Assembly: GCF_004135365.1 (NCBI RefSeq)
Contig: NZ_CP035492.1
Span: 1,982,501-2,046,500 of the forward strand
Origin: Paenibacillus protaetiae
GTDB taxonomy: Bacteria; Bacillota; Bacilli; Paenibacillales; Paenibacillaceae
Length of the DNA stretch: 64,000 nt
Direction: 5' to 3'
Shown: piece by piece, positions 1 to 64,000 of the stretch
How the letters are laid out: each line of letters begins with the position of its first letter
Position numbering within the stretch: position 1 is the stretch's first letter
Notes under the pieces: model-generated
What the model was told of the DNA's origin: nothing
The model's database searches: none
What the model saw: only the letters and a program-made list of their open reading frames with translations
Position numbers and translations under genes: made by a program

Positions 1-697
1 GTGTTTGCGACAGGAATTAGAGTATATCATGTTTCATTTTTGAGTGTCAACCATTATTTTTTTCACTCTCGCAAATTACGAGAGGATTTATGAATGATAA
101 CTTCTCATAACCGGCTGCCGTTTCAGCAACGGAAATTATCTTATCATCCTGGGATCGGAGAGTCAATAGTTTTTTCAAAAAAATCATAGAAGGCTGAAAT
201 CAATGTTCGTTTTGCCCCACTGTTAGCCATGAACTTCGCTGCACAAAACGTATCTATTCATGCTCATTTGCAGAACATTGACGCCGGCCATTCGCCCGCC
301 TCTTATCACATGAATCAGACGGTTTCCTTCTTAAATAAGGCAAGCCTGCCTCTTAGTACTTACTCTCAGCCAATAGACTCTCCTGGTGGGAACCGTTTCA
401 AATCATCCGAAGAGACGCCCTGCATATGAAAGGTATACAGCTCCATTACGAGTTCTGCCAGGCTGCTTTGATTTTGACTTCAAAGCAGCCTGTGAGTACA
501 AATTCCTATTACTTGCTTTTTTTATGCCAACATCCTCAGCAGTACCGTCACTGCCTTTGGTTTTGTCGTTTTATCGGCAGGAACAGATACGTTTAACTGC
601 ATACCAACGCCCGCTTGCACACGTGTTGCCTCGTTCTTCAGCCGCCTTCAGCAGGCGATGCGTCGGCTGATTGGTCTATGAGGCAAACAGTCTGATG
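1..697. other. Left-edge region without a convincing gene
   Basis: I find no intact gene here. Two short minus-strand stretches look like coding remnants. One, about 522-636, would end in residues GVGMQLNVSVPADKTTKPK and a TAA stop at 522-524. The other, 366-446, is a 26-codon frame without a clear ribosome site. A 13-bp perfect inverted repeat lies at 459-471/480-492 but has no T-run on either side. The first 230 bases are AT-rich and look non-coding. The plus-strand open frames in this region have no coding character. The region may be decayed sequence beyond the SGNH hydrolase gene. Confidence 0.35.
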
Positions 698-2464
698 TTA
701 CGACACGTAACCAAATCCCAGAATGGTAAAGTGTTTGTCCTCATGACCGGATGCCATCCTGATTTCCACCGTATGCTCCGTTGCAGCTTGCTCGTTAAAC
801 AAAATTACAGCATTGCAGTGCGTCCAGTTATGGATGTGCGGATCCGCCGTCAGCTTTTGCAGTCCATCTACCCAAATATCCGCACTTCCAAATTCGATGT
901 TACCGGAGTCCTTAAAGATCAGGATGAGGCGCTTGCACCGGATTGTCATTTTGAAGCTGCCCCTCCCGGATTCCCCCTTATGCATCCAGTTATTCGGGAA
1001 TTGCGGCGTTCCATACGGATGATCATCCATTTCAACGCTTTGCAGATCGGCATCCGTTCCATTGAAGCTGCCAGGATCTATGCTGGCAATATCGTCTATC
1101 TTGCTGCGATCCAGCAAACACGTATGGATGAAGTCATTGCCGATCATCGCCGGCTTATCTGTTACGATGTCACTCAAATCCGGTGCGGAACGCTCGGTTT
1201 CAGCAAACAAGAAGCCAAGACAATCCGCCATAACCTGATGCCCGGCATTGGTTGGATGATATGTATCGTAGAAAAACTGCCTTTTGGAAATAATGTTTCC
1301 TTCTGTCTTGGTTAACCGAAACTGCTCTACTACTGCGTCCTTTACACTGACCATCGGAAGATCGTAGTGTTCTCCTACTGGAGCAAGCCGGTCCTGAAGA
1401 TTCCAGTCATTCAAAAACACGCTGAACAATAATATTACGGCAGGTTTATTGGCAGAGGTGAGCGCTTTTAATGTCAGGCTCTCGTAACAGTTGCCTTTTG
1501 TTTCGTCTCCTTCGTCATTGACTGCAAATTCAACAATCACAATATCCGGATTCACATCCCCGTTCCTGAGAATATCCCGATCGTAACGGACGATCCCCAG
1601 CTCCGACGGTGTTCCGCCCACTCCTGCTTTAATCAGATGAATATGGCCGCCGTCGTCTTTGCCGAACATTTGCTTAAAGATGGCATACGACCGATAAGCA
1701 TAACATTCCGTATGGATCGGCTTGGCTCCCGCTCCTTGCGTGATCGAGCCGCCGATGTAGGCGATCGTGACATCCTCACCCCGCTTTGCTTTGTCGATCG
1801 CCGCTTTCAATCTCTTGTTGTTGCCTTTGTTTAATAGAGACTTGGCGATCATCTCCCGGTAGGATTCCGATCTGAAATCAACCGGCGGCTCAACCTGAAA
1901 CTCGGGCACTTGATACCCTTCATTCAGGTAAAAAATAATGCTTACTGTCGCCAGTGTGCCTTCACGCTCGAATTCGAAAGCGAACTTGCCGGGTACATCG
2001 TCATCCGGCGACCAATCGTATTCCTCCAACGTCAAAATCGTTTCCGAACCGTCGGTCTCACACGGAATTCTAAGCCGCGTACCTGTTTCGTATTTGCTCG
2101 TTACTCCCCAATTTTCAAGCACAAAAAAAACGCCTGCCGATTCTTGTTCATTTGACTTGACGGAAATTCCAATACTGTGAACCAGGCGTCGAAACCCGCT
2201 GCAGCTCTTCAGATGTTCAAGAATGGCCTCATCCGTAATACCGCCCGCAAATCTAGCTTTGTCTATGAGCCGCCCTTCCAAATATATCTCTTGCGAGAAC
2301 TTTCCGTCGGGGCGAGCAGTTGCTTCGATAATCGTATCAAACATAATAAAAAAACCGCTTCGTTTTTCAACCGGATCTTTTGGGGCAACCGGACCTCCGT
2401 TGACGAATTCATTCAACTTCAGGTCTGTTGATTTATTGTCAGTCAGTGGGATCAGCCCTCTCAT
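698..2464 (-). CDS. SGNH/GDSL-family hydrolase (acylhydrolase/esterase)
   Basis: A predicted carbohydrate-ester or lipid acyl hydrolase. The SGNH blocks are visible in order: block I YIGGSITQG with the nucleophile Ser, a block II-like GVGGTPS with its Gly, block III VEFAVND with Asn, and block V DTYHPTNAGH with the Asp-His pair. About 200 residues of beta-rich sequence precede block I, and a C-terminal beta-rich part follows block V, as in multi-domain SGNH enzymes. No signal peptide is seen, so it is probably cytoplasmic. The frame stays open up to a TTG at 2611, but that codon sits beside the upstream terminator. I took the ATG at 2464. No candidate start has a good ribosome site, so the N-terminus is uncertain. 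Substrate unknown. Confidence 0.75.
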   Translation of the reverse strand: MRGLIPLTDNKSTDLKLNEFVNGGPVAPKDPVEKRSGFFIMFDTIIEATARPDGKFSQEIYLEGRLIDKARFAGGITDEAILEHLKSCSGFRRLVHSIGISVKSNEQESAGVFFVLENWGVTSKYETGTRLRIPCETDGSETILTLEEYDWSPDDDVPGKFAFEFEREGTLATVSIIFYLNEGYQVPEFQVEPPVDFRSESYREMIAKSLLNKGNNKRLKAAIDKAKRGEDVTIAYIGGSITQGAGAKPIHTECYAYRSYAIFKQMFGKDDGGHIHLIKAGVGGTPSELGIVRYDRDILRNGDVNPDIVIVEFAVNDEGDETKGNCYESLTLKALTSANKPAVILLFSVFLNDWNLQDRLAPVGEHYDLPMVSVKDAVVEQFRLTKTEGNIISKRQFFYDTYHPTNAGHQVMADCLGFLFAETERSAPDLSDIVTDKPAMIGNDFIHTCLLDRSKIDDIASIDPGSFNGTDADLQSVEMDDHPYGTPQFPNNWMHKGESGRGSFKMTIRCKRLILIFKDSGNIEFGSADIWVDGLQKLTADPHIHNWTHCNAVILFNEQAATEHTVEIRMASGHEDKHFTILGFGYVS

Positions 2465-2614
2465 TAGGAATGCTGCAATAATAGCATGCTTTAAAGCTTC
2501 TTTCGACTTTTTTTTGCGGGAATCCCGGCTTGATGGTCTGTCTGAAATCGTTCCTTTCCAAGCGAACTTACCCGAGGAGGACTTGTAACGTGAACACCGA
2601 AGCTTACGCAAAAC

Positions 2615-2647
2615 ATTAACGCCAGGAGACCAGCCCCTGGCGTTAAT
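2615..2647 (-). terminator. Hairpin terminator after the 2689-3204 gene
   Basis: A perfect 12-bp inverted repeat (2615-2626 and 2636-2647) with a 9-base loop. On the minus strand it is followed by a short GTTTTG stretch. It lies between two minus-strand genes and probably ends the upstream small-protein operon. Confidence 0.55.
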
Positions 2648-2688
2648 TGTCGCTACTGTTCTTGTTCAGGCACACCTGATGCCAATCG

Positions 2689-3204
2689 TCAAATTTTGAA
2701 CATTCCCATTAAAGGCATAATCGTCTTCACCATGTTCATGCCGACCTGTAAGGTTGGCATGAACTGTTTAAATGATCCGAATCCCCCGCCCGGCTGCCCT
2801 CCGCCTGCCGGACCAGAAGCAATGGATGGGCCTTCAGCTGCCGCAGAGTCCCCCGCCCCTCCCGCTCCGGCCGGTTCAGGCTGACCGGAAAACATCGGTT
2901 TAAATAAGTTTGTTGCCATGGAACCAAACGAATTGAGCGCTCCGATTCCCCCTATCAAGGAATCCAGTATTCCCGACACTTGAACTTCCGGTGTCTTGGA
3001 ACGGTTGGACAAACTTATTCTCCCGCAATGTCGGGATTCAGCAAGACTCAGCTTATGATCATGAATCGCTTTAACCGTTCCGACATAGCAGTTCCCATCG
3101 CCTAATACCACGCAAACAGGCTGCCCGATCAGACGATTAGCTTCTTTGACCGCATGTAATCTTCCTTTAGGCTCTCTTTTTTTAGGAGCTTTCCTGGATG
3201 CCAT
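2689..3204 (-). CDS. Small-domain protein with Gly/Ala/Pro-rich tail, paralogue of its upstream neighbour
   Basis: Function not recognised. Residues about 20-70 form a compact beta-type module (IGQPVCVVLGDGNCYVGTVK) that matches the upstream protein's IGRRVSAFTHDGRHFIGTIK, so the two are paralogous in this part. The pattern resembles small Sm/PRC-like barrels, but I cannot assign a family. A Gly/Pro/Ala-rich middle follows, then a Met-rich hydrophobic C-terminus. The chosen ATG at 3204 has an AGAGGG ribosome site; a longer frame back to 3234 lacks one. It begins 31 bases after its neighbour's stop, so the two are probably co-transcribed. The upstream sigma-K-like promoter suggests a role in the spore mother cell. 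Confidence 0.6.
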   Translation of the reverse strand: MASRKAPKKREPKGRLHAVKEANRLIGQPVCVVLGDGNCYVGTVKAIHDHKLSLAESRHCGRISLSNRSKTPEVQVSGILDSLIGGIGALNSFGSMATNLFKPMFSGQPEPAGAGGAGDSAAAEGPSIASGPAGGGQPGGGFGSFKQFMPTLQVGMNMVKTIMPLMGMFKI

Positions 3205-3234
3205 GGGATCCCTCTTTTCACAGTTTGTACGCAC

Positions 3235-3603
3235 TTAAATGAAGAAGAAAGGCAATATAAACAGTGATGCTATGATTGCAAATGAACAAAAGAAACAACC
3301 GCCGCCGTAACCGCCGCCAAAACCTCCATCGTAACCGCCGTAGCCTCTGTAGCCGCCGCCATAATAACCGGACAGTTTGGCTTTATGGCTGGAGCGAGCT
3401 TGTTTAGTGGAATACTTACCGTTCCGAACGGACGACAAAGATAAAGGCTTTTTGTCAAAAACACAGTTCTCAAACATTAACTTCCCGTCTCTTACCCCCT
3501 TTATTGTTCCGATAAAATGCCTTCCGTCATGCGTGAACGCACTAACCCTCCGTCCGATGTACGGATAAACCGTCTTACGGCAAACCGGATAAACTTCCTG
3601 CAT
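3235..3603 (-). CDS. Gly/Tyr-rich small protein with hydrophobic tail, possible spore-associated protein
   Basis: A 122-residue protein in three parts. An N-terminal 60-residue module is shared with the downstream gene. A Gly-Tyr repeat stretch lies around residues 78-102 (GGGYRGYGGYDGGFGGGYGG). A hydrophobic C-terminal segment ends in LFILPFFFI. The Gly/Tyr-rich run leading into a short membrane helix recalls YjcZ-type sporulation miniproteins, here fused to a folded domain; this is an inference. The start at 3603 has a strong AGGAGG site. A candidate sigma-K promoter lies just upstream. Possible roles are in the coat or the outer forespore membrane. Confidence 0.6.
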   Translation of the reverse strand: MQEVYPVCRKTVYPYIGRRVSAFTHDGRHFIGTIKGVRDGKLMFENCVFDKKPLSLSSVRNGKYSTKQARSSHKAKLSGYYGGGYRGYGGYDGGFGGGYGGGCFFCSFAIIASLFILPFFFI

Positions 3604-3631
3604 ACTTCATTCCTCCTAACCTGCTATATGC

Positions 3632-3659
3632 TAGACTATGAAACTATCGGCGATAAGGT
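3632..3659 (-). promoter_or_regulatory. Candidate sigma-K promoter for the 3235-3603 operon
   Basis: On the minus strand CATAGTCTA (3632-3640) matches the sigma-K -10 pattern CATANNNTA. An AC core (3658-3659) sits 17 bases upstream, matching the usual sigma-K -35 and spacing. Transcription would start about 22 bases before the ATG at 3603. This is a short degenerate motif, so only moderate weight is justified. Confidence 0.4.
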
Positions 3660-3778
3660 TTGTATGATTGTCTAAGCCATAACATGAAAATAATTGCGGG
3701 AGCTCCCAAAAAACAGCGAAGAATGGGTGCAGTCATGAAGGAGGTGGTGCATAACATATCGGAAGAGGTGAGGAAGAG

Positions 3779-4489
3779 TTGGATTACCATACATTGTTGG
3801 CCCGGCTCGGTGAAGGAAGCGCACATCCGGGAGGTTTCCAAGCGACAAAACGATTCATCAGACAAATCGGCTTTCCGCGCGGCACCAAAGTCCTGGAGGC
3901 AGGATGCGGAACGGGGCGGACAGCCTGTTATTTAGCCAGCTTAGGCTGCAAGGTGACAGCCATAGACCGGAACGAACATATGATTCAAAAAGCGGTGCAT
4001 CGTGCGAAGCAAAACGGAGCACGCGTACGTTTCCTGCAAGCGGATGCCGCTTCCATGCCTTTTCCGGATGAGACGTTTGATGTTATTTTTACGGAATCGG
4101 TTACGGCCTTTACGCAAGGAAACTCCGCTATACGCGAATACTTGCGAGTGTTGAAGCCAAAGGGCGTCCTGTACGACCGCGAGCTGGCATTTGCCAAACC
4201 ATTAACCACGGCGCAAAAGAAGGAGCTACAGTCTTTTTACGGGCTACATCATCTGCGAACCGTCCCGGCATGGTTAAGGCTGATGCGAAAATCAGGGTTT
4301 CACCAATGCTCCGCGTCCAGATTTTCAAAGCTGAAAAAAACGGCCAATGACAACGATCCATTCCGGGTGATCGACCACGAGCTGTTTGCAAAACCAGATG
4401 CAGTAGCCATGATGATGAACAATGAACGCCTGATGAGCAAATACTCCCGTGTGATGGGCAGCGTTGTCATTACGGCTCGGAAAACCTGA
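3779..4489 (+). CDS. Class I SAM-dependent methyltransferase
   Basis: Transfers a methyl group from S-adenosylmethionine to an unknown substrate. Motif I is VLEAGCGTGR, followed by the acidic end of strand 2 (VTAIDRN) and a motif II region FDVIFTE, all typical of the Methyltransf_11 fold. The start used is TTG at 3779 behind a purine-rich GAGGTGAGGAAGAG. The frame just upstream (from ATG 3735) ends in ISEEVRKSW. It would join the methyltransferase smoothly as SWDYHTLLARLG if one G were added at 3781-3782. The N-terminus may therefore be truncated by a one-base error. The gene is followed by a large hairpin and is probably monocistronic. Confidence 0.75.
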   Translation: MDYHTLLARLGEGSAHPGGFQATKRFIRQIGFPRGTKVLEAGCGTGRTACYLASLGCKVTAIDRNEHMIQKAVHRAKQNGARVRFLQADAASMPFPDETFDVIFTESVTAFTQGNSAIREYLRVLKPKGVLYDRELAFAKPLTTAQKKELQSFYGLHHLRTVPAWLRLMRKSGFHQCSASRFSKLKKTANDNDPFRVIDHELFAKPDAVAMMMNNERLMSKYSRVMGSVVITARKT

Positions 4490-4519
4490 TCATAATATAT
4501 AAAGCTGTTATTAAAACAA

Positions 4520-4588
4520 AAAACACCTTCAAAAGAACTCCCTCTCATTTCACGATGCAGAAGGAGCGTGTTCTTTTGAAGGTGTTTT
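4520..4588 (+). terminator. Long-stem terminator after the methyltransferase
   Basis: A perfect 19-bp inverted repeat (4520-4538 and 4570-4588) with a 31-base loop. A/T runs at both feet of the stem could allow termination in both directions between the convergent methyltransferase and hxlR-type genes. Confidence 0.7.
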
Positions 4589-4641
4589 GATATGCGCTCT
4601 CGCGCATTAATTGACTCTATGCCCATAAAGTTATCGGCCTT

Positions 4642-5013
4642 TTACTCCTCTCGAACGCCATTTCCCCATCGGATCGCCCAATTCTCCATCTCCTTAAGCG
4701 CTGCTTGAAAGTCCCTCCCTTTATCCGTCAAGGAATATTCGACGGTCACAGGTACGGTTGGAAACACTTCGCGATGAACGATACCATTGCTTTCCAATTG
4801 CCGTAGCACATTCGTCAATGACTGCGTTCGCACGACAGCAACATCCCGCAGCAATTGCTGGAATCTTCGTGGTCCTTTGTGCAGTTCAGCCATAACAAGA
4901 AAGGACCATTTTGCACCCAATATTTCCAGGACCGAGCAAATGTGAGAATATCCCGATTCATTAGGGTGCTTTTCCTCAGCCGGGAGCTGCTGTTCATTCG
5001 TTAAATTATCCAT
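4642..5013 (-). CDS. HxlR-family (DUF24) winged-helix transcriptional regulator
   Basis: A small MarR-like repressor or activator. The HxlR winged helix is evident: CSVLEILGAKWSFLVMAEL, then RFQQLLRDV, QSLTNVLRQLESNGIV and the wing region VEYSLTDKGRDF. In this family a conserved N-terminal Cys often senses thiol-reactive compounds. A Cys lies in HICSVLEIL just before the helix-turn-helix and is a candidate redox or electrophile sensor. The start at 5013 has an AGAGGTGG site; the longer frame to 5100 covers the operator. It is divergent from the MFS pump, and a palindromic operator lies just before its start codon. It probably represses both itself and the pump. Confidence 0.85.
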   Translation of the reverse strand: MDNLTNEQQLPAEEKHPNESGYSHICSVLEILGAKWSFLVMAELHKGPRRFQQLLRDVAVVRTQSLTNVLRQLESNGIVHREVFPTVPVTVEYSLTDKGRDFQAALKEMENWAIRWGNGVREE

Positions 5014-5025
5014 ATAGCCACCTCT

Positions 5026-5047
5026 ACTTACTAATTTGTAAGTTAGT
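5026..5047. promoter_or_regulatory. Palindromic operator of the HxlR regulator
   Basis: Inverted repeat ACTTAC (5026-5031) and GTAAGT (5038-5043), with a second nested pair ACTAA/TTAGT (5030-5034 and 5043-5047). It lies 13 bases upstream of the regulator ATG and upstream of the pump promoter. This layout suits an autoregulated HxlR site. Confidence 0.55.
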
Positions 5048-5083
5048 CTGTTTTTTTGGATTACATCCATTTCATTTGCTCTC

Positions 5084-5112
5084 TTACATAAATAAAGCAT
5101 CTTAAATATAAT
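5084..5112 (+). promoter_or_regulatory. Sigma-A promoter of the MFS pump gene
   Basis: TTACAT (5084-5089), a 17-base spacer, then TATAAT (5107-5112). The ATG at 5111 overlaps the -10 box, so it cannot be the start. This supports initiation at 5147. Confidence 0.6.
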
Positions 5113-5146
5113 GCAATCAATAGACCTGAAGGGATTTGATAATTGG

Positions 5147-6319
5147 ATGAAAACAAATGCATTTGCGATCTATATTCTCGCTATTGGTGTGTTCTTTACC
5201 GCTACATCCGAATTAGTGGTATCAGGAATTTTACCTCTAATCGCCAAAGATGTAAATATTACCTTAGCCGTTGCCGGCCAGCTTATTACCGCCTATTCCT
5301 TGTCCTTTGCAGTAGCCACTCCGCTACTCATCGTGCTGACAAGCCGCGCAAACCGGAAGCTAGTGCTCGTTGGTTCGCTTGTATTTTTTATCGCTGGAAG
5401 TGCATTATCCGCGTATAGCCCAAACCTCGAGACGTTATTGGCTGCGCGTGTAGTGCTTGGAGCAAGCTCAGGCATGTTCCTCGTTGTTTCATTAGGCATT
5501 GCCGCAAAACTCGTGCCAGCCGATAAACTTGGCCGTTCTATCGGAACTATTATTTTAGGCTTCAGCAGCTCGATGGTACTGGGCGTGCCGCTTGGCATCG
5601 CCATAGCCGACTGGTGGAATTGGCGGGTTATCTTCATCCTGTTAGGTGCACTTAGCGTCCTAGCCGGTGTAGCCATTGTACGCCTCTTGCCTGATGTGGA
5701 AGGCGATGATCCGGTTCCAATCTCGCGTCAATTGAAACAAGCGGGCCATGCGGTTATTCTTTTTGCCTTATTCATTTCATTGTTTCGTGAAGGAGGAAAC
5801 TCTGTTTTTTTAACCTACATCTCGCCTTATATGCAGCAATTGCTAGGCTTCGAAACAGCGGATATTGCTTTCATGATGCTCGCTCTCGGCGTAATTGGCG
5901 CTTTTGCCTCCCGGCTAGGAGGCAGCATAGTGGACCGCTGGGGAGCTTCACGCGCGCTGGGCGTTTTCATCTCCATTCATCTGCTGGCTTTAGCCCTTCT
6001 GCCTTTCCTATCATTCTCTACCCCGCTCGCGGTCGGGCTGATCGTCATCATGTTTATCGCGTTATTCGCTTCCGGTCCAGCCGTACAGAGCTATATGATT
6101 CAGCAGGCGCCTAAATCGGCCAACTTCGTTCTAAGCTTGAACACCTCTGTCATCCATCTGGGCATTGCAGGCGGTGCGGGTGCAGGCGGATATTTGGTGA
6201 GCGGAACAGCTACACTGCAGTACCATCCTTGGCTTGCTGCCGGGCTTGTTGCACTCGGTTTAATAGCCGCGCAAATCAGCTTTGCGCTGGGCCGGAAGAA
6301 CGTCAGAAATACCGAGTAA
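5147..6319 (+). CDS. MFS transporter, DHA1-type drug/metabolite efflux pump
   Basis: A 12-helix major facilitator of about 390 residues, the usual length for DHA1 pumps. The N-terminal half shows FFTATSELVVSGILPLIA (helix 1). A loop SRANRKLVLVGS follows, corresponding to the motif A region between helices 2 and 3, and LAARVVLGASSGMF carries the conserved helix-4 Arg. The C-terminal half repeats the pattern (GSIVDRWGASRALG). It is predicted to sit in the cytoplasmic membrane and export a small compound by proton antiport; the substrate is unknown. The promoter position fixes the start at 5147, although the ribosome site AAGGGA is 12 bases away. The divergent HxlR gene suggests induction by electrophiles, quinones or a drug. 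Confidence 0.85.
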   Translation: MKTNAFAIYILAIGVFFTATSELVVSGILPLIAKDVNITLAVAGQLITAYSLSFAVATPLLIVLTSRANRKLVLVGSLVFFIAGSALSAYSPNLETLLAARVVLGASSGMFLVVSLGIAAKLVPADKLGRSIGTIILGFSSSMVLGVPLGIAIADWWNWRVIFILLGALSVLAGVAIVRLLPDVEGDDPVPISRQLKQAGHAVILFALFISLFREGGNSVFLTYISPYMQQLLGFETADIAFMMLALGVIGAFASRLGGSIVDRWGASRALGVFISIHLLALALLPFLSFSTPLAVGLIVIMFIALFASGPAVQSYMIQQAPKSANFVLSLNTSVIHLGIAGGAGAGGYLVSGTATLQYHPWLAAGLVALGLIAAQISFALGRKNVRNTE

Positions 6320-6368
6320 CCGATGCGGGTATGGGCAGCCTTCAGGGATGTTACGTCCTGATTCATAC

Positions 6369-6405
6369 AAAAAAATCCCCGGAACCTTAATCGGTCCCGA
6401 GGATT
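6369..6405 (-). terminator. Terminator of the tRNA-Ala gene
   Basis: On the minus strand a 12-bp GC-rich stem (one G-T pair) with a short GATTAA loop is followed by seven T. It lies just 3' of the tRNA and also faces the convergent MFS gene. Confidence 0.8.
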
Positions 6406-6411
6406 GTTGGA

Positions 6412-6482
6412 TGGAGCTAGGCGGAATCGAACCGCCGACTGATCGCTGCCAGCGACCTGTTTTCCCCCTAAACTATAGCCCC
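6412..6482 (-). tRNA. tRNA-Ala (anticodon GGC)
   Basis: 71 bases that fold as a full cloverleaf. The acceptor stem GGGGCTA pairs with TAGCTCC, including a G3-U70 pair, the hallmark of alanine tRNAs. The anticodon stem GGTCG/CGATC encloses the loop CTGGCAG, giving anticodon GGC at 6448-6450. The T stem is GGCGG/CCGCC with loop TTCGATT, and the discriminator is A. The 3' CCA is not encoded, so it must be added by the CCA enzyme. The D arm (GTTT/AAAC) is AT-rich. Confidence 0.93.
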
Positions 6483-6514
6483 ATATCATTATGTAAATAG
6501 TAGTGACAAGAATT

Positions 6515-6543
6515 AATATATAACATTCTTCCAGCAAATTCAA
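6515..6543 (-). promoter_or_regulatory. Sigma-A promoter of the tRNA-Ala gene
   Basis: Minus-strand TTGAAT (6538-6543), a 17-base spacer, then TATATT (6515-6520). Transcription would start about 25 bases upstream of the mature tRNA 5' end. Confidence 0.5.
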
Positions 6544-6565
6544 GCCTTTGTTGTGAGATTTACTG

Positions 6566-6829
6566 CTATGCTACTATCTTGAATGCAGTCAAGATAATCA
6601 AGTAAGCGACAGGAGTCATGATTAGGATGAATATCCCAACCCATAAAGGGATTTCTTTGCTTAACATTCTAAACATGGTGAATTTACGACTGAGTGAATA
6701 TAAGGCTATAAACAAAACAACGAAACCGGCAGCGGTTCTCACCCAAGACTGATCAATAAAGTGATTGAACAAGCCATATGCAAGAAATAAAATAAAGTAA
6801 ATGGCGAGAAACCTGATCTGCAGCTTCAT
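6566..6829 (-). CDS. Small integral membrane protein, unknown function
   Basis: 87 residues with three predicted membrane helices: IRFLAIYFILFLAYGLF, the AAGFVVLFIALYSL segment, and VGIFILIMTPVAYLIILTAF. A short basic loop (SRKFTMFRMLSKE) separates the second and third helices. The start has a clear AAAGGAG site six bases upstream. I recognise no family. A hairpin separates it from the SOS-box gene upstream, so it may be transcribed alone. Confidence 0.65.
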   Translation of the reverse strand: MKLQIRFLAIYFILFLAYGLFNHFIDQSWVRTAAGFVVLFIALYSLSRKFTMFRMLSKEIPLWVGIFILIMTPVAYLIILTAFKIVA

Positions 6830-6845
6830 CTCTATTCTCCTTTAT

Positions 6846-6879
6846 AAGGGAAGAGGCAGCCTGCTGCCGTTCTTCCCTT
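6846..6879. terminator. Hairpin between two small minus-strand genes
   Basis: AAGGGAAGA (6846-6854) pairs with TCTTCCCTT (6871-6879), and an inner GGCAG/CTGCC arm extends the stem. It probably ends transcription of the 57-codon gene. The T-tract is weak on the minus strand. Confidence 0.5.
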
Positions 6880-6902
6880 CCTTTTCATACAGCTGTCGGT
6901 GC

Positions 6903-7076
6903 CTAGTCGTCCCAGCCGCGCGCGACGATCTTCTTTTTCCTGCGGAACAGCCGCCGCAGTTTCGGTTCCTCCTGCTTTTCCTCCAAAATCCGCTTTATTC
7001 CATGAATCAGCAGTCTGGATCTCATGTCGTCGTTGTGGCTGATTTTGCGCATTTCGTTGAAAAAGTCTTTGTCCAC
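6903..7076 (-). CDS. 57-residue basic protein, predicted SOS (LexA)-controlled
   Basis: A short gene on the minus strand starting at GTG 7076 and ending with TAG at 6903-6905. The peptide starts MDKDFFNEMRKISHNDD, has a middle HGIKRILEEKQEEPKL and a strongly basic end RRLFRRKKKIVARGWDD. It is hydrophilic and probably partly helical, with no membrane segment. A purine-rich AAGGAAG precedes the GTG by 13 bases. The only in-frame stop upstream is close by, so the protein cannot be much longer. A sigma-A promoter with a perfect GAAC-N4-GTTC LexA box in its spacer lies 42-71 bases upstream. Function unknown. By context it is DNA-damage induced. It resembles none of the SOS cell-division inhibitors I know. 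Confidence 0.6.
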   Translation of the reverse strand: MDKDFFNEMRKISHNDDMRSRLLIHGIKRILEEKQEEPKLRRLFRRKKKIVARGWDD

Positions 7077-7117
7077 GGTTGTCTCATCTTCCTTAATTCC
7101 ATAATGGTTGTTGCCTT

Positions 7118-7147
7118 ATTCTACTACCGAACATACGTTCTTGTCAA
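7118..7147 (-). promoter_or_regulatory. LexA-controlled promoter (SOS box)
   Basis: Minus-strand TTGACA (7142-7147), an 18-base spacer and TAGAAT (7118-7123). Inside the spacer GAACGTATGTTC (7129-7140 on either strand sense) is a perfect Gram-positive LexA/DinR core. A repressor bound there would cover the -35 to -10 region. Confidence 0.7.
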
Positions 7148-7151
7148 AAAA

Positions 7152-7175
7152 GAAAGAGCCGCAGCCGGCTCTTTC
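7152..7175 (-). terminator. Terminator of the HIT-family gene
   Basis: A perfect 9-bp stem GAAAGAGCC/GGCTCTTTC with a 6-base loop. On the minus strand a TTTTTT run follows it almost directly, after a C. It separates the HIT gene from the downstream SOS-box promoter. Confidence 0.8.
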
Positions 7176-7205
7176 CGCTTTATTGAACTGAACCGGCTTT
7201 GCCAG

Positions 7206-7640
7206 CTAACCTAATGCCATCCTCAGCTTCTCTCTCGTTTGTCTTAACCGGGTTTCAGCGCCGTCCGGATGAAGCGGATCGCTCCAGGAAAAGCCGTCCC
7301 CTTCATAACGGGGGATTACGTGCATGTGATAGTGGCCAAGGTCATTGAACTTGCCGCCGTTCTGGCATATGGTGATACCGTCCGGCCGGAAGATCCGTTT
7401 TAGCGCAACGGATAACTTTTGAGATGCATTCATGATGGCATTTGCAGCTTCTGCATCGAGGTCTTCCACATCCCAATAATGTTTTTTTGGCAAAATTAAT
7501 GTGTGGCCATCGTGAAAAGGAGCAGTGTCGAGCACGCAAGCAATCCATTCGTTGTCGAATACGGTATTTACACCAGGCTCAATGCCGTTTGCGATCCGGC
7601 ACCCCAAGCAATTCAAATGCTCCAAGCTCTCTTCCCCCAT
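7206..7640 (-). CDS. HIT-family nucleotide hydrolase/transferase
   Basis: A histidine-triad protein of 144 residues. The triad HYHMHVIP (H-x-H-x-H-x-x) is intact. An N-terminal CLGCRIANG pair of Cys occurs in bacterial Hit proteins that bind zinc. Members hydrolyse AMP-linked phosphoramidates and dinucleoside polyphosphates in the cytoplasm; the exact substrate cannot be read here. The ATG at 7640 has a GGAGGGG site seven bases away, so the longer frame to 7727 is rejected. It follows nrdR with a terminator between them and has its own terminator. Confidence 0.85.
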   Translation of the reverse strand: MGEESLEHLNCLGCRIANGIEPGVNTVFDNEWIACVLDTAPFHDGHTLILPKKHYWDVEDLDAEAANAIMNASQKLSVALKRIFRPDGITICQNGGKFNDLGHYHMHVIPRYEGDGFSWSDPLHPDGAETRLRQTREKLRMALG

Positions 7641-7700
7641 ACAGCCCCTCCGTTCTTCTTGCCATTGTATTAGTTTCCGTTCAAGCGCCAACGGAAACAA

Positions 7701-7732
7701 AATCCTTGCCGCACGAAAAAGCAGCAAGGATT
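7701..7732 (-). terminator. Terminator of nrdR
   Basis: A 9-bp perfect stem AATCCTTGC/GCAAGGATT with a loop of about 14 bases, followed on the minus strand by TTTGTTT. Confidence 0.7.
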
Positions 7733-7740
7733 CATTCCGT

Positions 7741-8214
7741 TTACTTATCGCCTCTGGCCGGTTCTTTGGACAAGAGGCTGTTTAATTCCTTCATAAACAT
7801 ATCGATGTCTTTGAATTGGCGGTATACCGAAGCAAATCGCACATAAGCAACTTCGTCCACCGGGTACAGCTGGCTCATCACAATTTCGCCGATGTCGCGG
7901 CTTTCCACTTCGGCGAGAGCCGTCGTGCGGAGCTCTTTCTCAACTTCCGATACGATCACTTCCAGCCGCTCAACCGACACCGGCCGTTTCTCGCATGCGC
8001 GGATAAGCCCGCGCAATATTTTGTCGCGGCTGAACTCCTCGCGGCTGCCGTCTTTCTTAATGACGATAAGAGGCGTCTCTTCCACCATTTCAAACGTTGT
8101 GAAACGCCGGCTGCATTGCTCGCACTCGCGGCGGCGGCGGATCGATTTGTTTTCGTTAGCGGGGCGGGAATCCAGCACCTTCGTTCCGGCATAATCACAA
8201 TATGGACATTTCAT
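7741..8214 (-). CDS. nrdR: Transcriptional repressor NrdR of ribonucleotide reductase genes
   Basis: Senses ATP/dATP and represses ribonucleotide reductase genes. It has the family's usual length of about 157 residues. An N-terminal zinc ribbon has Cys pairs CPYC and CEQC with the basic stretch [11 protein letters not shown]. An ATP-cone domain follows ([20 protein letters not shown]). The end is variable ([11 protein letters not shown]). In Bacilli nrdR commonly lies near coaE, ytaF, mutM and polA, as it does here, although SASP and a transglycosylase gene are interposed. Confidence 0.96.
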
Positions 8215-8320
8215 TGTATCATTCGACCCTCCGTTTTCGTTATGCAGGCATGATGGAAGCCAGCGTTATCACCTGTACAAATCCAAAATCAACTGCCCCT
8301 ATACATTTCCAGTACTAACC

Positions 8321-8351
8321 TGTAATGATTTAAAAAATATCGAGCATAATA
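8321..8351 (+). promoter_or_regulatory. Candidate sigma-G promoter of the SASP gene
   Basis: TGTAAT (8321-8326), 18 bases, then CATAATA (8345-8351). The -10 fits the forespore sigma-G form CATWHTA well and the -35 is approximate. It lies about 30 bases upstream of the SASP start, as expected for such genes. Confidence 0.5.
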
Positions 8352-8381
8352 CAGTTACCAACCGCAAGGAGGTGAAAAACA

Positions 8382-8591
8382 ATGGCACAAGGCAGCAGCA
8401 ACCAACTGGTTGTACCACAAGCTACAGCAGCTCTGGACCAACTGAAATTCGAAGTTGCACAAGAGCTTGGTATTGCAATCCCGCAAGATGGTTACTACGG
8501 GAACATTACCACTCGTGATGCAGGTTCCATCGGCGGTAACATTACTCGCCGTCTGGTACAAATCGCAGAGCAATCCCTTGCTGGTAAATAA
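8382..8591 (+). CDS. Alpha/beta-type small acid-soluble spore protein
   Basis: 69 residues that coat and protect forespore DNA. Both family signatures are visible. KFEVAQELGI is the region cut by the germination protease GPR between Glu and the following aliphatic residue. The C-terminal DNA-binding segment includes GSIGGNITRRLVQIAEQ. A canonical AAGGAGGTG ribosome site precedes the ATG. It is monocistronic, with a sigma-G-like promoter and a downstream hairpin. Direct evidence that the host forms endospores. Confidence 0.96.
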   Translation: MAQGSSNQLVVPQATAALDQLKFEVAQELGIAIPQDGYYGNITTRDAGSIGGNITRRLVQIAEQSLAGK

Positions 8592-8613
8592 CAGTCGCTA
8601 TGTATAAAGGATA

Positions 8614-8652
8614 CTTTGGCAGGCCCGTCCTGAAGCGGCGGGGCTGCCAAAG
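8614..8652 (+). terminator. Hairpin after the SASP gene
   Basis: CTTTGGCAG-type arm (from 8614) pairs with CTGCCAAAG (to 8652), with further GC pairing inside. It is not followed by a strong T-run, so it may act mainly as an mRNA-stabilising 3' end. Confidence 0.5.
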
Positions 8653-8681
8653 CCCGTTGTTCACCATTGCCAATAATAAAA

Positions 8682-9248
8682 TCAAAGATCCGGATATAAA
8701 TCCTTGTACTTATTATAATAATAAATAACGCGTTGTACATAATGGCGTGTCTCTCCAAACGGAATTTGATCAGCCGTTTCGAGTTTTCCGTCCCATTCCC
8801 CCGAATCAATCCACTTCTTCACATTTCCCGGCCCTGCATTATAAGCAGCTACAGCAGCAATCGAATTATCATTAAACTGCTTGTGCAGCGATTGCAAATA
8901 CCATGTTCCGACTTGAATGCTGACATCCGGCCTTTCCAATAACATTTCATTCGTTACATTCTGAAACCCTGCCTGCTTTGTAATCCATTCCGCCGTATCC
9001 GGCATTAATTGCATCAAACCTAAAGCGCCTTTATGCGACACCTTATTAAGCGAATAATTGGTTTCCGTACGGATAATGGCAGCAACGAGATGAGGTTCCA
9101 TATGATAAGCTCTGGAGCTGGCGCGAATATCGTCTTGGTATTTGATCGGATACATCCAGCGCCCCATTTCGTCCGAGCTGAAAAAAAGAAAAGCAATAAA
9201 ACTTAAAACAAGCAGCAGAAATACACGTTTGCGCAATAATACTTTCAT
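8682..9248 (-). CDS. Membrane-anchored lytic transglycosylase (SLT domain)
   Basis: Cleaves the MurNAc-GlcNAc bond of peptidoglycan with 1,6-anhydro product formation. A basic N-terminus and one hydrophobic segment (VFLLLVLSFIAFLFF) form a signal anchor. The Slt domain then shows the catalytic Glu in AAIIRTETNY, the GALGLMQLMPDTA block and AAVAAYNAGPGNVKKW. At 188 residues it contains only anchor plus catalytic domain. Its start overlaps the coaE stop by four bases (ATGA), so the two are translationally coupled. Probable role in wall turnover, possibly during sporulation or germination. Confidence 0.9.
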   Translation of the reverse strand: MKVLLRKRVFLLLVLSFIAFLFFSSDEMGRWMYPIKYQDDIRASSRAYHMEPHLVAAIIRTETNYSLNKVSHKGALGLMQLMPDTAEWITKQAGFQNVTNEMLLERPDVSIQVGTWYLQSLHKQFNDNSIAAVAAYNAGPGNVKKWIDSGEWDGKLETADQIPFGETRHYVQRVIYYYNKYKDLYPDL

Positions 9249-9841
9249 GACAGCACCTGGCTTGTCCAGAAAAGCTCCAGCTGGCGCCTGGTATCCTCCA
9301 GGCTGCCGCTATTGTCAATGACCCAATCGGCACGGCGCTTTTTCTCTTCGATGTCCATCTGCAGACGGATGCGCCGCTGCGCTTCTTCCTTTGGCATCGC
9401 GTTGCGCGCCATCAACCGTTCAAGCTGAAGCTGTTCCGGCACATAGGCAACCATAATGCCGTCATACAACGCCTCTTGCCCCGTCTCATAAAGAAGCGGC
9501 ACATCGGCCACAGCCAGCCCCCCGGGATTTTGCGCCAAATAACTATGTATACGTTCCTGCATCCGTTTCCGGATAGCCGGGTGAGTAATACTTTCCAGCT
9601 TGGCAAGCAGCGCGCGGTCTTGAAATACAATAGATCCGAGCGCTTGCCGGTTTAAGGATCCGTCCTCTTGCAGCACAGCTTGTCCGAATAAGGAGGCGAT
9701 AGCCTCCAATGCCGGTTCGCCGGGAAGAACGACTTCTCTTGCAACCTGGTCAGCGTCCACCAAATAAGCCCCTTGCTCCACCAGCATGCGGGCAATGGTG
9801 CTTTTGCCTGTGGCGATTCCGCCGGTAAGTCCGATCTTCAT
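9245..9841 (-). CDS. coaE: Dephospho-CoA kinase
   Basis: Last step of coenzyme A synthesis: phosphorylates the ribose 3'-OH of dephospho-CoA with ATP. The P-loop GLTGGIATGKST is at the N-terminus, followed by DADQVAREV, the helical CoA domain (ITHPAIRKRM), and the lid region with R-rich RNAMPKEEAQRRI. Length (198) is normal. I took ATG 9841 because GAGGTG sits seven bases before it; the ATG at 9847 would be too close. It lies between ytaF and the transglycosylase gene in one transcription unit, as in other Bacilli. Confidence 0.95.
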   Translation of the reverse strand: MKIGLTGGIATGKSTIARMLVEQGAYLVDADQVAREVVLPGEPALEAIASLFGQAVLQEDGSLNRQALGSIVFQDRALLAKLESITHPAIRKRMQERIHSYLAQNPGGLAVADVPLLYETGQEALYDGIMVAYVPEQLQLERLMARNAMPKEEAQRRIRLQMDIEEKKRRADWVIDNSGSLEDTRRQLELFWTSQVLS

Positions 9842-9853
9842 CCGCATTCACCT

Positions 9854-10546
9854 CTAGTTCAACAGCTTTAACATTCCAATGATGATGAGCATTATTCCCG
9901 GCAGCAGAGACAAAGCCTGCATTCCTTTCCATTTGGAAAAATGAAAGCCGAACCCCATGCCCCCCAGCAAAAAAAACGCGCTGGCAGCCGCAATCGCAAG
10001 CGCCGTAATAAACGGCGGCAGCCCAAGCATCGCTGCGCCGAATCCGGCGCCAAAGGCGTCCAGCGACAGCGCAAAACCAAGCATCAGCGCTTCCGATGCG
10101 GAGATTGTCCCCGACCGGTCTACGTCTGCAGCCTGCGGCGTCCGTAAAATTTGAATCACAAGGCCAAGCCGCTTCAGCTCAACCATCATGACCAAAACAG
10201 GATGTGCCGCACGTTCCGCTGCTCTCGTTTCTACAGGAAGGTCATCTTCCGCATCTTTGCCGCTTTGTTTGCGCCGGATCGACTGAATAAGCGCCCAGCC
10301 CCCGATCACAAACAACAGGCAGGCACCGATATCCTTGGCCGCAACCGGCGACAAAAAACCGGAAATATAAGTACCGGCCTGCATCGACAGCCAAATAATA
10401 ATACCGGAGCAGCATGCAATAATAAACACCGATAGCAGCGGAATACGTATCCGCCTTAACCCGTACGTAATTCCAACGCCAAATCCATCGATACTGACGG
10501 CAAAAGCAAGCAGCAGCAGCGAGGTTGTATGCGCCAGCACCGCCAT
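9854..10546 (-). CDS. ytaF: Sporulation membrane protein YtaF (MntP-like)
   Basis: A polytopic membrane protein of the MntP/YtaF family, conserved in spore formers and placed next to coaE and mutM. Duplicated halves each carry an acidic signature in a helix: AFAVSIDGFGVGITYGL near the start and GFALSLDAFGAGFGAAM in the second half. MntP relatives export manganese, but the substrate of YtaF is not established. Three starts compete: TTG 10564 (AAGGGG site), ATG 10546, and GTG 10540 (GGGGGAGGG six bases upstream). They differ only by a few residues. Confidence 0.88.
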   Translation of the reverse strand: MAVLAHTTSLLLLAFAVSIDGFGVGITYGLRRIRIPLLSVFIIACCSGIIIWLSMQAGTYISGFLSPVAAKDIGACLLFVIGGWALIQSIRRKQSGKDAEDDLPVETRAAERAAHPVLVMMVELKRLGLVIQILRTPQAADVDRSGTISASEALMLGFALSLDAFGAGFGAAMLGLPPFITALAIAAASAFFLLGGMGFGFHFSKWKGMQALSLLPGIMLIIIGMLKLLN

Positions 10547-10640
10547 CCCTCCCCCAAAAAGCAAACGTCCCCTTGTCTGAACCGGGCACGTGCCTATTTG
10601 CTAACAACACATCATATGCGGGGATGGCCGTCCTGTGCAC

Positions 10641-10678
10641 ATCAGCCAAGCCTCCTGGAATCCGGAAGCTTGGCTGAT
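10641..10678. terminator. Hairpin between mutM and ytaF
   Basis: A perfect 11-bp inverted repeat (10641-10651 and 10668-10678) with a 16-base loop. No T-run follows on the minus strand, so it may reduce read-through or stabilise mRNA rather than terminate fully. The remaining 170-base gap holds nothing else I can name. Confidence 0.4.
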
Positions 10679-10735
10679 GGAACACCGGAAGGCGTCGTTT
10701 TGCGCGTTGCGCTGCTGCCTAATCGGTATTTATCG

Positions 10736-11602
10736 TCACGTTGCACGTTTGCTTTTATTTGCGGCACGCGCCGCCTTCAGCGGCTGGCAATGCGGGCAAG
10801 TATGGGTGCCGCGTCCGCCGACAACAGATTTGTGAATCGGCCGTCCGCAGCTTGGGCAAGGCTCGTCTTTTCGTCCGTAAACGAGCAGTTGATGCTGGAA
10901 CATCCCCATTTCGCCTTGGCCGTTTACGTAAGATTTAACAGAAGAGCCTCCAGCGGCAACCGCCCGCTCCAGCGTGGCGCGAATCGACTCATGCAGCCGC
11001 TCCCACTCCGCCTTGGCCAGCGAATCAGCCGTCCGCTCAGGGTGAATGCCGGCTTGGAACAACGCCTCATCCACATAAATATTGCCAAGCCCCACAATGT
11101 ATTCCTGATTAAGCAGCAGCGGCTTGATTTTGGAGGTGCGGTGCGCCAGCTTCCCGCGCAGCGCCTCCAGCGTAAATTCAGGCTCCAGCGGCTCGATGCC
11201 CAGCTTGTTTAACGGAGGAAGCTCCAGCTCCTCGCCCGGCATAAACAAATGCATCGTGCCAAATTGGCGAACGTCTTTATATCGTAATTCGGTATCGTCG
11301 TCAAAATGAAAAATGACATGCGTATGCAGCTCCGCCGGCTCATCGGCGGCGTAAACGCCGTACCTGCCCTCCATCCGCAGATGGGATACAAGCACCAGCC
11401 CGTCCAGCAGTATACGCAAAAACTTGCCGCGCCGTTCGACCGATTGAATCGTATGGCCGGCTAACGCATCCGCAAATTGCTCCGGCTCAGCCGGACGCTG
11501 AATGATGCGGGGAAGCTTCACCGTTACCGAACGGATGCGTTTTCCTGTGATCAGTTCATTTAAAGTTCGTTTAACCGTTTCAACTTCCGGCAATTCGGGC
11601 AT
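10736..11602 (-). CDS. mutM: Formamidopyrimidine-DNA glycosylase (Fpg)
   Basis: Removes 8-oxoguanine and other oxidised purines and nicks the abasic site. The protein begins MPELPEVETVKR, with the catalytic Pro1 (after Met removal) and Glu2. The conserved Lys is in ERRGKFLRI. Helix-two-turn-helix residues include GLGNIYVDEALF. The C-terminal zinc finger has CPSC...CPHC. The tail AARAANKSKRAT is slightly extended. It lies 59 bases downstream of polA, so base-excision and gap-filling genes are linked, the arrangement seen in Bacillus. Confidence 0.97.
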   Translation of the reverse strand: MPELPEVETVKRTLNELITGKRIRSVTVKLPRIIQRPAEPEQFADALAGHTIQSVERRGKFLRILLDGLVLVSHLRMEGRYGVYAADEPAELHTHVIFHFDDDTELRYKDVRQFGTMHLFMPGEELELPPLNKLGIEPLEPEFTLEALRGKLAHRTSKIKPLLLNQEYIVGLGNIYVDEALFQAGIHPERTADSLAKAEWERLHESIRATLERAVAAGGSSVKSYVNGQGEMGMFQHQLLVYGRKDEPCPSCGRPIHKSVVGGRGTHTCPHCQPLKAARAANKSKRAT

Positions 11603-11661
11603 ATTTCTTCACCTCAACCACCATTATACCCGATTTGTGCCCCAAATGCGTTAATTTGGCG

Positions 11662-14337
11662 TTATTTGGCCTCATACCAATTCACACCGTAATTGACGTC
11701 CGCCCGTAACGGCACGTCCAGTTCGATCGCAGACTCCATCACCTGCGGCACAAGCTGCTTCATCAGCTCCAGCTCTTCCTCCGGCACTTCGAATACCAGT
11801 TCGTCATGCACCTGAAGCAGCATGCGGCTTTTCAGCTTGCGTTCTTTCAGTGTCTCGTCCATCCGCACCATCGCCAGCTTAATAATGTCCGCGGCCGTCC
11901 CTTGAATCGGCGTATTCATCGCCGTACGCTCGGCAAACGAACGAAGGTTAAAGTTGGAAGCTTTAATATCCGGCAAATAACGGCGGCGCTCCAGCAGCGT
12001 GGTCACATAACCGTCCCTGCGGGCTTGCATTTTAATATCTTCCATATATTTCTTCACGCCTTGGAATACGTCAAAATATTGTTCGATAAACTGAGCCGCT
12101 TCCTTGCGTGTAATGTTCAGGTTTTGTGACAGCCCGAAATCGCTGATGCCGTATACGATGCCGAAGTTGACGGCCTTCGCCGATCTGCGCATATTGGAGT
12201 CTACCTCTTCGGCTGAAACGCCAAACACGTCCATTGCGGTTTTCGTATGAATATCCATATCGCGGATAAAAGCTTCCTTCAGCCGTTCGTCGCCTGAAAT
12301 ATGCGCCAGCACACGCAGCTCGATCTGCGAATAGTCCGCCGCCAGAATGTACCAGCCCGGCTCGGACGGCACAAATGCTTTGCGGATTTTGCGTCCTTCC
12401 TCCAGCCGGATCGGAATGTTCTGCAGGTTCGGGAACTGGCTGCTCAGCCGCCCGGTAGCCGCGATCGTCTGGCGGAAATAGGTATGCACCTTGCCCGTTT
12501 CGGTCCGAATTTCCTTCAGCAGCCCTTCCACATAAGTAGACTGGAGCTTGGCCAGCTGGCGGAAATGCAAAATAAGCGGCACGATCTCATGATACGGCTC
12601 TAGCTTCTCCAGCACATCCGCATCGGTGGAATAGCCGGTTTTGGTTTTTTTAATAACCGGCAGCCCCAGCTTATCAAACAAAATTTCACCAAGCTGCTTA
12701 GGCGAATTGATGTTGAATTCGGTGCCAGCCAGCTCATAAATGCGGGACACCGCTTCGGATATGCCCCGCTCCAGCTCGCCGCCCAGCGACTGAAGTTCTC
12801 CCTTCGCGACCGCGATGCCTTGCAGCTCCATCGCTGCAAGAACACGGGATAGCGGAAGCTCCAGCTCATAGATAAGCTTGTTCATGCCGGTAGCGTCCAG
12901 TTCGGCGCGCTGCAGCTGGACGATGCGGCGGACGGCGTCCGCTTTAACCGCCAAATGCCGGAGCAGCGTCTCTTCATCCGGCACTTTAAACTTGGCGCCT
13001 TTGCCGTAAACCGCCTCATCCGCCTGCACAGCGGGAAGCCCGTAACGCGCGGCAACGCCGGAAAGCGTCTGGCTTCCGTCTGTCGGGTCCAGCAAATAAG
13101 CAGCCAGCTGGACGTCGAACTTGACGCCGCGCAGCGGAATGCCGCGCCATGCGAGAGCCAGATCGGCTTTATGCGTGTCAAAGCCGTATTTGGGCTTGTT
13201 TTCGTCGGCCAGCCAGGCGCGCAGCGGCTCCGCGAACGGCGCTTCCAGCGTGCCGGCTGCCAGCGCATAGACGGCGCCGCCTACCGCGGCGGAGATGCCC
13301 AGCATATCGGCCGTATGCGGGTTTTCGCCCGCGGCTTCAATGTATAAGCCATGCTCTTCTTCGCTGGCCAGCGCATCAAGAAGCGCCTTCAGCTGACCGG
13401 CATCCTGTTCGCCGGCAATCAGCACCGTGTGCAGCTCGGCAGCCGGCTGCGCGCCTTCCGCTTCCCCTGCTCCGGCGCCGCTTAAATCCAGCCGTTCGAG
13501 CAGCGATTTGAATTCCAGCTTGCGGAACGCTTCCGACAGCCGGGCAGCATCATAACCGCTGTAGCGGATGTCCTCTGCAGTTTGCGTAAGCGGCACTTCG
13601 CGGAAGATCGTCGCCAGCTTTTTGCTCATCACGGCGTCATCCTTATGCTGCTCCACCTTTTCCTTCATTTTGCCTTTCAGCTCATGGGTATGTTCCAGCA
13701 CCCCCTCCACTGAGCCGTATTCGTGCAGCAGCTTAAGCGCCGTCTTTTCGCCAACGCCCGGAATGCCCGGAATATTATCCGACGCATCGCCCATAAGCCC
13801 TTTCAAATCAATAAACTGCTGCGGCGTAAGGCCGTACCGTTCCGTCATCTCGGCCGGGGAATAACGCTCTACTTCACTTACGCCTTTGCGGGTTACCGCA
13901 ACCGTAACCTTCGGAGATACAAGCTGAAGCATATCCTTGTCGCCGGTTACGACAAGCGCGTCCACGCCCTGCTCGTCGGCCAGACGCGTCAGCGTGCCGA
14001 TAATATCGTCCGCCTCGTAGCCGGACAGTTCGAACTGCGCAATGCCAAACGATTGCAGCAGCTCCTTCATGACCGGGAACTGCTCCGACAGCTCCGGCGG
14101 CGTCTTGGCACGCCCGCCTTTGTATTCGCTGTAGCCTTCATGCCGGAACGTGATTTTGCTTGCATCAAACGCGACAAGCACATGGGTCGGCTTCTCCTCC
14201 TCAAGCAGCTTCAGGAGCATCGTTGTGAAGCCGTAAACAGCATTGGTATGTAAACCCGAAGAATTGGTGAGCGGCGGCATCGCATAAAACGCACGGTTGG
14301 CGATACTGTTGCCGTCGATCAATATCCATTTATCCAT
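11662..14337 (-). CDS. polA: DNA polymerase I
   Basis: Repairs gaps and removes Okazaki primers. The N-terminal 5' nuclease (residues about 1-290) has DGNSIANRAFYAM, YEADDIIGTL, GDKDMLQLV and GDASDNIPGIPGVGEKTA. The central 3'-5' exonuclease-like domain lacks the catalytic acidic set (motif I reads GLYIEAAGEN), so proofreading is predicted absent, as in Bacillus polymerases. The polymerase domain has motif A DYSQIELRVLAH, motif B RRSAKAVNFGIVYG and motif C LLQVHDELVFE, all intact. Length 891 is typical. It is the first gene of the polA-mutM-ytaF-coaE run. Confidence 0.98.
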   Translation of the reverse strand: MDKWILIDGNSIANRAFYAMPPLTNSSGLHTNAVYGFTTMLLKLLEEEKPTHVLVAFDASKITFRHEGYSEYKGGRAKTPPELSEQFPVMKELLQSFGIAQFELSGYEADDIIGTLTRLADEQGVDALVVTGDKDMLQLVSPKVTVAVTRKGVSEVERYSPAEMTERYGLTPQQFIDLKGLMGDASDNIPGIPGVGEKTALKLLHEYGSVEGVLEHTHELKGKMKEKVEQHKDDAVMSKKLATIFREVPLTQTAEDIRYSGYDAARLSEAFRKLEFKSLLERLDLSGAGAGEAEGAQPAAELHTVLIAGEQDAGQLKALLDALASEEEHGLYIEAAGENPHTADMLGISAAVGGAVYALAAGTLEAPFAEPLRAWLADENKPKYGFDTHKADLALAWRGIPLRGVKFDVQLAAYLLDPTDGSQTLSGVAARYGLPAVQADEAVYGKGAKFKVPDEETLLRHLAVKADAVRRIVQLQRAELDATGMNKLIYELELPLSRVLAAMELQGIAVAKGELQSLGGELERGISEAVSRIYELAGTEFNINSPKQLGEILFDKLGLPVIKKTKTGYSTDADVLEKLEPYHEIVPLILHFRQLAKLQSTYVEGLLKEIRTETGKVHTYFRQTIAATGRLSSQFPNLQNIPIRLEEGRKIRKAFVPSEPGWYILAADYSQIELRVLAHISGDERLKEAFIRDMDIHTKTAMDVFGVSAEEVDSNMRRSAKAVNFGIVYGISDFGLSQNLNITRKEAAQFIEQYFDVFQGVKKYMEDIKMQARRDGYVTTLLERRRYLPDIKASNFNLRSFAERTAMNTPIQGTAADIIKLAMVRMDETLKERKLKSRMLLQVHDELVFEVPEEELELMKQLVPQVMESAIELDVPLRADVNYGVNWYEAK

Positions 14338-14486
14338 TTATTTGGGGCACCTCGCCTCTTTTGCATACTAACGCTATCATACCATAAAGGAGCATGCCAT
14401 TTCTTGGCGGGCAGCGGCGATTGGCAGACCGGGATTGCAACGCCATGCAAAGGGCCTCCGTTATCATCCTGCAAGCGCAATAAAAT

Positions 14487-14523
14487 AGCTGCCGAACCCG
14501 TTAAGCAGCGGATCGCGGCAGCT
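14487..14523 (-). terminator. Terminator after the EAL gene
   Basis: AGCTGCCG (14487-14494) pairs with CGGCAGCT (14516-14523). On the minus strand ATTTTATT follows. It separates the EAL/GGDEF pair from polA. Confidence 0.6.
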
Positions 14524-14561
14524 GTGTGATTTCATTATAAATAGAAAAGAAGCGGAAAAGG

Positions 14562-15779
14562 TTACTCCATAGCTGCCGGCCTGCCCAGCAAATAACCTTG
14601 GCCAAACGGAATGCCCATCTCCTGTACTTTGCGCAGCTCTTCTTCCCGTTCGATGCCTTCGGCAATGAGCGCGATGCCCATCTTTTTCGCCAGCTCCTGC
14701 AGCGTAAACAACGTATGCTCCTTCAGCTCATCCAGATGAATATTGCGGATGATCGAGCGGTCGACCTTAATATAGTCGGGACGAAGCTCTACGATAGACT
14801 GCAAAGAAGAATAGCCCGCGCCGACATCGTCGATGGCAATCCGGTAGCCTTGTCTGCGGTAATGGTCGAGCGCTTTTTTGACGGCTGAAAAATCATTTAT
14901 CGAACTCCGCTCCGTAATTTCGAATACAACGTTGCTGGGGGTAAGCCCATGCTGTTCCAAAATGGCCAGCGTTCTTCCCGGCAGCAGATCGGGCTCCTCC
15001 ATAATTTGCGCAAGCAGATTAATAAACAGCTTTTGGCCGCCGCCTAACCGGTCTCCCAGCCCAATTGCTTTTTCCCGGGCCAGACGGTCGAGTGCATAAC
15101 CGATACCCTCTTCCTCAGCAAATGTAAATAAATCAAGCGGACCGTCAAACCACTGGGTATCCGGGCAACGGGTCAACGCCTCGTAACCAAATATGCCGCC
15201 TTCTTTCAAGGAGCGGATCGGCTGGTATACCGAGCGGATGGATTGCTCCGCCAGCATTTGATCCAGCGCTTTTCTGCGCAGGCTCCTTTCAAGGGAACCT
15301 CGCTTTTGTCCTTGAATGATTGCTTGCTTCAGCGCCATATATACTTGATCTTCTCCGTCGCCCGTTTCATCCAATGTGCCGATAACCGCCGCGCCGCCAT
15401 GCAATACGAATCCCGCGCCGCCAGCACCGCCCGGCCACTCAGACGCAGGCACAAGATTCGTGAAAGCATGCTGCCATTGATTGCGGAGCTGCAGTGTCAA
15501 TTCAAACAGACGCCGCTCCGTCTGCTCCAAATCATGATGCGGAAGCGCCACAAACAGAAATAAATCATGATGCAGCCAATATACGCGTACACGAAGCTGC
15601 GCAAGTTCCGGGCAGCCGTCAATCGAGTTTTCGGCATAGTTTTGCCAGCTCTCGAATACGTTGGTCCACGCCGGATAATCGCTGCCTTCCGCCTGCTGCC
15701 AGGCAAAATACAAAATGCCCAGCCGTTCTCCGGCCGGTCCCTGCTGCTCTCTGTTGATGATTGACCTTAGATGCTCCAC
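14562..15779 (-). CDS. EAL-domain cyclic-di-GMP phosphodiesterase
   Basis: Hydrolyses c-di-GMP to pGpG. The EAL domain (about residues 165-405) keeps its signature residues: GYEALTR with the metal Glu, FINL, FEITER, IAIDDVGAGYSS with both Asp, YIKVD, and AEGIE before GQGYLLGRP. It should be active. The first 160 residues have no recognised sensor and no membrane helix, so it is cytosolic. The start is GTG. It follows the GGDEF gene by 21 bases on the same strand, so enzymes that make and break c-di-GMP are made together. Confidence 0.9.
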   Translation of the reverse strand: MEHLRSIINREQQGPAGERLGILYFAWQQAEGSDYPAWTNVFESWQNYAENSIDGCPELAQLRVRVYWLHHDLFLFVALPHHDLEQTERRLFELTLQLRNQWQHAFTNLVPASEWPGGAGGAGFVLHGGAAVIGTLDETGDGEDQVYMALKQAIIQGQKRGSLERSLRRKALDQMLAEQSIRSVYQPIRSLKEGGIFGYEALTRCPDTQWFDGPLDLFTFAEEEGIGYALDRLAREKAIGLGDRLGGGQKLFINLLAQIMEEPDLLPGRTLAILEQHGLTPSNVVFEITERSSINDFSAVKKALDHYRRQGYRIAIDDVGAGYSSLQSIVELRPDYIKVDRSIIRNIHLDELKEHTLFTLQELAKKMGIALIAEGIEREEELRKVQEMGIPFGQGYLLGRPAAME

Positions 15780-15800
15780 CTTCGCTCGACCCTTTCCTTC

Positions 15801-17279
15801 TTACGTCCCTTGCCTAATATCGCCGGCAATAACAGCGCTGCCTTGGATCGCTTTCGCCTTTTTTTTCAGATCGGCAGACAAGCGGGAAACCTGTTCCATG
15901 GTGATTTGTCCGCGTCCGCCGCATTTCAGCAGCGCAAGCGAAATCGACAGCCCGGACTGTCCGGCCGGCCGCCCTTCTCTGTCCGTTACAGCTTGCGCTT
16001 CCGCATCTTCATAAAAAAATGGGATCCCGTTGTCAAACTCCCGGATTAACGATTCACAGAAGCTCTCGGCTTCTGCGGTACTTAAAACCGCAATAAAATC
16101 GTCGCCGCCGACATGCCCGATAAAATCGCCCGGCATGCCGTAATCCGTGACCGCAGACTGCAGCAGCTCTGCCATGTAACGAATCACTTCGTCTCCCCGG
16201 GCAAAGCCATAACAATCGTTGTACCATTTAAAATAATCAATGTCCGCATACACGATCGAAAACGGCTCTCCGCTGCCCAGCTTTTTTTGCAGCTGTGACT
16301 GGATGCTCCAGTTACCCGGCAGGCCGGTAAGCGGATTGGCCGTCCGCGCCGCTTCCGTTCGGAGCGCCGTTATGCATTCCAGAATGGAGCGGATGGAAGC
16401 CGCACCCAGCAGCGGACCGCCAGCTCCTTGCGTAATGATGACGATGTCGTACATTTTGGCGTCATCCCTCGCCATCGCCAGCTGGGCAGCCTGTTCCACC
16501 GGCAGCTCTGCATCCACGATAAGCGGGCTTGCGTCCATCACCCGTGAAATTTCACGATTGGAATAAAGCGGCAGCCCGTACAAGCCGGATAGCAGCTGGT
16601 GCAGCTTTTCTTTCATCAAAAGGCCGACCGGCCGCATGCCGCTGACAATGATAGCTCCCTGCTCCGCGTTATGCGCTTGAAAAAAACCGGCCAGCTCATG
16701 AACCTTCTGGTTTGCTTGAAAAATCGGATAGGCTGCCGCCAAACGGCCGATGCCAAACGGCGAATCCGGATCCAGCGGAGGCTTACGAAAGGCTAGTCCC
16801 GGTTCGGAGCTTGCCGCCGTTTCTGCGTTCCGCCATACTTTGGCTTCTGCTTCGCGAATCCCTTTAAAAACGGCCGTCTCCGCCGATTCATCTCTTTTTG
16901 GATGCCGGATGGCAATCACCCCGGAACTAAAGGCTGAATCGAATGGAGAACCGGATTGATCATCCGGTTTGGACTCGCCAGGCCCGTTCCAGTCGCTTTC
17001 CGCTGCCTGCTTATAGAACATTTTTGCGCTGGATAACACTTGCTCGAGCTGCTTCTCCGGTTCCTTTGTCCCGCAAGCGAGAAAGAAATAACCGCAATCG
17101 TCCAAATGATGGCACCAGAACAGCTGCGGATGCTGCCTCGACCAGCGACGCAAAATCGTCCACCCGCGGGCATAATTGCCGCGCAGCTGAACAAACAGCA
17201 CGCCGACACAGCGGCCCTGCCGCCATCTGGCTTGAACTTCTCGTATTAATTTTTGATTCAGCAAGCCGAAATTGCTCAC
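15801..17279 (-). CDS. CBS-like/GGDEF diguanylate cyclase
   Basis: Predicted to make c-di-GMP. Three parts: an N-terminal 170-residue region of unknown fold; a CBS-like module at about 190-305 containing GLLMKEKLHQLL and MDASPLIVD; and the GGDEF domain from 312. The active loop is GGDDF (391-395), a tolerated variant. Substrate residues YADIDYFKWYND are present. The product-inhibition I-site RxxD should lie five residues before the loop but reads MPGD (382-385), so feedback control through it is probably lost. GTG start at 17279 with an AGAGG site. The same CBS-like module occurs in the proteins at 45193-46370 and 46513-46929. Confidence 0.88.
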   Translation of the reverse strand: MSNFGLLNQKLIREVQARWRQGRCVGVLFVQLRGNYARGWTILRRWSRQHPQLFWCHHLDDCGYFFLACGTKEPEKQLEQVLSSAKMFYKQAAESDWNGPGESKPDDQSGSPFDSAFSSGVIAIRHPKRDESAETAVFKGIREAEAKVWRNAETAASSEPGLAFRKPPLDPDSPFGIGRLAAAYPIFQANQKVHELAGFFQAHNAEQGAIIVSGMRPVGLLMKEKLHQLLSGLYGLPLYSNREISRVMDASPLIVDAELPVEQAAQLAMARDDAKMYDIVIITQGAGGPLLGAASIRSILECITALRTEAARTANPLTGLPGNWSIQSQLQKKLGSGEPFSIVYADIDYFKWYNDCYGFARGDEVIRYMAELLQSAVTDYGMPGDFIGHVGGDDFIAVLSTAEAESFCESLIREFDNGIPFFYEDAEAQAVTDREGRPAGQSGLSISLALLKCGGRGQITMEQVSRLSADLKKKAKAIQGSAVIAGDIRQGT

Positions 17280-17457
17280 AGCAATCGCCTCTGCATAAGG
17301 ACTTGTACTCCATTAAGGACAATCGTACCTGTTAAATGTGATGGGAGTTTCATAAATAAGTAAAATTCAAGTAAACAATGAGACTAAGGTCATGGGAGGT
17401 ACAAAAGCTGGCTTTGTCGAAAAACGTTAATTTCATGTAAATATTTCTTACACTTAA

Positions 17458-17469
17458 CTTAAATTTAAG
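17458..17469. promoter_or_regulatory. Perfect palindrome upstream of the 5'-nucleotidase promoter
   Basis: CTTAAATTTAAG is a 12-bp perfect palindrome ending 20 bases before the -35 box. It sits in an AT-rich stretch with TTACA/TTAACT-like hexamers (17448-17460) that recall PhoP sites. It is a possible activator or repressor site; the match is weak. Confidence 0.3.
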
Positions 17470-17489
17470 AGCACATATCTACCAAATTG

Positions 17490-17518
17490 TTTACATCAAT
17501 CCTACTCTATCATATAGT
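17490..17518 (+). promoter_or_regulatory. Sigma-A promoter of the SLH 5'-nucleotidase gene
   Basis: TTTACA (17490-17495), 17-base spacer, TATAGT (17513-17518). The start site would fall near 17525, some 40 bases before the ATG at 17565. The rest of the 285-base gap holds no gene. Confidence 0.6.
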
Positions 17519-17564
17519 TAAAAGTGTCAAATGCATTTCCAATATAAGGAGGCGTCAAAAAAAG

Positions 17565-19790
17565 ATGTTACAAGCTTACATGCAGCATACTTTCAAAACC
17601 TTCCTGGCATCGGCAGTCATCGTATCCGGACTAATTCCCGCTGTTTATTCCGCGCAAACGGCACATGCCGCAGAAGCGGACGACTTTTCCCTCCGCATTC
17701 TTCACACCAACGATACCCACGCTCATCTGGATAATATCGCCCGCCGTATGACCGCCATCGCTGCGGCCAAAAACGACAGTACCCTGCTGCTGGATGCAGG
17801 CGACGTATTTTCCGGGACATTGTACTTTAACCAATACAACGGCCTTGCCGACCTTTGGTTTATGAACAAAGCCGGCTACGATGCCATGACGTTCGGCAAC
17901 CATGAGTTCGACAAAGGCCCTGCTGTGCTTGCCGCTTTTATGAAAGAAGCCAAGTTTCCTTTCGTCAGCGCCAATATTGATTTTTCAAAGGATTCGAGCC
18001 TTGGAGGCGCGTACCACACAGCCATTGCCGACAAACCGACAAACGGGCAAATTTATCCTGCAATTATTAAAGAGGTGAATGGAGAGAAGGTTGGCATTTT
18101 CGGCCTGACGACGCCGGACACGGCTGTGTTATCCTCGCCTGGCGACAACATTACGTTTAAAGATTATGAAGCAAGCGCGGAAGCGACCGTTAAATCTCTT
18201 GAAGAAAAAGGTATCAACAAAATTATTGCGTTATCCCATCTGGGGTACACCGTTGACGAAGAGCTGGCCGATTCCGTACCAGGCATTGATGTTATTGTAG
18301 GCGGCCATTCGCATACGAAGCTCGATGCTCCGGAAGTACATAACGCCGACACGGAGCCTACCCTTATTGTGCAGACCGGCGAATACGGGCAATATTTGGG
18401 GCAATTGGACGTCAAATTCGACGATAACGGCGTGCTGACAAGCTGGGACGGCAAGCTGACTTCCATCGACGAGACCGATGCGGCAGGCAAATATGTCATT
18501 GCCGACAATAAAGAAGCGGCAGACAAGCTGGCTGAGCTGGCCAAACCGCTGGAAACACTGAAACAGACGGTCATCGGGAAGACCACGGTCGTGCTTGACG
18601 GGGAACGGGGTTCGGTCCGGAAGCAGGAAACAAATCTCGGTGACTTTACAGCTGACGGCATGCTGGCCAAAGTAAAAAGCATCGTGCATGAAACCGGCGT
18701 AAAAGGTTATGTGACCATTCAAAACGGTGGCGGCATCCGCGCTTCGCTGCCAGCCGGCGACATTACGCTTGGAGGCCTGCTGACCGTTATGCCGTTCGGC
18801 AACAATTTGACCGCGCTGAAGATGACCGGCGCCGAAATTACAGCAGCCCTTGAGAACGGCGTAAGCGGTGTGGAAACCGGCGAAGGACGGTTCCCGCAAG
18901 TTGCAGGCATGCGTTTCGCCTATGACTCCACGAAGCCCGGCGAAAAAATCGATTCCGTCACTGGCACCGTGACGCAAAACGGCAGCCGCATCCAAAAGGT
19001 CGAAATCAAAAACGAAGACGGCACTTATTCGCCAATTGATCCACAAGCGTATTACATCGTAGCTACCAACTCGTATATGGCTACAGGCGGCGACTTTTAC
19101 CGTTCGATGAAGCAGGCCCACGATGACGGGCGTTTCTATGAATTAAATCTGGTTGATTATGAAGTATTCAAAGACTACTTGGCATCGGCCGGCACCGTCA
19201 GCCAGCAGATCGAAGGCCGGATTACCGATCTGAAGGGCGCTTCGCTGCCCGGTCAAACGGCGGCATTCTCAGACATCCAAGGACACTGGGCTGCCGATGC
19301 AATTACAAAAGCAGCAGCGCTTGGGCTGGTTACCGGCTACACCGACGGCACCTTCAAGCCGGATAACACCATTACACGCGCCGAATTTGCCGTTATTGCA
19401 AGCCGCGGCTTGAAGCTTGGCGACACTTCCAGCGGATTCCCGTTCAAGGATGGCGAAGACATTCCAAGCTGGTCGAGAATCGCCGTCGGACAGCTGTTCT
19501 TGCTTGGCATCATCCAAGGTTATGAAGACAATACATTCCGTCCGTCCAATCCGGTGACACGGGAAGAGATGACCGTTATGGCCGCCCGCGGTTTGCAGCT
19601 TCAGATTGATCCGGCGGCCGTACCGAGCTTTACCGATGCCGGCAGCATTCATCAGTGGGCGAAACCTTACGTAGCCGCCGCTGAAAAAGCCGGTCTTCTT
19701 GACGGTATCGCAAACGGCAAGTTCAACGGCTCCGGTTACGCAACACGCGCTGAAGTGGTTACGCTGCTGCTTGCCGGCGCTGGCTTGTAA
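17565..19790 (+). CDS. SLH-anchored 5'-nucleotidase/cyclic phosphodiesterase
   Basis: A surface enzyme releasing phosphate and nucleosides from extracellular nucleotides. A signal peptide (cleavage near AHA, residue 35) is followed by a metallophosphatase with ILHTNDTHAHLDN, GDVFSG, GNHEFDKG and GGHSHTKLD metal ligands. The 5'-nucleotidase C-terminal domain (NGGGIRASLPAGDIT, TNSYMATGGD) comes next. Three SLH repeats (from about residue 565) each carry TRAE/TREE motifs, anchoring it to pyruvylated secondary wall polymer. The ATG at 17565 has an AAGGAGG site; the frame to 17487 is rejected because it crosses the promoter. It ends in a strong terminator. Confidence 0.93.
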   Translation: MLQAYMQHTFKTFLASAVIVSGLIPAVYSAQTAHAAEADDFSLRILHTNDTHAHLDNIARRMTAIAAAKNDSTLLLDAGDVFSGTLYFNQYNGLADLWFMNKAGYDAMTFGNHEFDKGPAVLAAFMKEAKFPFVSANIDFSKDSSLGGAYHTAIADKPTNGQIYPAIIKEVNGEKVGIFGLTTPDTAVLSSPGDNITFKDYEASAEATVKSLEEKGINKIIALSHLGYTVDEELADSVPGIDVIVGGHSHTKLDAPEVHNADTEPTLIVQTGEYGQYLGQLDVKFDDNGVLTSWDGKLTSIDETDAAGKYVIADNKEAADKLAELAKPLETLKQTVIGKTTVVLDGERGSVRKQETNLGDFTADGMLAKVKSIVHETGVKGYVTIQNGGGIRASLPAGDITLGGLLTVMPFGNNLTALKMTGAEITAALENGVSGVETGEGRFPQVAGMRFAYDSTKPGEKIDSVTGTVTQNGSRIQKVEIKNEDGTYSPIDPQAYYIVATNSYMATGGDFYRSMKQAHDDGRFYELNLVDYEVFKDYLASAGTVSQQIEGRITDLKGASLPGQTAAFSDIQGHWAADAITKAAALGLVTGYTDGTFKPDNTITRAEFAVIASRGLKLGDTSSGFPFKDGEDIPSWSRIAVGQLFLLGIIQGYEDNTFRPSNPVTREEMTVMAARGLQLQIDPAAVPSFTDAGSIHQWAKPYVAAAEKAGLLDGIANGKFNGSGYATRAEVVTLLLAGAGL

Positions 19791-19861
19791 GCTCGAGCTC
19801 GAACGCACCGTTTGGATTCGTGATACACTACAAATCGAATTCCAAACAGCCTATTAAACGT

Positions 19862-19909
19862 AAAGAAGCTTCCGGCCCGCTTACAGCGCGGATCAGAAGC
19901 TTCTTTTTT
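19862..19909 (+). terminator. Terminator of the 5'-nucleotidase gene
   Basis: AAAGAAGCTTC pairs with GAAGCTTCTTT across a 23-base internal arm and is followed by TTTT. Its A-rich opposite foot may also stop transcription of the convergent FhuF-like gene. Confidence 0.8.
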
Positions 19910-19962
19910 AGTTGGGCTGCGCTGCAGCAGCCTTTTTGCGCGCCTCCCAAGCAGCGCACACG

Positions 19963-20766
19963 TTATGGCGCAACAGCAGCAGCGGCAAGCAGCTGCTTGC
20001 TTCGCTCTTCCCGTTCGGCCGGCGTCATACGCGGGCACGTATAACATTTGCTCCCGTTCTCCCGGCGGTCATACATACAGCAGGATGACTGCAGCATCCA
20101 TTTCTCTTCGGGATTCAGCGGGTTCTCCACATACCGCGGAATATGCCGGAACGGGTTGCGCCTGACGTGAAACAGCTCCGGTTCAAGCCGCTCCGACAGT
20201 ACCCGGCTGTACTGCTCCAGCTTGTGAAGCATAGGCTCGCGCGGCACCAGCTGCTTGGCGAAATTTTTTAAAATCGTCAATTGGCCGCCGAATTGCTGCC
20301 AGATCGCTTCCGCCTTAAGGCCGGCGCCTTTTGCGACAGCTTCAACGGCAGGCGTAACCGTCCCGGCGAAATAAGCGCTCCATTTGTCCGCAAGAAACTG
20401 CTCCGGATCCCCCGCCGGAATCGGTTCGGTATGCAAAGCTTTTATTTTATAGCCAAGATGGGCATGATCGCCATGAATCTCCACTTGGTAGATTAAATGC
20501 TCCAGCGACAAATCGATAAACCGGTCGTATTGGACGGCAAACCAAAGCTGGATCAGGCTGAGCTTGCAAAGCGACGTTCCGATAAATGAAGCCGGGAGCG
20601 CATGCGAAAGCGCCTGAACCGCATTGCCGCTTTCTCGCAATGCCGCCTCCAGTGCGGCAGACTCCAGCAGCTGCGCTGCCTCCATTTGAAAGCTCGGGTC
20701 ATCAGCGCCTTCCGGCGACACATGTAAATACGTTCTAACGATCGTAAAATCAAACGGTGTTTCCAT
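19963..20766 (-). CDS. FhuF-like siderophore-iron reductase, [2Fe-2S] C-terminus
   Basis: Predicted to reduce ferric siderophores in the cytoplasm so that iron is released. The diagnostic feature is the C-terminal cysteine cluster SCCMYDRRENGSKCYTC, matching the CC-x10-C-x2-C iron-sulfur motif of FhuF. The first 200 residues are helical and resemble the FhuF/IucA C-terminal-type fold only loosely. At 267 residues it has the usual length. A Fur-like box lies 42 bases upstream of the ATG, supporting iron-repressed expression. It stands alone between two terminators, without a linked siderophore transporter. Confidence 0.8.
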   Translation of the reverse strand: METPFDFTIVRTYLHVSPEGADDPSFQMEAAQLLESAALEAALRESGNAVQALSHALPASFIGTSLCKLSLIQLWFAVQYDRFIDLSLEHLIYQVEIHGDHAHLGYKIKALHTEPIPAGDPEQFLADKWSAYFAGTVTPAVEAVAKGAGLKAEAIWQQFGGQLTILKNFAKQLVPREPMLHKLEQYSRVLSERLEPELFHVRRNPFRHIPRYVENPLNPEEKWMLQSSCCMYDRRENGSKCYTCPRMTPAEREERSKQLLAAAAVAP

Positions 20767-20807
20767 CCCTTTCCCCCGTCCTCCCTGTCCTTGACTGTTA
20801 TATTTTA

Positions 20808-20822
20808 TGATAACGATTCTCA
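20808..20822. promoter_or_regulatory. Fur box upstream of the FhuF-like gene
   Basis: TGATAACGATTCTCA fits the 7-1-7 Fur core TGATAAT-N-ATTATCA with three mismatches. Its position before an iron reductase gene makes it credible. Confidence 0.65.
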
Positions 20823-20878
20823 GTTATGCCGTCAATGAACAAGGAACAGCGGCATTTGAGCTGTTTCAATACATGACA

Positions 20879-20932
20879 GCAAAACTAAAAAACAGCCCTG
20901 GCACATATCCGTGGGCTGTTTTTTAGTTTTGC
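20879..20932. terminator. Strong bidirectional terminator
   Basis: A perfect 20-bp inverted repeat (20879-20898 and 20913-20932) with a 14-base loop and A6/T6 runs inside the arms. It ends the minus-strand membrane operon that starts at 25208 or earlier. Confidence 0.9.
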
Positions 20933-20954
20933 TGCTGCAAGATAAACAGCATCT

Positions 20955-21878
20955 TTACAGCTTGGCTGCCGGCTTGACCACGAAGGTGCCCGCCTTGCCT
21001 TTACCGTCGATCTCGATCGTATAGTTGCCGGGCTGCGGATTGTTGAGCAGAAAAATATTTTCACCCGGCTTCACATCGGCACTGAAGTTCAAGTCACTGG
21101 ATACGATCTTCAGTCCATTCCCCGCGCTCCCCTTGACATTAAATACGATTTTGATCATGGCATTCGCTTCAAATTCAGTTACCTTCGGCGCAAAACCTGC
21201 CCCGATGACATCAATTGTGGCGACCTGCATGTTGTTCTCGTCATCCATCACCGCAACCTGCATTTGCGGCAGCCCGATTTCACCCAGCTGCAGCTTGTCC
21301 TGAAGTACGATGATACTCGTGAATAGCACGACTGCACAAGCGGCCAGAACATAGCTGCTCCGGTATGAAGGTTTGCGAACTTGCAAAACTGCGGTACGGC
21401 GGCCGGATGTATTGCTGGCCATGCGGGCGCGCGGCTTGCCAGCCGGTGCGGTGCCGGTTGCAGTAGAAGCCCCGTCCGCTGTTCGTTGAATCAGAAAGGC
21501 AAGCATTACGAATAGCAGCGCCGTGATGAGAACAACCGTGCCGGAACTAAAGAACAAGCTGCCAAGCACAGTGCCGATTAATCCGGCGATTAGCCCTGCC
21601 AAGCCGCCGTTCACAGATGAATGCTGGCCGTACGCCAAGCCGCCCGAGGCGCCGGCAACCGCTCCGAAAAGAGCAGCGAGCGACAGCAGCCCGATGAACG
21701 GCATGTCGAAGGACTGCGCCAGTACAGCGCCGAAGGCAAGCCCGGCTGCGATCGCAGACAGAACAGCGCTTCGCAGGCCAACCCGTTTCAGCCGAACGGA
21801 TCTTTTTTGAAATCCAATGAAGTTGAAATAGAGCTCTATCAGCCCAATCATCATCAGGCTCCCGGCGTTAAACAGCAT
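20955..21878 (-). CDS. Membrane protein with C-terminal cupredoxin-like domain
   Basis: The last gene of the HupE/permease operon. About five hydrophobic helices occupy residues 5-135, a basic linker follows, then another helix (VLAACAVVLFTSIIVL). The C-terminal 100 residues form a beta-sandwich (VIGAGFAPKVTEFEANAMIKIVFN) like the cupredoxin_1 domains of EfeO-type proteins. The usual copper ligands (Cys/His/Met near the end) are not evident, so metal binding is doubtful. I prefer ATG 21878 because the upstream GACGGAG is nine bases away; ATG 21887 would abut it. Exact role unknown; context suggests metal handling. Confidence 0.65.
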   Translation of the reverse strand: MLFNAGSLMMIGLIELYFNFIGFQKRSVRLKRVGLRSAVLSAIAAGLAFGAVLAQSFDMPFIGLLSLAALFGAVAGASGGLAYGQHSSVNGGLAGLIAGLIGTVLGSLFFSSGTVVLITALLFVMLAFLIQRTADGASTATGTAPAGKPRARMASNTSGRRTAVLQVRKPSYRSSYVLAACAVVLFTSIIVLQDKLQLGEIGLPQMQVAVMDDENNMQVATIDVIGAGFAPKVTEFEANAMIKIVFNVKGSAGNGLKIVSSDLNFSADVKPGENIFLLNNPQPGNYTIEIDGKGKAGTFVVKPAAKL

Positions 21879-21894
21879 GTTATTCATCTCCGTC

Positions 21895-22827
21895 TCATTT
21901 CAATTTCTTGCCAAAGTCCCAATCCGGATAGATGTACGGAATGTCCGGCGAGTCCGCCGGTTCCGCGCTTTGGATCATCAACTTGATGACTTTCTGTCCA
22001 TGATAGGTCGTGCTTGCAATCGTACCCGTTAAGGTCAACCAAGTGTCGTTAGCGTAACTTGCCGCGTTATCTGCTTCCGCAATAATTCCATAAGGCGATA
22101 TATCTGCGATACAGTGCGTCATCGCCATCCGGCCGATAATCAGCTGATTAGCCGCCAGTTCGTTTTCCCGATACACAAATCCCCGAATTTGAAGCGTTTT
22201 GCCTTGAAAATTGTCAACAAACGTGTTCATCGCCTGCAGTTTCTCGATGAACCACTCGTCGGACATCACAATTTCGTCTTGCTTGTAAAGCAGCATGCCG
22301 AGCTTGGCGTAATCCCGGTTATACGTATCCGAGCGGAACAATTCCTTCAAATCGGAATTTTCAGCTGGGTCCACCTGCGCCAAATCAGCCGGCATCCCGC
22401 CTCCGGTAAAAACGCCCAGGTTCATGCCTTTGTTGTGAGCCAATGAACCCGCAAACGCTTCGTTTGGCAGCAAAAGGCCGAGCAGCACCGGCAAAATAAA
22501 CAAGCCGTAGATTAACCCATTCTTGACAGGGCTGCCAGTCGGCTCATGGCTGTGACCATGGCCTTCATCATGTCCATGGTCGTGCTCCGAACGGCATGCG
22601 CACGCGGCGGCGGGAACTTTGAACGAACGGAAGAGCAGATACAACTGGCCGAGCATGAACAGCGCCATGCAAACGGCCGCAAGGTCAACGTATTTCACAA
22701 GCTGGGGTGCGATAAAAAGCAAAATTTGCCCCGTGGCCGACAAATAAACGATATAAGCTGTCAAACCTAGCAAAATCGCCAATCGTATCAGATTGTGAAG
22801 CAATGGAGCGATCCCGCTCTTCTTCAT
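21895..22827 (-). CDS. TIGR03943-family membrane protein (YcgQ-like)
   Basis: Partner of the DUF318 permease encoded just upstream. Several N-terminal helices are interrupted by a His-rich loop (SEHDHGHDEGHGHSHEP) after ACAC, a likely Zn/Ni-type metal-binding stretch. The extracytoplasmic C-terminal half contains a conserved Cys in MAMTHCIADI and beta-rich segments (LQIRGFVYRE, WLTLTGTI). The ATG at 22827 has AAAGGA at good distance; an ATG at 22845 overlaps the permease stop (TAATG) and is the alternative. Spacing of the operon genes is -3 to 17 bases, so they form one unit. Function in B. subtilis relatives is not defined. Confidence 0.8.
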   Translation of the reverse strand: MKKSGIAPLLHNLIRLAILLGLTAYIVYLSATGQILLFIAPQLVKYVDLAAVCMALFMLGQLYLLFRSFKVPAAACACRSEHDHGHDEGHGHSHEPTGSPVKNGLIYGLFILPVLLGLLLPNEAFAGSLAHNKGMNLGVFTGGGMPADLAQVDPAENSDLKELFRSDTYNRDYAKLGMLLYKQDEIVMSDEWFIEKLQAMNTFVDNFQGKTLQIRGFVYRENELAANQLIIGRMAMTHCIADISPYGIIAEADNAASYANDTWLTLTGTIASTTYHGQKVIKLMIQSAEPADSPDIPYIYPDWDFGKKLK

Positions 22828-22844
22828 GTCGATTTTTCCTTTCA

Positions 22845-23963
22845 TTACAAAATGAATTGCCCGAGCACCCAAGTACCGGCGTAAACCATTACGATGACTA
22901 ACGAGCCGTAAAGCAACACGAACCGCGGCTTGAACACCGCCGACATCATTAGCACCCCTTTCAGATTCAGCATCGGACCAAGTACCATAAACGCAATAAG
23001 CGCGCCGGACGAGAACGTAGCGGTGAAAGACTGTGCAACAAACGCATCCGATGTGGAACAAAGCGACAGTAGGAAACCTAGCCCCATCATGATGAGGTTT
23101 GACCCAGCCGGGCCGTGGCCGAGCGTTTCCAAATTATCGCGAGTGACGAAGGCTTGAAGCACCCCGACCAGCAAAGCGCCGATCAGCAAATATTTCCCCA
23201 TGGAAAAAAACTCGCCGATGGAATGGCTCATAGCATCTGTCAGCTTGCTTATGCCTCGGACAGCCAACCCGCGGGGAGGAGCTGATTCATTGGAGTGGCT
23301 GTCAGCGTCGTTATGGTTATGTGCATGATCATGTGCATGGCTGTGTACGTGGTCATGAGCGTGGTCATGAGCGTGGCCATGGCCTTTCCCTTCGCCTTCA
23401 ATCGGTTTTAACTGGTCCGTTTTTACGAAACGGTGAATGATTAAGCCTACGGCAATCGCCGTCAAAAACGCCAGTCCCATCCGCGACCAGACAATCTCCG
23501 GCTTGTTCCGGAACGCTGTAAGCGTGGACCAGAAAACGATCGGGTTCAATATCGGGCCAACTACGAGGAACGTCGTTGCCGTGTAAAGCGGCATTCCCTT
23601 TGAAATAAGCCTGCGGATCGCAGGCACCATGCCACATTCGCAAATCGGAAAGATGATGCCGATAAAGCTGGCTGCAACGATACCGAAAAATGGATTGCGC
23701 GGAATAAGACGCCGAATCATCCGTTCCGGAACGAATACCTCGAGTATCGCTGAAACAATGACGCCGATGAGCATGAAAGGCAGCGCTTCGATGACAACGC
23801 TAATGAACATCATTTTGGCAATTTGCAGCTTCTGGTTATGCAAAATGACTCCAGGCGACACTTTCGAAAGCAGGTACAGCCCGACAATCATCGCGATAGA
23901 AACAGCAGCAAGAAGGTTGCTGCTCCCGCGCCGCTGCTTGGCGGCTGTTGTGGTCGTTTGCAT
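22845..23963 (-). CDS. DUF318/ArsP-type permease with His-rich loop (YcgR-like)
   Basis: A permease of the ArsP/DUF318 family with about eight helices in two halves. FPICECGMVP in the first half and SLCSTSDAFVAQ in the second contain the conserved Cys-bearing membrane motifs. The central cytoplasmic loop is very rich in His and Asp (a run beginning KGHGHAHDHAHD), suggesting metal capture or regulation. ArsP relatives export organoarsenicals, but the pairing with a TIGR03943 protein and HupE rather than ars genes argues for another substrate, possibly a divalent metal. Starts 12 bases after the HupE-like stop with GGGGGA as ribosome site. Confidence 0.82.
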   Translation of the reverse strand: MQTTTTAAKQRRGSSNLLAAVSIAMIVGLYLLSKVSPGVILHNQKLQIAKMMFISVVIEALPFMLIGVIVSAILEVFVPERMIRRLIPRNPFFGIVAASFIGIIFPICECGMVPAIRRLISKGMPLYTATTFLVVGPILNPIVFWSTLTAFRNKPEIVWSRMGLAFLTAIAVGLIIHRFVKTDQLKPIEGEGKGHGHAHDHAHDHVHSHAHDHAHNHNDADSHSNESAPPRGLAVRGISKLTDAMSHSIGEFFSMGKYLLIGALLVGVLQAFVTRDNLETLGHGPAGSNLIMMGLGFLLSLCSTSDAFVAQSFTATFSSGALIAFMVLGPMLNLKGVLMMSAVFKPRFVLLYGSLVIVMVYAGTWVLGQFIL

Positions 23964-23975
23964 AATTCGATCCCC

Positions 23976-25208
23976 CTAGGCGAATACGCGTTCCGCAAGC
24001 CAGACGGCGCCAAGCGCAAGCGCGGCTGCGGAACCCGTCATAACCGCGCGTCTTGCATACTGCCATTTATGAAGCAGGTACAATACCGGAAGCAAAACGG
24101 CGACCAGCAATATTTGGACGGCTTCAATGCCGAGGTTAAAGCTGATCAAATCTCCTGCAAGCTCGGTTTTTGGCAGGTCCATCGCCTTCAGCAAATCTGC
24201 GAAGCCCATGCCATGGATCAAGCCAAATAAGAACGTCAGCACCCAACGGTAGCTGACCTCTCTGCGGACCAAATTATCGATGGCCACGTAGCAAATGCTA
24301 AGCGCGATGGCAGGCTCGACTAACCGCGGCGAGACGTTGATGATGCCAAGCACTGTCAATGTCAGCGTAATGCTATGTGCAACAGTAAACGCCGTAATCA
24401 TAGCGGCGTACTGTTTAAATGATTGTCTTGCGATAAGCAGCGAAAACAGGAACAACAGATGGTCATAACCGCCTAAAATATGATGAATGCCAAGCTCGAA
24501 AAACGAAAACCAGCCTGACGTTGAATCCCCTTCGCTTTCGCCCGCTCCGGACGCTGTGACAGGCTGGTCTGCAGTGTTCTTTTGCCCGTCCGCGCCTGTA
24601 TTGGCAGGCTGCTTGTTTTCGGAGGACAGCCCGCTTGCATCAGACGGCAGATCCGCATATTCATTTTCTGTCATCTGCATCGCCCAGAGGCGGTTGTCCC
24701 CCGACAACGCCGCGGTGCTCTTCTGCTTCCCATAGTTGATCGTCAGTAAATCCACGTAATTGGACGAGGTCTTGCTTTGCTTGTACAGCTGGTCCGTCAT
24801 GGCGATAGGCTGTCCCGAACCGACAGGCGGGTACGAAGCTTTCAAGATGACTTTCGTCGCGTCTCCTTGCCGGTCAAGCACGCAGCTAATAACTTTCGTC
24901 CATGGCGTCACAGCTCCGCCGATCTTAAGCGCGATGTTTTGCTGCAGCAGTGCGGTCAACGGCTCCTTGATGGCATCAAACTCCTCCTGCTCCAGCATGC
25001 CGTTGGAATTGGCGTCCCCGCCAACCAGTTCAATAACCGACAGTTCGTCCAATGAATACGTCATTTCAGTGCTTGAACGGGTCAGGTCGAGCGTTGTATA
25101 CCCGGCGCTGTAAGCATGGGCGTCCGCTTTCCAAGAGAACGCCTGCACCGTAAAGAAAACCACAATCAAAAAACCGGCCAGAAACCGCATGGCGCCTAAA
25201 AATCGCAT
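23976..25208 (-). CDS. HupE/UreJ-2 family protein with EF-hand loop
   Basis: A signal peptide is followed by a 230-residue extracytoplasmic part and six or seven membrane helices. The extracytoplasmic part holds a textbook EF-hand loop, DANSNGMLEQEE, with ligand positions 1, 3, 5, 7, 9 and 12 filled. The membrane part has the HupE signature: HHILGGYDHLLFLFSLL, FTVAHSITLTL, GLIHGMGFADLL and FNLGIEAVQI. His and Asp residues in these helices are thought to handle nickel or cobalt in relatives. A strong AGGAGGAG site precedes the ATG. It opens the four-gene membrane operon, 94 bases downstream of the giant SLH protein gene. Confidence 0.85.
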   Translation of the reverse strand: MRFLGAMRFLAGFLIVVFFTVQAFSWKADAHAYSAGYTTLDLTRSSTEMTYSLDELSVIELVGGDANSNGMLEQEEFDAIKEPLTALLQQNIALKIGGAVTPWTKVISCVLDRQGDATKVILKASYPPVGSGQPIAMTDQLYKQSKTSSNYVDLLTINYGKQKSTAALSGDNRLWAMQMTENEYADLPSDASGLSSENKQPANTGADGQKNTADQPVTASGAGESEGDSTSGWFSFFELGIHHILGGYDHLLFLFSLLIARQSFKQYAAMITAFTVAHSITLTLTVLGIINVSPRLVEPAIALSICYVAIDNLVRREVSYRWVLTFLFGLIHGMGFADLLKAMDLPKTELAGDLISFNLGIEAVQILLVAVLLPVLYLLHKWQYARRAVMTGSAAALALGAVWLAERVFA

Positions 25209-25240
25209 TCTCTCATTCTCCTCCTTCTAAAAGACAACAG

Positions 25241-25266
25241 GGATGCCGCTCAAATGAGCGGCATCC
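25241..25266 (-). terminator. Hairpin between the giant SLH gene and the HupE operon
   Basis: A perfect 12-bp inverted repeat (25241-25252, 25255-25266). On the minus strand it is followed by a modest T-rich stretch. It could attenuate read-through from the 7.5-kb gene into the membrane operon. Confidence 0.6.
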
Positions 25267-25302
25267 TCCCGTTGCCTGATGCTGATCTACGGTGTAATGC
25301 AA

Positions 25303-28300
25303 TTAATGGTGAAGCAGGTTGTACACAATTTGAGCCGATTCAGCACGGGTCGTGATGCCTTTCGGATCAAAATTGCCTTCGCCGCGCCCTTGCACGAGAT
25401 GCAGCTCTGCAGCCGATTTGATAAACGCAATTGCCCATGGCGCGATATTCGCTTCGTCCTTGAACACTGCTTCATCGGAGCCAGCCGAGGTTGCACCGCC
25501 GGCATGCGCATAAGCGCGCATCAACATAACAGTCATTTCCTCGCGTGTAATTGACGCGTTCGGATCAAACATCGTACTGGTTTTGCCTTGAACGATGCCA
25601 GCCTGAACCGCAATGGCAACGTCCTCCGCAAACCAGTCGTTCGTTTTCACATCTGCGAAGGAGGCTTGGCCTTTCTCCGTCAAATGCAATGCGCGAACCA
25701 GTTGCGCAACGAATTCCGCACGCGTGACGTTGCGTTTTGGTTCGAATGTATTTGTGCTCGTACCGTTAACAATATGCTTTGCAGTCAGTTCGCGAATCAC
25801 GTCCGCCGCCCAGTAATCCGCCGGTACATCCCCAAACCTCTTGTCATATTCGAGAACCGCGTACTGGCTGAAATGGCTGATTTGCGCCGTCATGTAGCCG
25901 TCCTTGTATGTGCCGCCAATGTATTCCAATGTGCCGTTATCAGCGATGTAATACACGCCGGAAAGCGCCGGATTCACGCCGGAGCCAACTTTCAGCTTGA
26001 TCAAGATCGGTTCGCTGAAAGTCGAGAGTTCCGCTGTCTTGCCGCCCGCTGCCGTAATGGACAGACGGAACGAATAGATGTCTCCCGCAGGCTTCAGCTC
26101 TGCGCCAGAGAAGGCTTCGCCCTTGGCAATCACCTGCGCCGCCTCTCCGCTTGCCAACGGAATCAACTGCAACGTTATCGTACTCTTCGACTGTGCGTCT
26201 GCCGGCAGTTTGCCAATCAGCTGCTGCAGCAGTTCCCCCGGAATCGTAAGCGAGAGATCTCCTGCATTCAGCAGAAGGCTTTCGCCTTTGAACGTGTTCG
26301 CGAGATCAGCGGCTAGCTTGACTTCCTGTGTACCAGCCGGAATAGCGGCGGACTTAATGCCGCTTCCGATATCCGTCAGGCTGCCAGTCGTAAGCGTGTA
26401 AGTTTTGTCTGGTACTGAAGGCGCCGTACCATGCTGGTTATTATCGCTGCCCGATTTAGCCTGCACCGTTACGGTCGCACTAGCTGTGAAGCCGCCGTCG
26501 TCCGTCGTTACGGTAATCTTCGCCGTGCCTGGCGCGACTGCCGTTACATGACCGGAAGCGTCTACCGTAGCAACCGACTCTGCATCCGAGCTCCATGTTA
26601 CGTTTTTGTTTGTGGCATTTGCAGGCGCTACCGTTGCCGTCAGGACATACGGATCGTCACCCAACGTCATGGTAAATTCCGATTTGTCTAGCCCGACTCC
26701 TGTTACCGCTGTCGTCTCTCCCTGATTCACCGACAATTCGTGGGTGTCCCGCACGCGGATCCGGTTGCCGAGCGAATATTTGCCGCTGAGGCCTACAGCC
26801 TTCAGCGTGTCCCCGACCTTCATGTCCGGTACCGGTACGCCGCTTTGATTAATGATATAACCATCTACGAACACGGTTACGTCGCCTGATCCGTCGTTGA
26901 TGATATAAGTGCTGCTATCTTTGATTTCTTTGACGATGCCTTCTACTTGAACCAACTGGCCTTGGTAAGCGTCAGATACCGAGTCAGCCGTGGACACCAG
27001 CTTCGGAGCGACAGGAGATCCGGATTTCAGCACGACGATGCTGTTCGCAAACCGGTCGAATACCAGCTCCTTGTCGTTCTCAAATGTACTGATATGGCCA
27101 TAGACGCGTACCGTATCGCCAAGCTTCAGCGAACCCGCCGGCACTTCACTGAAAGCGACGACGCCGCCGGTTGCATCCTGGATATATGCCGAATCATAAA
27201 ATGCCGTCGTCGTCACTTGGCCTTCGACCATGACGCTTGTTCCTTCCGGCTGCTGACGTGCCTCATTTATCGGCATAACCTTCGGTTCTAGGTGTGCCAG
27301 CCAGTTGACAACGTTGACAGAGAACGGAATGTTGTTCGTCGGTCCATCGTTCTGCGTCATTTGCTTGTCGTTGAAAATGTTCATACCCGACAACACAATA
27401 CGGCCATTGCCGATCTGTTCGGCCGCAACGAGCGGAATAACTGAACCGCCGGTAACATCCGTCAGCGCCGGACCATCCTTGCCTTTCGACGTTTGCACGT
27501 TGTATGCGTACGTATCCGCCTTTACTTGCGGACTGTCCTGGAACGTGGTCTCGTTGCCGCGCGCCAGAATCGTTACGTTATCGCTATCCGTCAACGCCTT
27601 CTTGCCGCCGCTGCCGTCATTGGCAGCCAAACTCGAGCCGCTGTAGAAATCGAGCAGCGGAATGAAGTCCGTCAACCCGCCGTTGACAGGCTGATTATGC
27701 AGGCGCACAGAGAAATTCGATGTCAGCGGCGTCGACCAGAAATTACCTTCCTTTGTTTCATCAAATACACCATCGTTATTCACGAGCATGCTAGAGCCGA
27801 TACCGGCAAGCAAGCTGTTCAAATTTTGCGGAGTGCCGTTATAGTTGCTCTTCTCGCTCATCAAGAGCGCTCCTCCGCCATCGACGTAGTTCTTCAGCAC
27901 GTCGATTTCGCCTGCCGTGTACTGCGTGCTCGGATGTGTGACGACGAGTACGCCTACATCGGCGAGAAGTGAAGCGGTCAAAGCCGTTTTGTTCTCGACG
28001 ACTGTGTAGCCTTGCTGCTTCAATGTCAGCGTCAGGGACGTCAGGTTATCCTTATACGATCCCGTATCGCTTGAAGTGTTTTCATTGTTGTGCGTCGCAT
28101 CGATCATAACTTTTATGCCAAGCGGCGCTTTGACGCTGAGCGCTTGCTCGAATTTGTTTTCGCCCAAATCGTTGCCGTCCCCGGCTTCCAGGACGACGAT
28201 CAGCTTATGGTCGCCCGCGGTCGGGTTCGCCCAGCTAACGCTGGCGGTCGCGCTCTGATTGGATGCAAGAGACTCAATCGTCGCGTCGCCGATCAGATGC

Positions 28301-31300
28301 TGCGCGTCGATGCTGTCGTAGTAAAAATGCGCCGTCAAATTCGTCAGGCTAATCGTGCCGAGATTGGACAAACCAGCCTTCAACGTCGCCGGCACGCCAG
28401 CGATGGCTGCGCCTTCAGCGACAGACAAATCGTTGACCTTCACTGACAACGGATCTTGAGGAGACCAAATCGGCGCAGAATACGTGCGGTCTCCATCCTT
28501 CTGTGTCACACGGATAACGAACCATTGTTGGCCGCCGACCACATTGACGACCGGCTTCCAGTTGAACGACGTGCTGTCGCTGGACGGCGTGTATGTGTCG
28601 ATAACACGGCCGCCGTTCGTAACCAGCTCCACCTTCGCGATGTTGTCGTTCGAAGGCGTAGTAATGAAGCTGTACTCCGGATCGCTTGCACTTTCGGACA
28701 CTGCATCGCTGCCCGTTACGTCGAAGTTCAGCGTCTTCGAATCGACGGTAGCGCCCATGTAGTAACCGTTAGCCAGGACGTCGAGCTGTGCGTTCGGGTC
28801 CTCGCTGAAATACACGTGCATGTTGCGCATCGCGTCAAGGAGTGAATCCTGCGTCAGGTCCTTGGCAACGATGATCGTGCGCTTCTTCGTTTGGCCCCAA
28901 GTGCCATCGTGGTTGTCTTCGCCATAGGTTGGCGCAACATGCCATCCAAGGTCCAGCGCGCTGAAAAACTTGTCTTCCGCGTTCACATACGAATAGTTGC
29001 CTGAGCCATTGCCGACTTCCAGCATCGTAAACAGCTTGTCGACGTTTTTGTCGTATGGAATAAAGTTGTCGAACGCGTTTGCGCCCATAGCCGGATGGTT
29101 AAACTGCGCCACGATATTATCGTAGGTCAACGTCCATGCGTAATAGTTTTGCAAGCTTTGGTACGTACCGCCATTCTGTACGCGGTCAATGAAATTGGTC
29201 GTACCGAACACATTTGAATGGCCCCAGGTCGTCGAGGTCATCTCAAAAGCCGGGAAGACGACGAAGCTGCCATCTTTGGTGTATTCGTTGGCCAGATCCT
29301 TGGTCAACTGCCAATCCGAGCCGCCCGTCCGTTCCGGCATGCCGTTATGGTCGACAGTGTCCTGACCAACCAAGTTCGAGTCAATGTCATGCGAATGGTC
29401 AGAAAACGCGAAGTAATCGTAGCCATGCGCCTTAGCTGCCTTCAGCGCATCTTCCGGCGCTCCTTGCGCGTCATGCGAAATGTTCGTATGGTTATGCGTC
29501 GTCCCCCGGTAATGATTGCCTCCGGTGAAACGCTCCAATATTTCAAACGTCCACGTATGCGTTGATGCATTGCCCAGATTGTCCTTGCCGCTCACTTGCA
29601 CGGTGTGCGTGCCGATCGGCAAATCGTCATCCGCAGTCAGTGCCAGCTTGATTTGTGTCTCGGACAACTCAGCCTTAGCCGTGAAGTCTTTACCGTCAAT
29701 GCTGATGCCAAGCGTTGTTGCGTCAACGCCGTTCGGATCGTCGACATTAACGGACACGACCGGGTGAAAGCTTTCAACCTGATCGTTCTGTGCCGGCTGC
29801 TCGTCCGAGTAAGCTGGTCCGTCCGTATCCGACACGACAGGCACCAGATGCGGGGCTGCGGCACTGCCGGACGACTGGTTCGGCTGGCCGGACGTTTCCG
29901 CTTCAATGTAATAATATACATTTGTTGCCGTCACGTTTTCTTTCGGAATCCTGGCATTGTAGTTCAGGTTGTCAGTCGTAACCATCGGAATCGGAGCGAA
30001 ACTCGCGTCGCCCTCGTTCTTATAGTAAAGCGTCACGGAGTCCGCGTATTTAGCCTTCACGGTGAACGGAATGTCCAATCCGATGTACGCTTTTACCAAC
30101 GGTGTATGGCTGAACTGCATATCGCCTTTAATATCTGCAGTGTTTCTTGGTACAAGATAGTAGCCGCTCGTATAAGGAGCACCCCATTTTGTCTGTTCGA
30201 CAACACCTGTGAAGCCAAACGTGTCGCCCAGAGAAACCGCAGTATTGATGTCGATGCCTGAGTTTGCAGCGATCTTCACGATGGCTACATTGCCATCATC
30301 GTCAGCTATCGAGATGTTGTAATCCGGACCGTTCTTCGGAATGTTCGTTACTTTGCCGCGAACCGTAACCAAAGTTCCTTCCAGTTGCTCGGCCTTCGCG
30401 TAGTCGCCCAGATCGGCAATCGACGTAGTTGCGGCTGCAACCAGAGTATCCATTCCTTCGTCCGTAACCGATGATGGCACGAACTGCATAGAACCTGCCG
30501 CGAAGACGGCTTTGCCTTCGAGTTTCACCTTATGGCCGGGTTGAATCGTATCCGCTGGAGCCTGCGCGCTAACGACATGGATGCCGCCTGTGGCATCTTG
30601 CACGTAGTAACTCGTGTTCTCCGTACCAATCGCATTGTTAGCGGATGTTACAACGCCTTCGATCGTCGTCGCATAGCCGACGTTCAACGGAACGCCATTC
30701 GTATCCGTTCCCTCAATATCTGCAATTGCCGATGTTGCTGCAGGTGCCGCATCGACATGCGCATAGAAACTCTCCGGCTGCGTGCCGTCTTTAAACGTCA
30801 CATAAACCGCTTGGCTGCCCTGCACATCGTTTAACGTCAGGCTGAAGGAGCCGTCAGCCGATGCTGCCGCTTGGCCGACCTGCTTTACGGTGCCGTCCGC
30901 CACAACATATGCGCTCACTGCCGCAGATGCGGGAACGGAGCCGGCTGCGCCCAAGAGAGACGAGCTGCTTGCCGAGAATGTAATTTTCGAGGCATCCGGC
31001 GTTGTCATCGTCTTGGAATTATGCAGAACGATTTCTTTTGGATCAGTCTGCACATCTGGCGAATTCAGAACAAAATCATTTGCGGTGTCGCGATTAAAGT
31101 AGCCGTTGCCAAGACCAAACGCATGCCGAGGATCTGAGCCGCTGTCCGTCTTGCGCACGATAGCCCCGCCTTTGATAAGGCTATTATAGAAAGGCGCACC
31201 CCAATGATCGGTTGGCAGCTTGAACGCAGTGTTCGATCCGTCGCCAAACGCCACGATGTCGATGGCGCGCGGATCGTCTTGTCCGGTTAAGCCTGTCGTG

Positions 31301-32793
31301 GAGTAAGCGAGGGTGATGATGCCGCCCGCGCTTGCACTCGGGCTAAGCGCCGTACCGGCCGCTTGGTCGGCTGCAATTGGCAGCGGACCGCCCGTCGCGG
31401 CTGTGCTGCCGGAGACGAGATAATAACCATGCGCCTTGATCGTGCCGCTCAGCTTGTAGCCCGAGCCAATGCTCGTGCCGGTTTGGGACGTATAAACCAG
31501 CGACCATTTATTATTAAATGAAATATCTTCGTTCGTGCGGTTGTACAACTCAAAATATTTCGTGTTGTAAAACGCGCCACCATTACCGCCGTTTGCATAC
31601 AGCTGGCTGATAACGACATCGCCTGCCGTATAGGTTGCCGGCGTTGACACCGTTACTGATGCGCTTGCCGTATAGCTCCCGTCTGCGGTCGTCGCCGTGA
31701 TGATTGCCGATCCGGCGGCGACCGCAGTTACGTTGCCAGTCCCGTCAACCGTCGCGACAGCGGTATTGTTGGATGCCCATTGCACCGCCTTATTCGTCGC
31801 GTTTGTTGGTTCAACCTTTGCTGTCAACTGGCCTGTCTGGCCGACGTCAAGCGACAGATTGTTATTATCCAGGTTCACGCCCGTTACGGCGATTGGCGTA
31901 TCGTCAACCGTCAATTGAGCCGTATCCTGGAAGCCGCCGTCAGCTGTCGTGACCGTGATCGTTGCCGTACCAACAGCGTTAGCCGTCACGGTGCCGTTAT
32001 TGACGCTTGCGACTGTCTCGTCGCTGGAGGTCCAAACTACCGCTTTGTTCGTGGCATTGCTAGGCTGGATGGACGCAGTCAGCTTCTCCGTTCCGCCAGG
32101 CTGTAGCGTGAGCTCCGATTCGTTCAGCGATACGCCCGCCACGGCCACCGGCGTTGTTGTGCCGACCGGCGTACCGCTGACCGTAATGTTGCCGATACGG
32201 CTTGTCCCGGCCGTTCCAATGGCAGTTCCGTTTACTGCCGTAGAATTGTCGGCGACTCTCCACCGTATGTAGACGTTCGGCGAATCGTTAACGTCCGCAG
32301 GCAGCACGTGATTGCTGATGACACCCGTCGTGGGATCATTGGCCACAACGTACGTAGTGCCATCGGATTTCCAAGATTCATTGTCCGTGCTGTATTCCAG
32401 TACGAACGTCTGCGGTCCCGTGTTGGAGCTTTGCTGCACGGAAGACAACGTTATATTGTCGTATCCTTCCGTGCTCAATTTAACCAGCCAATACGAGACG
32501 CCTTTTACCCAACCCGTCGTCGTAACCGATTTCGGGTTCGTTCCTGCAACCCCGATGGCTCCGGCGCCTATCGGCGCGATTACCGTTGAAGGGTTGTTTT
32601 TATTGGCTTCGATACCGTCGTTCGCATAATACGTCGTTGTATCGGAGTCACTAAAATTACTCCATTGCGCCAGCAGCTCCGGCGCCCCGTCTGCGCGTGC
32701 TGTCCCCGACTGCGGAATCAATATGCCAGCCAGCAGCACAAAAGTCAGCGCAAGACCAATCCACTTTCGGTTAATTCTTATAAATGACTGCAT
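25303..32793 (-). CDS. Giant SLH-anchored multidomain protein with PHP/CehA-type phosphoesterase domain
   Basis: 2,496 residues, exported (signal peptide to about 34). Domains in order: N-terminal beta-sandwich (40-210); two Big_2 Ig-like repeats (215-383); a lamin-tail-like domain (390-575, AGDVVISQLYANGG, KYFELYN); an OB-fold-like part (690-900); a PHP/CehA-type metallophosphoesterase (about 1090-1340); a CARDB-like domain (1448-1550); a GATase/ThuA-like fold (1560-1790); two OB-like repeats (1837-2015); a third Big_2 (2028-2108); an unassigned part; and three SLH repeats (2315-2496). PHP metal residues are all present: TTHNHTN, SDHSHD, E...WGHSN, FNHP and YGEDNHD, so it is probably active. 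Lamin-tail and OB domains are common in secreted nucleases. Likely role: scavenging phosphate esters or nucleic acid at the cell surface. The ribosome site is GGGAGAG. Confidence 0.85.
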   Translation of the reverse strand: MQSFIRINRKWIGLALTFVLLAGILIPQSGTARADGAPELLAQWSNFSDSDTTTYYANDGIEANKNNPSTVIAPIGAGAIGVAGTNPKSVTTTGWVKGVSYWLVKLSTEGYDNITLSSVQQSSNTGPQTFVLEYSTDNESWKSDGTTYVVANDPTTGVISNHVLPADVNDSPNVYIRWRVADNSTAVNGTAIGTAGTSRIGNITVSGTPVGTTTPVAVAGVSLNESELTLQPGGTEKLTASIQPSNATNKAVVWTSSDETVASVNNGTVTANAVGTATITVTTADGGFQDTAQLTVDDTPIAVTGVNLDNNNLSLDVGQTGQLTAKVEPTNATNKAVQWASNNTAVATVDGTGNVTAVAAGSAIITATTADGSYTASASVTVSTPATYTAGDVVISQLYANGGNGGAFYNTKYFELYNRTNEDISFNNKWSLVYTSQTGTSIGSGYKLSGTIKAHGYYLVSGSTAATGGPLPIAADQAAGTALSPSASAGGIITLAYSTTGLTGQDDPRAIDIVAFGDGSNTAFKLPTDHWGAPFYNSLIKGGAIVRKTDSGSDPRHAFGLGNGYFNRDTANDFVLNSPDVQTDPKEIVLHNSKTMTTPDASKITFSASSSSLLGAAGSVPASAAVSAYVVADGTVKQVGQAAASADGSFSLTLNDVQGSQAVYVTFKDGTQPESFYAHVDAAPAATSAIADIEGTDTNGVPLNVGYATTIEGVVTSANNAIGTENTSYYVQDATGGIHVVSAQAPADTIQPGHKVKLEGKAVFAAGSMQFVPSSVTDEGMDTLVAAATTSIADLGDYAKAEQLEGTLVTVRGKVTNIPKNGPDYNISIADDDGNVAIVKIAANSGIDINTAVSLGDTFGFTGVVEQTKWGAPYTSGYYLVPRNTADIKGDMQFSHTPLVKAYIGLDIPFTVKAKYADSVTLYYKNEGDASFAPIPMVTTDNLNYNARIPKENVTATNVYYYIEAETSGQPNQSSGSAAAPHLVPVVSDTDGPAYSDEQPAQNDQVESFHPVVSVNVDDPNGVDATTLGISIDGKDFTAKAELSETQIKLALTADDDLPIGTHTVQVSGKDNLGNASTHTWTFEILERFTGGNHYRGTTHNHTNISHDAQGAPEDALKAAKAHGYDYFAFSDHSHDIDSNLVGQDTVDHNGMPERTGGSDWQLTKDLANEYTKDGSFVVFPAFEMTSTTWGHSNVFGTTNFIDRVQNGGTYQSLQNYYAWTLTYDNIVAQFNHPAMGANAFDNFIPYDKNVDKLFTMLEVGNGSGNYSYVNAEDKFFSALDLGWHVAPTYGEDNHDGTWGQTKKRTIIVAKDLTQDSLLDAMRNMHVYFSEDPNAQLDVLANGYYMGATVDSKTLNFDVTGSDAVSESASDPEYSFITTPSNDNIAKVELVTNGGRVIDTYTPSSDSTSFNWKPVVNVVGGQQWFVIRVTQKDGDRTYSAPIWSPQDPLSVKVNDLSVAEGAAIAGVPATLKAGLSNLGTISLTNLTAHFYYDSIDAQHLIGDATIESLASNQSATASVSWANPTAGDHKLIVVLEAGDGNDLGENKFEQALSVKAPLGIKVMIDATHNNENTSSDTGSYKDNLTSLTLTLKQQGYTVVENKTALTASLLADVGVLVVTHPSTQYTAGEIDVLKNYVDGGGALLMSEKSNYNGTPQNLNSLLAGIGSSMLVNNDGVFDETKEGNFWSTPLTSNFSVRLHNQPVNGGLTDFIPLLDFYSGSSLAANDGSGGKKALTDSDNVTILARGNETTFQDSPQVKADTYAYNVQTSKGKDGPALTDVTGGSVIPLVAAEQIGNGRIVLSGMNIFNDKQMTQNDGPTNNIPFSVNVVNWLAHLEPKVMPINEARQQPEGTSVMVEGQVTTTAFYDSAYIQDATGGVVAFSEVPAGSLKLGDTVRVYGHISTFENDKELVFDRFANSIVVLKSGSPVAPKLVSTADSVSDAYQGQLVQVEGIVKEIKDSSTYIINDGSGDVTVFVDGYIINQSGVPVPDMKVGDTLKAVGLSGKYSLGNRIRVRDTHELSVNQGETTAVTGVGLDKSEFTMTLGDDPYVLTATVAPANATNKNVTWSSDAESVATVDASGHVTAVAPGTAKITVTTDDGGFTASATVTVQAKSGSDNNQHGTAPSVPDKTYTLTTGSLTDIGSGIKSAAIPAGTQEVKLAADLANTFKGESLLLNAGDLSLTIPGELLQQLIGKLPADAQSKSTITLQLIPLASGEAAQVIAKGEAFSGAELKPAGDIYSFRLSITAAGGKTAELSTFSEPILIKLKVGSGVNPALSGVYYIADNGTLEYIGGTYKDGYMTAQISHFSQYAVLEYDKRFGDVPADYWAADVIRELTAKHIVNGTSTNTFEPKRNVTRAEFVAQLVRALHLTEKGQASFADVKTNDWFAEDVAIAVQAGIVQGKTSTMFDPNASITREEMTVMLMRAYAHAGGATSAGSDEAVFKDEANIAPWAIAFIKSAAELHLVQGRGEGNFDPKGITTRAESAQIVYNLLHH

Positions 32794-33087
32794 GTACGAG
32801 ACTCACTCTCCCTGTTATGTGTAGCTCAATGCTTTCCGACGATCCAACCCTCGACCTAATCTATCAATGATCATTTAGCTAATTTCAGCTAATCCACCCC
32901 TCTGCTGGAATCCCGTCCACCCGCCCTTTTGACCGATATGTTCGACAAATTTTGTGAAAAATCGACTTTTGTCGTATAAAGTATAAACCAGCATTTCTGC
33001 AGACGCCTCTTAAGAAATTGTAAAGCTCCAGAGCCATACTACTGGATGTCCGGTCTAGCGGGGGATGTATCATCCGAAAAGGCAAAA
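32794..33087. other. Long leader/promoter region of the giant SLH gene
   Basis: No gene is seen in either strand. The region carries two Spo0A-box-like sites (described separately) about 150-180 bases before the start codon. It also has a short palindrome AATGATCATT near 32866-32875. With the adjacent terminator at 33091-33128, the gap to the next gene is 399 bases. Confidence 0.6.
32941..32976 (-). promoter_or_regulatory. Candidate pair of Spo0A boxes
   Basis: TTCGACA (32941-32947) is the reverse complement of the perfect 0A box TGTCGAA. TGTCGTA (32970-32976) on the other strand matches six of seven. Together they form an inverted repeat CGACAAA/TTTGTCG. They lie upstream of the giant SLH gene only, because the neighbouring MFS gene is terminated before them. 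Confidence 0.4.
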
Positions 33088-33090
33088 ATA

Positions 33091-33128
33091 AAAAATGGCG
33101 GTTAGCAGAAATCTGCACCGCCATTTTT
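33091..33128. terminator. Terminator of the second MFS gene
   Basis: A 12-bp stem AAAAATGGCGGT/ACCGCCATTTTT with a 14-base loop. On the minus strand the 3' arm ends in a run of T. Confidence 0.8.
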
Positions 33129-33192
33129 ATGGGCTGTATTTGCTCTATTACCAGTCATCCGCAGAACGTGCGGCGCAAATGTTATAACTTCA

Positions 33193-34605
33193 TTAATCCA
33201 AGACGGCAGGTTTAGACTCGGAGCCGCTTTCTCTTTTTTGGCGAAAAGCCTCCATCACCGCATACAACAGCGCGCAAGCAACGGCGATAGCCGCTACCGC
33301 TGCCATCCCCCAGAAAATGCCGGCATATACTTTACCCGGGGACACCGTTTGGAACGACGTCAATACACTGCCGGTTACCGCTACGCTGAATGCCCCGCTA
33401 AAAAATTGCAGCAGCTGGAACAAGCCCATGCCCGCGCCAACCGACGGCTGCGGCAGGATACGGGAAAGCTCGTTCGAAACGCCGGTCGTCAGCGAGGAGA
33501 AGCCGGTGCTAAGCAGCATGTAGGCAACCATGACCGCATACATGGACCAGTCGGCCAGGATGGCGAAGAGCAGTGCGGCAGCAACCAGTATCCAGGGCGC
33601 GTAGCGGAAAAGCAGCCGGTTGCCGTGCAAATCAATAATACCGCCGATTTTTCTGGAAATGAGCATCGACACAAGCGCGCCTGGAAAAATGATCAACCCC
33701 GCTTCGCCGGGCGTCAAGCCGTATGAACGGGCAAGAAGCTGCGGAAGCAGAAACAGCGAGCAGAAGCTGCACATATAAGCGGCAATGCCTAAAAAGCTTA
33801 ATGTCATATAACGTTTGTTGCCAAACAGGTCAGGCTGTACGAACGGATTGCCCGCGCTGCGGATGCGCAGCCAAAATAATAGAATCGATATGCCGCCTGC
33901 TATAAGCGCCAGCCAGCTGCGGTTCGTCATATAGAGCAGCAGCCCCGTTGTGCCAATACCAAGGCATACCGCTCCCGATATGTCGAAGGACACTGTTTTG
34001 GACTTTTCGCGAGGCAGCAGTCTCAGGAAAAACGGGATAACTGCAAGGCTCGCAGCCGACACGATAAACAGTTCATGCCAGCCTAAGTATTCGGTTATCG
34101 CCCCGCCGATTACAGGGCCGAGGCCAAGCCCCAGCGAACTTGCCGACATAATGACGGACATCGCTTTGCCTCGCCGCTCCGTCGGTATAAACCGGGTAAC
34201 CAGCATAATGCCAAGCGCCGGAATGGAAGCCGCGCCGGAAGCTTGAATGAGCCGGGCGACCAGGAGCAGCGCGAAATTCCCGCTAAACAAACCAAGCAGA
34301 GAAGCCAGCCCAAACGAAAGCAGACCAGTAATAAGCAGTGTCCGGATGGGCAAATAATCGGACAGCCGGCTGTACGTAATGGATGAGATGGCAAATACGA
34401 TGGAATAGCCGGTAACGATCCACGAAGCCGTCGTTGTGGATAAACCAAATTGCTCCGTGACTGTCGGCAATGCCAAGTTAAACATCATCGTATTCATGAC
34501 AACCAGAATAACCGTCACGCCAAGCAGCAGCGTGACGATGTTTTCCTTCATGCGAAACTCCGTTTGCTGCCTATCCGCAGCTTGCGTGGTCCGCTTTTTT
34601 TTCAT
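33193..34605 (-). CDS. MFS drug transporter, 14-helix (TetL/QacA-like) type
   Basis: A 470-residue export pump of the DHA2 kind. Motif A-like YSRLSDYLPIRTLL lies after helix 2, and the helix-5 antiporter motif C is represented by SSLGLGLGPVIGGAI. The Arg in VARLIQASGAASIPA is the conserved helix-4 site. Fourteen hydrophobic segments fit its length. Export of a drug or tetracycline-like compound by proton antiport is likely; the substrate is not readable. The ATG has an AAGGAGG site nine bases away. It is divergent from an ArsR-family gene with a perfect operator directly downstream of its -10 box, so de-repression by an inducer is expected. Confidence 0.88.
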   Translation of the reverse strand: MKKKRTTQAADRQQTEFRMKENIVTLLLGVTVILVVMNTMMFNLALPTVTEQFGLSTTTASWIVTGYSIVFAISSITYSRLSDYLPIRTLLITGLLSFGLASLLGLFSGNFALLLVARLIQASGAASIPALGIMLVTRFIPTERRGKAMSVIMSASSLGLGLGPVIGGAITEYLGWHELFIVSAASLAVIPFFLRLLPREKSKTVSFDISGAVCLGIGTTGLLLYMTNRSWLALIAGGISILLFWLRIRSAGNPFVQPDLFGNKRYMTLSFLGIAAYMCSFCSLFLLPQLLARSYGLTPGEAGLIIFPGALVSMLISRKIGGIIDLHGNRLLFRYAPWILVAAALLFAILADWSMYAVMVAYMLLSTGFSSLTTGVSNELSRILPQPSVGAGMGLFQLLQFFSGAFSVAVTGSVLTSFQTVSPGKVYAGIFWGMAAVAAIAVACALLYAVMEAFRQKRESGSESKPAVLD

Positions 34606-34643
34606 ATCGGTTTCCTCCTTCAGCTTTCTCTGTTTTGAACAAG

Positions 34644-34675
34644 TTCTATTGTTCTATAATCATCGAACAATAGAA
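34644..34675. promoter_or_regulatory. Operator between the MFS pump and ArsR genes
   Basis: A perfect 11-bp inverted repeat TTCTATTGTTC (34644-34654) and GAACAATAGAA (34665-34675) with a 10-base spacer. It directly follows the -10 box of the pump gene, where a bound repressor would block transcription. Confidence 0.7.
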
Positions 34676-34703
34676 ATATAGCATGGAATATGATACAATT
34701 CAA
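34675..34703 (-). promoter_or_regulatory. Sigma-A promoter of the second MFS gene
   Basis: Minus-strand TTGAAT (34698-34703), 17-base spacer, TATATT (34675-34680), immediately before the operator. Confidence 0.6.
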
Positions 34704-34745
34704 TTAAAACTTTAGCAGCCCGTTTTAACATAAGGAGGGTTTCCT

Positions 34746-35078
34746 ATGAAACCGCTATACCATCCCGCTACCGAAGATATTCAGCTTACTTCGGTTCTAT
34801 ATGCGTTAAGCGATCCTGTCCGGCTTAGTATCGTCAAGCAAGTTATGGCGTTTGGCGAGCAGGCTTGCGGCGATATAAGCATCCCCGTTGCCAAATCAAC
34901 GATGTCGCATCATTCCAAGACCCTTCGCGAAGCCGGAATTATACAGACCAGAGTAATGGGAACACAGCGCTTGCTGTCCATCCGGCATGAAGACCTGGAA
35001 GCCCGCTTTCCGGGATTGCTGGAAGCCGTTATGAGCAATGCCCCTTCCGTTGAAGAGATAAGCTCCGGCAACGACTAA
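34746..35078 (+). CDS. ArsR/SmtB-family transcriptional repressor
   Basis: 110 residues with a winged helix: LYALSDPVRLSIVKQVM, then the recognition helix KSTMSHHSKTLREAGII and the wing VMGTQRLLSIRHEDLEARFPG. There is no CxC metal site in helix alpha3, so it may sense an organic compound rather than a metal. Relatives with the same MSHHxKTLREAG pattern commonly control adjacent MFS pumps. An AAGGAGGG site precedes the ATG. It is divergent from the MFS gene and shares its operator. Confidence 0.88.
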   Translation: MKPLYHPATEDIQLTSVLYALSDPVRLSIVKQVMAFGEQACGDISIPVAKSTMSHHSKTLREAGIIQTRVMGTQRLLSIRHEDLEARFPGLLEAVMSNAPSVEEISSGND

Positions 35079-35116
35079 ACATACAGCGCCGGATTAACCC
35101 AATCCGACAATAAATA

Positions 35117-35166
35117 TAACCAAACAAAGAGGAAGGCCCGCGTTGGCCTTCCTCTTTGTTTGGTTA
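35117..35166. terminator. Bidirectional terminator between arsR-type and VOC genes
   Basis: A perfect 22-bp inverted repeat with a 6-base loop, serving the convergent genes on both sides. Confidence 0.85.
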
Positions 35167-35196
35167 TTCGTCGGCGGCTGAATATTATCCCATCCG

Positions 35197-35649
35197 TTAT
35201 TTATCGTTTTCGAGCAGCTCGACCAGCACTTTCAGCTCCTTGAATGTATCCATATAAGCATAACGGCCGCCGGTATACTCCCCTTTTTGCTGCAGAGGGA
35301 ATCCGTTTGTCTCCAGAAGCGTTACCTTCTCCTTCATGCCTTCAATGAAAAAAGCGATATGATGCGGCCCTTCGCCATGCTCGTCCAAATAATTGCGCCA
35401 GGTGCTGGGATGAAGATCCGGCTCTATCAGCTCCAGCTGCAGCGATCCCATATCAATAAATGCGAGCTTCGCCCGCGCTTCGCTAGGCTCTCCGTTGTAT
35501 TCGGTTTGCGCTTTGTCAGCTGCATCGGTCCACCTCGCTTCAGGTTTCGGAACCCCAAAAAAGTCCGCATACGCCTGGCTCACCTTATCAATATCATGCA
35601 CCAGTATACCGATTTGCGTAATGACGTTATTGCCCAATAATCCTGCCAT
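35197..35649 (-). CDS. VOC-family protein (glyoxalase/methylmalonyl-CoA epimerase-like)
   Basis: Two beta-alpha-beta-beta-beta modules in 150 residues. Metal-ligand candidates are the His in ITQIGILVHDID, the Glu in LQLELIEP, the His pair in GPHHIAFFIEG and the Glu in KVLVELLEN, the order seen in methylmalonyl-CoA epimerases and related VOC enzymes. The loop before LAFIDMG is longer than usual. Cytosolic; reaction unknown. It is monocistronic, facing a strong terminator, and divergent from the isomerase gene at 35858, although no shared regulator is visible. Confidence 0.78.
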   Translation of the reverse strand: MAGLLGNNVITQIGILVHDIDKVSQAYADFFGVPKPEARWTDAADKAQTEYNGEPSEARAKLAFIDMGSLQLELIEPDLHPSTWRNYLDEHGEGPHHIAFFIEGMKEKVTLLETNGFPLQQKGEYTGGRYAYMDTFKELKVLVELLENDK

Positions 35650-35857
35650 AATGGAAAATCATCCTTTCGGCTTCATATAATGGCCAATCTAATCTGTCGT
35701 ACTGCAGCTTTTTTTATAACTTGACCTCAATTACGATAACGGTTTCATCATACCGATAGAGGAAAATATCGTCAATCGCTTTTTCCGTATGGTATACTCA
35801 TCGCGTATCCATTTTTTTGCATTCTGAACCTATCGACGATAAAAGGAAGGGATGTAT

Positions 35858-36691
35858 ATGCGGCTTGGCGGACAAGTATTTCTAGAGGATAAAAATCCGG
35901 ACAGCTGGGCGGAAGCGCTGGTCCTGGCAGGCTTTCGGGCTACCACCTGCCCCGTAAACGGGCAAGATGAGCTTGCAGATGCAGACCGCTATATGGCAGC
36001 TGCCCGCAAACACGATATTGTCATTGCCGAAGTTGGCGCCTGGAGCAATCCGATCAGCCCCAACGAGGAAGCAAGAAGCAAAGCGGTCGCTTATTGCATC
36101 GAGCGGCTGGAGCTGGCCGAACGGCTCAGCGCGCAATGCTGCGTCAACATCGCTGGCTCCCGCAGCGAGCAATGGGACGGCCCGCATCCGGACAATTTCA
36201 GCACCGATACGTTTGAGCTGATTGTTGATACGGTAAGGACCATTATTGATGCTGTAAAACCGGAGCGGACCGTATTTGCGCTGGAGATGATGCCGTGGGT
36301 ATTCCCCGATTCGGCCGACAGCTACCTGGCTTTAATTAAAGCGATTGACCGGAAAGGATTTGGCGTCCATTTTGATCCCGTTAACATCGTAAGCAGCCCA
36401 AGGGTGTATTATCGGAACGGGGAGATGATCCGCGACTTTTTTGCCAAGCTGGGACCGTATATCCGCAACTGCCATGCGAAGGACATTTTGCTGCGCGGGC
36501 AATTAACCGTTCATTTGGATGAAGTGATTCCGGGTCTTGGCGCGCTGGATTACCGGACGTTCCTGACCGAGCTGAACAAGCTGCATCCGGACACCGCTCT
36601 TATTATCGAACATCTGTCGACGAACGAAGATTACACGCAAGCTGCAAGCTACATACGCGGCGTCGCCGCCGAACTGGACATAACCTTATAA
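35858..36691 (+). CDS. Sugar phosphate isomerase/epimerase-like TIM-barrel protein
   Basis: An AP-endonuclease-2/xylose isomerase-like barrel of 277 residues. Candidate metal ligands are Glu in VIAEVGAWSN, Glu in FALEMMPWVF, Asp and His in GVHFDPVNI, His in IRNCHAKDI and Glu in LIIEHLS. Such proteins isomerise or epimerise sugars or inositols; the substrate is unknown. I chose ATG 35858 because GGAAGGG sits right against the ATG at 35852. No carbohydrate transporter is adjacent, so it probably acts alone in this locus. A hairpin follows. Confidence 0.8.
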   Translation: MRLGGQVFLEDKNPDSWAEALVLAGFRATTCPVNGQDELADADRYMAAARKHDIVIAEVGAWSNPISPNEEARSKAVAYCIERLELAERLSAQCCVNIAGSRSEQWDGPHPDNFSTDTFELIVDTVRTIIDAVKPERTVFALEMMPWVFPDSADSYLALIKAIDRKGFGVHFDPVNIVSSPRVYYRNGEMIRDFFAKLGPYIRNCHAKDILLRGQLTVHLDEVIPGLGALDYRTFLTELNKLHPDTALIIEHLSTNEDYTQAASYIRGVAAELDITL

Positions 36692-36701
36692 CCGCATCAC
36701 T

Positions 36702-36754
36702 ATACAAAGGGACTGCCGAAAGCCGGAGACGGCTTAGGGACAGTCCCTTTGTAT
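36702..36754. terminator. Terminator between convergent isomerase and TauE genes
   Basis: A 14-bp perfect outer stem (36702-36715 and 36741-36754) with an inner AGCCG/CGGCT arm. Confidence 0.75.
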
Positions 36755-36785
36755 TCCGCCTGAGACAATGCGGTCTGCAGGCAAG

Positions 36786-37529
36786 CTACTCCAAAATTAA
36801 ATAAATAGCGCCGATTGCCGCAAGCGCAAGCACGATGCGCTGGAACAGCTTTTGCGGAATATGCGGCAGCACTTTAAATCCGGCAAGCGCGCCGATGGCC
36901 ACGACTGGTATCATCCAGGCGTTTAACGTTAATGAATGCGGCGTAATCAGCCCCAAATAAACGGTAAACGGCACCTTGATCAGATTGATAATAAAAAAGA
37001 AATACGCATTCGTGCCCACAAAGGTTGTTTTATTAATCCCCTTCGACAGCAAATAAACCGACATGATGCTGCCCGCCGCATTGCCGATCATCGTTGTAAA
37101 ACCGGCAAGAATGCCCAAGCTTCCGTTGACAGCCCGCGATTTGGAAAATGAGAAATTCATTGCTTTTTCCAAACGGCCCTGAAACAGGAAAAGAACAATA
37201 AGCACCAGCACGAGTGCGCCGATCAGAACAGACAGCTGGCCGTTGCTGATTTCCCCAAGCACAAAATAGCCGGCAACAATACCTGCCAGCACCCACGGCA
37301 GGAGAACAACGAGATACTTCCACACGACCGTCTTCCGGTAATACAGAATCGCGATAATATCCCCTGTAATCAAAATCGGCGTCAATAGGCCAACCGATTC
37401 GCGGGCGGGAAAAATGCTGGCCAGCATGGCCGCGACAAAAATGCCCAGCGTCGGCATGCCGGTTTTCGAAAATCCGACAAGCAGCGCGCCAATGGCGGTA
37501 ACGACAATTTGCAGTACGGTATAGTCCAT
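36786..37529 (-). CDS. TauE/SafE-family anion exporter-like membrane protein
   Basis: 247 residues, about eight helices in two homologous halves. The first half has GALLVGFSKTGMPTLGI. The second has ILAGFTTMIGNAAGSIMSVYLL, the TauE/SafE pattern with Gly/Asn in the membrane. Relatives move sulfite, sulfoacetate or other organic anions. The substrate cannot be inferred because no sulfur-metabolism gene lies nearby. The hydrophobic C-terminus (LALAAIGAIYLILE) is complete. Single-gene unit between hairpins. Confidence 0.85.
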   Translation of the reverse strand: MDYTVLQIVVTAIGALLVGFSKTGMPTLGIFVAAMLASIFPARESVGLLTPILITGDIIAILYYRKTVVWKYLVVLLPWVLAGIVAGYFVLGEISNGQLSVLIGALVLVLIVLFLFQGRLEKAMNFSFSKSRAVNGSLGILAGFTTMIGNAAGSIMSVYLLSKGINKTTFVGTNAYFFFIINLIKVPFTVYLGLITPHSLTLNAWMIPVVAIGALAGFKVLPHIPQKLFQRIVLALAAIGAIYLILE

Positions 37530-37667
37530 AACTTCACCTTTCAGATGCGAATGTCATAATGGCCCTTTTCACACTGTACGGCAACGCTTCCAATCTGTAA
37601 ATATAAACCTGCTGTTTTTATGCAATCAAATCCGACATCCGCGCGAAAATCCCCGCACCGCAATCGT

Positions 37668-38696
37668 TTATAAAATGGCTTTCAGACCAGCCGTTAAAAC
37701 AGCTGTCAAATGCAGCGCTTTTTTCTTCTCCAGCATACGGTTTATTACCATTTCGCGCTCGGCTTGCTGCTTGAAATCCAAAAACAGCTGCTGTGCCTGC
37801 TCCAGCAGCAGCACCGATGAATTGGATTGCTGCAAATAGCGGATATAATTGACCGTTTTGCTTACTTGAAGCCCAATGACTTCAAGCGCGAGGCTGTTCA
37901 GCAGGCTGCCGCAAGCTCCGCTCGCCACTGCTTCCTCGATGCCGCTCCCGCCAATCAGCGCGGCCGGCCCTTCCTCCTCGCCCAATCGGCCAACCGCAAT
38001 CGAACCGCCGGCAAGCATTACAATGCCTGAAGCCGCCGCTGCCGTACCGGATCGTCCAAGCACGCCGCCGATAGCCTGGGCAACTCCCGGCATAGCCAGC
38101 GCAGCAGCCGTCTCGCTTTCGCTTATAAAGGCATATATGCCTTTTTCTAGCAAGCTTGAACCGTCCAGCTTCATTTCTTTTAATAAATCGGCTGTTCCTT
38201 CAACGATTTTTTTGCCGTGTTTCTCTAGTCCGCATATGCGGGATATTTCCTCCACCGATTCCTTAGGATCTTTCTCCTCGCCGGCTCCTTCAATTTTGTC
38301 AAAAGGCTGATAAAGCGGCGTTAGAATTGCCTCCTGCACAATAAGAAACAATTGGGCTTGTTCCTCCGGCGTGCGCAAATATTCCACAATCAGATCTTCA
38401 GCCGATTTCGGTTTCAGCGATTCGCTCATCGGCTCCATATACCGGAACGACCAGCTGTCCCGCCATGCTTGTTTGCGGAGCAACCTTTCCTGCACCTTGG
38501 AGAATGCCTGATCTTTATGCATTTTGTTCAGCGAGTTAAAAAGCCCGCTTTTTTGCGACAGCTCATTTTGCTTCGCCTGCAGCTGGATCAGCTCTTGATG
38601 CTCTGAAGTAATATCCATTTCCATTCTGCGGTAAATCAATTTGAGAAGAAGCGCAAGCCCTTCTTCGTCCAGCAGGAACACATTTGCTGCTCTCAT
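37668..38696 (-). CDS. Protein of unknown function with Gly/Ala-rich hydrophobic core
   Basis: I do not recognise this 342-residue protein. The first 130 residues are helical and charged, with coiled-coil character (EHQELIQLQAKQNELSQK). A Gly/Ala-rich hydrophobic stretch around residues 210-255 (GGVLGRSGTAAAASGIVMLA) could insert in a membrane but has too many small residues for a normal helix bundle. The C-terminus is helical again (FLDFKQQAEREMVINRM). The ATG at 38696 has an AAGGAG site; the longer frame to 38813 is rejected. The gene lies downstream of the pst-phoU terminator, so it is transcribed independently. Confidence 0.6.
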   Translation of the reverse strand: MRAANVFLLDEEGLALLLKLIYRRMEMDITSEHQELIQLQAKQNELSQKSGLFNSLNKMHKDQAFSKVQERLLRKQAWRDSWSFRYMEPMSESLKPKSAEDLIVEYLRTPEEQAQLFLIVQEAILTPLYQPFDKIEGAGEEKDPKESVEEISRICGLEKHGKKIVEGTADLLKEMKLDGSSLLEKGIYAFISESETAAALAMPGVAQAIGGVLGRSGTAAAASGIVMLAGGSIAVGRLGEEEGPAALIGGSGIEEAVASGACGSLLNSLALEVIGLQVSKTVNYIRYLQQSNSSVLLLEQAQQLFLDFKQQAEREMVINRMLEKKKALHLTAVLTAGLKAIL

Positions 38697-38790
38697 TGTC
38701 CGTCTCCTTGTTATCCATTGCCGGCTTGTATCCAGCGGCAGTCTTTGCCTTATCATACCATTTTCTGCATTCCAATGACGAACGGCCAGC

Positions 38791-38849
38791 AAAAAAATGC
38801 CCCTCGCGGACATCGGAAGCAGTTCATTCGCCGATGTGCCGCGAGGGGC
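38791..38849 (-). terminator. Terminator of the pst-phoU operon
   Basis: GCCCCTCGCGG with an added ACATCGG arm (38799-38816) pairs with 38831-38849. On the minus strand seven T follow the stem. Confidence 0.85.
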
Positions 38850-38884
38850 GCTTTGTACAGGCAGCGGCCGGAACAGCCGCCGCC

Positions 38885-39544
38885 TTACAGATTCAAATCC
38901 GGGCGTTTGCCGGTCACAAGATAAACAACGCTTTCGCCAATATTGGTCGCATGGTCGGCAATCCGCTCAATAGAGCGGCCAACAAACAGCAGATGGATCG
39001 ATTGGGAAATGCTTGCAGGCGTTTCCGTCATCAATGCAACAAGCTCGATTAAAATTTGCTTGTAAAGCGCATCAATTGTATCGTCTTCCTTTGCCATTTT
39101 GTACGCGAGGCCGATATCTTCGCGGATGTACGACTGAATCGACTCGTATATCATCGTTTGGCAAATTTCCGCCATGCGGGGCAGATCAATCAGCGGTTTG
39201 ATCAGCCGCTCGCCTTGGATGCGGATAACCGCTTTGGCGATGTCCACGGACAAATCGCCCATCCGCTCAAGATCGCTTGCCATTTTGAACGCTATCAGAA
39301 TCCGGCGCAAATCTTTGGCTACCGGCTGCTGAGTCGCAATAATTTTAGCGCCAACCTGGGAAATGCGCTCTTCGATCTGATTGAGCTCCATATCTTTTTT
39401 AATAATCGTTTCGGCACTGGCCTTATCGAGCATTTGCAGCGCCTTCATCGATTCGCCAAGCACGTTCTCGACGCGCTCGCCCATCTCCACCAGCATCTGC
39501 TTCAGCTGCTCCAAGCCTTCGTCCAGTTCTTTTCTAATTACCAT
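38885..39544 (-). CDS. phoU: Phosphate transport regulator PhoU
   Basis: A 219-residue protein of two three-helix bundles. Each half carries the PhoU metal-binding pattern: DLERMGDLSVDIAKAV and SIERIADHATNIGESVVYL. It binds the Pst transporter and damps PhoR signalling and phosphate import when phosphate is plentiful. It is the last gene of the pst operon, 68 bases after the second pstB. Length and motifs are normal. Confidence 0.95.
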   Translation of the reverse strand: MVIRKELDEGLEQLKQMLVEMGERVENVLGESMKALQMLDKASAETIIKKDMELNQIEERISQVGAKIIATQQPVAKDLRRILIAFKMASDLERMGDLSVDIAKAVIRIQGERLIKPLIDLPRMAEICQTMIYESIQSYIREDIGLAYKMAKEDDTIDALYKQILIELVALMTETPASISQSIHLLFVGRSIERIADHATNIGESVVYLVTGKRPDLNL

Positions 39545-39612
39545 GCCCCTTCACTCCCTTTACCCGGTTATGCCGGTATAGATCTGTTGTTTGAGCGTGT
39601 TGCCGGTTCTTG

Positions 39613-40368
39613 TCAGCCAAATCTGCCCGTAATATACTGCTCGGTTCTGGAATCTACCGGATTCGAGAACAGCTCTTCCGTCTGGCCCGCTTCCACAACC
39701 TCGCCGTTTAAGAAGAAGACGGTTTGATCGGACACACGAGCCGCCTGGTGCATGTTGTGCGTGACCATCACAATTGTATATTTCTCCTTCAGCTCTTGAA
39801 CCAGTTCTTCAATCTTCAGGGTGGAGATTGGATCAAGCGCGGAAGTCGATTCGTCCATCAGCAGCACTTCGGGCTGCACGGCAAGCGCTCTTGCAATGCA
39901 AAGCCGCTGCTGCTGGCCGCCCGAGAGCCCCATAGCAGACTTATGCAGCAGGTCCTTCACTTCATTCCATAAAGATGCGCCGATCAAGCTTTGTTCGACA
40001 AGCTCGTCTAACCTTTTTTTATCTTTGATTTTATGAAGGCGCGGTCCGTAAGCGACATTATCATAGATAGAGCTGAGAAACGGATTAGGCTGCTGGAACA
40101 CCATGCCTACCCGTTTGCGGAGCGTTTCCACCTGCATTTGAGGCGAATACACATCTTCGCCGGAAATTTGAAGCGAACCTTCGATCCGGACACCTGGAAT
40201 AAAATCATTCATCCGGTTGATCGTGCGCAGAAACGTTGATTTGCCGCAGCCGGACGGGCCGATAAGCGCCGTGACAGCATGCTCCGGAATTTCGAGATTC
40301 AGCTTTTTCAGCGCGTGAAAATCGCTGTAATACAGCTGGAGATCGGTTACGCTAATTTTGGTTGGCAT
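39613..40368 (-). CDS. pstB: Phosphate ABC transporter ATPase PstB (second copy)
   Basis: ATP-binding subunit of the high-affinity phosphate importer. Walker [11 protein letters not shown]-loop FQQPNPF, signature LSGGQQQR, Walker [13 protein letters not shown] and the switch His in VTHNMHQ are all present. The Walker B is followed by Ser where most PstB have Pro (MDES versus MDEP), but the catalytic Glu is kept. It lies 20 bases after the first pstB. The two copies differ clearly, so this is an old duplication, an arrangement also found in Bacillus (pstBA/pstBB). Confidence 0.93.
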
Positions 40369-40388
40369 TGTTTGTTGTCCTCCTTTCC

Positions 40389-41147
40389 TTAGCCGAATCG
40401 GCCGGAAATGTAATCATCGGTCGCCTTTTCTTTCGGCTCGGTAAATATTTTTTGCGTATCGTCATGCTCAATCAGCTTGCCCATATAGAAAAAGGCTGTT
40501 TTATCCGAAATACGCGCTGCCTGATGCATGTTATGCGTCACGATGACGATGCAGTAATCACGCTTCAGCTCCGAAATCAGTTCCTCAATTTTGGATGTGG
40601 ATACCGGATCAAGCGCCGAAGCCGGTTCGTCCATCAAAATGATGCGGGGCTGAACGGCAATCGAACGCGCGATGCAAAGCCGCTGCTGCTGACCGCCGGA
40701 AAGCGCCAGCGCGGACTGCTTCAGCCGGTCTTTCGTTTCGTCCCACAACGCTGCTTTACGCAGGCTTTGCTCCACAATTTCGTCCAGCTTCTTTTTATTT
40801 TTTATGCCATGATAACGCGGTCCAAACGCGATATTTTCATAGATCGATTTGTGGAACGGGTTAGGCCTTTGCCATACCATTCCGATTTGCTGGCGGAGCA
40901 GCACAACGTCTACTCCCGGCTCCAGTATATTGCGGTCCCCGATCCAAGCTTCCCCTTGAATCCGGGCGTCGGCAATGAGATCGTTCATCCGGTTCAGGCT
41001 GCGCAGAAACGTTGATTTGCCGCAGCCGGACGGGCCGATAAGCGCTGTTACCTGTTTTTCTTCAAAATCAAGCGAAACCGATTTAACGGCTTCTTTTTCG
41101 CCATAAAATACACTTAAGTTTTTAACCGATAATGCCAGATCCCCCAT
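40389..41147 (-). CDS. pstB: Phosphate ABC transporter ATPase PstB (first copy)
   Basis: The first of two PstB subunits. Walker [11 protein letters not shown]-loop WQRPNPF, signature ALSGGQQQR, Walker [14 protein letters not shown] and the His switch VTHNMHQ are intact. Both copies end in YI(S/T)GRFG, the usual PstB C-terminus. It follows pstA by 17 bases and precedes the second copy by 20, within a single transcript. Whether the two form a heterodimer or replace one another cannot be told from sequence. Confidence 0.93.
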
Positions 41148-41164
41148 GTCGGTCCAGCTCCTTT

Positions 41165-42051
41165 CTACTTCGACGCCGTCATTTTGCGGTATAACAGGCG
41201 GCCTATAAACCGTGCAGCAAGGTTGAACAACAATACAACAATAATCAGCACCGCCGAAGCGCCTGCGGCAATATCTTTCGTATCCGGCGCAATGCCTTCA
41301 CTGTTTACTTTCCAAATATGGACAGCCAGCGTTTCGGCCGGCCGCATCGGGTTCAGCGGCGAGAACGGGCTGAGCGGGTTCCAGTCATGGAAGTCCAGGC
41401 GCGGCGAGCTCATACCCGCCGTAAACAGCAGCGCAGCCGCTTCGCCAAATACGCGGCCCGAAGCCAGGATGGTGCCGGTCAATATATTCGGAATCGCAAT
41501 CGGCATCATGACCGATGTGATCGTTTTCCAGCGGGATAAACCAAGCGCAAGGCTTGCTTCCTTTTGCTCGCGGGGCACGCCCTTTAACGCCTGCTCGGTA
41601 ATGCGGACCATCAGCGGCAAATTAAATACCGTCAGCGCCAGCGCGCCGGACAGCAGCGAGAAACCGAAATGGAAATAGTTCACAATGACTAGCAAGCCGA
41701 ACAAACCGACCACGATCGAAGGAAACGAAGACAACACTTCAACAACGAGACGGACAAAATTCGTGAAACGGCCGGCTTTGGCATATTCACTCATATAAAT
41801 GCCGGCGCCGATGCCAAGCGGCAGCGTAATAATCAAAGTTAATACAAGCAGGAACACCGAGTTGAACAGCTGCGGCCCAATCCCCCGCCTGCTTTAATCG
41901 TTTGCGGCGGAGACGTCAGGAAATGCCAGCTGATATGCCCGACTCCCCGGAATAAAATAAACCCTAAAAGCCCGATCAAAATTAATACGATAAGACCGGT
42001 TACGGCAATAATAACGGCAGTTGCAATCCGGTCCGCTAATTTGGCGCTCAT
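41165..42051 (-). pseudogene. pstA: Phosphate ABC transporter permease PstA, split by a one-base frameshift
   Basis: Membrane permease of the phosphate importer. The N-terminal part (from ATG 42051) runs to FLTSPPQTIKAGGG and then goes out of frame. The rest continues in another frame as PQLFNSVFLLVLTLIITLPL to the end at 41165, with the permease EAA-type loop (GVPREQKEASLALGLSRWKT) intact. The break is at a run of five C (41882-41886 on the plus strand). One more base restores AGGGIGPQLFNSVF, as expected for PstA. All other operon genes are intact, so a sequencing or assembly error is more likely than real loss. The ATG overlaps the pstC stop (ATGA). Confidence 0.88.
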
Positions 42052-42950
42052 ACTTTCGCTCTCCTTTCCAGCCATCTTACAATGAATACGAATATAAAGG
42101 TCATCGCCATTAAAATAAGAGCAAGCGACCAAAGCGCGTCATTATGCGTCGAGCCGGTAACCGTATTGCCCATGCTGAGTGTAATCGCGCTCGTTAACGT
42201 AGACGCCGATTCAAACAGCGAGCTTGGAATATGCGGCGCGTTGCCGATAACCATCTGTACGGCAAGTGCTTCGCCAAACGCGCGTGAAATGCCCAGTACG
42301 ACACCTGTCATAAGCGAAGGAAGGGTTGTCGGGAGCACAGTGCGCCAAATCGTTTGCCAGCGCGTTGCGCCAAGCGCGTATGAACCTTCTTTTAAACCGC
42401 CCGGCAATGCAGCCAGCGCATCGGTAGCGATCGTTGTAATCGTCGGTAAAATCATAATGGCAAGAACAATGGAACCTGCAAGAATGCCAAGCCCTTGTCC
42501 AGGAAATACATCGCGAAAGAATGGTACGATAATGGTCAAGCCCACAAAACCATATACGACGGAAGGGATGCCGGCGAGTAGTTCAATAACGGGCTGCAGC
42601 CATTTACGGCCAATCTTTGGCGAAATTTCGGTCATAAACAAAGAAGCGCAAATCGCAAGCGGAGCTGCGAATATAGCAGCGAGAATGGAGGTGCTGAACG
42701 ATCCGAAAATAAACGGCAGCGCTCCAAACAGCGGCGGCTCGCCTTCCGGTCTCCAGTCCAGGCCGCTCAAAAAGGACCACAAATTAATTTTGTCGGATAT
42801 AAATGTGCTTGCACCGCGGGATGCAACGAAATAAACCATTGAAAAAATGGTTACGATAAGCAGGGCAATGCACAAAAAGGTGTACACCTTGCCCACCCAT
42901 TCTTCAACGATATGCTGTTTGGCGAATTGCCGTTTATCATCACGCACCAT
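42048..42950 (-). CDS. pstC: Phosphate ABC transporter permease PstC
   Basis: The second permease of the Pst importer: 300 residues with six helices. The cytoplasmic EAA-like loop that contacts PstB is visible as LPGGLKEGSYALGATRWQT. The segment PLFGALPFIFGSFSTSIL and IPSVVYGFVGLTII are typical of PstC. A hairpin 24 bases upstream of the start separates it from pstS. Its stop overlaps the pstA start by four bases. Confidence 0.95.
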   Translation of the reverse strand: MVRDDKRQFAKQHIVEEWVGKVYTFLCIALLIVTIFSMVYFVASRGASTFISDKINLWSFLSGLDWRPEGEPPLFGALPFIFGSFSTSILAAIFAAPLAICASLFMTEISPKIGRKWLQPVIELLAGIPSVVYGFVGLTIIVPFFRDVFPGQGLGILAGSIVLAIMILPTITTIATDALAALPGGLKEGSYALGATRWQTIWRTVLPTTLPSLMTGVVLGISRAFGEALAVQMVIGNAPHIPSSLFESASTLTSAITLSMGNTVTGSTHNDALWSLALILMAMTFIFVFIVRWLERRAKV

Positions 42951-42973
42951 AAGGGAACCTCTCTTTCACATGG

Positions 42974-43003
42974 GAAAGAGGCGGGTTAATTTCCGCCTCT
43001 TTC
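42974..43003 (-). terminator. Intra-operon hairpin between pstS and pstC
   Basis: An 11-bp stem GAAAGAGGCGG/CCGCCTCTTTC with an 8-base loop and little T-tract. Such hairpins often cause partial termination or protect the pstS 3' end, giving more binding protein than permease. Confidence 0.6.
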
Positions 43004-43039
43004 TCGGATCAATATCTGCTTTCGACTTGATGTTTATTA

Positions 43040-44005
43040 TTATTTGTTCGTTACGTTGCCAGCCGCATCGCGTTGAATTTTCATCGCTGTTGCAGGGATG
43101 TAGCCCAGCTCCGTTACGTCGCCGTTTTGTACTTCATCCGATACCATGTAATCAAGGAAGGCTTTAACAACCGGAGTTGGTTCACCTTTCGTGTACATGT
43201 GCTCGTAAGCCCATACTGGGTATTTGCCAGTTGTTACGTTGTCAACCGTAGGTTCTACACCTTCGTATTTAACGGTTTTAACTGTGTTGTCCAGGTAAGA
43301 CAGTGCAAGGTAGCCGATAGCGCCTGGCGTTTCGCTTACAAGTTTCTTAACAGTACCCGAAGCGTCCTCTTGAATCGAACCTTTCAGGTCTTCCGTTTTT
43401 TGGCCCAGTGCATAGTTTTCAAACGTTGCACGAGTACCGGAGCTCGAAGGACGGTTTACGATAACGATTGCTTGATCTTTACCGCCAAGGTCTTTCCAGT
43501 TCGTGATTTTACCAGTGAAGATATCAATCAGTTGCTGTTTCGTCAGGTTGTCAACGCCTACTTCAGGGTGAACAACTGCAGCCATTGCTACAACGCCTAC
43601 GATATGGTCAACCAGTTCAGATGCTTTGGAAGCATCGGCATCTTTAAATTTCTCTTCAGCGAAAATATCGGAGTTGCCGATATCGGATTGACCTTCCGAA
43701 ACTTGCGTCAGGCCTGTGCCGCTGCCGCCGGCTTGTACTTGAACGGAAATTTGTTTATATTCGTCTTTTGCCATAAATTTTTGTGCAACTTGGTCAACAA
43801 GCGGTTGAAGTGCAGAAGAACCAGTAGCCAGGACCGAACCGGACAGTGCTTCAGGTGTTGGTGTAGCTTCAGGCGTGCTCGAAGCGGATGCTTCAGGCGT
43901 GTTTGCCGCAGCTCCATTGTTTGTGTTGTTGTTACTGTTGTTGCCGCAAGCAGCCAGGATAACAGTAAGAACCAACGTCATAACTAACAACATACTCTTT
44001 TTCAT
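43040..44005 (-). CDS. pstS: Phosphate-binding lipoprotein PstS
   Basis: Extracellular substrate-binding protein of the Pst importer. A lipobox LTVILAAC gives a lipid-anchored Cys, followed by an Asn/Thr/Pro/Glu-rich linker. Phosphate-binding residues are visible in TGSSALQPLV, AGGSGTGL, QSDIGNSD and NRPSSSGTRATF. The tail PATAMKIQRDAAGNVTNK is complete. First gene of the operon, divergent from a LysR-type gene. PhoP control is expected from the family and from the phoR-phoP pair nearby, but no clear Pho box can be shown. Confidence 0.95.
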   Translation of the reverse strand: MKKSMLLVMTLVLTVILAACGNNSNNNTNNGAAANTPEASASSTPEATPTPEALSGSVLATGSSALQPLVDQVAQKFMAKDEYKQISVQVQAGGSGTGLTQVSEGQSDIGNSDIFAEEKFKDADASKASELVDHIVGVVAMAAVVHPEVGVDNLTKQQLIDIFTGKITNWKDLGGKDQAIVIVNRPSSSGTRATFENYALGQKTEDLKGSIQEDASGTVKKLVSETPGAIGYLALSYLDNTVKTVKYEGVEPTVDNVTTGKYPVWAYEHMYTKGEPTPVVKAFLDYMVSDEVQNGDVTELGYIPATAMKIQRDAAGNVTNK

Positions 44006-44113
44006 TTCTTTGGTTTCCCCTTCCGATAACTCATTGTTTGGTGTTTACATGGACTATTGTAGAAGTCTGTCATTCGAATGATATTTTCCGAGTGTAAACG
44101 AAATGATAAAATT

Positions 44114-44161
44114 TCATAGAATAGTTGTATTGAAATGTATAAAGTCATAGAATAGTTCTAT
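44114..44161. promoter_or_regulatory. Two direct repeats between pstS and the LysR gene
   Basis: TCATAGAATAGTTGTAT (44114-44130) and TCATAGAATAGTTCTAT (44145-44161) differ at one base and are 31 bases apart, three helix turns. The second contains the palindrome ATAGAA-TAG-TTCTAT. The spacing suits a LysR-type tetramer bound at its own promoter, and possibly reaching pstS. Confidence 0.6.
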
Positions 44162-44189
44162 ACAATTACGAAAGGAATCTTCATTCGTT

Positions 44190-45068
44190 ATGACGATATT
44201 AAAAATAAGGTTAATTGTGCTCATAGAGAGGCTGAAGAAAGTGACTGCAGTCGCGCAGGAATTGGGAATGAAGCAGCCGACCGTAAGCTTTCATATGAAA
44301 AAGATGGAGGAAGAATGGGGCGTTCCGCTGTTTGAATCCAAAACGGGCAAGGTGCTGCTGACCGAAGCCGGGCGGATGCTTCATCATTATGCGCAGCAAA
44401 TTGATAAAATCTATACCGAAGCCGAATCCCGCATGCTTCAGCTGCGGGACGGCGGCAGCCAGACCGTTAAGATTGGCTGTACGGCCCTGACCAGCGCATT
44501 AGTTCTAACGTCCCGGTGGTTTAAAGAAAATCAAGCTTTGCAGAAATTTGTAAACCAGTTTGTAACGGACAGCAGCGAGCGGCTTGCAGCGAGGCTCGAA
44601 GACGGCGAGCTTGATTTGGTCGTCACCGCGGAACCGCCGGCGGATGCCCGGTTTCAGAAAGAGCTTCTTAAGGAGTCGCCTTTACAGGTTTGGTTAGCGC
44701 ATGATCATCCTTTTGCCCGGATGAATGAGCTGACTATTATCCAATTAAGAAATATGAAGTATGCAGCTTTGGATGAACCTGCAATTGGCAGACAACTGCT
44801 TGCTCGCGATGCTGTCGATTACGCGGAGCTGCCGGCCGGCATCCTAGTAAGCCAGCCTTTTCTTGTCGGTCAGGCTGTCCAGGGAGGCGGCGTCTTCTCC
44901 ATCATGCCGTCCATGCTTGACAGCCCGTTATCCGGACCGGACAATGAGAAGCTTGCCGGCATCCCGCTTGCAGGCAAGCCGGCTGTGCTGCAAATCTATG
45001 CCGTCTGGCCCAAGGCGCACTGGAATCCGAAGCTGTTGATGCAGGTTGCCCAGTCTTTAGCGGTATAG
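44190..45068 (+). CDS. LysR-family transcriptional regulator divergent from pst
   Basis: 292 residues. The N-terminal winged helix reads TAVAQELGMKQPTVSFHMKKMEEEWGVPLFE, the usual LysR helix-turn-helix. A two-lobed effector domain follows (VKIGCTALTSALVL, DLVVTAEP, GVFSIMPSML). It shares a 184-base intergenic region with pstS that has two near-identical direct repeats. A direct role in phosphate control is not known for LysR proteins in Bacilli; the position suggests one. The effector is unknown. Confidence 0.85.
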   Translation: MTILKIRLIVLIERLKKVTAVAQELGMKQPTVSFHMKKMEEEWGVPLFESKTGKVLLTEAGRMLHHYAQQIDKIYTEAESRMLQLRDGGSQTVKIGCTALTSALVLTSRWFKENQALQKFVNQFVTDSSERLAARLEDGELDLVVTAEPPADARFQKELLKESPLQVWLAHDHPFARMNELTIIQLRNMKYAALDEPAIGRQLLARDAVDYAELPAGILVSQPFLVGQAVQGGGVFSIMPSMLDSPLSGPDNEKLAGIPLAGKPAVLQIYAVWPKAHWNPKLLMQVAQSLAV

Positions 45069-45129
45069 AATAGAACTTCAATAGGGCTTAAGCGGGATCA
45101 AAAATCCGATCAAAAGCCCGCTATCAAAA

Positions 45130-45170
45130 AAGCAGCTGATTCCCGGCAAACCCGAGGGAAACAGCTGCTT
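45130..45170 (-). terminator. Terminator of the CBS-MCP gene
   Basis: AAGCAGCTG (45130-45138) pairs with CAGCTGCTT (45162-45170), with an inner TTCCC/GGGAA arm. On the minus strand TTTTTT follows. It also faces the convergent LysR gene. Confidence 0.85.
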
Positions 45171-45192
45171 ATGAATGATTAGTGTTTTTTGC

Positions 45193-46370
45193 TTACCTAT
45201 TGCCGTTTGTTTTTCGCACTTGCGACAGCCCTGCGAGCCTGCTTACCTGCTCCGCTGCATTCGCCGTATGGTTATAAGCCCGCTCGGACAAGCTGGCAAT
45301 GGACTCCACGCTTGCCCGGGTTGCTCCGGCTGCTTCAAACAGCGAGCCAAAGACCGCCTCCGCTTGCTTGACATATTGTCTGCTTGCTTCCGACTCATGG
45401 CGTCCTTCCCGTGCCAAATCCGACGTTTGCTCAATTGCTTGCGTGATAGAACCGGTTTGTTTCGTAATTTGCTCGGCAGCCCGCTTCGTCTCCGCCGCCA
45501 GCTTCATCACTTCTTCCGCAACAACCGCAAATCCCCGGCCGTATTCGCCTGCCCTTGCCGCTTCAATGGAAGCGTTAATCGCCAGCAGACTGCATTGTTC
45601 CGCGAGCTGCTTAATGGCAGCAGACATCGACCGTATGGAACCCGCTTCGCTTTGCAGCGAAACCATCGCCTGCTCTTGCTGCGCTGAAAACACGGATAAC
45701 CGCTGAAAAGCCTCGGTCACTTTGCCAAGCTCTCCTTTACCTTGCAGTGTGAGCTCGGACATATCGGCCGACACCTTGTTGCCGTGCTGTGCCGAAATTC
45801 TTACATCATTAACAGCATCACGAATGTTCTCCAGCTCTTTGGTTACATCCAAAGTTGTCGCAAGCTGCGCTTCAACCGCTTCATTCTGAAGTTCTCGCGA
45901 CATTTGCAGCAAATCGGCAATGGTAAGCACCCCGTCTGCCCTGCCATCCTTCGTTAAAATGACGCAATCGTACATTTTTCTGCCGCTGCGGTTCATGGCC
46001 AGCTCTATCAGCTGGCCGGGGGGACATGGATATCCACAATAAGCGGTGAAGCGTCCATTAACGTACTGGCGGGTTTCTCATAGAACAGCTCAACGCCATA
46101 ACGCTTACTGATATTCATATAGAAGCGGTTACGCATCAGCAGCCCCTTCGGCTGCATTCCATCGCTGCATACAACGATACACTCGCTGTCTTCATGCTGG
46201 CTGAACATTTTTTGAACGTCACCGCATAATTGGTTGGGAGTTGTAAACGGCACCTTTCGGATAAATTGTTCCAGACTTACTTTCTTTTTTCCTTCCGGCA
46301 TGCTTGTCCGTACTGGGGCTGTCGATTTTTGTTCCCGTAAGTTCTCCCGCTCGCGCTCCAAAACAATCAT
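45193..46370 (-). pseudogene. Soluble CBS-MCP signal transducer, split by a one-base frameshift
   Basis: A methyl-accepting-type transducer without membrane helices. The N-terminal CBS-like module ([30 protein letters not shown]) runs out of frame at a G6 run (46018-46023). The remainder continues as [20 protein letters not shown] and leads into a cytoplasmic MCP domain with the conserved tip [20 protein letters not shown]. One extra base in the run restores a single protein of about 392 residues. The ATG at 46370 has an AGGAGG site. Predicted role: cytosolic sensor feeding a CheA/CheW array. The same CBS-like module is present in the GGDEF protein and in the next gene upstream. Confidence 0.82.
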
Positions 46371-46469
46371 CGTCTCTACGCCTCCTATCACTCTCTGTAC
46401 CTATACATTAGGACCTTAGAATTAATTGGAATAACGAAATAGATTAACACAATGTAAAAATAATAAAAA

Positions 46470-46487
46470 AACTGTCCGAAGACAGTT
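46470..46487 (-). terminator. Terminator of the CBS protein gene
   Basis: A short stem AACTGTC/GACAGTT with loop CGAA, a stable tetraloop-type hairpin, followed on the minus strand by a run of T. Confidence 0.8.
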
Positions 46488-46512
46488 ATTTTTAAACAAT
46501 GGGGAATTGTTC

Positions 46513-46929
46513 TTACAAATTAAACAAGGCGGCGAGCTGTTTGGATGGAATGACCCCGGCTACTGCTCCGTTCTGCATAATAATGATGCTGTCGAAACGG
46601 TTCATGACCGGCCTCCGGATCGCCTGATCCAGCAGCTCCGGCAGCTGCGTCTCCACATCTACGATTAACGGCTTCAGCATAAAGCTGGTTACGGGCTCTT
46701 GGCACAGCCGGTCAAAACCAACAGGATCTCTCAGCAGAGCGGTAAAACGAGTTTTCATCACAACGCCAACCGGAGTTCCGTTGTGGCCCAACACGACGGC
46801 GCTGTCCGCGTCCTCATTTTGTTTCATGAGCATATGCAGCGCTTCGCTGCCGGTCGCTGTAGAAACAATCGAAGGCGCCGGCTGCACATAACTATACAGC
46901 CCTTGTTCGATAACCATCATCCCACTCAC
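46513..46929 (-). CDS. Small CBS-domain-like protein
   Basis: 138 residues forming one CBS-like pair: SAVVLGHNGTPVGVVMKTRF in the first half and MLKPLIVD, then SIIIMQNGAVAGVIPSKQL in the second. The central block aligns with the modules of the CBS-MCP protein and the GGDEF protein, so it is a stand-alone copy of the same sensor. The GTG at 46929 has AAGGAG five bases upstream; ATG 46920 is the alternative. CBS domains usually bind adenine nucleotides; the ligand is unknown. It lies just upstream of the CBS-MCP gene on the same strand, with a terminator between. Confidence 0.7.
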   Translation of the reverse strand: MSGMMVIEQGLYSYVQPAPSIVSTATGSEALHMLMKQNEDADSAVVLGHNGTPVGVVMKTRFTALLRDPVGFDRLCQEPVTSFMLKPLIVDVETQLPELLDQAIRRPVMNRFDSIIIMQNGAVAGVIPSKQLAALFNL

Positions 46930-47032
46930 CCTTTCTCCTTAAGCCTGCAAGCCCAGTGTAAAGGCAAACCGTTAACCAAAATAACGCGATTGATTATCGG
47001 AATGTAAAAATAATGGAAGCCGGCAGCCCGCT

Positions 47033-48070
47033 TTAACGGCTTAGACGGAAGCAGGTTTCGGCCAGCCAGTCATAAGACAATGTGCCGTTTACTTCATGGC
47101 CGCCGGAGAACAGCTCCGAACGGAACTGCCCGGACGCGCCTTCGCTGCTGTAGATATGCTGCACATGCCGGACAGCCTGCCGGAATCCTTCCTTCGGAAA
47201 AATCGGGTCATGCTCGCCGGATTGCAGGAACAACGGCCGGGGAGCAAGGAGGCCCAGCAGCTCCGGCAGTTCCGCGTGAAGCAGTATCCCGGGAATATAG
47301 TTATCAATGCAGTGGCGGACAGCCATAATACTGTCTTGGAACGTATTGGGAAACCCGGTTAAAACCGCGGCATGAAGCCGCTCGTCTACAATAGCTGCCG
47401 CACTGGCGATAACCGCCCCGCCGGAAAAGCCCATTACACCCGCTCCGCCGGAAGCCGTCTCCGGGCGGGACAGCAAATAATCAAGCGCCTTCCGCGCTTC
47501 CCATACACGCAGGCCGGCAAGCGTTTTGCCATACATCAGCATATGTTTGGCCAGCGTATCGCAGGAGTTGTTTGGCCTAACTCCGCTTTCCGCTTGCATA
47601 TCCGATGCCAGCAGCCGTTCGCCAAACCCGATCACATCCGGCGCAATGACCGCCATGCCGCGCTTGACCAGCTCGATCGCAAAGTTATTGTGCCCTCCCG
47701 GATTTTGCACGTTGGAGCTGCCATCCGGCAGCATTCCTGTAATTTGCCTGCTTCCGTAACCATGGCCATGAATGGCGAGCACCCCGGGTGCCGGCCGCTC
47801 AAGGCCGTCCGGGATAAGCACATAAGCCGCAAACGCCAACCCCGGCGCAGCGGACAGTTCGACGCGCTCCCTCCGGTATCCGTCACATTGCACTTGTTCC
47901 AGCAGCACCGGCTGATGGGAATCATTGGGCTCAAATTCGCCCAGCATGCTGCGGAAAGCCTGCTTTAGCCGCTCTCTCCGGTCGGCATCCGGCAGTTGGC
48001 CGTACCGCTGCTTCCGTTCCTGTTCCGCCGCCTCATATAACCGCTGTAAAAATACGTCTCCCTGCCACAT
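47033..48070 (-). CDS. Alpha/beta-hydrolase, acetyl-esterase/dienelactone hydrolase-like
   Basis: 345 residues, cytosolic. A catalytic triad can be assigned: Ser in GVMGFSGGAVIA, Asp in SGEHDPIFP and His in FSGGHEVNG. The oxyanion region is AIHGHGYGSRQ, and the strand before it carries APGVL. The long insertion after the HGHG motif (NPGGHNNFAIELVKRGMAVI, GFGERLLA) is typical of the xylan-acetyl-esterase-like hydrolases. It is on the same strand as the GH42 beta-galactosidase upstream, with a hairpin between them, so it may remove acyl groups from plant sugars. Confidence 0.8.
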   Translation of the reverse strand: MWQGDVFLQRLYEAAEQERKQRYGQLPDADRRERLKQAFRSMLGEFEPNDSHQPVLLEQVQCDGYRRERVELSAAPGLAFAAYVLIPDGLERPAPGVLAIHGHGYGSRQITGMLPDGSSNVQNPGGHNNFAIELVKRGMAVIAPDVIGFGERLLASDMQAESGVRPNNSCDTLAKHMLMYGKTLAGLRVWEARKALDYLLSRPETASGGAGVMGFSGGAVIASAAAIVDERLHAAVLTGFPNTFQDSIMAVRHCIDNYIPGILLHAELPELLGLLAPRPLFLQSGEHDPIFPKEGFRQAVRHVQHIYSSEGASGQFRSELFSGGHEVNGTLSYDWLAETCFRLSR

Positions 48071-48105
48071 CGGCTGCTAAACCTCCCTGTCGGCGCTATA
48101 AACAG

Positions 48106-48140
48106 CAGCGCGCCAAATGCTGAACACATTCGGCGCGCTG
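48106..48140 (-). terminator. Hairpin after the GH42 gene
   Basis: CAGCGCGCC pairs with GGCGCGCTG around a 17-base loop. On the minus strand a modest TGTTTAT stretch follows. It may let some read-through into the esterase gene. Confidence 0.5.
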
Positions 48141-48156
48141 TTTGTGGATGCCTTCT

Positions 48157-50244
48157 TTATTCTTCCGCTGATTTGCGTTTCAAAATCCGGATGCCATACA
48201 ACGGCAAATGTAATTCCGTGTTCGGGCCCAACGTTTCACCCGTCAGCATATCCGAATAGCTGGCGGTATCCAGCGTAATTTGCTGCCCGCCGCCGCTGAA
48301 GTTTTGTACAAATACATAATCGTGCACGCCGTCTGTCCGCAGCTGCGCCGTGACGCCAGACGGCAGATCGGTCTCGATTACGCGTTTAATGCCGGCCTGC
48401 CGGATCAGCCTGCTGTAGAAATCATCGTAAAACGGCTCCTTATACCGTGCCGCGATGTAATAAGCCTGCCCGCTGCCAAGCCTGTTGACGGTGAGCGCCG
48501 GGCGGCCGGCATAAAAGTCGGAGCCGTATTCAGCCAGCGCTTCCGCGCCTTCCAAATGAATCAAATCGCACAGCTCATGCAGCTCGTAGCAGCCTTCCAG
48601 TTGAAGCGCATTGCCTGCCTTCATAACTGCCGTATTCGTTTCATCATCATAAAGGGAGTCAATCTCCTCCGACCAGATGCCCAGCGTTTGGCGCAGCGGA
48701 CCCGGGAAGCCGTTCAGGAAGCATAAATCATGGTCATCTGCAATTCCGCTCCAATAGGTGCCGACAAAAGTGCCGCCGCCTTTGACGAATGCTTCAATCC
48801 GCTCGCCGACGCCCGGCCGCACCATGTACAGCATAGGTGCAATAAGCAGCTTATAGCCGTCAAAGGAACAGTCCGAATCGATCACGTCCACCGGTACGCC
48901 TAGTTCCCACAAAGCCCGATAATGTTTGCGGACCGTCTCCTCATAATGAATGCCGGCGTTGCGCGGGCCTTGCGCATCTTTAATTGCCCAGCGGTTCTCC
49001 CAGTCATAAATCAGGGCGGTCTCCGGACTTACGCTTGTGCCGGCAACGTCAGCAAGCTTCGCCAGCGACTGGCCGACTTCTGTGACGTCGCGGAATACGC
49101 GGGTATGCTCATGCCCGACATGGTCTACAACGGCGCCGTGCAGCTTCTCGCTGGAGCCCCGGCTTTTGCGCCATTGAAAATATTGTACGGTATCCGCGCC
49201 GTGGGCAACCGCCTGCAGTGAAGCCAGCATATGCATACCCGGCTTTTTCAACTTGCTGATCGGCTGCCAATTGGTCATGCTTGGCGTACTTTCCATCAGC
49301 ATGAACGGCTTGCCGCCCTTCAGCGAGCGGAAAACATCATGATTCAGCGCGATAAAAGCCGCAAGCTCCGCATTATCCTTATATTCATGCCAGGAAGGAT
49401 AAGCGTCCCATGAGACGACATCAAGCTCGTCTTTAAATTTCCAGTAATTTAACGGCTCAAAGTCCAGCATGAAATTGGTTGTAACCGGCAAGCTCGCATC
49501 CAACTGACGGATAGCCTTGACTTCATGCTTAAAGAAATCAACCGTTTGATCCGTAACAAAACGTTTCCAGTCCAGGTTCATGCCGTGGACAGCGTTCTCC
49601 CCCCGGTAAGTCGGCGGCTCGATCTGGCTCCAATCCGTGTAGGTATGGCTCCAGAATGTCGTCCACCAGGCGTCGTTTAACGCTTCAAGCGTGCCATAGC
49701 GGCTGCGCACCCAGCCGCGGAATGCTTCCTGGCAATAATCGCAGTAGCATTCCCCTCCGTATTCGTTGGAAATATGCCAGCCGATGACGGCAGGATGGCT
49801 GCTGTAACGCTCAGCGAGCTTGGCGTTAATGAGGGCAACTTTCTCCCGGTACACCGGCGAAGAGAAGCAGTGATTGTGGCGTGCGCCGTGCAAATTGCGG
49901 ATGCCGTTCGGGCCGACGCGCAGCACCTCCGGATATTTGGCGGACATCCACGCCGGGCGTGCGCCGCTTGGGGTGGCAAGCATTGCGTATATGCCGTTTG
50001 CCGCAAAACGGTCCAGCACTTGATCCAGCCAGCCGAACGTAAAGACGCCTTCTTCCGGCTCCAGCGATACCCAGGCAAAAATGCCTACAGACATCAAGTT
50101 GCTGCCGGACAGCTTCATTAACCGGATATCTTCCTCCAGCACGTCGGGATATTTCTGCCATTGATCGGGATTATAATCCGCGCCATGCAGCAATTGCGGT
50201 ATTTTCGGGATGATCGGCGGGAATTTGGTAGTCCTGGTTGTCAT
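48157..50244 (-). CDS. Beta-galactosidase, glycoside hydrolase family 42
   Basis: Hydrolyses terminal beta-galactosides inside the cell. The barrel begins LLHGADYNPDQW. The acid/base Glu is in GWHISNEYGGECYCDYC, which also holds the zinc-binding Cys cluster, and the nucleophile Glu is in FMLMESTPSMTNW. The trimerisation domain (about 390-590) and a small C-terminal beta domain (TAQLRTDGVHDYVFVQNFS) follow, giving the normal length of about 695. ATG 50244 has GGAGG eight bases away. The divergent AraC gene at 50396 is the likely regulator. No transporter lies next to it. Confidence 0.95.
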   Translation of the reverse strand: MTTRTTKFPPIIPKIPQLLHGADYNPDQWQKYPDVLEEDIRLMKLSGSNLMSVGIFAWVSLEPEEGVFTFGWLDQVLDRFAANGIYAMLATPSGARPAWMSAKYPEVLRVGPNGIRNLHGARHNHCFSSPVYREKVALINAKLAERYSSHPAVIGWHISNEYGGECYCDYCQEAFRGWVRSRYGTLEALNDAWWTTFWSHTYTDWSQIEPPTYRGENAVHGMNLDWKRFVTDQTVDFFKHEVKAIRQLDASLPVTTNFMLDFEPLNYWKFKDELDVVSWDAYPSWHEYKDNAELAAFIALNHDVFRSLKGGKPFMLMESTPSMTNWQPISKLKKPGMHMLASLQAVAHGADTVQYFQWRKSRGSSEKLHGAVVDHVGHEHTRVFRDVTEVGQSLAKLADVAGTSVSPETALIYDWENRWAIKDAQGPRNAGIHYEETVRKHYRALWELGVPVDVIDSDCSFDGYKLLIAPMLYMVRPGVGERIEAFVKGGGTFVGTYWSGIADDHDLCFLNGFPGPLRQTLGIWSEEIDSLYDDETNTAVMKAGNALQLEGCYELHELCDLIHLEGAEALAEYGSDFYAGRPALTVNRLGSGQAYYIAARYKEPFYDDFYSRLIRQAGIKRVIETDLPSGVTAQLRTDGVHDYVFVQNFSGGGQQITLDTASYSDMLTGETLGPNTELHLPLYGIRILKRKSAEE

Positions 50245-50395
50245 TCCGGTAACCTCCAACTTGTTATTAGATATGGGGAAAAGCCATGTACTCTATCACG
50301 ATATTCAAATTATATAACCGCATAAAAACAATTGAAATAACACAATATTCATGTACGATATAAGAATATGAACATATATTCAGGAGGGAAATGAC

Positions 50396-51220
50396 GTGGA
50401 TACGATCGCATTCCCCGCCTTAGCGGAAGCCGACCGCCGGCTGCCTCTCTATTTGACCATCTGCGGCCATTGGAATAACCAAGAGGCCATTATACGGGAG
50501 CAGGGATTCACCGATTATCAGTGGCTGCAATGCGTCTCCGGAACAGGCGAACTGTTCATCGGCGATGCCAGGCATATCGTTAAAGCCGGACAGGGTTTCT
50601 TGCTGCTGCCCGAAGTGCCGCACCGGTACTGGCCTATGGAAGAGCCTTGGGATGTCCATTTTATAAGCTTTAACGGCATGATAGCCGAAACGCTGCTCCG
50701 GCAGGCCGGCATGATGGAATCCGGCGTATATACGACGGAAAACAGCGAAACCATCGTTTCGCATATGCGGAATATGTACGCCATGTCCCAATCGGACCGC
50801 AGCTATTTGGCTATCGAGTGCTCTAAGCTTGTTTATATGTTTTTGCTGGACTTAATGAAAGCTGCAGAGGCTGGCGCGCAGTCGGAGCTGACTTACTCCA
50901 GGCTGCAGCCCGTCTTTGCCTATATCGAAGCCAATATGGATAAGCCCGTTGCCATTAAGGAACTGGCGGCCTGCATCGGCGTGACCCCCCAATATTTATG
51001 CCTGCTGTTTAAAAAGTCGGTGAATATGCGGCCTATGGTTTATGTCAACCGGGAACGGATCAACCGCAGCAAAGAGCTGATGTTTTATGAAAGCCGCATC
51101 CCTCTGCACGAGATTGCGAGACGGGTCGGCTTCGACAGCGCCAGTTATTTCAGCTCCGTATTCAAAAAACAGGAGGGCATAACGCCGGAGCAATTTAAAA
51201 AGCTTCACGGCATGCGCTGA
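50396..51220 (+). CDS. AraC-family regulator, probable control of the GH42 gene
   Basis: An N-terminal cupin-like sugar-sensing domain (QWLQCVSGTGELFIGD, GFLLLPEVPHRYWP) is followed by two helix-turn-helix units at the C-terminus: KPVAIKELAACIGVTPQYLCLLFKK-type first helix pair, then IPLHEIARRVGFDSASYFSSVFKK. It is divergent from the beta-galactosidase gene with a 151-base gap, the usual place for a sugar-responsive activator. The start is GTG behind AGGAGGG. Following it, a 216-base gap holds no recognisable gene. Confidence 0.88.
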   Translation: MDTIAFPALAEADRRLPLYLTICGHWNNQEAIIREQGFTDYQWLQCVSGTGELFIGDARHIVKAGQGFLLLPEVPHRYWPMEEPWDVHFISFNGMIAETLLRQAGMMESGVYTTENSETIVSHMRNMYAMSQSDRSYLAIECSKLVYMFLLDLMKAAEAGAQSELTYSRLQPVFAYIEANMDKPVAIKELAACIGVTPQYLCLLFKKSVNMRPMVYVNRERINRSKELMFYESRIPLHEIARRVGFDSASYFSSVFKKQEGITPEQFKKLHGMR

Positions 51221-51436
51221 CCGCATCGCAGTAAGCTTCCGAGCGGCACGGCATCGCCGCCTGCCAAGAGCGGAACCCGCTGCTGGGCGTAATGCGGCCG
51301 CACATCTCAAGATACGAAGCGGACGTTCAGCCATTTCCTGGACAAATGGATGCAAATACAGCTTGCTTCAAGCCGCAACTTGCGCGAATATAAGAGAAGA
51401 GCCTAATTAAGGCTGAATTTATGGAGGCTTATTGCA

Positions 51437-52612
51437 ATGTCTTTAAAAGAAAAAGTAAAGGATGCCATTAACGGGCAGTCCGAAACGTTTAAAGCGATTT
51501 CCCGTTATATCGGACAGCATCCGGAGTTAGGCCATCAAGAATTTGAAGCGGCGAAAACGCTTACCGCCGAGCTGGAGCGGCAAGGCTTTACCGTAGAACG
51601 CGGCACGCTCGGAATGGAAACCGCTTTTATCGGCACTTATACAACAGCCAAACCCGGCCCGGTTGCCGCGTTTCTCTGCGAATACGACGCGCTGCAGGAC
51701 CTTGGCCACGCTTGCGGCCATCATCTGATCTGCTCGATGAGCCTGGCGGCGGCGGTCGGCCTAAAATCCGTGATCGACGAGCTTGGCGGCACGATCCGCG
51801 TATACGGGACACCGGCGGAAGAAACCGCCGGCGCCAAAGTCACAATGGCGGCCGCAGGATTATTTGACGACTGCGACTTTGCCTTAATGGCCCATCCTTA
51901 TTATACATTTGAACGATCCGGCGAATCGCTTGCCATGGATGCGATACGGTTTGAATTTCACGGCAAAGCGGCGCATGCCGCTGCCAGCCCTTATGAAGGC
52001 GCAAACGCGCTGGACGGCGTGCTGCAGCTGTTCAACGCCGTGAATGCGCTGCGCCAGCAGACACGCAGCGATACGCGTATCCACGGCATTATTGATAACG
52101 GCGGCAAAGCGCCTAATATTATTCCGGATTATGCATCCGCCAAATTTTATATCCGGTCGGCCAGCCGGGCGTATACAAACGAGCTGACCGCCAAAGTGAT
52201 CCGCTGCGCGGAAGGGGCTGCGCTTCAGACCGGCACAAGGCTGGAGGCCGCTCCGTATGAATTGTCGTACGATGAGCTGCTGACGAACGAAACATTATCC
52301 GGCTTGTTTACAAGCAACTTGCTGACGAATGGAATAGAGCCGTCCGAGATCGAAACCGGAAAGGACCACGGCTCGCTGGATCTTGCCAACGTATCCGTCC
52401 GTTGTCCGGCCATTCACCCTTATGTGAAAATCACCCAGGAGCGCTATTTGCTCCATACGCCGGAATTCCGCGACGCCGCCATGACAGAGCAAGCGCTGGA
52501 CCGGATGATATTCGCCGCCCATATGCTGGCGGCTACCGCCTATGACGTCATAGCCGATCCGGAATTGCTGGCGGCAGTCAAGGCCGAATTTGCGGCAAAA
52601 AACAACCGATAA
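51437..52612 (+). CDS. M20-family (M20D/AbgB-like) amidohydrolase
   Basis: A 391-residue zinc amidohydrolase that removes an acyl or amino acid group. Metal and catalytic residues are in LCEYDALQDLGHACGHH (Asp and His), TPAEETAGAKV with the catalytic Glu pair, MAHPYYTF, and a His in the lid domain (FEFHGKAAHAA). The AbgB-like or M20 domain-containing protein 2 group acts on p-aminobenzoyl-glutamate or odd dipeptides; the substrate here is open. ATG has a GGAGG site. It is followed by an AraC gene on the same strand after 58 bases, so the two may be linked. Confidence 0.85.
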   Translation: MSLKEKVKDAINGQSETFKAISRYIGQHPELGHQEFEAAKTLTAELERQGFTVERGTLGMETAFIGTYTTAKPGPVAAFLCEYDALQDLGHACGHHLICSMSLAAAVGLKSVIDELGGTIRVYGTPAEETAGAKVTMAAAGLFDDCDFALMAHPYYTFERSGESLAMDAIRFEFHGKAAHAAASPYEGANALDGVLQLFNAVNALRQQTRSDTRIHGIIDNGGKAPNIIPDYASAKFYIRSASRAYTNELTAKVIRCAEGAALQTGTRLEAAPYELSYDELLTNETLSGLFTSNLLTNGIEPSEIETGKDHGSLDLANVSVRCPAIHPYVKITQERYLLHTPEFRDAAMTEQALDRMIFAAHMLAATAYDVIADPELLAAVKAEFAAKNNR

Positions 52613-52670
52613 GAACTAAGAACATGCTGGTGGAGCACTTTTTTCACCTCAAGCGGGAGGTATGACCGTC

Positions 52671-53537
52671 ATGGAAGCTGTAAACGAAAAAGTCGCCTAC
52701 GAAAATCCGCTGTTGTCACTGCGCATTTTCCAGCCAAAACGCGATTCGGCAGGTTTGACCAAATGGCATTATCACCGCCAGCTGGAGCTGCTGTACATCA
52801 TTGACGGCGAGCTTGATATTGATATCGAAGAAGAAAATCATCATCTGACAGCCGGGGATGTCATTATCGTTGGCGCTTCCCAGCTGCACCGCGACCGGAG
52901 TTACGGTTATCTCGATTATATTGTTTTGCAGTTTGACATCGAGCAATTTTTTGACCACAGCACGATCCCGTACATGCGGTATTTTTCCGAAACGAAAAAC
53001 CCGCTCAGCAAAGCCAACTATATCTTCCGCGAAAATGCACCGGTCAAAAAAGCTGCCGGGGAGTGCATCCGGACGATACTGGAAGAAGCTTCGCGGAAAG
53101 ATACCGGCTATGAGCTTGCTGTCAGCATGCTCATTAAGCAAATTTTGCTGCTGCTGCTGCGCAACGATTCGCAGAAAATGCTGGTCGAGCAGGACGAATT
53201 CGACCGGATCCGGCTAGGTCCCGTGCTTGATTACGTCGAGCAGCATTTGACCGGCCGCATTCAAGTGGAGGAAGTATGCCGGATCGCCAACATGAGTTAT
53301 TTTTATTTCGTTAAATTTTTTAAAAAAGCGATTGGCTTATCGTTTACCGAATATGTAAACTACCGGAAAATCAAATGGGCGGAGCGGATTTTGCTGACAA
53401 AAGATTTAAGCATCTCCGAGGTTGGCGAAAAAATCGGCATGCCGAATATGGCTCATTTTTATAAAATGTTCAAAAAATATAATGATTGCTCTCCTAAACA
53501 GTTCCAGCGCAAAATGCTCTCATGGAACCGGCAGTAG
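52671..53537 (+). CDS. AraC-family transcriptional regulator
   Basis: The N-terminal cupin-like part (KWHYHRQLELLYIIDGELDI, LTAGDVIIVGASQLHR) has the Trp-His-x-His pattern of sugar or metabolite sensors. The C-terminal double helix-turn-helix includes IQVEEVCRIANMSYFYFVKFFKK and ISEVGEKIGMPNMAHFYKMFKKY. The ATG at 52662 lies against its GGGAGG site, so ATG 52671 is used. The M20 gene upstream on the same strand suggests control of that gene. A strong terminator follows. Confidence 0.85.
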   Translation: MEAVNEKVAYENPLLSLRIFQPKRDSAGLTKWHYHRQLELLYIIDGELDIDIEEENHHLTAGDVIIVGASQLHRDRSYGYLDYIVLQFDIEQFFDHSTIPYMRYFSETKNPLSKANYIFRENAPVKKAAGECIRTILEEASRKDTGYELAVSMLIKQILLLLLRNDSQKMLVEQDEFDRIRLGPVLDYVEQHLTGRIQVEEVCRIANMSYFYFVKFFKKAIGLSFTEYVNYRKIKWAERILLTKDLSISEVGEKIGMPNMAHFYKMFKKYNDCSPKQFQRKMLSWNRQ

Positions 53538-53546
53538 CCCAGCAAT

Positions 53547-53597
53547 AAAAAAAGGAACGGACCCTTGCCGGAAGCAAGCTTGTCCATTCCTTTTTTT
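53547..53597. terminator. Bidirectional terminator between AraC and phoP genes
   Basis: Long stem of seven A and GGAACGGAC facing GTCCATTCC and seven T, with one internal mismatch. It serves the convergent genes. Confidence 0.85.
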
Positions 53598-53605
53598 TCA
53601 GAAAA

Positions 53606-54337
53606 TCATTTGCCCATCGGCTGGCCGGAGACCGGTTTCCTTGGCATAATCAGCTTATAGCCGACGCCGCGGATCGATTCAATTTGCACCGACTCCTGGC
53701 CAAGCTCAAGCTTCTTGCGCAGCGAACTGACATGCACGTCAACGGTCCGCTGCCCTCCGATATAATCAAATCCCCATACGACATTCATCAGATCATCTCT
53801 TGTAATCACCATGCCCGGACGCTGTACCAAATAAAGCAGCACTTCAAATTCCTTTGGACGCAGCGGCACCAGCTCACCGGCAAGAATAACTTCATATTTC
53901 TCCGGATAGATGGACAATTCGCCGGCTGTAATGACTTTCTCGTTCGTCTCCACCGGCTTCATATCTTCCTGCTGTGTACGGCGAAGTACCGCAGACACCC
54001 GGGCGAGCAGCTCGGCAACGCCAAACGGCTTCGTAATATAATCATCCGCACCATGCTTCAAGCCTTGAACAACTTCTTCTTCCGCATTGCGGGCCGTTAA
54101 AATAATGACCGGTGTCCGGTTGCCGCTTTGGCGAAGCCGGTTCAATACCTCAAAGCCGTTCATGCCTGGCAGCATTATGTCAAGGATAATCAGATCAAAT
54201 GGATGCTGCAGCGCGGACTGCAAACCTTCTCCGCCATGATCGATTACTGTCGTTTCATAACCTTCTTGCGACAAATTATAAGACAAAAGCCGCGCCAACG
54301 TTGGTTCGTCCTCAATAACGAGTACTTTATGCGACAT
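53606..54337 (-). CDS. phoP: PhoP-type response regulator (OmpR/PhoB family)
   Basis: A 243-residue regulator. The receiver has the acidic pair in VIEDEP, the phospho-acceptor Asp in LIILDIMLPGMNG, Thr in VIILTARN and Lys in YITKPFG. The C-terminal winged helix (LRPKEFEVLLYLVQRPGMVITRDDL, GGQRTVDVHVSSLRKKL) is of the PhoB type. The assignment as PhoP rests on the PhoR-like kinase next to it, the pst operon in the same window and conserved neighbourhood with polA. Its gene lies after phoR, the reverse of the B. subtilis order, with a 107-base gap. Confidence 0.85.
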   Translation of the reverse strand: MSHKVLVIEDEPTLARLLSYNLSQEGYETTVIDHGGEGLQSALQHPFDLIILDIMLPGMNGFEVLNRLRQSGNRTPVIILTARNAEEEVVQGLKHGADDYITKPFGVAELLARVSAVLRRTQQEDMKPVETNEKVITAGELSIYPEKYEVILAGELVPLRPKEFEVLLYLVQRPGMVITRDDLMNVVWGFDYIGGQRTVDVHVSSLRKKLELGQESVQIESIRGVGYKLIMPRKPVSGQPMGK

Positions 54338-54444
54338 GCAGACACTCCCAATTTCGCGAATATCGAATCGAATCGAATCTTCATTCGCTTGGATTCCAAG
54401 CCCAAACCTATTTTATCATGTTTTTGTAAACAGATGATACGAAA

Positions 54445-56235
54445 TTAAAAAATTGATTCTTGAAGCACAGGCAGCACAATCGTAAACGTAGATCCTTCTC
54501 CAAGCTCGCTTGCAACGGATATTGTTCCTTTATGCAGTTCCACCAGATGCTTGACGATGGAAAGCCCCAGCCCCGTTCCGCCTGAGCTGCGGGAGCGCGC
54601 TTTATCAACCCGGTAAAACCGTTCGAAAATGCGCGGCAGGTCTTTTTTCGGAATGCCAATCCCGGTATCGCTGATGGCAATGGAGATGTGGTCTTCATCC
54701 AGACTTTCTACGCGGACAAATACTTTGCCGCCTTCCGGCGTATAGCTGATGCCGTTGGCCAGCAGATTCATCAAAATTTGGCGCAGCCTGTCCTCATCCG
54801 CTTCCACGTACAGCCCTTCTTCCAGCGATACGTTCAGCTGTATCAATTTTTTGGCAGCTTGCGATTCAATGACTTTGACCGTCTTATTAATAAACGACTC
54901 CATCTCAATCGGTGAGAAGACAAGCGGAACACGCCGTGATTCCACTTTGGACAATTCCAGAATGTCGCTAATTAACCGGTTCAGTCGGTCGCTTTCATCA
55001 AAAATAATTTGCAGGAAGGAGCGTGCTGTCTCTTCGTCCTTCACCCCGCCGCTCAGCAGCGTTTCCGCAAACCCTTTGACAGCGGCGATTGGCGTCTTCA
55101 GCTCGTGGGATACGTTGGCGACAAATTCGCTGCGCACTCTCTCCAGCCTGCGGACAGCCGTTACATCCTGCAGCACGAGCAGCACGCCGGCAAATTCGCT
55201 TGTATCCGGATGAACCGGCACCAGATTCAGCTCCAGCAGTCGTTCCTCCGGGAAATAAAAGGTTATTTCATCGCGTACCAGCTTGCCGGTCTGCAGGCAT
55301 TCCTGAATCATTTGGGCAAGCTCATACTGCTGTTTCGCTTCCGTATAGTGCCTTCCGACAAGCTCTTTGGCGGAAAAACCCAGCACTTCTTCGGCGCGGC
55401 GGTTCATCAGCAGGAATCGTCCGGATGTATCAATCATTACAATTCCGTTGATCATATTGTCAAGAACCGTCTCCAGCTGCGTTTCATTGCGCTGGATACG
55501 CGACATCTGCACCTGCAGGCTTTCCGCCATCGCATTAATAGCGTGGCCCAGCTCGCCGATTTCATCCTGCTTTTGCACTTTGACGCGGGCACGGTAATCC
55601 ATTCTCGTAATCCGTTTCGCCACGTTCGTAATTTGCTCAAGCGGGTACGTCAAGCTTTTGGCAATTCGGAAGCTGATCAGCGCGGCGATCACGCAAAGCA
55701 GCAGCAGCCAGCCGATCAGAGCCGCCCACAGCTGCGTAATCCCCTGCTCCACATCCTTCAAGCTCATCGAAAGCCGGACGATCATGGAGTCCGGATCGGA
55801 AGGGTTCACAGGTACGGCTACATACAAATAATTTTGCCGAAGTGTAGCACTATTCCGGATGGCCCGGCCCGTCCCTTTGCTTCGCGCGTCTATAAATTCT
55901 TTGCGGCTGGAGTGGTTCTCCATTGATTTCGGATCGGAGACGGAGTCGCCGAGCACGGTGCCGTCGCCGGCAATAAAGGTTACCCTTGCGCCGGCTTTAT
56001 CCTGCAGCTGCTTTGCTTCTTGCGTATAGTAATCAAACAGCTCCTCTCTGGAATTGCTTGATGGCCATTCCATACTCGCAATAATCAGCTTCATTTCACG
56101 AACCATGCTGTTTTCAAGCGCTTCAATATGGCTGTCCCGGAATGTTTTCACCATAATCAGCCCGGCTGCGCTGACTGAAAGCGCAATAATAACAATCATG
56201 ATTATTGTGAGCCGATTGCGAAAACTGCTCATCAT
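54445..56235 (-). CDS. phoR: PhoR-type sensor histidine kinase (HAMP-PAS-HisKA)
   Basis: 596 residues. Two membrane helices (residues about 10-30 and 165-190) flank a 135-residue extracytoplasmic sensor. HAMP (LTYPLEQITNVAKRITRMDY), a PAS domain (ETVLDNMINGIVMIDTSGRF), HisKA with the phospho-His in VANVSHELKTPI, and the HATPase N, G1, F and G2 boxes (DTGIGIPKKDLPRIFERF, GGTGLGLSIVKHL) follow. This architecture matches PhoR of Bacilli. It is encoded directly before phoP on the same strand. The sensor ligand cannot be read. Start ATG ATG behind GGAG. Confidence 0.87.
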   Translation of the reverse strand: MMSSFRNRLTIIMIVIIALSVSAAGLIMVKTFRDSHIEALENSMVREMKLIIASMEWPSSNSREELFDYYTQEAKQLQDKAGARVTFIAGDGTVLGDSVSDPKSMENHSSRKEFIDARSKGTGRAIRNSATLRQNYLYVAVPVNPSDPDSMIVRLSMSLKDVEQGITQLWAALIGWLLLLCVIAALISFRIAKSLTYPLEQITNVAKRITRMDYRARVKVQKQDEIGELGHAINAMAESLQVQMSRIQRNETQLETVLDNMINGIVMIDTSGRFLLMNRRAEEVLGFSAKELVGRHYTEAKQQYELAQMIQECLQTGKLVRDEITFYFPEERLLELNLVPVHPDTSEFAGVLLVLQDVTAVRRLERVRSEFVANVSHELKTPIAAVKGFAETLLSGGVKDEETARSFLQIIFDESDRLNRLISDILELSKVESRRVPLVFSPIEMESFINKTVKVIESQAAKKLIQLNVSLEEGLYVEADEDRLRQILMNLLANGISYTPEGGKVFVRVESLDEDHISIAISDTGIGIPKKDLPRIFERFYRVDKARSRSSGGTGLGLSIVKHLVELHKGTISVASELGEGSTFTIVLPVLQESIF

Positions 56236-56269
56236 CCTTTATCCCACTCCTTATCCATGCATGCATTCT

Positions 56270-57247
56270 TTATCCTACATGGCGGGCGCCCGTTTCGCCA
56301 GAACTGGTATTGTTAAGTTTTTGTAAAACGAGATTGAAAACAGTCGCCAGCGGCTGCTGGACAAGGATGGACAAAATGACCGGCACGGCTGCCAGCGGCG
56401 GAAAATAACCGATGGCGAGCACAATGCCAAGCGATATGTTGCGCATCCCTGTCGCATAGGAAACCGTTGCCTGCATTTCGCGGCTGCCCAGCCAGTAGGT
56501 GCCGATATAACCAAGCGCGTAGCAAAGGGCAACCAGCCCGACGACTACGCTCACAACAAGCGCCATATCCCCTTTCATCTGCTGGACATAGGGCTGGATG
56601 GCGGCGGCATTCAGCATGACGACAGCTGCAAAGCAAAGCTTCGAAACCGAAGAGGCATACGGCTGGACCTTAGCCTGTATTCGGCCTCTTGTCAGCTGAT
56701 GCAGCAGTACGCCGGCAAATGTAGGCAGCACAATAATAAGCAGCAAATCAAGCATAAGCGGCCCTAGACGGACGGCCACTGCCTGATGGAACAGAAGCCG
56801 TATGCCGGCCGGCACCACAAGCGGGCTTAAAGCCGAATCGAGGATGACCATCGCCAGCATAAGCGGCACATTGCCGCCGCTAAGCCCTGTCCACATCACT
56901 GAAGAAACGCCAAGCGGAATGATCGTAAATAACACCAGCCCGATTACATAAGGCGAATGCTGGCCGAATAAAGCTGCGCCAATCCCGTAAGCGATGGCGG
57001 GAGCAACCAGATGCGCAAGCATAATCGTCCACACGATAATGCCCGGTTTCCGGAGTACGGAACCTAAGTGCCCGAAACCGCAGCCCAGCGCCATCGCAAA
57101 CGTAATATACGCAAATAAATACGATACGGAGGAGGTATAAGGCTGGAGGCCCTTCGCCAGCAAAAATCCGATCACCAGCGCCAGCGGGGTGATGACAATC
57201 GTATATCGTTCAAAGCCGGCGTTAAACCGGAGGCATAGCCGCTTCAT
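56270..57247 (-). CDS. Bile acid:sodium symporter-family (SBF) transporter
   Basis: A 325-residue membrane protein with about ten helices. The SBF signature segments are present: FAMALGCGFGHL, IPLGVSSVMWTGLSGGNVPLMLAM and SYATGMRNISLGIVLA. Relatives move bile acids, pantoate or other organic anions with sodium; the substrate here is unknown. ATG 57247 is used because GGGGGA lies seven bases upstream. Only 34 bases separate it from the phoR start, so it may be transcribed with phoR-phoP, although no link with phosphate is known. Confidence 0.82.
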   Translation of the reverse strand: MKRLCLRFNAGFERYTIVITPLALVIGFLLAKGLQPYTSSVSYLFAYITFAMALGCGFGHLGSVLRKPGIIVWTIMLAHLVAPAIAYGIGAALFGQHSPYVIGLVLFTIIPLGVSSVMWTGLSGGNVPLMLAMVILDSALSPLVVPAGIRLLFHQAVAVRLGPLMLDLLLIIVLPTFAGVLLHQLTRGRIQAKVQPYASSVSKLCFAAVVMLNAAAIQPYVQQMKGDMALVVSVVVGLVALCYALGYIGTYWLGSREMQATVSYATGMRNISLGIVLAIGYFPPLAAVPVILSILVQQPLATVFNLVLQKLNNTSSGETGARHVG

Positions 57248-57364
57248 GTTCACTCCCCCTTCATCTGCTGTATCCCGCAGCTAGGCAGCAGCCTTCTATC
57301 CGTTTTATAATAGCATAGAGTTCCCTATCGTCACATATCGACAAAGAAAGGCTGTGACACGCGG

Positions 57365-58504
57365 ATGAAAAACGGCAAGTTTACCAATACCATCATTCGA
57401 ATGCAATTCGTGCCGAGGTGGAGCGAGCATGCCCCGCGGTTCGAGGATAACGCCGCAAGCCACAGCTTTCGCTGCGCAGCCATTGCCATCTTGGCCGGAC
57501 TTGCTGAAGAGAAGCTGTTTGGGCGCCCTGTCGACAAGCTGAAGCTGCTGACCCGGTCGCTTTGGGCCGATCTTAGCCATACGATGACAGGTTCCATTAA
57601 GCATGTCACCAAGAAAGAAATCCATGTCACCGAACATATTCGCGCGCTGGAGCATGAGCTGAGCAAAGAAATAGTGTCCTGCTTGTCCAAATCGCTCCGG
57701 GCTTTTGCTTATGACGCCATCGTGAATGCGCAGGATGATACCGATACCGGAAGGCTTGTGGAAGCGATTGATACGTTTGACGCATTTTTATTTTGCCACC
57801 GGGAAGCGTCTTACGGGTCCAACCCTTTTTTCCGCAGCAAAGTACAGGAGTTACGCGACAAAATTGCCGGATACGAACAGCCGTCCATCGGATGGCTGCT
57901 TGCCGAATTTGAAAAAGGCGAAGGCGTACGCGATTTTCTCGGCTATATTATGAATCTCGATACGGTGCAGCGCTGGAACGGAAGCTATAACCTCGTTCCC
58001 GATAACGACGCCACCCATTCTTTCCGCGTTGCTTCACTGGCATTATTCAACGGCCTTTTGGAACGCGAACGGTTTGGACTCGCCCATATCGATCTGTACC
58101 GGCTGGTGAGCAAATCCGTCCTGCACGACCTGCCCGAGATTGTATCCGGCGACGTCGTCTCGCATTTTAAACATCGAAACCCGGTAATGAAACATGCTTT
58201 CGAGCAGTATGAACGGGAAACGGCCGAAGCGATGATTGCCAAGCTGCCGGAGCCGTTCGGCGAAGCGCTTGCCGACATGATGGCCAACCCCAAGTCCGCC
58301 GATTATGAAGGCGAGATGCTGGACATTGCGGACAAGCTGGACGCGTTAATTAAAGCCGGGCTTGAAATGCGCAACAATCCGCATTACGCCGAAACGTATT
58401 ACGATCAGCTGACGACCATCCAGCACCGCTTCGAGAATCCTTGCGTCATCTTTTTTCTGGCCTATATTTTGCATGATTTAACGTATTCCAACTTTAACAA
58501 ATAA
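57365..58504 (+). CDS. Tandem HD-domain (YfbR-like) phosphohydrolase with degenerate first half
   Basis: 379 residues made of two YfbR-like HD units. The second unit keeps the metal set: His218 in DATHSFRVAS, His254-Asp255 in VLHDLPEIVSGD, and an Asp in DIADKLDAL. In the first unit His33 (ASHSFRCAA) is kept, but the HD pair has become Ala68-Asp69 (LWADLSHTMTG). So the first is probably inactive and the second active. YfbR enzymes remove phosphate from dNMPs. The fused double form may act as a dimer in one chain. Divergent from the SBF gene, followed by its own terminator. Confidence 0.8.
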   Translation: MKNGKFTNTIIRMQFVPRWSEHAPRFEDNAASHSFRCAAIAILAGLAEEKLFGRPVDKLKLLTRSLWADLSHTMTGSIKHVTKKEIHVTEHIRALEHELSKEIVSCLSKSLRAFAYDAIVNAQDDTDTGRLVEAIDTFDAFLFCHREASYGSNPFFRSKVQELRDKIAGYEQPSIGWLLAEFEKGEGVRDFLGYIMNLDTVQRWNGSYNLVPDNDATHSFRVASLALFNGLLERERFGLAHIDLYRLVSKSVLHDLPEIVSGDVVSHFKHRNPVMKHAFEQYERETAEAMIAKLPEPFGEALADMMANPKSADYEGEMLDIADKLDALIKAGLEMRNNPHYAETYYDQLTTIQHRFENPCVIFFLAYILHDLTYSNFNK

Positions 58505-58506
58505 TA

Positions 58507-58548
58507 AAAGAGACGGCTTCGCTCCAACTGGACGAATTCCGTCTCTTT
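58507..58548. terminator. Terminator of the tandem HD gene
   Basis: AAAGAGACGG (58507-58516) pairs with CCGTCTCTTT (58539-58548), with a 22-base loop. It lies between convergent genes. Confidence 0.75.
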
Positions 58549-58581
58549 CTTTATAGGCTTGTTCAACTTGAGGTGCAGCGT

Positions 58582-59229
58582 TTATTTCGTTTCCCCGACC
58601 ACGGTAAACCGTTCGCCGACATGGTTGGCTTGTTCGATTTCATCGACAATAGCGATGGCATAATCGGCATAGCTGATATAGCTTTCGCCTTTGCCGTTGA
58701 CGATCAGCTGGTCTTTGCCCTTCTGATAAGAGCCCGTTCTGCCTCCCTCTGCATCAAAAAAAGCAGCCGGGCTGACGAATGTCCAGCGGATTCCGGATGA
58801 TTGCTTCAAATCCTGCAAATTTTGCGCTTGGCTGAGCGCTGTAGCTTTAAACATATCCGGAAATTCCGGCGTATCGACAAGGCGCAATGTTTGCGCTTCG
58901 TCCACATACAGGCTGCCGGCGCCGCCAACTACAATCAGTCTAGTATCCGGAGCGCCTTTAAATGCTTGGATCAGCGACAAGCCGGCTTCGATATGCTGTC
59001 CTTCTCCTCCGCCAAGCGGGGCGGCAAACGCGTTAACAACAACGTCAAACGGCTTCACATCGTCCGCTTTCAAATCAAAAATACTTTTCTCTACCACTTG
59101 AACGCCCGGCTGCTGCACTTTGGCCGCACTTCGCACAATTGCGGTTACTTCATGGCCGCGCTCAAGCGCTTCTTTCACAATAGCTTGTCCTGCTTTACCC
59201 GTTGCTCCAATAACTGCTACTTTCATCAT
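58582..59229 (-). CDS. NAD(P)-binding atypical SDR (YwnB/BVR-B-like)
   Basis: A Rossmann-fold protein of 215 residues. The nucleotide-binding signature GATGKAGQAI lies at the very N-terminus, followed by an Arg in AIVRSAAKV that favours NADP. SLYVDEAQ and TFVSPAAFFDAEGGRTG fit the flavin-reductase-like and YwnB-type subgroup (NAD(P)H-binding, PF13460). The reaction is unknown. The strong AAGGAGG site precedes the ATG. A 25-base palindrome 133-157 bases upstream suggests control by a MarR or HxlR-type regulator that is not next to it. Confidence 0.85.
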   Translation of the reverse strand: MMKVAVIGATGKAGQAIVKEALERGHEVTAIVRSAAKVQQPGVQVVEKSIFDLKADDVKPFDVVVNAFAAPLGGGEGQHIEAGLSLIQAFKGAPDTRLIVVGGAGSLYVDEAQTLRLVDTPEFPDMFKATALSQAQNLQDLKQSSGIRWTFVSPAAFFDAEGGRTGSYQKGKDQLIVNGKGESYISYADYAIAIVDEIEQANHVGERFTVVGETK

Positions 59230-59361
59230 ATTTTCCTCCTTGTTGTCCTGCCTGAGACAAGCATTCCCTATCTGCTAAGCGCCAAATCACAGCGGGTACG
59301 GGCAGATACAGCTGCACGGACATCTGCATCTGTTCCCAGCGTATACGTTGCCTGCAGCTCA

Positions 59362-59386
59362 ACCTGTAATCATTATAGTTACAGGT
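59362..59386. promoter_or_regulatory. Palindromic operator upstream of the YwnB-like gene
   Basis: ACCTGTAA and TTACAGGT form a perfect 8-bp inverted repeat with a 9-base spacer, 133 bases before the start codon. It is followed by AT-rich sequence. The regulator gene is not adjacent. Confidence 0.5.
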
Positions 59387-59410
59387 AAATGAACAGTCAA
59401 CTATAAAAAA

Positions 59411-59480
59411 AGATTTGGCGGCAAAAGGAGCCCCGCTGCTGCCTACTTTGGGGGGGTCATCCTTCTACCATGCCAAATCT
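59411..59480 (-). terminator. Terminator of the GH3 gene
   Basis: AGATTTGGC (59411-59419) pairs with GCCAAATCT (59472-59480) around a 52-base region that can form an inner arm. On the minus strand seven T follow. It includes a run of seven G. Confidence 0.65.
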
Positions 59481-59489
59481 CATCTGCCA

Positions 59490-61102
59490 TTATGGCGCCG
59501 CATTCCAGCCAAGCGGAAACGCCGGCGCCAGCTCCAGCGGCAGGCGGCCGGATGGAGCAAGCTCGCCGGTGAGCACCTTGGCGAGCGACTGTAAAGCAAG
59601 CGGCCGGCATTCATAAACAGCCAAATACGCTTGTGCAGCCGGATACAGGTTGAGGTCATGCGGATTGCGGACCGATACTGCAATCGTCCGGTCGCCAGCC
59701 GCCGCAATGACCTGCTGCGCTATGCTTCGTTCAGTCTCATGCTTTGCGGCATCATAGGTTGCCACAATAATCTGCTCGAACGAATCCAGCCCTTCAAGCG
59801 GGTCCGCTTCGCTCATCGACCGCTCCGTCAACCGTTCCAGCCGGCCGGATAAGCAGCCGCCCAGCGTGCCGTCTCCCGCCAGCATTTCATCCGCTACCGA
59901 TACCGGCACGATGTCCGGCCATAACACAAGCGTATTCGCATCCTTGCGGAGCGGCAGAAGCCCGCCTTCGTTTTTCACCAGCGTAACGGAAGCTTCGCTC
60001 CACTTCGCCGCTATCGCCCGGTTGCCGGGCGTGCCGATCCGCTTCTCCACCTGCTCCCACGGCTTCAGCGGCTTCTCCAGCTCCAGCTTCTGCTTCAGCC
60101 GCATCACGCGGTTTAATGCTTCTTCCACCCGCGAGGCCGGCAGCTCTCCGGTTTCCACCGCTTGCGCTACCGCTTCAAGCGCCGCTACCTGCTTCTCGTA
60201 GGTATGGCTGACCAGCACCATGTCGGCACCTGCCTGCAGCGCCATGACCGCGCCGCGCCCCGGCCCATACAGCTTGTCGATGGCATCCATCTCCAGGCAG
60301 TCCGTTACAACTACGCCGTCATACCCAAGCTCCTCGCGCAGCAAGCCGGTAATGACCGGCTTCGACAGCGTTGAAGGAACCCCGCTTGGATCAAGCGCAG
60401 GCAAGCCGACATGCGCCGTCATAATCGCATCGGTCCCCGCCTGAATCGCCGCCCGGAACGGCTTCAGCTCGATCATATCGAGGCGCTTGCGTTCGTGCAG
60501 CAGCACCGGCAAGGCATGATGGGAATCCACATCGGTATCGCCATGTCCCGGGAAATGTTTGACCGTTGCCGCCACGCCCGCAGCCTGGTAACCTCGTACA
60601 GCAGCCGTGCCCAGCTCAGCGACAACCGCTGCGCTGTCGCTGTACGAACGGACGTTAATGACCGGATTGGCGGGATTGTTGTTCACATCCAGGCATGGCG
60701 CATAGTTCATTGTAATGCCAAGCAAACGAAGCTCTTCTCCGCAAATAAGCGCCGTTTCGTAAGCGGCATCCGCCGAGCCCGTTGCGCCAATCGCCATATT
60801 GCCGGGCATCAGCGTTACCCCGTCCGTCAGCCTCGCCACCATGCCCCCTCCTGGTCAACCGCAGTCAGAAGAGGCGGCCGTCCGGCTTTTTCGGCAACTG
60901 CCTTCAAAGCGCCGGAAAGCTGGTGAACCTGCTCCGCATTACGGATATTTCTTGAGAAATATATCGTTCCGCCAATGCCGTATTGCTCAATCAAAGTACA
61001 AATTTCGCTGCTTGCTTCGTGGCCGTGAAACCCAAACACAAATAACTGCCCTATCTTTTCCCTGATCGTCCAGCTGTCCAGGCTTTGGTTATACGCCTTC
61101 AT
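59490..61102 (-). pseudogene. NagZ-like beta-N-acetylhexosaminidase (GH3), split by a one-base frameshift
   Basis: Releases terminal GlcNAc, probably from peptidoglycan or chitin fragments. The first part (ATG 61102, GAGGAG site) runs to LLTAVDQEG, then shifts at a C5 run (60844-60848, plus strand). The rest continues as MVARLTDGVTLMPGNMAIGA. One added base gives DQEGGMVARL, the GH3 motif. NagZ hallmarks follow: KHFPGHGDTDVDSHHALPVL with the catalytic His-Asp loop, and the nucleophile Asp in VVVTDCLEMDAI. A C-terminal domain of about 200 residues makes it larger than E. coli NagZ. No signal peptide. The YesN/YesM-type pair upstream may control it. Confidence 0.87.
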
Positions 61103-61193
61103 CCGCTTTGCTCCTCTTCTCCCTGAAGTGATATTCCCCTCGTTCATGCCGTACCCTGCAGCATCGTGCCTTATCATGCCGTTCTAACGTTCG

Positions 61194-62804
61194 TCAGGAC
61201 CCCGACTCCAAATGCTTGCTGCGATAATCGCTTGGATTATCGCCCGTATATTTCATAAACACCTTCGTGAAATACCGCCGTTCGGCATACCCGACCTCTT
61301 TGGCAATTTGCGTAATGCTTGTTTGCGTTTCAGCAAGCAGCCTTTTCGCTTTTTCCATACGTTCGCGTGTTACATATTCAATAAATGTAACGCCAAACGT
61401 CTGTTTGAACAGCAAGCTGAAGTAGGAAGCGCTGAGCCCGACAAAAGAAGCCGCCTCCTCGACGCTGATGTCCCTGTACAAATTGCGTTCCAAAAAAATG
61501 CGCGCCTCGCCCATCACCCGCTCGGACTGCTTCTTTTTATCCTGCGACCGCTCGCCAACCGCCGACTGCAGCTGCCGGATAACGGCCAGCAAATCTTTGA
61601 CGCCAAAACGGTGGTCCAGCTTCACCCACAAGCTGTCTTCCTGTTCTTTCGGCAGCGCGCCCATCTCTTTCATTTCGCGCACCAGATTTAATACGAAATA
61701 GTGAAGCATCGGCATAATCCGGCCTTGCGAAAGCTCGCTCATATTGTTCAGATGGCCCATCAAATGGGTTAACTCCCGGTCAACGCCGGCCGCATCCCCG
61801 CGCTTTAAAGCGTCGGTCACAAGCTCCGAAATATCCCATATCGCCTGGCCAGCTCCGGATAGTTTGGACTCGTCGGGCGAGTAGACCGTGACTTGTTCCA
61901 GCTTCGGCGACAACATCATGCCAAGCTGAATTTGCTTATAAGCGGCAGCAAGCTGATTGGCTCCAATTTCATCTCGGTAAACGCCCGCATAGAGCGACAG
62001 CTTCACATGGGCGCTGACCGCCGCCAGCAGCTGTTCCGCCCATTGTATGGCTCCGCAGCTGCCCAGCCCTTCCTCGCATGCTATAAGGACGCACCACTCT
62101 CCATCCCGCATTTGAATGACAGATCCGGTCTCCAGGCCGTTTGACTTCAGCTTGTCGCGCAGCACATTGCAGACGGCAAAATTCCACAGCTTGCGTTCCT
62201 TGTCGCCCCAATTGCGCCAGTCTTTCGCCGCTTCCGAGCCAACGTCCACATCCAGCACGATTAACGCATAGGGGCGGAGCAGGCGCTGCTGCTCATCCCC
62301 GGCATACAGCCAGCTGCTGGCGGTTAAATCCGAATAATCCATCAAAATGTCGTATAACAGCTTTTCGTTGATCAGATCAAACATTTTGTTCAACTTGTGC
62401 TGTTCCTCCTGCTGCTGCTTCAGCAAAGCGCGCCGGGAGGACATAATGCGTGCAATGACCCCGGTCAGCTCATCATACGGTATCGGCTTCAGCATATAAT
62501 CCTTGACGCCGTATTGGATCGCCTTCCGCGTATAGGCAAAATCCTGATACCCCGACAGCATAATGACTTCGCAGCCGATTTCCTGCTCCCGGATGCGGCG
62601 GACAAGCTCCAGTCCATCCATCATCGGCATCCGGATATCGCACAACACAAGGTCGATCGGCTCCGCTTCCAACTTCTCGAGCGCCTCCAGCCCGTTTTTG
62701 GCCGTTCCCGCCACCGTCAGGCCAAGCAAATCCCAAGGAACCACCTTTTCCAGGTTGCGGGTAATATGCGGCTCATCGTCTACCAGCAGCACCTTTCCGT
62801 TCAT
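61194..62804 (-). CDS. YesN-type AraC response regulator
   Basis: A 536-residue regulator of the kind abundant in Paenibacillus. Receiver: acidic pair in VLLVDDEPHI, phospho-acceptor Asp in LVLCDIRMPMMDG, Lys in DYMLKPIPYDEL. A 250-residue variable linker region follows, then a C-terminal AraC double helix-turn-helix (ISVEEAASFVGLSASYFSLLFKQ and SITQIAKEVGYAERRYFTKVF). Its start overlaps the kinase stop by four bases (ATGA), so the two proteins are coupled. By position it may control the GH3 gene 91 bases downstream. Confidence 0.93.
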   Translation of the reverse strand: MNGKVLLVDDEPHITRNLEKVVPWDLLGLTVAGTAKNGLEALEKLEAEPIDLVLCDIRMPMMDGLELVRRIREQEIGCEVIMLSGYQDFAYTRKAIQYGVKDYMLKPIPYDELTGVIARIMSSRRALLKQQQEEQHKLNKMFDLINEKLLYDILMDYSDLTASSWLYAGDEQQRLLRPYALIVLDVDVGSEAAKDWRNWGDKERKLWNFAVCNVLRDKLKSNGLETGSVIQMRDGEWCVLIACEEGLGSCGAIQWAEQLLAAVSAHVKLSLYAGVYRDEIGANQLAAAYKQIQLGMMLSPKLEQVTVYSPDESKLSGAGQAIWDISELVTDALKRGDAAGVDRELTHLMGHLNNMSELSQGRIMPMLHYFVLNLVREMKEMGALPKEQEDSLWVKLDHRFGVKDLLAVIRQLQSAVGERSQDKKKQSERVMGEARIFLERNLYRDISVEEAASFVGLSASYFSLLFKQTFGVTFIEYVTRERMEKAKRLLAETQTSITQIAKEVGYAERRYFTKVFMKYTGDNPSDYRSKHLESGS

Positions 62805-64000
62805 GACTGATCACCTCTGTTTTTCGGAATGATACAACGAATAGTCGTCCCCCAGCCTTCCTGGCTGCAAATCATCATGCCGTATGCTGCGCCGTAATGA
62901 ATACGCAGCCGGTCTGCGACGTTGCGCAAGCCAAGCCCTCTTCGTTCGCCCAGCTCAGCTGCATCCATCTGCCTGCTGCTGCGGATGCCGCTTCCCGGCG
63001 CAACGCTTTGGCTTAATTTCAGAAGCGCGGCTTCGCTCATGCCCGTGCCGTTATCCGTAACTGTAAACACAAGATGGCTCGCTGCCGCCTCCACCTTAAT
63101 ATGAATAATTCCCGTCCCGTATTCGATCCCTTCAAAGCCGTGCTGAATGCTGTTCTCGACAAGCGGCTGCAGCGTCAGCTTCAATATCGTATATTCAAGC
63201 GCTTCTTCCGGCACATCCAGTTCGTATACAAACAAATCTTCAAACCGGTATTTCTGAATTTCCAGGTAGCTGCGGACATGCTCGATTTCCTGCTGCACCG
63301 ACAGCTCCTCGGACTGATGCAGGCTCATGCGCAGCAAATTGCTGAGCCGCCGCACCATCAGCATAATTTTGGCGCCGTCGTTTTGCGCGGCAAGCGCATT
63401 GATCGACTCCAGCGTATTAAACAGAAAATGCGGCTTGATCTGCGCCTGCATCAACATCATTTCCGCGTGCTGCTTGCGCGCCTGCTCGCTCCGCACCTCC
63501 GTCAGCAGCGAGCCGATCCGCTCGACCATGCTGTTGAAGCTGCTGGCCAGCAGCACCGTCTCATCTTTGCCTTGCGCGCTTACCCGGATGTCGAGCAGGC
63601 CCTGCTCGACAAGCTTCATTTTGCGGACGACACGGATGATCGACCTGGCTACCCGGTTTACAAAAAAGACGTTGAACAATATAGCGGACAACACGCAAAG
63701 CAGCGTAATCATGCCGATCCACTGCATAAACCGTTCGCTTTCGTTCGTTAAGGAATCCCACGATTTCACCGACACCAATATCCAGCCGTTCAAGTTCAGC
63801 TTATAAGCGGAAACCAGGCTGTCTTCCCCCCTGAACCGCATGCGCGCGCTCGAATAACTGCCGGTCTCCTCCAGCGTTGCGCTAGTAATGTCGCTAATGC
63901 TGCGCCCTTCCAGCTCGCGGTTACTGTCCAGCAGAATGAGCCCCTGCTGATTCAAAATAAAATATTGATCCTGCGGCAAATGCTGTACGGACGGATTTAA
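62801..64000 (-). CDS. YesM-type sensor histidine kinase (N-terminus beyond the window)
   Basis: The frame is open to the right edge, so the N-terminal membrane segment and part of the extracellular sensor are missing. Visible are the end of a dCache-like sensor (FILNQQGLILLDSNRELEG), a transmembrane helix (MITLLCVLSAILFNVFFV), HAMP, the His_kinase domain with the phospho-His in AQIKPHFLFNTLESI, and an HATPase domain with N box LVENSIQHGF, DNGTGM and GLGLRNVADRL. It signals to the adjacent YesN-type regulator, most likely in response to an extracellular sugar or oligosaccharide. Confidence 0.9.
   Translation of the reverse strand, partial: LNPSVQHLPQDQYFILNQQGLILLDSNRELEGRSISDITSATLEETGSYSSARMRFRGEDSLVSAYKLNLNGWILVSVKSWDSLTNESERFMQWIGMITLLCVLSAILFNVFFVNRVARSIIRVVRKMKLVEQGLLDIRVSAQGKDETVLLASSFNSMVERIGSLLTEVRSEQARKQHAEMMLMQAQIKPHFLFNTLESINALAAQNDGAKIMLMVRRLSNLLRMSLHQSEELSVQQEIEHVRSYLEIQKYRFEDLFVYELDVPEEALEYTILKLTLQPLVENSIQHGFEGIEYGTGIIHIKVEAAASHLVFTVTDNGTGMSEAALLKLSQSVAPGSGIRSSRQMDAAELGERRGLGLRNVADRLRIHYGAAYGMMICSQEGWGTTIRCIIPKNRGDQS

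Follow-up and report, generated by a model that had tools for sequence, protein, structure and literature searches.

The locus considered here, from Paenibacillus protaetiae, raises the question of whether a giant surface protein and the four membrane proteins encoded behind it belong together, and if so, to what end. A preliminary description of the window (the whole stretch of DNA analysed, 64,000 nucleotides) placed five genes on one strand and named their modules, and a check of the reading frames together with Pfam bears this out: all five are open at the positions first assigned to them. They run along the minus strand in the order giant SLH gene, HupE, ArsP/DUF318, TIGR03943/DUF1980 and cupredoxin-like gene (Table 1), separated by gaps of 7-94 nt. 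The reading frame listed for the TIGR03943 protein opens with a TTG at 23061, but the true start is most likely the ATG at 22827, 17 nt past the ArsP stop. Terminator-like hairpins flank the unit on both sides, the upstream one setting an MFS gene apart from the giant gene. The hairpin described directly 3' of the giant gene holds up as well, both by its fold score and by the presence in many relatives of a hairpin at the matching position. An Rfam search of the five-gene unit gave no match. A gene for a 5'-nucleotidase-SLH protein adjoins the unit, and some relatives carry the catalytic part of that protein as a fusion to the giant.

Table 1. Features of the five-gene unit and its borders, by position in the window.
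Feature	Position	Strand	Basis
Terminator-like hairpin 3' of fifth gene	20871..20938	-	fold z -6.7
Membrane protein with cupredoxin-like domain	20955..21887	-	Cupredoxin_1 just below Pfam cut-off
TIGR03943/DUF1980 permease subunit, His-rich loop, THCIAD motif	21895..22827	-	Pfam and NCBIfam
ArsP_1/DUF318 permease with His-rich loop	22845..23963	-	Pfam, E 3e-74
Anglerase-type HupE: signal peptide, predicted mature N-terminal His (residue 31), beta-sandwich, HupE/UreJ-2 permease	23976..25208	-	
Hairpin in the giant-HupE intergenic gap, with short T-run	25233..25276	-	fold z -4.7; 0/200 shuffles
Giant surface protein, 2,496 aa	25303..32793	-	ORF and Pfam
SLH cell-wall anchor, three repeats, about residues 2370-2496	25306..25686	-	Pfam PF00395, E 1e-32
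PHP phosphoesterase domain, about residues 1091-1330	28804..29523	-	conserved residues, AF2 model, PDB matches
Pho-box-like pair TTTACAATTTCTTAAGA, one half-site imperfect, 5' of giant gene	33008..33024	-	
Terminator-like hairpin of upstream MFS gene	33091..33128	-	fold z -6.5

The giant protein consists, in order, of a signal peptide, Ig-like (Big_2), LTD, OB-like, PHP, CARDB, GIFT/DUF4350-like, OB-like, Big_2 and three SLH modules. Pfam recognizes Big_2 three times, LTD, an OB-type domain, CARDB, the GIFT/DUF4350-like domain, SLH three times and, weakly, PHP; this last match lies under threshold (E 1.2e-4, 22.9 bits against a cut-off of 26.4), and a sequence search of the PDB with the domain found weak matches to PolX/YcdX. 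The assignment is nevertheless firm, because of the predicted structure and the invariant residues of metal-binding type. The structure prediction that the preliminary description had proposed yields a PHP fold (AF2, pLDDT 90), and among solved structures it is PHP phosphoesterases that match it best: 2anu (Z 19.6, rmsd 3.0, 202 residues aligned) and 3e38 (Z 19.4, rmsd 4.1, 249 aligned). The metal residues had been called intact, and indeed the PHP-type set HxH, DH, E, H and DxH is complete, with H1100, H1102, D1132, H1133, E1184, H1192, H1233, E1259, D1293 and H1295 invariant in 31 of 31 homologues. The domain thus has the same fold and metal-type residues as the PHP-type phosphoesterases BVU_3505 (3e38) and TM0559 (2anu), but differs from them in being embedded as one domain in a 2,496-aa protein that is anchored by SLH repeats and also carries LTD, OB, GIFT-like and Ig-like modules. 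An NCBIfam search gave no CehA-type match for the giant, a missing match that says nothing on CehA/McbA membership. The giant is probably a surface enzyme that frees phosphate from its esters.

The protein encoded next to the giant can be recognized more closely than as HupE-like. It carries a HupE_UreJ_2 domain (PF13795, E 4.2e-48), and its predicted cleavage site, ADA|HAYS, identified by motif alone, would leave a histidine at the mature N-terminus. The A30-H31 pair is invariant among 53 HupE sequences, and a cleavage-type motif directly precedes the histidine in 85 of 89. A sequence search for solved relatives found none, the matches coming by fold alone: the top-scoring one is copper-bound Ang-1 (9gce; Z 11.8, rmsd 3.9, 145 aligned; Foldseek E 2.6e-5), with residue 31 of the model aligned onto residue 1 of Ang-1, and further matches are the zinc proteins ZrgA and PA4063. 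Like Ang-1 and Ang-2 (PMC12537917; PDB 9gce), the protein appears to possess a signal peptide, a mature N-terminal histidine, a beta-sandwich with helices between strands 2 and 3, a linker and a HupE/UreJ-2 permease, within which H243, H250 and H278 are spaced exactly as are the metal histidines predicted in the Ang-2 HupE. By this anatomy, as read from sequence and model, it is an anglerase. The single EF-hand previously claimed survives as an acidic loop in the outward-facing domain, better taken as part of the Ang domain than as an EF-hand. Its first Asp (mature D35) is nearly invariant among HupE relatives and may belong to the metal site, making it a candidate for the second ligand, which is Asn41 in Ang-1 and Asp33 in Ang-2. 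Ang-1 has been reported particularly in Pseudomonadota and Ang-2 in Actinomycetota (PMC12537917); anglerases of the window type, in contrast, are found in Bacillota, with an EF-hand-like acidic loop and a near-obligate PHP-giant partner.

The DUF318 permease and TIGR03943-type protein are confirmed, as is the HupE family, by family scores: 250.4 bits against a curated cut-off of 32.3 for ArsP_1/DUF318, and 156.3 against 88.8 for TIGR03943, with both the N- and C-terminal DUF1980 domains matched. A more specific identity of the ArsP protein as SO_0444 Cu/Zn efflux (NF033936) was considered and rejected (114.3 bits against a 300-bit cut-off). His-rich loops occur in 43 of 57 ArsP relatives. Adjacent genes of both families, with His-rich loops as in the window, make up the DUF318 + TIGR03943 permease pair; here, however, the pair follows an anglerase and a PHP giant, and its TIGR03943 member has a THCIAD motif where a few relatives have the CC type. 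The last protein is cupredoxin-like in fold, as claimed, its Cupredoxin_1 score falling slightly short of the cut-off. A copper cupredoxin is ruled out, because the ligands are missing: the domain in the window contains no His or Cys, and in relatives no such residue occupies a conserved position.

To assess how far the association extends, the PHP core alone was used as query. The scan returned 78 loci from Paenibacillaceae and Bacillaceae; leaving aside those truncated by a contig end, each of the 76 informative ones has a HupE gene next to the giant. When the order was sampled evenly, 42 of 43 places with a PHP domain of the main clade have HupE within 20 kb, the exception lying on a separate contig. 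The two genes are mostly co-directional in Paenibacillaceae and mostly divergent in Bacillaceae, the linkage being kept despite the rearrangement. The coupling of PHP giant to HupE is therefore near-obligate in these families, and such conserved co-occurrence lends strong support to the claim of a surface phosphoesterase coupled to a metal-handling membrane operon. The preliminary description had named the lack of a conserved neighbourhood among relatives as what would refute it, and the scan shows the opposite. About half of the linked giants also have the ArsP, DUF1980 and cupredoxin-like genes and about half have HupE only, so these three must be regarded as optional.

Viewed from the other side, 45 of 85 HupE genes have a secreted phosphoesterase, belonging to one of three kinds, as their direct neighbour, compared with 0 of 329 control genes (from a small draw of 19 windows) and 2 of 551 genes farther away; the 45-of-85 figure leans upwards, since the calcineurin and PAP profiles were partly seeded from HupE neighbours, a bias from which the PHP-first scan is free. 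Pfam confirms the Metallophos/PAP domains in these neighbours, and metallophosphatases have been recorded in the neighbourhood of Ang-2 genes (PMC12537917). Mapped onto the HupE tree, the classes of partner require 11 changes, and partners of the purple-acid-phosphatase class require at least 4, indicating that the linkage arose repeatedly.

What might the set do? I give about an even chance to a phosphate-scavenging surface module, an ecto-phosphoesterase with its own metal-handling system, in which I infer both the metal and the direction of transport. The SLH-anchored giant would hydrolyse surface phosphate esters through its PHP metal site, and the four membrane proteins would manage the transition metal it requires: the HupE would hold metal by its N-terminal His on the outer face and exchange it with the permease half, and the flow of metal would be set by the ArsP/TIGR03943 pair with its His-rich loops. 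The exported enzyme would thereby obtain metal during or after secretion, as with TerC proteins. Such delivery is suggested by the three kinds of secreted metalloenzyme with which HupE is paired, and supply of the enzyme's metal is the most likely role of the system. Of the substrates put forward, phosphate esters are plausible, given the PHP fold, the 5'-nucleotidase-SLH neighbour and mild Pho-box enrichment, while nucleic acid found no specific support.

That the membrane proteins supply the enzyme fits best, but the authors who described anglerases propose metal capture and uptake instead (PMC12537917). On an uptake account of the present set, the anglerase would catch a transition metal outside, HupE and ArsP would import it, and the phosphoesterase would free metal and phosphate from phosphate-ester chelates such as phytate, enzyme and importer acting as a nutrient-uptake pair. 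HupE relatives do carry nickel, that of Rhizobium being a nickel transporter (cited in PMC12537917), and two folds close to that of the HupE protein, ZrgA and PA4063, bind zinc. A metal-uptake unit would be expected to have Zur, Fur or MntR boxes, yet none of the Zur, Fur, MntR, CsoR, NikR and AdcR patterns is enriched 5' of the giants, the PerR pattern is enriched only marginally, and Zur-type operators in the window amount to scattered weak matches, none of them 5' of the giant or HupE gene. The upstream sites are Pho-like instead, and the three kinds of linked metalloenzyme accord better with an enzyme's need than with a single substrate. Uptake thus seems unlikely, without being far-fetched.

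Pho-box-like pairs are mildly enriched 5' of the giant genes (p 7e-6 and 3e-5), a modest signal that may point to phosphate-starvation control of the unit. The metal genes might then be there just because starvation alters metal speciation or demand, the enzyme not being acted on; PhoB-type regulation is reported to affect iron limitation in Synechocystis (PMC11126600). Control alone would not demand that HupE stay beside a phosphoesterase through changes of order and orientation, which makes this account quite improbable. Less probable still is a metal efflux or detoxification unit that adjoins the surface protein by chance. ArsP_1 relatives include arsenic and Cu/Zn exporters (all under family cut-offs), and a CopA-like gene, read from sequence, adjoins one HupE (L070), but the linkage to phosphoesterases is near-obligate, and the set contains no metal-efflux regulator.

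Metal supply to extracellular enzymes is a young question, and TerC-type loading is the sole worked-out bacterial case I found: MeeF and MeeY of B. subtilis load exported enzymes with Mn (PMC10550928). The role proposed for HupE is alike, a membrane metal transporter loading exported enzymes, but MeeF/MeeY belong to an unrelated family and act generally, whereas HupE is gene-linked to one enzyme. The likeness is one of proposed role only, Pfam finding no TerC domain in any of the five proteins. The coupling suggests a private metal supply for surface-displayed enzymes in spore-forming soil bacteria. A broader proposal is tentative and may well be wrong: that in Bacillota the anglerase-type HupE proteins serve specifically to load metal into exported phosphoesterases, having become linked repeatedly to enzymes of different folds. 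If true, exoenzymes would have a second route to their metal besides TerC, one that is gene-linked. The pairing gives HupE/UreJ-2 anglerases a physiological context, connects soil-bacterial phosphate scavenging with trace-metal supply and, being near-obligate, offers a simple genetic test for enzyme-specific metal loading. A literature search, with subscription journals and preprints outside its scope, found nothing linking HupE with PHP or SLH proteins. The near-obligate coupling and the Bacillota anglerases appear to be new, the component parts being already known (PMC12537917).

The coupling has its limits. PHP paralogues without HupE exist, two distant (L204, L205) and one close (L024, in genome G018), and many LTD-calcineurin giants of the order occur in genomes or places without HupE. 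One HupE clade of 17 members has no adjoining phosphoesterase by the profiles used; one neighbour in this clade (L093) resembles a phosphoesterase by eye. In a phylum-wide survey HupE turned up in only 3 of 398 genomes, and the one new case among them (L203) again adjoins a PHP giant.

The P. protaetiae genome is a single contig of 4.23 Mb, and the unit considered here consists of five genes separated by gaps of 94, 12, 17, and 7 nt, listed below in the order of transcription. The parts of the unit are all members of known families. In the literature searched, most subscription journals lying outside its scope, no description was found of the near-obligate coupling presented here, of the five-gene set, or of anglerases from Bacillota.

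Genes of the five-gene unit and the hairpins on either side of it.
Feature	Position	Strand	Basis
Terminator-like hairpin before giant gene	33091-33128		fold z -6.5
Giant surface protein, 2,496 aa	25303-32793	minus	ORF + Pfam
Anglerase-type HupE	23976-25208	minus	ORF + Pfam
ArsP_1/DUF318 permease	22845-23963	minus	ORF + Pfam
TIGR03943/DUF1980 subunit	likely 21895-22827	minus	ORF + family profiles
Membrane protein with cupredoxin-like domain	20955-21887	minus	ORF + Pfam
Terminator-like hairpin after fifth gene	20871-20938		fold z -6.7

Just outside the unit, a 767-aa 5'-nucleotidase-type metallophosphoesterase with SLH is encoded at 17487-19790 (plus strand). Its catalytic part is fused into the PHP giants of three relatives' loci (L022, L023, L184) and encoded near those of three others (L175, L191, L196). 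A separate FhuF-like ferric reductase gene has upstream a Fur-box-like site, TGATAACGATTCTCA (20808-20822), recognized by eye; gene and site lie within 19963-20822.

HupE and the PHP core occurred together in a first survey of 78 relatives. When named genomes were searched with the PHP core alone, 78 loci were found (in Paenibacillus, Cohnella, Brevibacillus, Neobacillus, Gottfriedia, Metabacillus, Cytobacillus, Peribacillus, and others), 75 of them with HupE nearby; of the rest, two are truncated by contig ends, and in one tblastn revealed the complete set. In 246 genomes sampled evenly across the order, HupE lies within 20 kb at 42 of 43 main-clade PHP places, the remaining HupE lying on another contig. 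The one known exception is L024 in the relative G018, and the distant PHP paralogues L204 and L205 have no HupE nearby. In most Paenibacillaceae the giant and HupE genes point the same way; in most Bacillaceae they diverge. The preliminary description had treated all five genes as a set; conservation is near-obligate for giant with HupE, while the ArsP, TIGR03943, and cupredoxin genes occur in roughly half of the loci.

Seen from the other side, 45 of 85 sampled HupE genes directly adjoin a secreted phosphoesterase, a count that leans upwards since the profiles were seeded partly from HupE neighbours, as against 0 of 329 genes in control windows and 2 of 551 genes further off. The neighbours, checked by Pfam, are PHP giants, LTD-calcineurin giants, and purple acid phosphatases. 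On the HupE tree the class of partner has to change 11 times, and purple acid phosphatase partners require at least four changes, so the linkage arose repeatedly. The calcineurin family at large is often without HupE, so the link is optional there and near-obligate for PHP. Metallophosphatases have been noted near Ang-2 genes in Actinomycetota (PMC12537917). At five loci (L071, L085, L035, L040, L025) purple acid phosphatase genes lie between two different HupE genes, which come from two separate deep clades, and a long-branch HupE clade (L028, L046, L047) adjoins DUF3500 or other secreted proteins, not phosphoesterases.

HupE has a signal peptide, then a beta-sandwich, and after it the helices predicted for a HupE/UreJ-2 permease. 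The mature protein likely begins with His (cleavage between ADA and HAYS): the Ala-His pair never varies among 53 aligned sequences, and a cleavage-type motif precedes the His in 85 of 89 proteins examined. Among solved structures the model scores highest against the Cu-bound Ang-1 domain 9gce (Z 11.8), residue 31 of the model aligning onto residue 1 of that domain; the zinc proteins ZrgA and PA4063 come next. Permease histidines 243, 250, and 278 are invariant, and their spacing (7, 28) is identical to that of the predicted metal histidines of Ang-2 HupE (PMC12537917). By this predicted N-terminal His, fold, and spacing, the protein is in its anatomy an anglerase, a type that the discovery paper did not report from Bacillota (PMC12537917). 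What was previously taken for an EF-hand is an acidic loop of HupE (mature residues 35-46); its nearly invariant Asp35 is a candidate partner of His1.

The giant contains Big_2, LTD, OB-like, PHP, CARDB, GIFT/DUF4350-like, and SLH domains by Pfam. The PHP assignment, weak by sequence, is firm by predicted structure: as the preliminary description had advised, the domain was modelled (AF2, pLDDT 90), and it shares the fold of the PHP phosphoesterases TM0559 (2anu, Z 19.6) and BVU_3505 (3e38, Z 19.4), its closest solved structures. The metal site, already thought intact, proved invariant in 31 of 31 homologues (H1100, H1102, D1132, H1133, E1184, H1192, H1233, E1259, D1293, H1295). At some places (L136:8063-17341; L019:1643-3274 with L133, from Cohnella endophytica; L143) the PHP giant carries a type I dockerin in place of the C-terminal SLH, and the adjoining gene encodes a cohesin-SLH protein, a pair that by its domains would form a cellulosome-like two-piece anchor of the phosphoesterase (Pfam calls for both L136 proteins and for the anchor of L019, the remaining dockerins by eye).

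The regions upstream of giants are enriched in Pho-box-like pairs, whose TTNACA-type half-sites stand 10-12 nt apart, at 31% vs 6% for scores of at least 11 (p 7e-6) and, in a second set, at 27% vs 8% when regions are counted at a per-sequence p <=0.05 (p 3e-5), p-values that are optimistic because the sequences are related, the two sets also overlapping in part. The site in the window itself is imperfect. No enrichment upstream of giants was seen for Zur, Fur, or MntR patterns.

Given the established anatomy, linkage, and intact site, the surface giant may free phosphate and the membrane proteins of the unit may handle its metal. That the metal is imported by the membrane proteins is the chief rival, and a rather unlikely one. 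I favour, at about an even chance of being right, delivery of metal to the exported enzyme, since the partner that keeps recurring, whichever of the three kinds it is, is an exoenzyme that depends on metal, and the regulatory signal resembles phosphate control. The TerC proteins of B. subtilis, which deliver metal to exported enzymes (PMC10550928), would be an analogous case.

Most co-directional loci with more than 60 nt between giant and HupE genes have a hairpin there, its core often GGATGCC...GGCATCC; at other loci the two genes overlap or stand 0-23 nt apart. The attenuator-like hairpin suspected earlier thus finds a place in a pattern compatible with co-transcription and a putative brake or processing site. 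A different hairpin element, around GGCGGGGCGCA and with no match in Rfam, precedes the giant gene by about 130-190 nt in L069 (about 1790-1850), L081, L102, L084, and L024 (about 7325-7375); its outer arms vary yet still pair.
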